Positions 1-21,249 of a stretch of DNA of 21,249 nt are shown one piece after another. The DNA comes from a virus. How positions within the stretch are numbered: the stretch's first letter is position 1; each line of letters begins with the position of its first letter. The notes under the pieces are model-generated. The model did not search any database. It was given only the letters and a program-made list of their open reading frames with translations, and had not been told where the DNA came from. The translations under genes and the position numbers were made by a program. The stretch is taken from positions 1 through 21,249 of the IMG/VR virus record IMGVR_UViG_3300037427_001236, one strand, 5' to 3'.

Positions 1-242
1 ATATCTTTGTAAATGTTATTATTTAAAACATCTAATTTAAAATATCCTAACTCTTCTGCTTCTTTATGGTCTATAGTGCTATAGCCTTCTAACGGAAATT
101 TAGGTACAGGTTGTAAATATACACCTGTATTGTGTTTTTCAAAATCTCCATCACGTTTAATACTCGCAGGAGTATTTTCAATAAGTTTTAATAACTTATC
201 TCTATCCGCCATATCAATATCTACATCAAAGTCTATTTTCAT
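1..242 (-). CDS. DnaE-like (family C polymerase) fragment, 3' end beyond window
   Basis: The ATG is at 242 and about 80 codons lie inside the window, with no stop before its edge. The first residues contain DFDVDID, resembling the catalytic palm motif PDFDVDF of bacterial DNA polymerase III alpha (DnaE), which supplies two of the three metal-binding aspartates. Later come HNTGVYL and a stretch with TIDHKEAEELGYFKLDVLN, resembling the DnaE region in which a short acidic helix precedes G-x-x-K-x-D-x-L. The protein starts directly at the palm motif, so the PHP domain and N-terminal palm of a full DnaE are absent. T4-like phages replicate with a family B polymerase (gp43), so this is more likely a repurposed fragment than the replicase. 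Its ATG overlaps the stop of the preceding small membrane protein (ATGA). The homology is my reading of short motifs and is moderately secure. Confidence 0.55.
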   Translation of the reverse strand, partial: MKIDFDVDIDMADRDKLLKLIENTPASIKRDGDFEKHNTGVYLQPVPKFPLEGYSTIDHKEAEELGYFKLDVLNNNIYKD

Positions 243-406
243 ACTATGTGTTCTTCACGTTCTTTCTTTGCTGTTCGTTTAACACCTGACTTGCTTGTAT
301 ACTCATCTGTAATACCTTTTGTTCCTGCAGGAAGTCCTGATATTAATACATATACAATCATGCTTACCATAATTAATATACCAATTATAAAAAAAATAAA
401 ATCCAT
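239..406 (-). CDS. Small single-pass membrane protein, 55 aa
   Basis: This short gene sits between thyX, whose stop is one base upstream, and the DnaE-like gene, with which it shares an ATGA overlap. The ATG at 406 is preceded by an AGAG Shine-Dalgarno-like sequence. Residues 2-24 are almost entirely hydrophobic (Ile, Phe, Leu, Val, Met) and form one transmembrane helix. The remaining tail of about 30 residues is rich in Lys, Arg and Glu and probably faces the cytoplasm. No signal-peptidase site is obvious. Tight coupling to both neighbours supports it being translated. I do not recognise a family; small membrane proteins of T4-like phages can act in lysis timing or superinfection exclusion, but nothing here shows that. 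Confidence 0.65.
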   Translation of the reverse strand: MDFIFFIIGILIMVSMIVYVLISGLPAGTKGITDEYTSKSGVKRTAKKEREEHIV

Positions 407-407
407 G

Positions 408-1079
408 TTATATCTCTTTATTCTTATATTCTTCCGCTAGTGGAAAAATATTTGCAATAACATCTGCTACTGCATGAGCAATATCTATATGCTCTTTTTG
501 TGTACCATTAGCACCACGTAATTCTATATAGTGAATCCAACTACGCAATGTACCATTTACATACATACGGCTTACAGTATTTCCTTCTGGTAGTACTGCT
601 CTTGCTTGTTCTTTAGCAATACCATTGCTTATAGCCCAACTGTATGCGTCTGTGGCGGCTTTTATTACATCTCTTTGGCGTTTATGCCATTCAATTTCTA
701 AACCGTCGTTATCTGCTTCTATGCTGTTTTGTCTGTTTTTAGGATCTTGCAATCTTGCTTGTCTAGTTTCAAAATCTAAATCCTGTGTAGGATCTGCATA
801 ACGTTGACTAAACTCTTGGAAACTAAAACTTCTATGTCTCAGTATCTGTCTAGCAATGTCTCTTGTTGTTTCAATTTCCAAACATGCTGATACCATTTCA
901 AGTGGTGACCAATGTTTGTGTTTTATCAAATACTTTACAAGTTTTTCACTAGTTTCAGTATTTAGTTGATTATCGGGATTGCTTACCCTAGCACAATAGG
1001 CAATTAAGTCTAATGCTGATAATTTATGTAAACTATCTTCCATTGGTGCTTGACTGTGACTTATAATTTTAACTTTCAT
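408..1079 (-). CDS. thyX: FAD-dependent thymidylate synthase ThyX
   Basis: ThyX makes dTMP from dUMP using methylenetetrahydrofolate, FAD and NADPH, supplying thymidylate for phage DNA synthesis in the host cytoplasm. The 223-residue length is normal for the family. The ThyX signature RHR-x7-S is present at residues 81-91 (R81, H82, R83, S91) and is followed by QRY at 92-94. A second conserved block, LRSWIHYIELR at 178-188, matches the family's substrate-binding segment. The common NExS of the motif is QEFS here, a minor change. The ATG overlaps the end of the SGNH-like gene by 11 bases, indicating translational coupling within the long operon. ThyX is common in marine phages, and AT-rich genomes have a high thymidylate demand. 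Confidence is high. Confidence 0.95.
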   Translation of the reverse strand: MKVKIISHSQAPMEDSLHKLSALDLIAYCARVSNPDNQLNTETSEKLVKYLIKHKHWSPLEMVSACLEIETTRDIARQILRHRSFSFQEFSQRYADPTQDLDFETRQARLQDPKNRQNSIEADNDGLEIEWHKRQRDVIKAATDAYSWAISNGIAKEQARAVLPEGNTVSRMYVNGTLRSWIHYIELRGANGTQKEHIDIAHAVADVIANIFPLAEEYKNKEI

Positions 1080-1950
1080 CTAAAAATTCCTTATTATTTT
1101 TTATAAATGCTTTTGCTACTTCATCATGACCCCATTGGTCAAAATGTGATGCTAGTCCTACCCAGCCTCGTTCTTTACTAAGTTCTTTCCATTTTGCTAT
1201 TGAGCCAAATGTTTCTGGAATAATATCCCACATTGGCATTATAGCGAAATCTGGTACTCTTGTCAATATCGAATTCATCATAGAATTAGTAAATGGGAAT
1301 GGTAAAAATATACATTTAACACCTCTAGCATCACAAATAGTTTTAACTAAACTAATACTAGATAATGTTCTCATATATTTCTTGTACAACGGAGTATAAT
1401 AAAACTCCTCATCATCTAAACCTAAAAATACCTGTCCATGCCTATCTACAGGTCTAATAGCAGAAGTATCATCTAATAGTAGTACTTCGTCTGGTACCAT
1501 TCCTTTATATGGTCCTTCTCCAGGTTTCATATCCATTCTATGTGCTATCCAGTTTTTATTACCCATTCTTGCTACAGTTGGGTCTTTAGGTTTAGTAGGT
1601 AAAAACTGATTAAATACTATTCTAAGTTTATCATAAAACGAATTGCTTGAAGAAATACTTATAGACAGTTCTCTATCAATATCAATAATTTGTTCTGCAG
1701 TTAATCGTTTTTCTTCTTGATAATGCTCAACAAAAGTATATGTACCTGTATAAATTAAATGTGTAATTTTTCTATCATTTAATATACGCCCACATGTGAT
1801 AAAAGCGCCTGCTTCAAAATCACTCCATGGCACACCTTCATACACAACTTCTTTAAAACCTGCGGCTTCGCCTATTTGGTCAGCCCAATGTACTTCATCC
1901 CAATTACACATAGAGTAACTTGCACCACTAACCATTAGTTTCTTTTTCAT
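1069..1950 (-). CDS. SGNH/GDSL-hydrolase-like protein, 293 aa
   Basis: The N-terminus has a short beta strand followed by SGASYS (residues 8-13), where Ser11 could be the block I nucleophile of the SGNH hydrolase fold. THLIYTGT near residue 64 is a second strand like the GxND/oxyanion region. Near the C-terminus H269-x5-H275 with Gly274 (HFDQWGH) reproduces the spacing of the family's block V (HPNxxGH), but the aspartate expected three residues before the first His is replaced by Leu266. No signal peptide is present, so the protein should stay in the cell or be in the virion. It overlaps its neighbours by 4 and 11 bases. Esterase, acyl-modifying or glycan-modifying roles are possible; substrate unknown. 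The fold assignment rests on motif spacing only. Confidence 0.5.
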   Translation of the reverse strand: MKKKLMVSGASYSMCNWDEVHWADQIGEAAGFKEVVYEGVPWSDFEAGAFITCGRILNDRKITHLIYTGTYTFVEHYQEEKRLTAEQIIDIDRELSISISSSNSFYDKLRIVFNQFLPTKPKDPTVARMGNKNWIAHRMDMKPGEGPYKGMVPDEVLLLDDTSAIRPVDRHGQVFLGLDDEEFYYTPLYKKYMRTLSSISLVKTICDARGVKCIFLPFPFTNSMMNSILTRVPDFAIMPMWDIIPETFGSIAKWKELSKERGWVGLASHFDQWGHDEVAKAFIKNNKEFLDES

Positions 1951-2615
1951 AAGTTGGCTTCCTTACATGTTTGCTTAACTTCTTTGACCTCTTCTGCATT
2001 ATTACTAAACAGTTTCATCCAAAATGGAGGATCTATTATGTCATCTATCATTTTTATCTGTTCGTCATTAAAACGTTCTAATAAAGAACCACCTGTTTCA
2101 CTAAGATATAATATCCATGGACTAATTTTTCCGGATCTTAAATCAAATACTGCTCTTGCTGGTGTTACTTCTGTAAAATAGGTTTGCCATCCTGTGTTAT
2201 TATCTTCACTCCATTCTGCAAGATATATAATGCTTCGTTCTAATGCTTTTAATCCAGGTTCTTTTCTTACATACTCTTTCAAAAACTTATCATATTGTGC
2301 ATCGGATATCCATTGCTTTAATTTAACACCATTTTTTATTAACCATTCTGTAAATTTTTCTGGTGCTAACCATTCATTAACTTGACATGCTCTGCCAAAC
2401 TTAACAAATGACTCATAATAAGGACTCATAATAAAATCTTCTATACTTTTAGGTTCTTTAGCACTAGTATTAAGTTCATAAAACATTTGAAATGCACGAT
2501 GACTTAGCCTTATATGGCTCATATCTTTATCTGCAAATCTTCGTTTCTTTACACACATATGAACTGCCAGAGTTTTCTCCGATTTAAAAGATTTCTTGCA
2601 CCATTTACATTCCAT
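1947..2615 (-). CDS. Zinc-finger-bearing protein of unknown function, 222 aa
   Basis: The protein begins with a compact Cys/His motif: C3-x2-C6-x12-H19-x-C21, a C2HC variant of the classical C2H2 finger with Phe10 and Leu16 at the usual hydrophobic positions. It is followed by a basic stretch (KKRR). The remaining 190 residues are rich in Trp, Tyr and charged residues and show no motif I know. The initial finger suggests nucleic-acid or protein binding. The gene lies between gp62 (stop and start abut at 2615) and the SGNH-like protein (4-base overlap), so it is co-translated with replication genes. Such proteins occur as conserved hypotheticals in marine T4-like phages; I do not assign a function. 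Confidence 0.75.
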   Translation of the reverse strand: MECKWCKKSFKSEKTLAVHMCVKKRRFADKDMSHIRLSHRAFQMFYELNTSAKEPKSIEDFIMSPYYESFVKFGRACQVNEWLAPEKFTEWLIKNGVKLKQWISDAQYDKFLKEYVRKEPGLKALERSIIYLAEWSEDNNTGWQTYFTEVTPARAVFDLRSGKISPWILYLSETGGSLLERFNDEQIKMIDDIIDPPFWMKLFSNNAEEVKEVKQTCKEANL

Positions 2616-3079
2616 TATTTGAATATCTCTTTTATTTCTTTATCTGGCATACCTGAGTCTTTGACATACTGTTTAAGTTCATCTTTTGTGTTTATATTTA
2701 ACATAAGTTCTACTTCGTCTGATTTTAAATGTGGAAACATATCAGACATTGCATTAAAAACTTTATTTTTCTTCTTTCTTGTGTTAGGCGGTTTTATATA
2801 TTCGTGATTTTGTGATTTACCACAACCTGCTACAGTAAACAGTAACCATTGTAATTCAGGGTGTTTGCTAACATCACTAAATCTGTTATTCACAGTTTCA
2901 TTAACCATATACAAGTAGTCTGCCGACATAGTACCTCTAACACAACTAGCATACCTCATCATCATCCAGGCACTAAATGCCTTTTTTTGCTCAGCAGTAA
3001 GACTATTATACCAGCCACGGTCTTTTTTATCTATGGCTCGCATTACTTCTGCTAAAGGAATCTGAGGTTTCTTAGCCAT
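2615..3079 (-). CDS. 62: Clamp-loader small subunit (gp62-like)
   Basis: At 154 aa it resembles the shortened gp62 of marine T4-like phages more than T4 gp62 (187 aa). Recognisable parts are the N-terminal IPLAEVMRAIDKKDRGWYNSL, the following WMMMRYAS segment, and a basic patch (RKKKNK) in the middle. In T4, gp62 joins four gp44 ATPases to load the gp45 sliding clamp onto primer-template DNA; gp44 and gp45 are not in this window and probably lie beyond its low-coordinate edge. The gene overlaps the preceding small coiled-coil gene by 8 bases. Assignment is by recognition of the conserved N-terminus and neighbourhood, not by catalytic motif, since gp62 has none. Confidence 0.75.
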   Translation of the reverse strand: MAKKPQIPLAEVMRAIDKKDRGWYNSLTAEQKKAFSAWMMMRYASCVRGTMSADYLYMVNETVNNRFSDVSKHPELQWLLFTVAGCGKSQNHEYIKPPNTRKKKNKVFNAMSDMFPHLKSDEVELMLNINTKDELKQYVKDSGMPDKEIKEIFK

Positions 3080-3209
3080 TTTTATTTTCCTGTTGTGCTA
3101 TAAGTTCAGCAATTCTTTTTTCTTGTTCTTTGATTACATCTGCTTGGTCTTTTATAGTTTTCTTTTGAAACTTTAGTTTATCGCTTTGATGTTCTTGTTT
3201 CTCACTCAT
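3072..3209 (-). CDS. Small charged coiled-coil protein, 45 aa
   Basis: This gene fills the gap between the nucleosidase and gp62. Its ATG at 3209 shares one base with the nucleosidase stop (TAATG), and its TAA lies inside the start of gp62, 8 bases in, so all three are translationally linked. The protein is almost entirely Lys, Glu, Gln, Asp and Ile with heptad-like spacing of Ile, Val and Leu between residues 19 and 38, predicting a single amphipathic helix or coiled coil. There is a Shine-Dalgarno-like GGAGG a few bases before the ATG, inside the end of the nucleosidase gene. No family is recognised. Confidence 0.65.
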   Translation of the reverse strand: MSEKQEHQSDKLKFQKKTIKDQADVIKEQEKRIAELIAQQENKNG

Positions 3210-3757
3210 TAAAAGCCTCCTACAATCTGTTGAAATATTTTTATGTAATGTTCTTCACCATCTGCTACAGTTTTTGCCCAGTCATCATTTGCATTTTCAT
3301 CTGCACTATCACTAATATATTTAAAACATCTAAAGTTTACATCTGCTTGTTTACATGCTTTTGCTATTGCATAGGCTTCCATATCTACTACGTCTGATAT
3401 TACTTCTTCTTTAGTGATATCATTTACAAAATTATCTCCTGTACTACAACACATATCTTCTATATCGCCATTCAATAAAACTACACCTTTCTCAAAAGGT
3501 GTTTGCCCTATAGCAAATCCTAGTTCACAACACATCATATCACGTTGTACAAAGTTTTTAATTTCATGTATTCCAGATGCTACACTAACACCTCCTGCTG
3601 TACCAAAATTAAATACAGTTTCTGGTTTATATCGTTCTATTAGTTTACCAGCAGTAATACCTGCATTGACTTTGCCAACACCTGTGAAAAATACATTATC
3701 CCAAGATGCCATATTAGGTGCTTCTTGCTCTAATGCAATTAATATAATATTTCTCAT
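3209..3757 (-). CDS. MTA/SAH nucleosidase-like protein (phosphorylase superfamily)
   Basis: The 182-residue protein has the layout of 5'-methylthioadenosine/S-adenosylhomocysteine nucleosidase: an N-terminal strand with acidic residues E10/E12, GVGKVNAG at 26-33, FNFGTAGG at 50-57, VDMEA at 124-128 (E127 matching the ribose-binding Glu of E. coli MTAN) and SDSAD at 149-153 (D150 matching the catalytic Asp that protonates adenine). It is about 50 residues shorter than bacterial MTAN, mostly in the middle. The predicted product is free adenine plus a thioribose. The next gene upstream encodes adenine phosphoribosyltransferase, with no gap, so the pair could recycle adenine to AMP and clear the methyltransferase inhibitor SAH. 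A purine nucleoside phosphorylase activity cannot be excluded. Confidence 0.8.
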   Translation of the reverse strand: MRNIILIALEQEAPNMASWDNVFFTGVGKVNAGITAGKLIERYKPETVFNFGTAGGVSVASGIHEIKNFVQRDMMCCELGFAIGQTPFEKGVVLLNGDIEDMCCSTGDNFVNDITKEEVISDVVDMEAYAIAKACKQADVNFRCFKYISDSADENANDDWAKTVADGEEHYIKIFQQIVGGF

Positions 3758-4297
3758 TTATTCGCCTTCAAATTCTATTAATGTTTCTACGTTATAACCT
3801 TGTTCTTTTATTATAGCACTTCCTTGTAAAGTGGGCAAGTTTATTACACCTAAAATTAAAATATTCTTTTTAGGTATTTTCCAATTCTCATGTATCAAGT
3901 CAGCACAGGCTAATGCTGTTCCACCTGTAGCAATCAAGTCATCTATAATAACAACATTACTTACTATAGGAGAAATTTCTTGAATATGTAATTCTGTTTC
4001 TCCATATTCCAACTTAAACTTTTTGCTTACAGTTTTATTAGGTAACTTGCCAGGCTTCCTAGCCATTACAAAAGGCAAATCCATGTCTCTGGCAATTGGT
4101 GCCCCAAACACAAAACCTCTACTTTCAATACCTACTATAGTATTTCCATTAAACTGCATACAATGTTTAGTTAATTGTGTTAAAGTATAATTAAATCCTT
4201 CTGGTGCTTCAACTAACGATGTAATATCCCTAAACTGTATTCCAGGAATAGGGTGATCCGGAACTGTTCTAATATAATCTTTAAGATTCATATTCAT
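3758..4297 (-). CDS. apt: Adenine phosphoribosyltransferase
   Basis: Apt makes AMP from adenine and PRPP. With the start at 4297 the protein is 179 aa, a normal Apt length. It carries PGIQFRDIT (18-26), GIESRGF (56-62), RKPGKLP (80-86) and the PRPP-binding loop VVIIDDLIATGGT (115-127) with the two acidic residues D119 and D120. I place the start at ATG 4297 because GAAGAG ends 7 bases upstream. ATGs at 4300 and 4291 are alternatives with poorer spacing, and a longer upstream frame (to 4393) lies wholly inside the preceding gene. The gene overlaps the upstream acidic gene by 17 bases and abuts the nucleosidase gene, forming a two-step adenine salvage unit. Very secure. Confidence 0.93.
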   Translation of the reverse strand: MNMNLKDYIRTVPDHPIPGIQFRDITSLVEAPEGFNYTLTQLTKHCMQFNGNTIVGIESRGFVFGAPIARDMDLPFVMARKPGKLPNKTVSKKFKLEYGETELHIQEISPIVSNVVIIDDLIATGGTALACADLIHENWKIPKKNILILGVINLPTLQGSAIIKEQGYNVETLIEFEGE

Positions 4298-5018
4298 CAT
4301 CGTACTCTTCCCAATACTCAGACAAATCCTCATCTTCAGGATCTTTATAACTATCTCTCCATTGATCCGTACTCCAGCCAACTGCGGCTTCATAACTCTT
4401 GCCCATTGTGTCGTTGTAGTCGTAATTTGCTTCTAACAGTTCTTTATCATACCAAACATCTTCTACAAATTCGCCCATATGAGTTTCATTGACACTCATT
4501 ACAAGTTTGTTTTCTTCGAAAGGTTCGTCTGTATCCACAAACCAAGTAGCAAAACCACCTTTTTCTACGCTCATAAAAATCATAACAGGTGTACACCCTT
4601 CCGGAGTTTCGCCTTCTGAGTCTGTGCTAATGTATCCGCCTTCTCTACCTTTAAGCCAATGTGCTTCGCAACTAATTTCATTTTCATCGTATGCATAATC
4701 ATCGGATTCATCTGCAGGAACACTTGATACCATGAACCCTCCATCTGCAAAGGCGGCGTTAATATGTTCTTTATCATCTACTGCATACCATCCTTCAATC
4801 TCATTGCCTTCAGCAGTAATGTCTGGTGAATTAGGATCTTGCTCGTCATCATCGTCCCATTCACTTAGTGACAGTACATGGTCTATAAAACCACTTGAAT
4901 GTGAACCATCTTCTTCAATCTTGGGTGCCCAGTATTTTGCAAATTCTTCAGTAACAGTACCCATGGAACATTCGCCACCATATCTTCCGCCTTCAATTCT
5001 ATATCTATATTTTGCCAT
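4281..5018 (-). CDS. Highly acidic unknown protein, 245 aa
   Basis: No known family is recognised. By hand count about a quarter of residues are Asp or Glu, concentrated in residues 53-62 (a run containing DDDDE) and the C-terminal 35 residues, while the middle is rich in Gly, Trp, Tyr and Phe (FADGGFMV, KGGFATWFVD) like a compact beta domain. The start has an unusually good ribosome-binding site, AGGAGG, 7 bases before the ATG, so it should be strongly translated. It precedes apt in the same operon and overlaps it. The extreme acidity would fit a DNA mimic or a binding partner of a basic protein, but that is speculation from composition only. Confidence 0.8.
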   Translation of the reverse strand: MAKYRYRIEGGRYGGECSMGTVTEEFAKYWAPKIEEDGSHSSGFIDHVLSLSEWDDDDEQDPNSPDITAEGNEIEGWYAVDDKEHINAAFADGGFMVSSVPADESDDYAYDENEISCEAHWLKGREGGYISTDSEGETPEGCTPVMIFMSVEKGGFATWFVDTDEPFEENKLVMSVNETHMGEFVEDVWYDKELLEANYDYNDTMGKSYEAAVGWSTDQWRDSYKDPEDEDLSEYWEEYDDEYES

Positions 5019-5028
5019 TTTTTTCCTC

Positions 5029-5532
5029 CTAGTCTAATAAATGTCCCACGTCAATTTCTTGTGGGATTTTGTTGGCTTCCTTAACAAACATAGCACACCT
5101 TGGATTTGGTCCGTCTTCTAACGGTATCAATAACATGTGTCCGTGTTTTAGTTTAGGAAAGAACCATTTCACATCTTGAAAGATATTAGTGATTTTAATT
5201 TCCTCTGCTTGTAGTAACGATCCACTTAATGGATTTAATGTTACTGTTAAGAAACCTCTATTGTTTAAACTTGTTAATGGTATAACTTCTATACCACTTA
5301 AATCTTCATCTGTAATTGCTATACTCCAATCCATTGGCATTTGCAAATTATATTGTCCTATTTGCAAACAAATTGCCGGGGCATAAAAACTTTCTAAAAA
5401 TATAAGAGGCAAAAAATAATAATCCATAAAATCTGGATCTGTTGTATCAAATATCGAAAATCTGATATCATCTATTTGGTCTGGTACTTGGTCTATTTCA
5501 TAGACTGTATTATCTACTGTTAATATTCTCAT
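5029..5532 (-). CDS. Conserved-looking unknown protein, 167 aa
   Basis: The protein is rich in Leu, Ile, Phe and Pro with short alternating hydrophobic segments, suggesting an all-beta or mixed fold without membrane segments or signal peptide. Near residue 130 is a KLKHGHMLLIPL stretch with two His residues, but no known catalytic motif is seen. Its ATG overlaps the uvsW stop by 4 bases (ATGA), so it is translationally coupled to the helicase gene and might assist it. I do not recognise the family and give no function. Confidence 0.75.
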   Translation of the reverse strand: MRILTVDNTVYEIDQVPDQIDDIRFSIFDTTDPDFMDYYFLPLIFLESFYAPAICLQIGQYNLQMPMDWSIAITDEDLSGIEVIPLTSLNNRGFLTVTLNPLSGSLLQAEEIKITNIFQDVKWFFPKLKHGHMLLIPLEDGPNPRCAMFVKEANKIPQEIDVGHLLD

Positions 5533-6986
5533 CTATACTCCACTTTTGTTACTTGAAATCTAAAATCCTGCTGTTTATAAAAAGCCTTTCTTTTAGTCAA
5601 ATGTCTTTTACTATATTTTAGATTACTAGTAACATCGATAACTTGTAAGTAATCCTTGTCTTCTGCTTTACGGATTCCTCTACCAATACTTTGTATTACT
5701 CTAACAAAACTTTTGCCTGGTTCTAGTAATACTAAATTAAATATTCTTGGTATATTAATACCTACTGCCGCAACTCCGTATGTAGCAACAATAACTTTAT
5801 TATCCATGTCTGATACTTCTGCATATTCAGACTGTCTATCTGCAACTTTCATATCTCCGCTAATGAATGCCCAGTCTGGATTTCTTTCTTTAAACATTTC
5901 ACCTGTTTTAATTCTATCTATTAATACAAGTGTGTTTCCTGAACTGGCTAAGCCATTAATAATTGTTGTTAAATGGTCTATACGTTCAGGATCTGTAACT
6001 AACCATTTAAGTTCTTGTGCATAGTTATTAAAACCCATTACACCATCTTGCAGTTGAAATATATTAATATCAAGGTCTGCAAGTACGCCTTTGTCTTGTA
6101 ATTCTTTACTGCTTAACTGTCCTATAACAGGACCTAAACAACAAGTACAACCAACTGCTTCGTGTTCGTCTTGTGGTATTGTACCTGTTAGTCCCCATCT
6201 AATAGGAACATTTGCAAAAACGCCTCCTAATAGTTTTTGTAATACATCTGCTTTTGCTTTATGTACTTCATCGACCATTATACAAACAACACCATCAAGG
6301 AATTGTTCTATTGGAAAATCCGCTTCATACTTTTTGCTTTTCTTTTCAAGTACTGCAAGACTTTGCCAAGTACAAATTGTGTGAGTTTTATCATAGTCTT
6401 TTCTGTCGCCAAATAATACACCAACATCTAATCCTAAGTTTTTATAATCACGTTCTGTTTGTACTACCAAATCTTTGTTAGGAACAATAACAATACTTCT
6501 ACCATACTGCTCACACATATCGCTTAAGGCGGCAGTTATGAGCGTCTTACCGGCGCCTGTAGCCACCTCCTGCAAACTTTGTGGGTTTGCTAAAAAGTTA
6601 TTAATTACTTCTACTTGATAATCTCTAAGTATTACAGGTTCGCCTTCTGCTGGATGACCTTTGGGCCACATAGTATTTTCGTATCGCAAATCTGTAATAG
6701 GCTCGAATGCAAATGACCACTTTTTACGTTGGTCATCTACATCGATTTTATAGCCTGCATCTTGAACTATAGGTAATAATCTTTCCAATAAGTTCATATA
6801 TGTTCTGCCACCAATGTCGCAGTACCTTACACAACCATCCCATCTGCCTAGTTTGTAAGCAGGCATATGATATGCATAAGGTAAGAAATATTTTGCCGCA
6901 TCTGACATCTTACGTCTAGTTGTCGGATCAACTCCAGCAAACTTTACGTTTACTTCATCTCGTATTTCTAAAACACATTCAGGCAT
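5529..6986 (-). CDS. uvsW: UvsW RNA-DNA and DNA-DNA helicase
   Basis: This 485-residue superfamily 2 helicase has the expected motifs: an N-terminal substrate-recognition domain (residues 1-100, with LGRWDGCVRY at 46-55), Q-motif-like RDYQ at 121-124, Walker A ATGAGKT at 142-148, motif II DEVH at 239-242, motif III GLTGT at 265-269, and a C-terminal RecA domain ending with motif VI QSIGRGIRK. In T4, UvsW unwinds R-loops and branched recombination intermediates, switching replication from origin-driven to recombination-driven initiation and working with UvsX/UvsY, which are also encoded here. A short Cys-rich insertion (VGCTCCLG near 278-285) follows motif III. The gene starts 12 bases after the TonB-receptor stop and belongs to its operon. 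Confidence 0.95.
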   Translation of the reverse strand: MPECVLEIRDEVNVKFAGVDPTTRRKMSDAAKYFLPYAYHMPAYKLGRWDGCVRYCDIGGRTYMNLLERLLPIVQDAGYKIDVDDQRKKWSFAFEPITDLRYENTMWPKGHPAEGEPVILRDYQVEVINNFLANPQSLQEVATGAGKTLITAALSDMCEQYGRSIVIVPNKDLVVQTERDYKNLGLDVGVLFGDRKDYDKTHTICTWQSLAVLEKKSKKYEADFPIEQFLDGVVCIMVDEVHKAKADVLQKLLGGVFANVPIRWGLTGTIPQDEHEAVGCTCCLGPVIGQLSSKELQDKGVLADLDINIFQLQDGVMGFNNYAQELKWLVTDPERIDHLTTIINGLASSGNTLVLIDRIKTGEMFKERNPDWAFISGDMKVADRQSEYAEVSDMDNKVIVATYGVAAVGINIPRIFNLVLLEPGKSFVRVIQSIGRGIRKAEDKDYLQVIDVTSNLKYSKRHLTKRKAFYKQQDFRFQVTKVEYR

Positions 6987-6997
6987 AATTTATTATA

Positions 6998-8701
6998 CTA
7001 CCATTTGTATTGAATAGTCAAGTTAAATTCTCTACCTTGTGCATCATAATAAGGTAGTACTTCTGCTTCTTCATCTAAAATGTTTTCTGCTCTTAAGGCA
7101 AGACTTACACCATTAGAAAAGTTTTTAGTAACATACAAATTAACCATTTGTAAATCATCTAAGTATTCTTGACCATCAGGAAGGTAATCATATAAACCAG
7201 GCTCTCTATCAAATTGCCCAATGTATTTAATACCAAAGTCAATACTATTAAATGTATTTGCATATTCTAATACTGTAGCATACTTGGGTGTTCTAACTTG
7301 GTCTGTATCATTGTACTTTAATGTTAATCCAAAAGGTCCAAAGTTATTACTAAATCTAACACCTTTAGTTTTATAGTTTCCGCTATTATAGTACGAAGCA
7401 GGAGTAAAGATATCTTCTGTTACTGCATCTGTTAATAAATTACCATCTGCATCATATGTAGCAGGTGTTATAACTATTGTTTCTGTAGAACTACCTTGAT
7501 ATTCAATTGACTCATCAAAGTCATACAAAAATATACTTACAGCACCGATACCGATTTCATAACCTATACCTTCTTCAGGTTTAAGACTAGGATTTTCGGC
7601 TACCCAAGAGTCTCCAAACATTTCATACAAGTTGGGTTTTCTATAACTAGTACCTACGTTTGCCCAGAACTGACCTTTCTCAACACCAAATCTCATAGCA
7701 TGTTGGTTATCGTTACCTGCTCTAAATCCAAAGTTATAATTCATTATAAACTCTGCATCTATACTTAAAAATGCACCATAGTTATCATCTTCATGTTCGT
7801 TATATTTTTCTCTACTACCGTCAGCACCATATGTAACTTCTAGTTTGTCTGATAGTTTTACTGTGTCTCCTGCTCTGAAGTAATCTCTACTACTTTCGTT
7901 TAAGAATGAACTTGCGCCTTCAGTAAAGTATTCAGCATTTTCTTCTGTTCTGCCTATTGTAACATATTCGTTTCTTATACTAATTGTAGTTTTGTCACCG
8001 TCTTGAATACAATCATTAGACTGACTAAAACTTGCTGTATAACAATTATCATAACCATATTCATAATCAACATGATGTGCTGTTAATTGGAAATCCCCAA
8101 AGTCTTTGATAATTTTTGCACTAGTATTTTCATAAGTGTCTTCTTCCGTATTATCATTTCTAGCATGTTGTTTTGTTGAATAGTCTGTGAACTGTAACCA
8201 ACTAGTTGGAGCAAGACTGATATATTGATTGCTGTTAGACCCAACCCGAGCAGTAATGCCTCTATCAATAGTATCTTGAATTAATACTGTTCCAGCAATA
8301 CTGCCTGAACCATACATAACTCCATTAGCACCAGAAATAACTTTAACGTTTTCTCCTGATGTGATATCATGCCCAAAGTCATACCAACCACTTCCTGGAT
8401 TGTTTGCAGGAATTCCGTTTCTGTAAACTGAGGTATGTACACCTTGCTGACCTCTTTCTCTCATCAACATATTTCCGCCATCGCCACCTGCTGTCCAGGT
8501 ATGTTCAGGAAGTATTTCACTGATAAGTGTTGTGCTGTCTAAAGCATCTGTTTGTGTAGTTTCTGTTTCTTGGGCATACACAATAACCTCTTCTATGTTT
8601 TCCGCTTTAACTTCATTTGCAATAAACAATAAAAACATAACTGCCAGTATTGCATAAAAAGGGCTAAAGTTAATATGGAAATTTTTATCCATTTTGTCCA
8701 T
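6998..8701 (-). CDS. TonB-dependent outer-membrane receptor, phage-encoded
   Basis: The 567-residue protein has the full architecture of a TonB-dependent receptor. Residues 1-15 are a charged n-region, 16-28 a hydrophobic core, and VKA (31-33) a signal-peptidase I site. EEVIVYA (37-43) matches a TonB box. The plug spans about 45-150 and includes RNGIPANNPGSGWYDFG (94-110) and the typical GANGVMYGSGSIAGTV (124-139). The rest is an alternating-residue beta barrel with the hallmark SYRKPNLYEMF followed by NPSLKPEEG, ending in the terminal aromatic W567 needed for BamA recognition. It is slightly short for the class (BtuB is about 590 mature residues). No metabolic marker fixes the ligand; iron chelates, cobalamin or another metal complex are possible. 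It lies 12 bases before uvsW and has its own promoter, so it is a phage operon gene rather than an insertion. Its GAGG ribosome site is 6 bases before the ATG. Confidence 0.9.
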   Translation of the reverse strand: MDKMDKNFHINFSPFYAILAVMFLLFIANEVKAENIEEVIVYAQETETTQTDALDSTTLISEILPEHTWTAGGDGGNMLMRERGQQGVHTSVYRNGIPANNPGSGWYDFGHDITSGENVKVISGANGVMYGSGSIAGTVLIQDTIDRGITARVGSNSNQYISLAPTSWLQFTDYSTKQHARNDNTEEDTYENTSAKIIKDFGDFQLTAHHVDYEYGYDNCYTASFSQSNDCIQDGDKTTISIRNEYVTIGRTEENAEYFTEGASSFLNESSRDYFRAGDTVKLSDKLEVTYGADGSREKYNEHEDDNYGAFLSIDAEFIMNYNFGFRAGNDNQHAMRFGVEKGQFWANVGTSYRKPNLYEMFGDSWVAENPSLKPEEGIGYEIGIGAVSIFLYDFDESIEYQGSSTETIVITPATYDADGNLLTDAVTEDIFTPASYYNSGNYKTKGVRFSNNFGPFGLTLKYNDTDQVRTPKYATVLEYANTFNSIDFGIKYIGQFDREPGLYDYLPDGQEYLDDLQMVNLYVTKNFSNGVSLALRAENILDEEAEVLPYYDAQGREFNLTIQYKW

Positions 8702-8761
8702 TTTTTTCCTCGGGGTGTTCTTCCCTGTTAATTAAAGTAACACTCATTGCTACTTCTTGTA

Positions 8762-8789
8762 ATTATACACTTTACTGCGGCAAAGTCAA
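8762..8789 (-). promoter_or_regulatory. Sigma70-type promoter for the TonB receptor-uvsW operon
   Basis: The -35 box is TTGACT at 8789-8784, followed by a 16-base spacer and a perfect TATAAT at 8767-8762. The predicted transcription start is near 8755, leaving a leader of about 50 bases before the receptor ATG at 8701. No other strong promoter is visible downstream to position 1, so this site may drive the whole 8.7-kb gene string. Confidence 0.85.
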
Positions 8790-8820
8790 GTAAAATATAA
8801 CATTTTCTTGCACATAAGGT

Positions 8821-8898
8821 GAAGCCCGGAGGGGACCGGGCTTCGTGGTGTCCTATTTAGGGGATGACTAACAATTGGACACCGGGGGAACTGTTAGT
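8821..8898 (-). ncRNA. Structured GC-rich element: hairpin plus H-type pseudoknot
   Basis: The region downstream of the AAA ATPase gene contains three perfect helices. The first is a 9-bp hairpin, 8821-8829 with 8836-8844, loop AGGGGA on plus. The second pairs 8847-8853 (GGTGTCC) with 8877-8883. The third pairs 8867-8873 (ACTAACA) with 8892-8898. The last two interleave, so they form an H-type pseudoknot or two alternative structures. Every loop exposes GGGGA on plus, that is UCCCC on minus (8830-8835, 8859-8864, 8884-8889), in an otherwise AT-rich genome. Minus is the likely transcribed strand, as a 3' untranslated region or processed small RNA, but pairing is symmetric and the strand is not proven. 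There is no U-tract, so a simple intrinsic terminator is not supported. Confidence 0.6.
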
Positions 8899-8910
8899 TC
8901 TATACTTATT

Positions 8911-9948
8911 TTATATCGTTCCTGACATACAAGTTGTTCTGGCTAGTTTCTGCCAATTGCTTGGGTCCATTTTTCTAAGGTCCGCAATTTTCAAAACCAT
9001 TCTCAAAGATATCTCCCTAACAATATCTTGATGCTCAGTCATAAAGTCAACAACTTCTTTGTCGCCATCTTTACCAAACTTGTATTCCTCAAGCATACCA
9101 TCTGCAACTATCTGATTAATTCTAAGAAATTTATCTCTCTTAGAATTCATTGTAAGATCCAAGTAGTGACATCTTGACATAAGTGCCGCTAAGTGATCCT
9201 TAATCTTTTTAGAACGAACGTTTTCAAAATCAACGTTAGTAATAAAGATACAACCACCTTTGAATTCAAACCTATCAGGTATACCTTCTCTACGAAGTGC
9301 TTGTGATTCTGACTTCCAAGTAATAGTTCTTTTCTTACCTGAATCCAAAGTAGCCTTCAACATGTTCAAACATACTTCGTCAAACAAAACACTATCACAG
9401 TCATCAAATACAAGTATGTTACCTGCTTCTGAATTATTGTAAAGAGTTTGAAATAGACCAATTGGTGTAACAGAACCTTTTACAACTTCTGTCCTTGCAG
9501 GTTTACCAGCAACCTGTGTCAACATGTCATAATCTTCAAGAACAGTTTCAACACCAAATGACTTACCAACTCCTGGAGGGCCACTTACTATCATACCACG
9601 TACCGTACCTTCTGCTACAGCATGAGTCATACGATCCAAAATATCAAAACGTTCTCTGATACGTTCAATTGCATCTGAGTCTGATTCTGTTTCTTTTGGA
9701 GTGTTATCAATTTTTGGTTGTTCTGCATAAACACTTGGAGTAACATACTCTAAGTCTTTTGTAGGATCTTGTATCAAAACCCTAATACTTGCAAATTTAT
9801 CTCCCATCACTTCACTACCATCAACGGTAATAAAAGCACCCTTTTTGCCAATGTTAAGTGGCTTTAAGATTGGAAATACAGTATCAACGATTTCGTTTTT
9901 ACGGTATGTACCAGTCTTAATTTTTACATAATTTATTGCTTTTGTCAT
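8911..9948 (-). CDS. AAA-family ATPase, 345 aa
   Basis: An N-terminal region of about 95 residues without known motifs precedes a P-loop ATPase domain. Walker A is GPPGVGKS (123-130), Walker B is NILVFDDCDS (177-186), and CIFITNVDF further on is a sensor 1-like strand ending in Asn. The domain resembles phage AAA ATPases related to MoxR/CobS-type or RuvB-like proteins more than clamp-loader gp44, because the zinc and SRC motifs of clamp loaders are missing. A remodelling or unwinding role in DNA or protein complexes is likely, partner unknown. It is a single-gene unit with its own strong promoter (10009-10036), an unusual G-rich ribosome site (GGGG, 8 bases before ATG) and a structured RNA directly after its stop. 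Confidence 0.85.
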   Translation of the reverse strand: MTKAINYVKIKTGTYRKNEIVDTVFPILKPLNIGKKGAFITVDGSEVMGDKFASIRVLIQDPTKDLEYVTPSVYAEQPKIDNTPKETESDSDAIERIRERFDILDRMTHAVAEGTVRGMIVSGPPGVGKSFGVETVLEDYDMLTQVAGKPARTEVVKGSVTPIGLFQTLYNNSEAGNILVFDDCDSVLFDEVCLNMLKATLDSGKKRTITWKSESQALRREGIPDRFEFKGGCIFITNVDFENVRSKKIKDHLAALMSRCHYLDLTMNSKRDKFLRINQIVADGMLEEYKFGKDGDKEVVDFMTEHQDIVREISLRMVLKIADLRKMDPSNWQKLARTTCMSGTI

Positions 9949-9951
9949 AAT

Positions 9952-9960
9952 GTCATCCCC
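9952..9960 (-). promoter_or_regulatory. G-rich ribosome-binding region of the AAA ATPase gene
   Basis: The minus strand reads GGGGATGAC here, ending three bases before the ATG at 9948. It is the only plausible Shine-Dalgarno for this gene and is unusual beside the AGGAG-type sites of its neighbours. The same nine bases occur exactly in inverted orientation at 8860-8868, in the structured region after the gene, so the messenger could pair 5'-to-3' across its whole length. Confidence 0.5.
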
Positions 9961-10008
9961 GACGTTTATGTTTTATTAAGGAACCCTTTTCCCTAACTCT
10001 TATATACT

Positions 10009-10036
10009 ATTATACAGATATTTGAGTCAAAGTCAA
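10009..10036 (-). promoter_or_regulatory. Sigma70-type promoter for the AAA ATPase gene
   Basis: TTGACT at 10036-10031, a 16-base spacer and TATAAT at 10014-10009. The -35 box is preceded by AAAAAGG, as at two other promoters in the window. A second TTGACT directly follows the first but is too close to the -10 box to be used. The predicted start near 10002 gives a leader of about 54 bases. Confidence 0.85.
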
Positions 10037-10040
10037 CCTT

Positions 10041-10061
10041 TTTACCACTTTTTTTGGTAAA
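10041..10061 (-). terminator. Weak stem-loop after the isochorismatase-like gene
   Basis: TTTACCA at 10041-10047 pairs with TGGTAAA at 10055-10061 around a loop of seven bases, starting one base after the stop of the gene at 10063. The stem is AT-rich and on the minus strand no U-tract follows, so termination would be poor. It may instead simply protect the 3' end. Confidence 0.3.
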
Positions 10062-10062
10062 T

Positions 10063-10620
10063 TTATATGATTTCTGCTGTTTCAAGTGCCCTATCATCTG
10101 CTTGTACCCAATTATATGGGCCTTCGTGTAGTAGGCAAACTAGGTTTTGAATTACATAACATTTGGCAAATTGACCCAAAATTTCTGAACCAATTGGTGG
10201 TTGATTAATACATAATCCATGATGGAAGCCTGTATAGACTATGTTATCATAGTTAAATTCTTCAACATGTTTTATAAGATTTGTTGAGGAAATTAACGGA
10301 TATTTTTTGAATATATCCATTACATCACTGCCGTGCAAATCGCCAACTGTCACCATTGGATTCTTTGGTTCTAGCCAATCTAAATATTGTGATATTTTCA
10401 TACCGTAATGATGATTTACTGTATTGATATACATATCACGAGCATACACATTTGTATTATTGTGTAATAAGTGTCTTTCGCCATCTGTATTATATTCGTC
10501 ACCTAATACTTGATGCTTAAAAGGATCTACAATTAGCCACAAAGTTTTAAAGTCATCAGCAAGTGTTTTATATAAGACCTTCCTGTCTTTATAGACACAT
10601 GAATCAATATTAATTGACAT
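10063..10620 (-). CDS. Isochorismatase-like (cysteine hydrolase fold) protein, 185 aa
   Basis: LWLIVDPFKHQV near residue 28 resembles the first strand of isochorismatase-fold hydrolases, with the catalytic Asp followed by a substrate loop. NIVYTGFHHGLCI (about 125-137) resembles the strand and helix ahead of the nucleophilic Cys (typically VTGxxTxxCV). The intervening lysine of the triad is not certain (K105, in KKYP, is possible). Length suits the family, which includes nicotinamidases and related amidases. If active it might touch NAD or pyrimidine turnover, but the substrate cannot be read. It follows the DexA-like gene with a one-base gap and is the last gene of the unit starting at the 11381-11410 promoter. 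A weak call based on two motif-like segments. Confidence 0.45.
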   Translation of the reverse strand: MSINIDSCVYKDRKVLYKTLADDFKTLWLIVDPFKHQVLGDEYNTDGERHLLHNNTNVYARDMYINTVNHHYGMKISQYLDWLEPKNPMVTVGDLHGSDVMDIFKKYPLISSTNLIKHVEEFNYDNIVYTGFHHGLCINQPPIGSEILGQFAKCYVIQNLVCLLHEGPYNWVQADDRALETAEII

Positions 10621-10621
10621 A

Positions 10622-11161
10622 CTAGTCCTTTTTGATGTTTAACATGAATAAGCAGGTTTGTAGACATTTTGCCTGCCATTTAGCATCATCTACAGCACTA
10701 TGTAATGCTTCTTGGACGCCTTTACGAGGATCTACAGCCATTAAACTGAATACAGTTCTACTATCACGTATTTGCCAATATGCCCAATTTGTATGAACAT
10801 TCATCTGCTTATATAAGTTCTCTATTATGACCATATCAAATTGTGGGCCCTGGCACCAAATTTGTTCACAGCCCACTAGCCACTTATTAAGTGATGTAGC
10901 AAAATCATTTATTTGTACTCTGCCTTCTTCTGCAAATGCAATATCCTGAATCTCTTGTGATTGTTTCCCCCACCATTCTATTGTGCCCTGGTCAACATCT
11001 CTGCCTAGTTCTGTTTGGGCATCAATATCAAGTTTAGCATCAAAGAATGTGTGTGGTTCTTCGTTAGTGTAAGGATCAAACTTTACACCACCAACACTTA
11101 GTATAACTGCTTCAGGCGAAGTAGCCAACGTTTCGATATCTATCATTGCATGGGTTGTCAT
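10622..11161 (-). CDS. dexA: DexA-like 3'-5' exonuclease (DEDDh)
   Basis: The 179-residue protein has all five DEDDh residues: D8 and E10 in AMIDIET (5-11), D109 in QFDMVIIENL, and H154/D159 in HSAVDDA. Family-specific likeness to T4 DexA is seen in GTIEWWGKQS (59-68; T4 has STIEWWKNQS) and in IRDSRT (131-136). T4 exonuclease A degrades single-stranded DNA from the 3' end and is thought to aid host DNA breakdown or recombination. The related fold also includes 3'-5' exoribonucleases, so RNA is possible. It shares one base (TAATG) with the preceding 63-residue gene and is expressed early from the promoter at 11381-11410. Confidence 0.85.
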   Translation of the reverse strand: MTTHAMIDIETLATSPEAVILSVGGVKFDPYTNEEPHTFFDAKLDIDAQTELGRDVDQGTIEWWGKQSQEIQDIAFAEEGRVQINDFATSLNKWLVGCEQIWCQGPQFDMVIIENLYKQMNVHTNWAYWQIRDSRTVFSLMAVDPRKGVQEALHSAVDDAKWQAKCLQTCLFMLNIKKD

Positions 11162-11352
11162 TACTTACGTTTTCCGTACATCTTAGAGAAAGTCAATTCT
11201 GCTTCTTCCATTGTCAACTGAGGTTCTCCCCATGCTGAACGTTCTTCAGAATTTGTAGTTCTCCATTCATTAAAATTTTGTTCGTAAGTTCTTTTTGGAT
11301 TATAGTCAAAATTGAAATTACCCGTATCAATTATAATGCTTTCTGTAGTCAT
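11161..11352 (-). CDS. Small unknown protein, 63 aa
   Basis: This is the first gene after the promoter at 11381-11410. A good AGGAG site lies 6 bases before its ATG, and its stop shares a base with the start of the DexA-like gene. The protein is soluble, rich in Asn, Thr, Glu and Phe, with a basic end (YGKRK). No family is recognised. Early expression and coupling to an exonuclease are compatible with a host-takeover or regulatory role, but no sequence feature shows it. Confidence 0.7.
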   Translation of the reverse strand: MTTESIIIDTGNFNFDYNPKRTYEQNFNEWRTTNSEERSAWGEPQLTMEEAELTFSKMYGKRK

Positions 11353-11380
11353 AAAATACTCCTAAATATTGTTATAATGT

Positions 11381-11410
11381 ATTATACCGGATTTATTGGT
11401 TAGAAGTCAA
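11381..11410 (-). promoter_or_regulatory. Sigma70-type promoter for the 63-aa protein and dexA unit
   Basis: TTGACT at 11410-11405, an 18-base spacer and TATAAT at 11386-11381. AAAAGG directly precedes the -35 box, as at the AAA ATPase and gp32 promoters. It lies in the only gap between the metallopeptidase and the 63-residue gene. Confidence 0.8.
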
Positions 11411-11414
11411 CCTT

Positions 11415-11843
11415 TTATACTTTTAATTTTTTGAAATATTGCTCGTAAAGTCTTTTTTCCCAATAGTATGCTTCACGTTCCCAGGGTTGATGACTGTAAG
11501 GTGTTTTAGAATGGTCAGACCTTTTCCAAGTTGACATTGCTTTTCCAGTTAATTCTCCGGAAATAAATTGTTTTGCATGAACTAATTCATGCGTTAAATT
11601 AATTAATATTTCTTCACGTGAAAAACGATAGCCTTCAGATGTTCTAGCAATTTCTATTTCAACGTCTTTTTTATCTCCCCAACAATAACCGCCTGCCTGT
11701 TCTTCTAATGCTGTATGTACATATACATCTACATTAACATTGCGTCTTAGTTTAATGGGAATAATATTTTCTAGCATTAATTCGCTAATGCGTTCTACTA
11801 TATTTTTGTTTTTGAATTGCCCGTACATCTGAATATGGACCAT
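11415..11843 (-). CDS. HExxH zinc metallopeptidase-like protein, 142 aa
   Basis: HELVH at residues 85-89 is the zinc-binding HExxH motif, set in the typical hydrophobic helix INLTHELVHAKQF. E122 or E124 in QPWEREAYYWE could be the third ligand, as in gluzincin-like enzymes. GGYCWG (51-56) precedes a strand likely to line the cleft. There is no signal peptide, so it acts inside the cell or in the virion. I start it at ATG 11843, not at the in-frame ATG 11909, because a perfect TTGACA-16-TATAAT promoter occupies 11878-11905 inside the longer frame, placing transcription initiation near 11871, and because AGGAAC precedes ATG 11843. The substrate is unknown; similar small metallopeptidases recur in marine T4-like phages. 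Confidence 0.75.
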   Translation of the reverse strand: MVHIQMYGQFKNKNIVERISELMLENIIPIKLRRNVNVDVYVHTALEEQAGGYCWGDKKDVEIEIARTSEGYRFSREEILINLTHELVHAKQFISGELTGKAMSTWKRSDHSKTPYSHQPWEREAYYWEKRLYEQYFKKLKV

Positions 11844-11877
11844 ATCTTGGTTCCTACACCTTCTTTTGATGTTGCTA

Positions 11878-11905
11878 ATTATAGCATCTTTTGAGGTTGT
11901 GTCAA
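11878..11905 (-). promoter_or_regulatory. Perfect sigma70 promoter inside an apparent ORF start
   Basis: Both hexamers match the consensus exactly: TTGACA at 11905-11900 and TATAAT at 11883-11878, with a 16-base spacer. GG precedes the -35 box as elsewhere. It lies in the 5' end of the longer frame of the metallopeptidase gene, so it decides the start codon: transcription should begin near 11871, upstream of ATG 11843. Confidence 0.8.
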
Positions 11906-11936
11906 CCATTATTGTAAGTCCATGAAATTGAACAAT

Positions 11937-12398
11937 TTATCCTATTACGATATCTTCCATACCAGCAGTTCTTAGACGTGTGATATGTCCTATTTGCCAT
12001 TGCTTAGTATCTAAGCCTTTCATAATACCTAGGTATTTGTTTCTTAACAGACTGTATTGGTTACAAAGGTGCTGTAGGTTAATTACACTTTCTTCGCCAT
12101 CTACAAACTTATCAGCATCTCTACTTGATAATGTTCTGTTGTAACTTTCTAAATATTTTCTAAATACTCTACTACGTTCTTTACGCAATTCAATATTTAA
12201 GTGTTCAAGTATTGCTTCAATCTCTTGTAGTTGATTGAAACGATGTTCTGTAATGCCGGGCAAAGACGCACTAGATTTCTCCAGTGAGCCTTTGATTCCG
12301 CATTCGTACTTGGCTTCTTGTAGTTCCTTTTCATAGTAATTAATTGATTCTACAATTTTACTTAAATCTTCTACTACAGAGTTATACCAGCCTGCCAT
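11937..12398 (-). CDS. uvsY: UvsY recombination mediator
   Basis: UvsY helps load UvsX on gp32-coated ssDNA. The 153-residue protein is mostly helical, with an N-terminal long helix of Lys/Glu heptads, then a segment RVFRKYLESYNRTLSSRDADKF, and the C-terminal motif WQIGHITRLRTAGMED (about 133-148), which corresponds to FAIKHIQDMRAFEAG at the end of T4 UvsY. T4 UvsY is 137 aa. It follows uvsX with only a small acidic gene between, and gp32 precedes uvsX, so the presynaptic proteins gp32, UvsX and UvsY are encoded in one transcription unit. The identification rests on the C-terminus, size and context. Confidence 0.8.
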   Translation of the reverse strand: MAGWYNSVVEDLSKIVESINYYEKELQEAKYECGIKGSLEKSSASLPGITEHRFNQLQEIEAILEHLNIELRKERSRVFRKYLESYNRTLSSRDADKFVDGEESVINLQHLCNQYSLLRNKYLGIMKGLDTKQWQIGHITRLRTAGMEDIVIG

Positions 12399-12401
12399 AA
12401 C

Positions 12402-12629
12402 TTAATCCCATTCCTCTTCGTCATCTTCTTCATCAAAGCCGAAGTGTCCAACAATAGCATTTTTCATTGCCGAGTCAAACATGTTGATATTTTCCTGAAT
12501 ATCAGACAAGTCTAGATTTTCATCAGTAATTCCAACAAGTTGTTCTGCCGCTTGTAGCCTATCTTTTTTAGGAATATAATTTTTCATACTATCCCATAGG
12601 TCGATTAAAAAACTTAAATCAGGATTCAT
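12402..12629 (-). CDS. Small acidic protein between uvsX and uvsY, 75 aa
   Basis: A helical N-terminal half (DLWDSMKNYIPKKDRLQAAEQ) is followed by a strongly acidic tail ending FDEEDDEEEWD. Acidic ends of this type occur on ssDNA-binding and recombination proteins, where they bind partner proteins. The ATG overlaps the end of uvsX by 11 bases and the stop is 3 bases before the uvsY start, so it is made with both and may be an accessory of the presynaptic complex. No family is recognised with certainty. Confidence 0.75.
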   Translation of the reverse strand: MNPDLSFLIDLWDSMKNYIPKKDRLQAAEQLVGITDENLDLSDIQENINMFDSAMKNAIVGHFGFDEEDDEEEWD

Positions 12630-13734
12630 TGCTCATATCCTCTATGTTAGGGTCATCTACCAAAGTTTCATCATCTACTAAGTCATCGAAGTTTTCATCT
12701 CCAACAACTGGTATTTGATTCCACTCGTCCATAACTACTTGTAAACGTTCTTCAGTCCACTGCTTTCTAAACTCTTTGATAATCTCTCCTGTAACAGGTG
12801 ATGTATATTCAAGTTTATTACCAGTTTTTGTAACGATACCTTTTGCTTCAAGCAATTCTAAAATACCTGAGTAAGGATTCATTCCTGTCTCATATGGTAT
12901 TTTAACTTGTACACTTTCAAACGGTTTGCTGTAACGAGTTTTCATTACTTTACATGCCGCTCTAATACCTTGTACAGTAGTAGTTTTGTTACCATCCTCA
13001 TCTTCTTTAAGTTTAAGTTTTTTCATTGCAACTACAATACTTGAAGCATATACAAACCCTTGTCCACCGGATATTTTATCATCTGGATCAAACATGTCTT
13101 GTGATGCGTATGTATGGTTAGTAGCAACAAGTCCGATTGGATGTGGTGCTAATTGGTTAACTGTATTTCTAACTAAGGCTGTTAGTGCCTTTGGTTTTCT
13201 ACCCATATCACCTTTCATATCACCTTTTTCAAATTGTGCAACATCAGTTGGTGTTAATAACATACCCAAACTGTCTACTACAAATAGCATTTTAGGTTGT
13301 TCATCGTATGGTAAATCACCATAGTTAGATTTATAGTCTTTTACAAATTCACTGATTGTTTTAGCAACATCATCAATCATGCTAACACTAATTTTGAGAA
13401 GTTTCTCTGGACTAGTGTCTACATCTAATGCTTGTAGCCAATCTTCATCGAGTGCATTTTCACTGTCAAATAGTACAACTTGACAGCCTTGGTCTTGTGC
13501 GTTTTTAACTAAATTACCTGAACAGATAAAACTTTTACCTGAACCAGACTCTCCTGCAAATACACTTACCTTACCAAGTGGGACTCCTTTATGAAAGTCT
13601 CCGCTTATTAAGTAATTTAAAGTATAGTTACCGGTTGATATCCAATCCTGTGGGTCATGAAATCCTGCACTAATGCCAGATATTCCTTTTGTTATGCCCG
13701 TTCTGAATTTAGTTAAGTCAAATGGTTTCTGCAT
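12619..13734 (-). CDS. uvsX: UvsX RecA-like recombinase
   Basis: UvsX forms filaments on ssDNA and performs strand exchange during recombination-dependent replication. The 371-residue protein has Walker A GESGSGKS at 61-68, the catalytic-Glu region LFDSENALDE (88-97), Walker B MLFVVDS at 149-155 and a loop L1/L2 area with SGGQGFVYASS. The acidic C-terminal tail (VGDENFDDLVDDE onwards) is like the regulatory tail of T4 UvsX (391 aa). It lies 10 bases after gp32 with an AAGGAG ribosome site and precedes a small acidic gene and uvsY. Confidence 0.95.
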   Translation of the reverse strand: MQKPFDLTKFRTGITKGISGISAGFHDPQDWISTGNYTLNYLISGDFHKGVPLGKVSVFAGESGSGKSFICSGNLVKNAQDQGCQVVLFDSENALDEDWLQALDVDTSPEKLLKISVSMIDDVAKTISEFVKDYKSNYGDLPYDEQPKMLFVVDSLGMLLTPTDVAQFEKGDMKGDMGRKPKALTALVRNTVNQLAPHPIGLVATNHTYASQDMFDPDDKISGGQGFVYASSIVVAMKKLKLKEDEDGNKTTTVQGIRAACKVMKTRYSKPFESVQVKIPYETGMNPYSGILELLEAKGIVTKTGNKLEYTSPVTGEIIKEFRKQWTEERLQVVMDEWNQIPVVGDENFDDLVDDETLVDDPNIEDMSNES

Positions 13735-13744
13735 GTTAGTCTCC

Positions 13745-14770
13745 TTAAGAACGGTTTCTAATCATGTTTAGAATATCATCAGCACTTGGCTTATCGCCGC
13801 CTTCTGCAGGAGCACTTGCTACCGGTTGTGGTGCAGGTGTTGGTGCAGGAGTTTCAACTACTGGTGCCGCTGTTTCAACAACTGCTTCTGCAGGTGCAGT
13901 TACAGGTGCAGTTACAGGTGCCACAGGAGCCGGAGCCGCCTGAGCTGGTGCTGTAGTTGTTTGCGTTCTAGCCGTGCTTGGTGTTTCTACTCCATATGGC
14001 TTATAAAAAGTTGCCCAACGTTCTGGATCGTATAACTCACCATCAACTGATGCTTGGAACATTTCGCTAATTGCGTTAAGTTCATCTTGTCCAGGCTGTT
14101 TTGGTAAAAAGTCTGAAAGTGTATACAAGCCATTTGTATCAACAGCCGCTAGTTCAGTTTCATCTAATGCACGTTCTTTACGAGCCCATTTTGATGTACT
14201 GTAGTCAGCATATTGACCTTTGGTTGTTTTAGTAATTCTAAAATCAGTACCAGCAGTATAGTCAGTTGGAATGTTTTCCATATCTGGGTCCATTAATGCT
14301 GATTTAATGATATTAAAAATCTGAGGTGAAATAACAAAACGTCTGATTGGATTTTCAGGTGCTGTTTCGCTAAGTGGGTTTTCAGTTACAAATCCTTGGA
14401 AAATGTAACTTCTTTTTTTCCAATATTTACGACCCAAGTCTTCAAGACTTGCATCTTTAAACCAAGGTCTTACCTCAGTTAATACTGGACAAGTTTCGCC
14501 GTACATTTCTGCACAAGGTACTTGTACTGTTACAGGTTTCATATCTCCACCTTTTACTCCAGGAAAAGTCAAACGAATCATTTGTCTTTCTACCCAGAAA
14601 AAAGTGTTATTAGTATCTGCGTCAGGCAAAAACCTCAATGTTGTTGAAGTGCCTTCGTCGATATTCCAGTGTGGATAAATGGCGTTGTCGCCGCCTGTTG
14701 ATGAACTGTTTGTTTTGGAGTTGTTCTCCATAGAAGCCAGTTTAGCTCTAATTTCTTGTAAAGATGCCAT
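13745..14770 (-). CDS. 32: Single-stranded DNA-binding protein gp32
   Basis: The 341-residue protein shows the gp32 layout: basic N-terminal cooperativity region (IRAKLASMENNSK), OB-fold core with YPHWNIDEGTSTTLRFLPD (32-50), the block RKYWKKRSYIFQGFV (114-128), and a C-terminal tail. The zinc knuckle is degenerate: C86 and C94 remain, but the third Cys of the T4 CPVC is Leu97. The T4 acidic tail is replaced by a Pro/Ala/Val/Thr linker (263-325) and a short end SADDILNMIRNRS. It binds ssDNA cooperatively for replication and recombination and leads into uvsX. The promoter at 14836-14864 and a leader hairpin precede it; a late motif at 14910-14917 may add expression. Confidence 0.93.
   Translation of the reverse strand: MASLQEIRAKLASMENNSKTNSSSTGGDNAIYPHWNIDEGTSTTLRFLPDADTNNTFFWVERQMIRLTFPGVKGGDMKPVTVQVPCAEMYGETCPVLTEVRPWFKDASLEDLGRKYWKKRSYIFQGFVTENPLSETAPENPIRRFVISPQIFNIIKSALMDPDMENIPTDYTAGTDFRITKTTKGQYADYSTSKWARKERALDETELAAVDTNGLYTLSDFLPKQPGQDELNAISEMFQASVDGELYDPERWATFYKPYGVETPSTARTQTTTAPAQAAPAPVAPVTAPVTAPAEAVVETAAPVVETPAPTPAPQPVASAPAEGGDKPSADDILNMIRNRS
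13893..13916 (+). repeat. Tandem 12-bp repeat in the gp32 linker
   Basis: GGTGCAGTTACA occurs twice without gap (13893-13904, 13905-13916), with a degenerate third copy after it. It encodes the VTAP units of the Pro/Ala linker of gp32, so its copy number probably varies by slippage and changes linker length in 4-residue steps. Confidence 0.8.
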
Positions 14771-14788
14771 AATAATTTTCTCCTTATA

Positions 14789-14858
14789 TGTGCCATGTGT
14801 GTAAGAACTTCTGTGTTTGTGTTCTTACTGGGTTTATATTACTTTCTTTGTGCCATGT
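14789..14858 (-). repeat. Direct 10-bp repeat in the gp32 leader and promoter
   Basis: ACATGGCACA (minus strand) occurs at 14858-14849, inside the promoter spacer, and at 14798-14789, just before the gp32 ribosome-binding site. The copies are exactly 60 bases apart and in the same orientation, so a protein bound to one blocks transcription and to the other translation or RNA. Confidence 0.6.
14801..14828 (-). promoter_or_regulatory. 5'-terminal stem-loop of the gp32 messenger
   Basis: GTAAGAAC at 14828-14821 pairs perfectly with GTTCTTAC at 14808-14801 (8 bp, 12-base loop). The promoter predicts a transcript starting at A14829, so the hairpin would sit at the very 5' end, a known way to protect messengers from 5'-dependent decay. 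T4 gp32 messenger also has a structured leader used for autogenous repression; whether this one does is inference. Confidence 0.65.
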
Positions 14859-14864
14859 TGTCAA
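14836..14864 (-). promoter_or_regulatory. Sigma70-type promoter for gp32-uvsX-uvsY
   Basis: TTGACA at 14864-14859, a 17-base spacer and TAATAT at 14841-14836. AAAAAGG stands directly before the -35 box. The predicted start is A14829, about 59 bases before the gp32 ATG. Confidence 0.75.
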
Positions 14865-14909
14865 CCTTTTTATGCCTTTCGACACTAACCGTTGTCTTTG
14901 TTATAATAG

Positions 14910-14917
14910 TATTTATC
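14910..14917 (-). promoter_or_regulatory. T4-type late promoter motif upstream of gp32
   Basis: GATAAATA on the minus strand differs from the T4 late consensus TATAAATA only at the first base. It lies 24 bases after the 427-residue late gene and about 140 bases before gp32, so gp32 may have tandem late and early promoters. Confidence 0.4.
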
Positions 14918-14940
14918 CTATATTAGATAAAAACAGTATT

Positions 14941-16224
14941 TTATTGAACAAATGGTTCTGGAGACTTAACAAATGTTTCTATAAAGTCTTCATATTTTTG
15001 CTCTGCAGTTTTATTTTCTGCCATTACAGGACCACTGTTTTGTGCAGATAGCAAACTTGCCTTAACTGCTCTGTATTCAAATTGATTTAAGTCGCCGCCG
15101 TTTGATAACTTACTACCAATACTTGATAAGTATCCGCCTAATTTTTCACTTGCAGATGCTTGTCCTAATTGTGATACTTGATATCCTAATCTAGCATTTG
15201 GTGAATCAAACGACATAACATCACTTTCTCTAATCAGTGATTTAGCATTATCAAATGTTTCACTCTCTATAGCATTCATAATATAACTTTCAAATGCTGA
15301 TTGTTTGTTTACTAATTTGCTAAGTGTATCATGCACATTACCAACTTTGTCGTCGAAATGTGTTTCTGTAAAATGGTCTTCTAAATTTACTTCATTAACT
15401 ACTTCTACATCTAAGTCTTTTAAACTTTCTACAGCATTAGCATATGACTTTACGCCACTTAATCTTTTAAATGTAGTTCTTATGTTTTCTACATGCTCTG
15501 TAGCAAGTGATACATATTGTGAATTTTCTTCATTAACTAAACCTTTTTTGTTTACATATCTTATAAACTCTTTAAGTTTGCCAAAATCTCTACACATGTT
15601 TACAATGCTTTCGCCAACCGAATCATGCATTACGCCGCCATTGTAAATATGTCTAGCCATTGCTCTTGCACCATTTAAATTTTTACTTGGAAACAAGAAA
15701 CGTTCTTCATTTGCTTGTATAAAAATCTTACTAATATTTCTACTTCTAGAACCACGTACTTCTTCGTTTACAGGCTTTGAATGTTTTACTACTATCTTTA
15801 CACTATCAAGTGGTTGATAACTTGTTTTAAGTGATCCTTGTACAGGACCTAAACTTGCTTCTTTTATTGCTTCTTCCATTTTATTCTCTTTAGATACTTT
15901 GGCAATGTTTATTTTATCACTGCTTGGTTTTAATGTTTTACCAAATACTCTGAAATCTAAACTCATTAAATAATTCTTACTTAATTTTTTTAATTGATTT
16001 CTAAGTTGGTCAGTTTCGTCTGTATTTTTACTAACACTAAACCTAATTTGTTCTGTTGGAACATTAAGTGTAATTAATAAATCTGGCTGGTCAACGTAAA
16101 ATCTAATTGCATCTGCAGGATCGCCAACAACGTTACCTTCTTTGTCATAGGTGTCGACTTCGTATCCATATCCTTTTAAAAGATTAAATACTTTGTCTGC
16201 TATTGTTTTAACTGATATTGCCAT
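14941..16224 (-). CDS. Unknown protein, 427 aa, probable late/virion gene
   Basis: No enzymatic motif is visible. The first 75 residues look like a small alpha/beta domain (DPADAIRFYVDQPDLLITLNV) and the rest is mainly helical, with a His/Arg/Gly-rich stretch SKNLNGARAMARHIYNGG near 180-197 and a helix-rich C-terminus. The 427-residue, mixed Lys/Ser/Asn composition resembles conserved structural or virion-associated proteins found near terminase genes in marine T4-like phages, but I cannot name it. A double late-promoter motif (16244-16258) and an AGGAG ribosome site lie just before its ATG, supporting late expression. It is the last gene before the early gp32 unit. Confidence 0.8.
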   Translation of the reverse strand: MAISVKTIADKVFNLLKGYGYEVDTYDKEGNVVGDPADAIRFYVDQPDLLITLNVPTEQIRFSVSKNTDETDQLRNQLKKLSKNYLMSLDFRVFGKTLKPSSDKINIAKVSKENKMEEAIKEASLGPVQGSLKTSYQPLDSVKIVVKHSKPVNEEVRGSRSRNISKIFIQANEERFLFPSKNLNGARAMARHIYNGGVMHDSVGESIVNMCRDFGKLKEFIRYVNKKGLVNEENSQYVSLATEHVENIRTTFKRLSGVKSYANAVESLKDLDVEVVNEVNLEDHFTETHFDDKVGNVHDTLSKLVNKQSAFESYIMNAIESETFDNAKSLIRESDVMSFDSPNARLGYQVSQLGQASASEKLGGYLSSIGSKLSNGGDLNQFEYRAVKASLLSAQNSGPVMAENKTAEQKYEDFIETFVKSPEPFVQ

Positions 16225-16236
16225 TAATGTTCTCTC

Positions 16237-17016
16237 CTATTTGTATTTATCATTTATAGTGTTTAAATAGGAATAATCATTTTGGTAGTAATTATATATC
16301 CACTCTTTAACATCTGTATTTACAGTATTATCTTGTATTAAAACGTTCCTTTCTGTAGAGTAAGTGGTAGTATAGTCCCAGTCAATGTCTACATTAAATT
16401 TGTTATTAAGGTAATTTGTGTCTTTATTTTTAATAGCATTGTAGTCTACTAATACAACATTAAGACCTAACTCTTCCCATGCAGGTATTATATCCGCATA
16501 GTTATATTGTGTGTATATTATACTAGAAGTATCTTTTCCTTTGCGCCTTTCCCATTGTGCTTGTTTGCGTTCCAATAGTTCAATGCCTTTTTCACTATTA
16601 AATAAGTGTGCTTCTTCATCAAATGCATCGCCTGTAAATGTTTTTGTATGCAGATACCAACTGGTATGATTAATCATAGATATCCATGCTTCATACGGGT
16701 CACGTATTATAATATAAATAGACAAATCACATGTTTCATTTAATTCTTTTATAAAAGATGTATCTCTATATGCTTGATACCATCCTAGTGAAAAGTCCAT
16801 ATAAGGCTTGTTTGATTCTTTAACTGTATTAATATATTCTTGTTTAGTTACATTTATAGGTTTACCTTTATATGTTAAAGGAAATTCTTCGTAAGGTTTT
16901 TCACACCATATAAATGTTTCTTTTAGTGGGTGGGTATTATGCGTTTGTTTTAAGTTTTGCCAAAGCCAAGTAGTTCCTGTTCTAGCCGGTCCTAAACATA
17001 ACAATAGTTTTGACAT
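16237..17016 (-). CDS. Sulfotransferase
   Basis: Sulfotransferases move sulfate from PAPS to hydroxyl or amino groups of glycans, lipids or proteins. The N-terminal strand and P-loop LLLCLGPARTGTTWLWQNL (4-22) bind the 5'-phosphosulfate, with T13/T15/T16 and W17 as in the family's PKSGTTWL. YIIIRDPYEAWIS (101-113) is the 3'-phosphate-binding motif, with R105 and S113 at the expected eight-residue spacing. LGLNVVLVDYNAI (about 183-195) is the later strand that precedes the C-terminal helix. At 259 aa it is a normal cytosolic sulfotransferase with no membrane anchor. It shares one base with the gp17 stop (TAATG), so it is produced late with packaging proteins, which suggests that the target is a virion part or the host surface at the end of infection. 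Confidence 0.85.
   Translation of the reverse strand: MSKLLLCLGPARTGTTWLWQNLKQTHNTHPLKETFIWCEKPYEEFPLTYKGKPINVTKQEYINTVKESNKPYMDFSLGWYQAYRDTSFIKELNETCDLSIYIIIRDPYEAWISMINHTSWYLHTKTFTGDAFDEEAHLFNSEKGIELLERKQAQWERRKGKDTSSIIYTQYNYADIIPAWEELGLNVVLVDYNAIKNKDTNYLNNKFNVDIDWDYTTTYSTERNVLIQDNTVNTDVKEWIYNYYQNDYSYLNTINDKYK
16244..16258 (-). promoter_or_regulatory. Double late-promoter motif before the 427-aa gene
   Basis: The minus strand has TATAAATG (16258-16251) followed by GATAAATA (16251-16244), two close relatives of the T4 late consensus TATAAATA. Transcription would begin near 16238, fourteen bases before the ATG at 16224, leaving the AGGAG site intact. Confidence 0.5.
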
Positions 17017-18611
17017 TATAAAAATCCAATTGGCATAGGCTCATCGAATTCATCAAAAGGACCTTCGTCCCGCTCGCCTTTCTCAACTCCTATAGTTGAA
17101 TTAACTACTGTAAAAATATCATCTTCAAAAGTTGCAATGTATGATATCATTCTACATGCTACAACTGTAGCCATTACTAAGTCATCACTCTCTCCTGGCT
17201 GTCCTGCAAAACTATTTCCTCGAGCAACAAACGTTTTAAGTTCTCCAATTAATGCTTTACTATTAATTCTTAACTTTTCATTTTCTATATATCGTTTAAT
17301 TTGAATACAGCCTTCAATTTTTGTTTTACTGCTTGTATGAAAACCTTTTCTGCCTTTTCTTCCTTGAACTTTTACAGGATCGTGTAAAAATGTTCCTGGA
17401 AAGTTTTCTTCACCAGTATCTCTAATAACAACTAATGCGGCTTCACCTATACTATTATTTTCTACGGACCAATATATTTCTTTTGCTTCGTATTGTTGTA
17501 TTTCTTGCAAAATTTCCATCATAGTTTTAACTTGCCCTTCAATAGGGGTTTTATTATGACACCATTCTGCGACTTGCATCATGCTAGGAAGTTCAATAAC
17601 TTGTATTGCTGAATTATCTCCGCCTGTTCCTGCACTAGGATCTAGTGCTACAACATACATAGAATCCTTTTTAGGACGTTTATACCAACGGACTTGCCCC
17701 ATTTTGTATAATGCATCTGTTGATTGCATGTTTGATAGTTTTATAGCATCTATTAATGTTTCATTATATATAATAAATTCGCAATCATGTTCTCTTCTAA
17801 AACGTTCTTCTCCGATTCTACTGCGTTCCTCCATGGCCCATTCATCTGTTCTATCTGGATGTTGGTCCCATGTTGCCATATATCCTTTAAAACCGTTAAT
17901 ACCCACGTCAGATGGATTACCATATTCGTCAACAGTTTTAGTTGCTTGGTTCCAAATATTTGCAAAAGTGTCTTCATCACTGTTAGGTGTTGATGTCATT
18001 ATACATTTACCACCTGTACTAAGTGTAGGTGATAATGAAGTCCAAAACTCTTTGGCTATTCTAGGTGGTACAAATGCAAACTCGTCTAAATAAATTAATG
18101 TTAGAGACATACCACGACCAGTATTTTCAGTTGTTGTACTACTAACTATACGAGAACCGTTATCGAATGATAAACTTGTTTTATTGTACTCAGAAACTCC
18201 GGCTCGAATATAATCTGGTATGCTTTCATAAGCATATCTTATACGTTGCATGATTTCTTGGGCACCTGCCGCCTTGTGGGCCGCAACTAATATTGTGCTA
18301 TCTGGTTTAAACATGGCAAACCATAGTAGATAGCCTGCCGCCACCGTGGTCTTACCCATCTGTCTGCCCAGCATGTTAATAGACCAACGGTATTTGTTGT
18401 AATTTGCTACTAAATCTTCTTGATAATCAAAAGGTTCAAATGCAATACCACCCTGTGTAGGGTGTTGTATTTGTACATACTTCTTCATGAAGTATAATGC
18501 ACCGTCATTAGGATCACAACATGCTTGAAACTCTCTAAGCATGTCTTGGTCATATTGTAATTTTTGATAAGCAGGTTTAACCAGCTCGGTATTAACTGTT
18601 CCTTTTGGCAT
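17016..18611 (-). CDS. 17: Terminase large subunit (gp17)
   Basis: Gp17 is the packaging motor and headful nuclease. The 531-residue protein has Walker A GRQMGKTT at 82-89 (the T4-type Q-loop form SRQLGKTT), Walker B LIYLDEFAF with D176 and E177, coupling motif MTSTPN at 205-210, and a C-terminal RNase H-like nuclease with VALDPSAGTGGDNS (D324), VENNSIGEAAL and ESDDLVMAT carrying the acidic residues. Size is a little below T4 gp17 (610 aa). It lies two genes downstream of the acidic 277-aa protein and overlaps the sulfotransferase. Position next to gp16 defines the packaging module. Confidence 0.97.
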   Translation of the reverse strand: MPKGTVNTELVKPAYQKLQYDQDMLREFQACCDPNDGALYFMKKYVQIQHPTQGGIAFEPFDYQEDLVANYNKYRWSINMLGRQMGKTTVAAGYLLWFAMFKPDSTILVAAHKAAGAQEIMQRIRYAYESIPDYIRAGVSEYNKTSLSFDNGSRIVSSTTTENTGRGMSLTLIYLDEFAFVPPRIAKEFWTSLSPTLSTGGKCIMTSTPNSDEDTFANIWNQATKTVDEYGNPSDVGINGFKGYMATWDQHPDRTDEWAMEERSRIGEERFRREHDCEFIIYNETLIDAIKLSNMQSTDALYKMGQVRWYKRPKKDSMYVVALDPSAGTGGDNSAIQVIELPSMMQVAEWCHNKTPIEGQVKTMMEILQEIQQYEAKEIYWSVENNSIGEAALVVIRDTGEENFPGTFLHDPVKVQGRKGRKGFHTSSKTKIEGCIQIKRYIENEKLRINSKALIGELKTFVARGNSFAGQPGESDDLVMATVVACRMISYIATFEDDIFTVVNSTIGVEKGERDEGPFDEFDEPMPIGFL

Positions 18612-18617
18612 ATTACT

Positions 18618-18625
18618 TATTTATG
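18618..18625 (-). promoter_or_regulatory. Possible late promoter before gp17
   Basis: CATAAATA on the minus strand is one change from TATAAATA. It would start transcription essentially at the gp17 ATG (18611), leaving no leader, so it is only a weak candidate. Confidence 0.25.
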
Positions 18626-18646
18626 TGAGTAAAAGCGAATGTTTTA

Positions 18647-19480
18647 CTATCTTTGACTGTTTTTAAGGTAGTCTCTAAGTTTATCTCTAATAACACTTGT
18701 TAAAACTGCTTTGTCTTGTGACATATTAGGATCAACATCTGTTTTAGGGAAATTCATGGTCGGTTGATTACCGTCATCTTCATCAGGAACTACAATTTCA
18801 GGTTCTCCTTCAGGTTGCATAGGATCTTGGTCTGCATTCATGTCTTTTGGAAGTGTTAAACCTGCAAGTTTTAATACTTTTGAAAGTTCTTGCATGTTGT
18901 CTGCACTTGCTTCTATACTTACTGAACCGGTTTCTGTATTTTTATGTTGTTTAAATTCTACTGAACCTTCTAATTGCTCAGGCTCAACTTCTGCACCGCA
19001 TGGCATAGCCAATTCATCTACTTCAACTTCATCTTCTTCAACAGATTCGTACTCACCGTGATCCTTAAAGTCTGCATTATGAACTGTATCTTCTATATAA
19101 CCTTGAACAATATCGTCTCTGTCGTCATCCATGTGCAAGTTATGATCTCTAGCATACTCACTCATTTCCATATCAAGTTCTTGCATACTCATACCCATAA
19201 CTTCTGCTAGGTCTTCTTCACTATTTTCGTATGCAGTAATTAATCTATCATACATTTCTTCTTCTTGACTTGGTTCCATTGCTGGATCGAAACTTTCGGA
19301 TTGTGCATCTGGACCATAATCTTTAATAAGTTGGTCATAATCAAAACTATCACCATATTGTGCTTCAAATTCTTGTTTGCTCATGTCCATAGCATCTTGT
19401 ATAACATCTTTCATTCTGCCTTCTTCTATTGATGCTTCTATGATATTAATAAGTTTCTTATTTAAGTCAATGTTATCCAT
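18647..19480 (-). CDS. Acidic unknown protein, 277 aa, packaging region
   Basis: The protein is strongly acidic with Met/Gln-rich helical segments in the first half (DVIQDAMDMSKQEFEAQYGD, AEVMGMSMQELDMEMSEYA), a segment SVSIEASADNMQELSKVLKLAG (about 184-205) that looks like a small beta-alpha domain, and a Pro/Asp-rich linker before a basic end (RDKLRDYLKNSQR). This mix of disorder and short helices resembles scaffold or assembly proteins, but no family is certain. It lies between the 234-residue gene (8-base gap) and gp17 in the late operon. Confidence 0.75.
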   Translation of the reverse strand: MDNIDLNKKLINIIEASIEEGRMKDVIQDAMDMSKQEFEAQYGDSFDYDQLIKDYGPDAQSESFDPAMEPSQEEEMYDRLITAYENSEEDLAEVMGMSMQELDMEMSEYARDHNLHMDDDRDDIVQGYIEDTVHNADFKDHGEYESVEEDEVEVDELAMPCGAEVEPEQLEGSVEFKQHKNTETGSVSIEASADNMQELSKVLKLAGLTLPKDMNADQDPMQPEGEPEIVVPDEDDGNQPTMNFPKTDVDPNMSQDKAVLTSVIRDKLRDYLKNSQR

Positions 19481-19488
19481 TTTAATTC

Positions 19489-20193
19489 CTAGTTACGTCT
19501 CGATGACTGTGAAATAACGTCTGCTTGTTTGGCTTCTGGAGCCAAACCACCATGTGCTTTGCCTGTAATAGTATCGTGCATTGCTTGTAGGTCATCTCCC
19601 ATTATTCCATCCTTGCTAGGATAGTTGCGGAAGTAGTCTGCGCCTTTTTCATTTTTAATTCTTTGTAATTCTGCTAAGAATTTACTGTTGTATTCTTCGC
19701 CAAATAGAGGTCCATCTGCAATTCCATCTTGTTGTGCTTCATAATGGTCTTGTTCTGCTGAACTATCTACTTCATCTAGTACTGCTTCTGGCGTTTCTAC
19801 TTGTCTATCTTTATCGTTAGCAAGTCTTTGTTCTGCCATTTCACTTTCAATCCTTTTAGGATTGTCAACACCCATAACAATTACTCTTTCGTGGTCACAA
19901 CCACATGCAACTGCAACGTAAACTTCTAATATTCTTTCGTTGACTGGGTATTTCAATACTACATCTGTACTACATACTTCTGATGTAACACTTAACCCTT
20001 TAAGTCTTTTAAACTCTATTGGATTTTCTTGTATTGGTAATCTTTTCCAAGGAGTAGCACTAACTAAGTTATACTTTGCAAGGGCAGACTCTAATTTAGA
20101 TAAGTCATCTGCACTACAATCTCTTGCTAACTTAATTCTATAGCCATACTCTTTGCTAAAAGATTCGTTAATTAATTCTTTTAAGTCTTTCAT
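19489..20193 (-). CDS. Unknown late-operon protein, 234 aa
   Basis: The first 125 residues appear globular, including a Cys-containing strand pair CSTDVVLKYPVNERILEVYVAVACGCDHERVIVMG (C77, C98 and C100 counted approximately). The remainder is hydrophilic with short motifs (GPLFGEEYNSKFLAELQRIKNEKG, DDLQAMHDTITGKAHGG) and a Ser/Arg end, as in proteins with a flexible tail. It follows two GATAAATA late motifs and lies between gp16 and the acidic gene before gp17. Conserved proteins of this type accompany terminase genes in marine T4-like phages; function is not known to me, a virion or assembly role is likely. Confidence 0.75.
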   Translation of the reverse strand: MKDLKELINESFSKEYGYRIKLARDCSADDLSKLESALAKYNLVSATPWKRLPIQENPIEFKRLKGLSVTSEVCSTDVVLKYPVNERILEVYVAVACGCDHERVIVMGVDNPKRIESEMAEQRLANDKDRQVETPEAVLDEVDSSAEQDHYEAQQDGIADGPLFGEEYNSKFLAELQRIKNEKGADYFRNYPSKDGIMGDDLQAMHDTITGKAHGGLAPEAKQADVISQSSRRN

Positions 20194-20215
20194 AGTTTAA
20201 AACTCCTGTTACACT

Positions 20216-20232
20216 TATTTATCATATTTATC
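20216..20232 (-). promoter_or_regulatory. Two GATAAATA late-promoter motifs before the 234-aa gene
   Basis: GATAAATA occurs at 20232-20225 and again at 20223-20216 on the minus strand, nine bases apart. The nearer one would start transcription near 20210, leaving a 17-base leader that contains the CAGGAG ribosome site. Together with the plus-strand TATAAATA at 20239-20246 the gap holds a divergent promoter pair. Confidence 0.5.
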
Positions 20233-20238
20233 AAATTA

Positions 20239-20246
20239 TATAAATA
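20239..20246 (+). promoter_or_regulatory. Perfect T4 late promoter motif, plus strand
   Basis: TATAAATA matches the T4 late consensus at all eight positions. In T4 the transcript starts six bases after this box, here at 20252, which is the A of an ATG. It faces away from the other late promoters in the same gap. Confidence 0.55.
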
Positions 20247-20251
20247 AAAGT

Positions 20252-20362
20252 ATGTGCATTAAAGTTAGAGAACCTCAAAATCCTACAGAAGGCGAGTACA
20301 CACTATGTAATAAAGGCGAAATTGCTGTATTTAAAAACGGTGAATGGGTAAGACCCGACTAG
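20252..20362 (+). CDS. Small opposite-strand protein, 36 aa
   Basis: This is the only plausible plus-strand gene. It fills the gap between the 234-residue gene and gp16, and its TAG interlocks with the gp16 stop over four bases (CTAG). The product is soluble, begins MCIKVREPQNPTEGEY and ends FKNGEWVRPD, with two Cys (2 and 19) and the look of a tiny beta hairpin domain rather than noise. A perfect TATAAATA lies just before, predicting a leaderless transcript that begins at its ATG; AAAAG is the only Shine-Dalgarno-like sequence. No family is recognised. Evidence is positional and compositional, so it stays a candidate. Confidence 0.55.
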   Translation: MCIKVREPQNPTEGEYTLCNKGEIAVFKNGEWVRPD

Positions 20363-20832
20363 TCTTCTTTAGTATTAATAATTTTTAGTAGTTCGTTTCT
20401 ATCTAAAGCCGCTTGTGGGCCAGAACTATCATCATTTGAACCTGTATTAGTATCTAATCTTGCTTTCTTAATCATCATATCAATTTGTTTTAATTTAGAA
20501 TTAATTTTGCTGTCTTTGGCATCTAAGGCTGTTTTTAACATCTTAGCCGCACTATCAAATATACTTCCGGCATCTCTATCGCTTACATTCATACCTAAAT
20601 TCATAAGTTGTTGGTAACTATCTACTGCCTGTTGAGCAATATCATCCATGTTAGTATCATGTTCGTCTAAGCCTTTTACATTACGCAGAGCATTATCTAT
20701 TTTTTCTGCTGTAGTTAATGCTTTTTCCACATCTTCGACATCAATAACTTCTACGATTTCTTTTTCTGTAGGTTTATCTTCTACATCTTCGATAGGTGGT
20801 AGGTTAAACTCTTCTTCTAACTTCTTAGTCAT
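20359..20832 (-). CDS. 16: Terminase small subunit (gp16)
   Basis: At 157 aa it is close to T4 gp16 (164 aa). After an acidic N-terminus containing NLPPIEDVED, the central region has two helices: QQAVDSYQQLMNLGMNVSDRDAGSIFD and AKMLKTALDAKDSKINSKLKQIDMMIKKARLD, the second matching the helical core by which gp16 oligomerises (T4 has a similar AKIFLETAKNADS...ILKLHKDM). The C-terminus is hydrophilic. Gp16 stimulates gp17 ATPase and helps begin packaging on concatemers. It precedes the structural-looking genes and gp17 in the same direction, supporting the call. Confidence 0.8.
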   Translation of the reverse strand: MTKKLEEEFNLPPIEDVEDKPTEKEIVEVIDVEDVEKALTTAEKIDNALRNVKGLDEHDTNMDDIAQQAVDSYQQLMNLGMNVSDRDAGSIFDSAAKMLKTALDAKDSKINSKLKQIDMMIKKARLDTNTGSNDDSSGPQAALDRNELLKIINTKED

Positions 20833-20836
20833 GCTA

Positions 20837-21249
20837 CTATTTACCTATTGTAATATCTATATTCAAAAAATTTGATAATGCTCTACTATATAGTTCTGGT
20901 TGTTCGCTATCAACAACTAATGTTGTATACTCTATATGCATATCTTTAAATATTTGTAAAAATGACTCTTGAGGTTGTATATGTTCGTCCCAAAGTTCAG
21001 GTTTCTTTAATAAATCTTGAAAGGGTATTGGATTTATACCTAAACTATTCACGTGTGTTTTCCAACTCATGTATGCTGAACCCAAACGTTGATGTATTTC
21101 CCTGTGTCCACAAAACCAACGTGCTTCTTTTAATTTAGAAGGAAACATTTCACATGCTGTATCAACTTCTGGGTGTTCCCATAGGGCACGTTGGGTATCT
21201 TGTGTTGCACATTTTGGTATAGGAATATAGCAATACAAAATATCTTTTA
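20837..21249 (-). CDS. Sulfotransferase-like protein, 5' end beyond window
   Basis: The frame is open to the window edge; the first start inside it is a TTG at 21238, but the in-frame residues before it (KDI) suggest that the true start lies outside. LYCYIPIPKCATQDTQRALWEHPEV resembles a sulfotransferase strand plus P-loop (usually PKxGTTxL...HP), with Ala and Gln replacing the usual Gly and second Thr. Later TTLVVDSEQPEL and ALSNFLNID match the family's late strand and the closing FLGI-type helix. The middle, where the RDP motif should be, is short, so the enzyme may be reduced or inactive. It is the second sulfotransferase-like gene near gp17, four bases upstream of gp16. Confidence 0.55.
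   Translation of the reverse strand, partial: KDILYCYIPIPKCATQDTQRALWEHPEVDTACEMFPSKLKEARWFCGHREIHQRLGSAYMSWKTHVNSLGINPIPFQDLLKKPELWDEHIQPQESFLQIFKDMHIEYTTLVVDSEQPELYSRALSNFLNIDITIGK

Follow-up and report, generated by a model that had tools for sequence, protein, structure and literature searches.

A BtuB-like TonB-dependent receptor encoded by uncultured, mostly jumbo-sized phages, a candidate nutrient importer

Features of the locus

The DNA analysed (the window) is the whole of IMG/VR virus record IMGVR_UViG_3300037427_001236, a linear fragment of 21,249 bases. Positions 6998-8701 of its minus strand hold an intact open reading frame, running from ATG to TAG without a frameshift and encoding a TonB-dependent receptor (TBDR) of 567 amino acids. 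The gene, its parts and its neighbours were assigned as follows.

3209-3757, minus strand: nucleosidase resembling MTA/SAH nucleosidases (in another genomic context, a homologue precedes the TBDR gene by 1-2 nt)
3758-4393, minus strand: adenine phosphoribosyltransferase
5529-6986, minus strand: uvsW helicase, conserved downstream neighbour (domain search, relatives)
6992-7021, minus strand: predicted uvsW promoter TTGACT-N18-TATAAT (in 34 of 53 distinct TBDR ends)
6998-8701, minus strand: BtuB-like TBDR, 567 aa (Pfam, profile, AlphaFold, Foldseek, alignment)
7001-8260, minus strand: predicted 22-stranded barrel, residues 148-567 (AlphaFold model, strand count, Foldseek match to BtuB)
8009-8050, minus strand: extracellular loop L3, residues 218-231, DNCYTASFSQSNDC (alignment, model)
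8141-8167, minus strand: extracellular loop L2, residues 179-187, HARNDNTEE (alignment, model)
8288-8548, minus strand: plug domain, residues 52-138 (Pfam PF07715)
8573-8596, minus strand: TonB box IEEVIVYA, residues 36-43 (alignment of 45 relatives)
8603-8701, minus strand: leader or signal peptide, residues 1-33, phage-type 'DKNFHINFSPFY', predicted cut after VKA (sequence; conserved in relatives)
8707-8711, minus strand: Shine-Dalgarno GAGGA just before the TBDR ATG (sequence)
8762-8789, minus strand: sigma70-type promoter of the TBDR gene, TTGACT-N16-TATAAT (hexamers kept in 39 distinct promoter sequences)
8821-8844, minus strand: hairpin with a 9-bp stem, GAAGCCCGG..CCGGGCTTC, upstream of the promoter, with no T-run (in many relatives)
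8911-9948, minus strand: AAA ATPase of phrog_1250, function uncharacterised, conserved upstream neighbour (domain search, relatives)

The leader, read from the sequence and the alignment, is predicted to end in ...NEVKA, with the mature protein starting at ENIEE, so that the TonB box stretch IEEVIVYAQ lies near the mature N-terminus. Among the 45 aligned relatives, E37 and V41 of the box are invariant and I36 and E38 are kept in at least 90%. The Pfam Plug model PF07715 matched the window's TBDR with 32.3 bits against a cut-off of 23.9 and was matched by all 45 relatives; the plug ends with the signature SGANGVMYGSGSIAGTVLI. The Pfam barrel model PF00593 matched just 2 of the 45 family members. 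An AlphaFold model built with the family alignment as input (pLDDT 85.9, pTM 0.83) consists of a plug and a barrel, in which we assigned 22 strands by their up-down order, setting aside a hairpin in loop 8. The C-terminus, ...LTIQYKW with its terminal Trp, is strongly conserved among relatives; the most divergent subgroup has another ending. The original prediction had described a complete phage-borne TBDR with signal peptide, TonB box, plug signature and terminal Trp, all of which can be read directly in the uninterrupted frame, and the model has the plug and 22 strands expected of such a protein. With a Plug domain, a TonB box, a modelled 22-strand barrel, a leader and a terminal aromatic residue, the protein is assigned to the TBDR class and would be predicted to act as a transporter.

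Sequence conservation is distributed unevenly over the protein. Residues invariant in the 45 relatives are R181, D183, N184 and E186 of L2, D188, D218, the cysteine pair C220/C231 of L3, N229 and many plug residues. Conservation is high in the plug (3.29 bits), L2 (3.40), L3 (3.32), L9 (3.37) and L7 (3.16) and low in L1 (1.43), L4 (1.84) and L8 (about 1-1.4), and some family members carry large insertions in L5 and L8. The surfaces that face the ligand are thus kept while other outer loops vary.

The TBDR leader (DKNFHINFSPLY...) was also found in related phage contigs on a DUF481 beta-barrel protein (L256:1501-2187) and a 61-aa open reading frame (L255:1486-1671), as if one export leader were reused across the lineage. 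A second leader type, FFHKHILKITFI, is also found on TBDRs.

The sequence TTGACW-N16-TATAAT precedes the TBDR gene in most relatives, usually 50-90 nt before the start. Both hexamers are shared by the 39 distinct promoter sequences while their spacers diverge, which is the pattern expected for a working sigma70-type promoter. A strong promoter of its own, as originally proposed, could be placed at 8789-8762. The hairpin upstream of it is GC-rich. At the other end of the gene, the -35 hexamer of the putative uvsW promoter is encoded in the conserved last Leu-Thr codons of the TBDR and the -10 hexamer follows directly after the TAG stop. Its consensus in the family is TTGACN-N18-TATAAT, and this element would serve uvsW, which starts after a gap of 11 nt, one less than the 12 bases first reported. 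The TBDR gene had been said to lead a replication operon. It does adjoin replication genes, but uvsW has its own predicted promoter (7021-6992) overlapping the TBDR 3' end, and the TBDR lies elsewhere in other phages; we therefore read the gene as a self-contained unit between two transcription units rather than as the head of a replication operon. A sigma70-type promoter, the kind used by the host polymerase, suggests that the TBDR may be expressed early. Neither a cobalamin riboswitch nor any other Rfam family was found in the 21,249-nt window.

Elsewhere in the window, a RecA-like gene overlaps the next gene, of 75 aa, by 11 nt (12402-13734); many relatives have the two genes in this order with the same overlap.

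Distribution and exchange of the receptor gene

Scanning viral contigs with the TBDR protein yielded 38 loci, among them copies from other metagenomes that are 100% identical and have the same flanking genes, and a scan with an alignment of relatives found at least 271 stretches encoding TBDR relatives. The search of viral contigs with the neighbouring UvsW gave 80 loci, the closest 80 of 195 UvsW relatives, so that its outcome describes this lineage: the TBDR gene lay directly before uvsW in 71 of the 79 contigs with readable sequence upstream of uvsW. There the TBDR usually sits after an AAA ATPase gene; the phrog_1250 ATPase (8911-9948) is conserved directly 5' of either the TBDR or uvsW.

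Misassembly or bacterial contamination is a concern in principle for metagenomic contigs, and a chimera would have undone the original prediction. Contig L001 (16.3 kb) carries TBDR, UvsW and AAA345 all 100% identical to those of the window, L002 covers the uvsW junction and L027 covers the upstream side of the TBDR. The same junctions occur in dozens of independent contigs, and the TBDR is also carried by contigs of 217, 250 and 340 kb. An artefact of this kind was rejected, its probability being negligible, because the identical gene and flanks recur in independent contigs.

The size of the 217-, 250- and 340-kb contigs indicates jumbo phages. The closest cultured relatives (terminase 48-58%, UvsW 53-55%) are Pseudomonas PA5oct/Ettore, Sinorhizobium Phosso and Agrobacterium Atu_ph07, which differ from the lineage in having no annotated TBDR before their own uvsW. 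By these comparisons, the lineage that hosts the TBDR is identified as mostly jumbo-sized uncultured phages distantly related to Pseudomonas phage PA5oct. In a set of 50,697 phage records, the TBDR of the window matched only BtuB genes of bacterial contigs and a divergent member of the TBDR family matched nothing.

Close pairs of TBDR genes gave dN/dS values of 0.03-0.30, indicating purifying selection and hence a maintained function. The TBDR is nevertheless often far more divergent than the genes next to it: between L096 and L109, UvsW is 99% and the AAA protein 92% identical and the TBDR 65%, and between L028 and L031 the corresponding values are 99%, 99% and 85%. Fast divergence is not confined to the TBDR, since some other genes share it. 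The clearest of these encodes an acidic protein of 245 aa with no family assigned (4281-5018), which between close relatives diverges as fast as the TBDR or faster and is 70% identical in L006/L007, where most neighbouring genes reach 89-100%. Of the 45 well-supported splits in the TBDR tree, 23 disagree with the UvsW tree. We conclude from these patterns that whole TBDR alleles are exchanged between phages.

The gene also changes place and can be lost. In one other setting it follows a nucleosidase gene within a baseplate region; in another it is flanked by a 143-aa gene and the AAA gene. In L046 and L047 the TBDR is deleted down to 16 codons at its start and 14 at its end, and the end remnant contains the uvsW promoter; six further contigs lack the TBDR with no trace remaining. 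The deletion scar of L046 (3020-3530) and L047 holds a duplicated promoter and a short uncharacterised open reading frame between the remnants. As judged from these contigs, the TBDR gene is retained and yet mobile, exchangeable and dispensable.

Origin of the receptor and its likeness to BtuB

Two pattern-based scans of genome contigs, one with the protein-family alignment and one with plug segments, confirmed no close cellular homologue; such scans can miss distant relatives. The best tblastn matches in plasmid records, which hold many TBDRs, reached only about 22-26% identity. They were E. coli loci, one of them adjoining murI as btuB does, and Vibrio receptors, one of which is annotated BtuB. 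Recent transfer from a host appears unlikely, no close cellular gene having been found in the genome-contig scans or the plasmid tblastn. The donor lineage that the original prediction had hoped to trace did not emerge, no recent donor being found; as far as the searched collections show, the TBDR family would be old and virus-specific.

Comparison with described receptors consistently led to BtuB. Searched against PDB sequences, the family profile had BtuB as its sole match (E about 2e-14, positions 60-551), and hhalign against E. coli BtuB gave a probability of 98.5% at 26% identity. The first 12 Foldseek matches of the TBDR model were all BtuB, 11 of them from E. coli (E 1e-20). Among NCBIfam models, TonB-B12 was the best, matched by 33 of 45 members far below its cut-off; some members also match haem-receptor models. 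The BtuB equivalog models TIGR01779 and NF007926 gave 40.7 of 599.7 bits and 37.1 of 836 bits. Since these cut-offs were not reached, we call the protein BtuB-like and do not file it as BtuB. By the comparisons as a whole it would be expected to function as BtuB does. Of the receptor types first listed for comparison (BtuB, FepA, OprC and FoxA), profile, fold and NCBIfam searches all single out BtuB. From sequence profile, fold search and blast, BtuB is the only clear cellular relative, at about 20-26% identity, a likeness that may partly reflect BtuB being a short TBDR.

BtuB holds B12 with its loops L2-L5 and has two calcium sites enclosed by a cage of five aspartates (PMC7360065). The viral L2/L3 region has the invariant acidic residues D183, E186, D188 and D218, whose pairing with the BtuB calcium ligands is ambiguous residue by residue. 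Like E. coli BtuB (PDB 1nqe, 2gsk, 3m8d), the viral TBDR has a plug and a 22-stranded barrel, a TonB box, a plug surface motif of similar sequence, acidic L2/L3 loops and a similar C-terminal end (N-L-D-E...GRE). Unlike it, the viral TBDR has a virus-specific leader, the L3 cysteine pair and a terminal Trp.

In the literature searched, which was incomplete so that priority is not certain, phage TBDRs were described only for Mar_Mega_1 and Polarivirus skadi. The marine megaphage Mar_Mega_1 encodes a SusC-like TBDR proposed to raise uptake during infection (PMC9723777). Here too a TBDR is carried by a large phage, in this case a marine one, but the protein is of the SusC class and known from a single description. 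Compared with a BFVD TBDR that bears the label SusC and comes from an uncultured marine phage, the viral TBDR shows 12% identity and a TM score of 0.54. The pelagiphage Polarivirus skadi has an annotated TBDR among its structural genes, in which its authors saw a pointer to the adsorption receptor (PMC10504331); the TBDR annotation is shared, but this marine phage is of the HTVC010P type, a different phage group. A gut study names SusC and iroN among the abbreviations that it lists for viral auxiliary genes, and TonB-dependent receptors are not mentioned in a 2026 jumbo-phage review or a marine jumbo-phage survey.

Possible roles in the infected cell

The TonB box and the ligand-side loops are conserved and the gene is under purifying selection, which favours nutrient import. 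Taking all substrates together, import is the best-supported role and probably the correct one. The original prediction had left the choice between nutrient supply and exclusion; the evidence now favours supply, with exclusion as a rival. Our preferred, still tentative reading is that the TBDR actively imports cobalamin, or a cofactor that is likewise bulky and scarce, into the infected cell. No phage TonB_C domain was found in 16 contigs, so that, with the TonB box conserved, host TonB would be used. Soon after infection, host RNA polymerase would read the TBDR gene from its own sigma70-type promoter, and the protein would be exported and then inserted into the outer membrane. Driven by host TonB-ExbBD, it would let the infected cell take up cobalamin or another bulky, scarce cofactor complex, and the imported cofactor would keep metabolism going while a large phage replicates. 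What is inferred here is that the gene is expressed early, that its product inserts into the membrane and transports, and that cobalamin is what it carries. Several points speak against a cobalamin importer: the low BtuB equivalog scores, the ambiguous pairing of the calcium ligands, the class of ribonucleotide reductase and the commonness of B12-type radical SAM genes in phages without a Plug domain, both described below, the lack of a riboswitch and the loss of the gene in L046/L047.

Possible consumers of the imported substrate were sought in the lineage. Its contigs encode the class I ribonucleotide reductase NrdA/NrdB; of 14 larger ones, 8 have the large subunit. Class I enzymes need iron or a comparable metal, whereas class II enzymes depend on B12, and a B12-dependent ribonucleotide reductase was thus rejected as the consumer. 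Radical SAM proteins with a B12-binding domain, which are possible B12 consumers judging from their domains, occur in three lineage contigs and in the 340-kb relative of one of them; proteins of this type, with the motif GCPxxCxFCDWG, lie at L242:58-1908, L243:16-1899 and L151:3161-5230. As linked partners of the TBDR they are weakened by being common in phages without a Plug domain: at least 559 viral stretches carry B12-type radical SAM genes, and 15 other contigs that do so, seven of them over 230 kb, have no Plug domain. These proteins have no PHROG match, and cultured phage records yielded just one weak match to them. In the jumbo phage contig L242, an NAD synthase gene (2262-3206) adjoins the radical SAM gene.

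A nucleosidase of the MTA/SAH type and an adenine phosphoribosyltransferase could recycle by-products of radical SAM-type enzymes. The gene arrangement is suggestive of a link between nucleosidase and TBDR; as an obligate partner the nucleosidase is weakened because several contigs with a TBDR, among them the 250-kb contig, show none. In a fuller scheme of cobalamin piracy, the phage B12 gate would feed the phage B12-binding radical SAM protein, and the nucleosidase and phosphoribosyltransferase would recycle the adenosyl by-products. All parts of this route occur in the lineage, the linkage between them is partial, and we consider the complete scheme quite unlikely.

The conservation of TonB box, plug and L2/L3 would equally fit a TonB-driven importer of another substrate, such as a ferric siderophore, haem, zinc or a nucleoside-like compound. 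Iron is the likeliest of these, since the class I ribonucleotide reductase (NrdA/NrdB) encoded in the phage contigs depends on it. The matches of some members to haem-receptor models and the nucleosidase gene that adjoins the TBDR in one context point the same way, whereas receptors for siderophores, haem and zinc score below BtuB in the comparisons made. This alternative is possible but on the unlikely side. The main rival, which we regard as unlikely, is superinfection exclusion or competition, in which the displayed TBDR would occupy host TonB or act as a decoy and so block TonB-dependent phages and bacteriocins. A surface protein under such pressure would be expected to show the observed conflicts with the uvsW tree (23 of 45 splits) and the swapping of alleles between phages that share 92-100% identity in the genes alongside; the variable L1, L4, L5 and L8, with large insertions in L5 and L8, and the dispensability of the gene agree with it. 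Titrating TonB or decoying would, however, need no invariant residues at the plug top and in L2/L3, the TonB box and plug are intact, and loop variation is also common in bacterial transporters targeted by phages. A replacement for a host nutrient receptor lost or shut down in infection, with the substrate of host BtuB, would account for a BtuB-like protein with its own promoter. Such a role is very unlikely: the TBDR is remote from every cellular gene found, which would not be expected of a gene taken from a host recently.

TonB-dependent receptors usually serve phages as points of attack. The import reading suggests that viruses may also open a feeding port of their own on the infected cell. 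A phage lineage that encodes and conserves a TBDR and trades its alleles suggests that viruses can alter the uptake of scarce nutrients by infected cells. The original prediction had treated the phage as marine. Cobalamin is a limiting vitamin in the sea, and if it is the substrate, infection by viruses would act directly on the B12 economy. The system lends itself to testing: it consists of a single gene with a single promoter, its structural relative is well studied, and assays of B12 uptake are standard.
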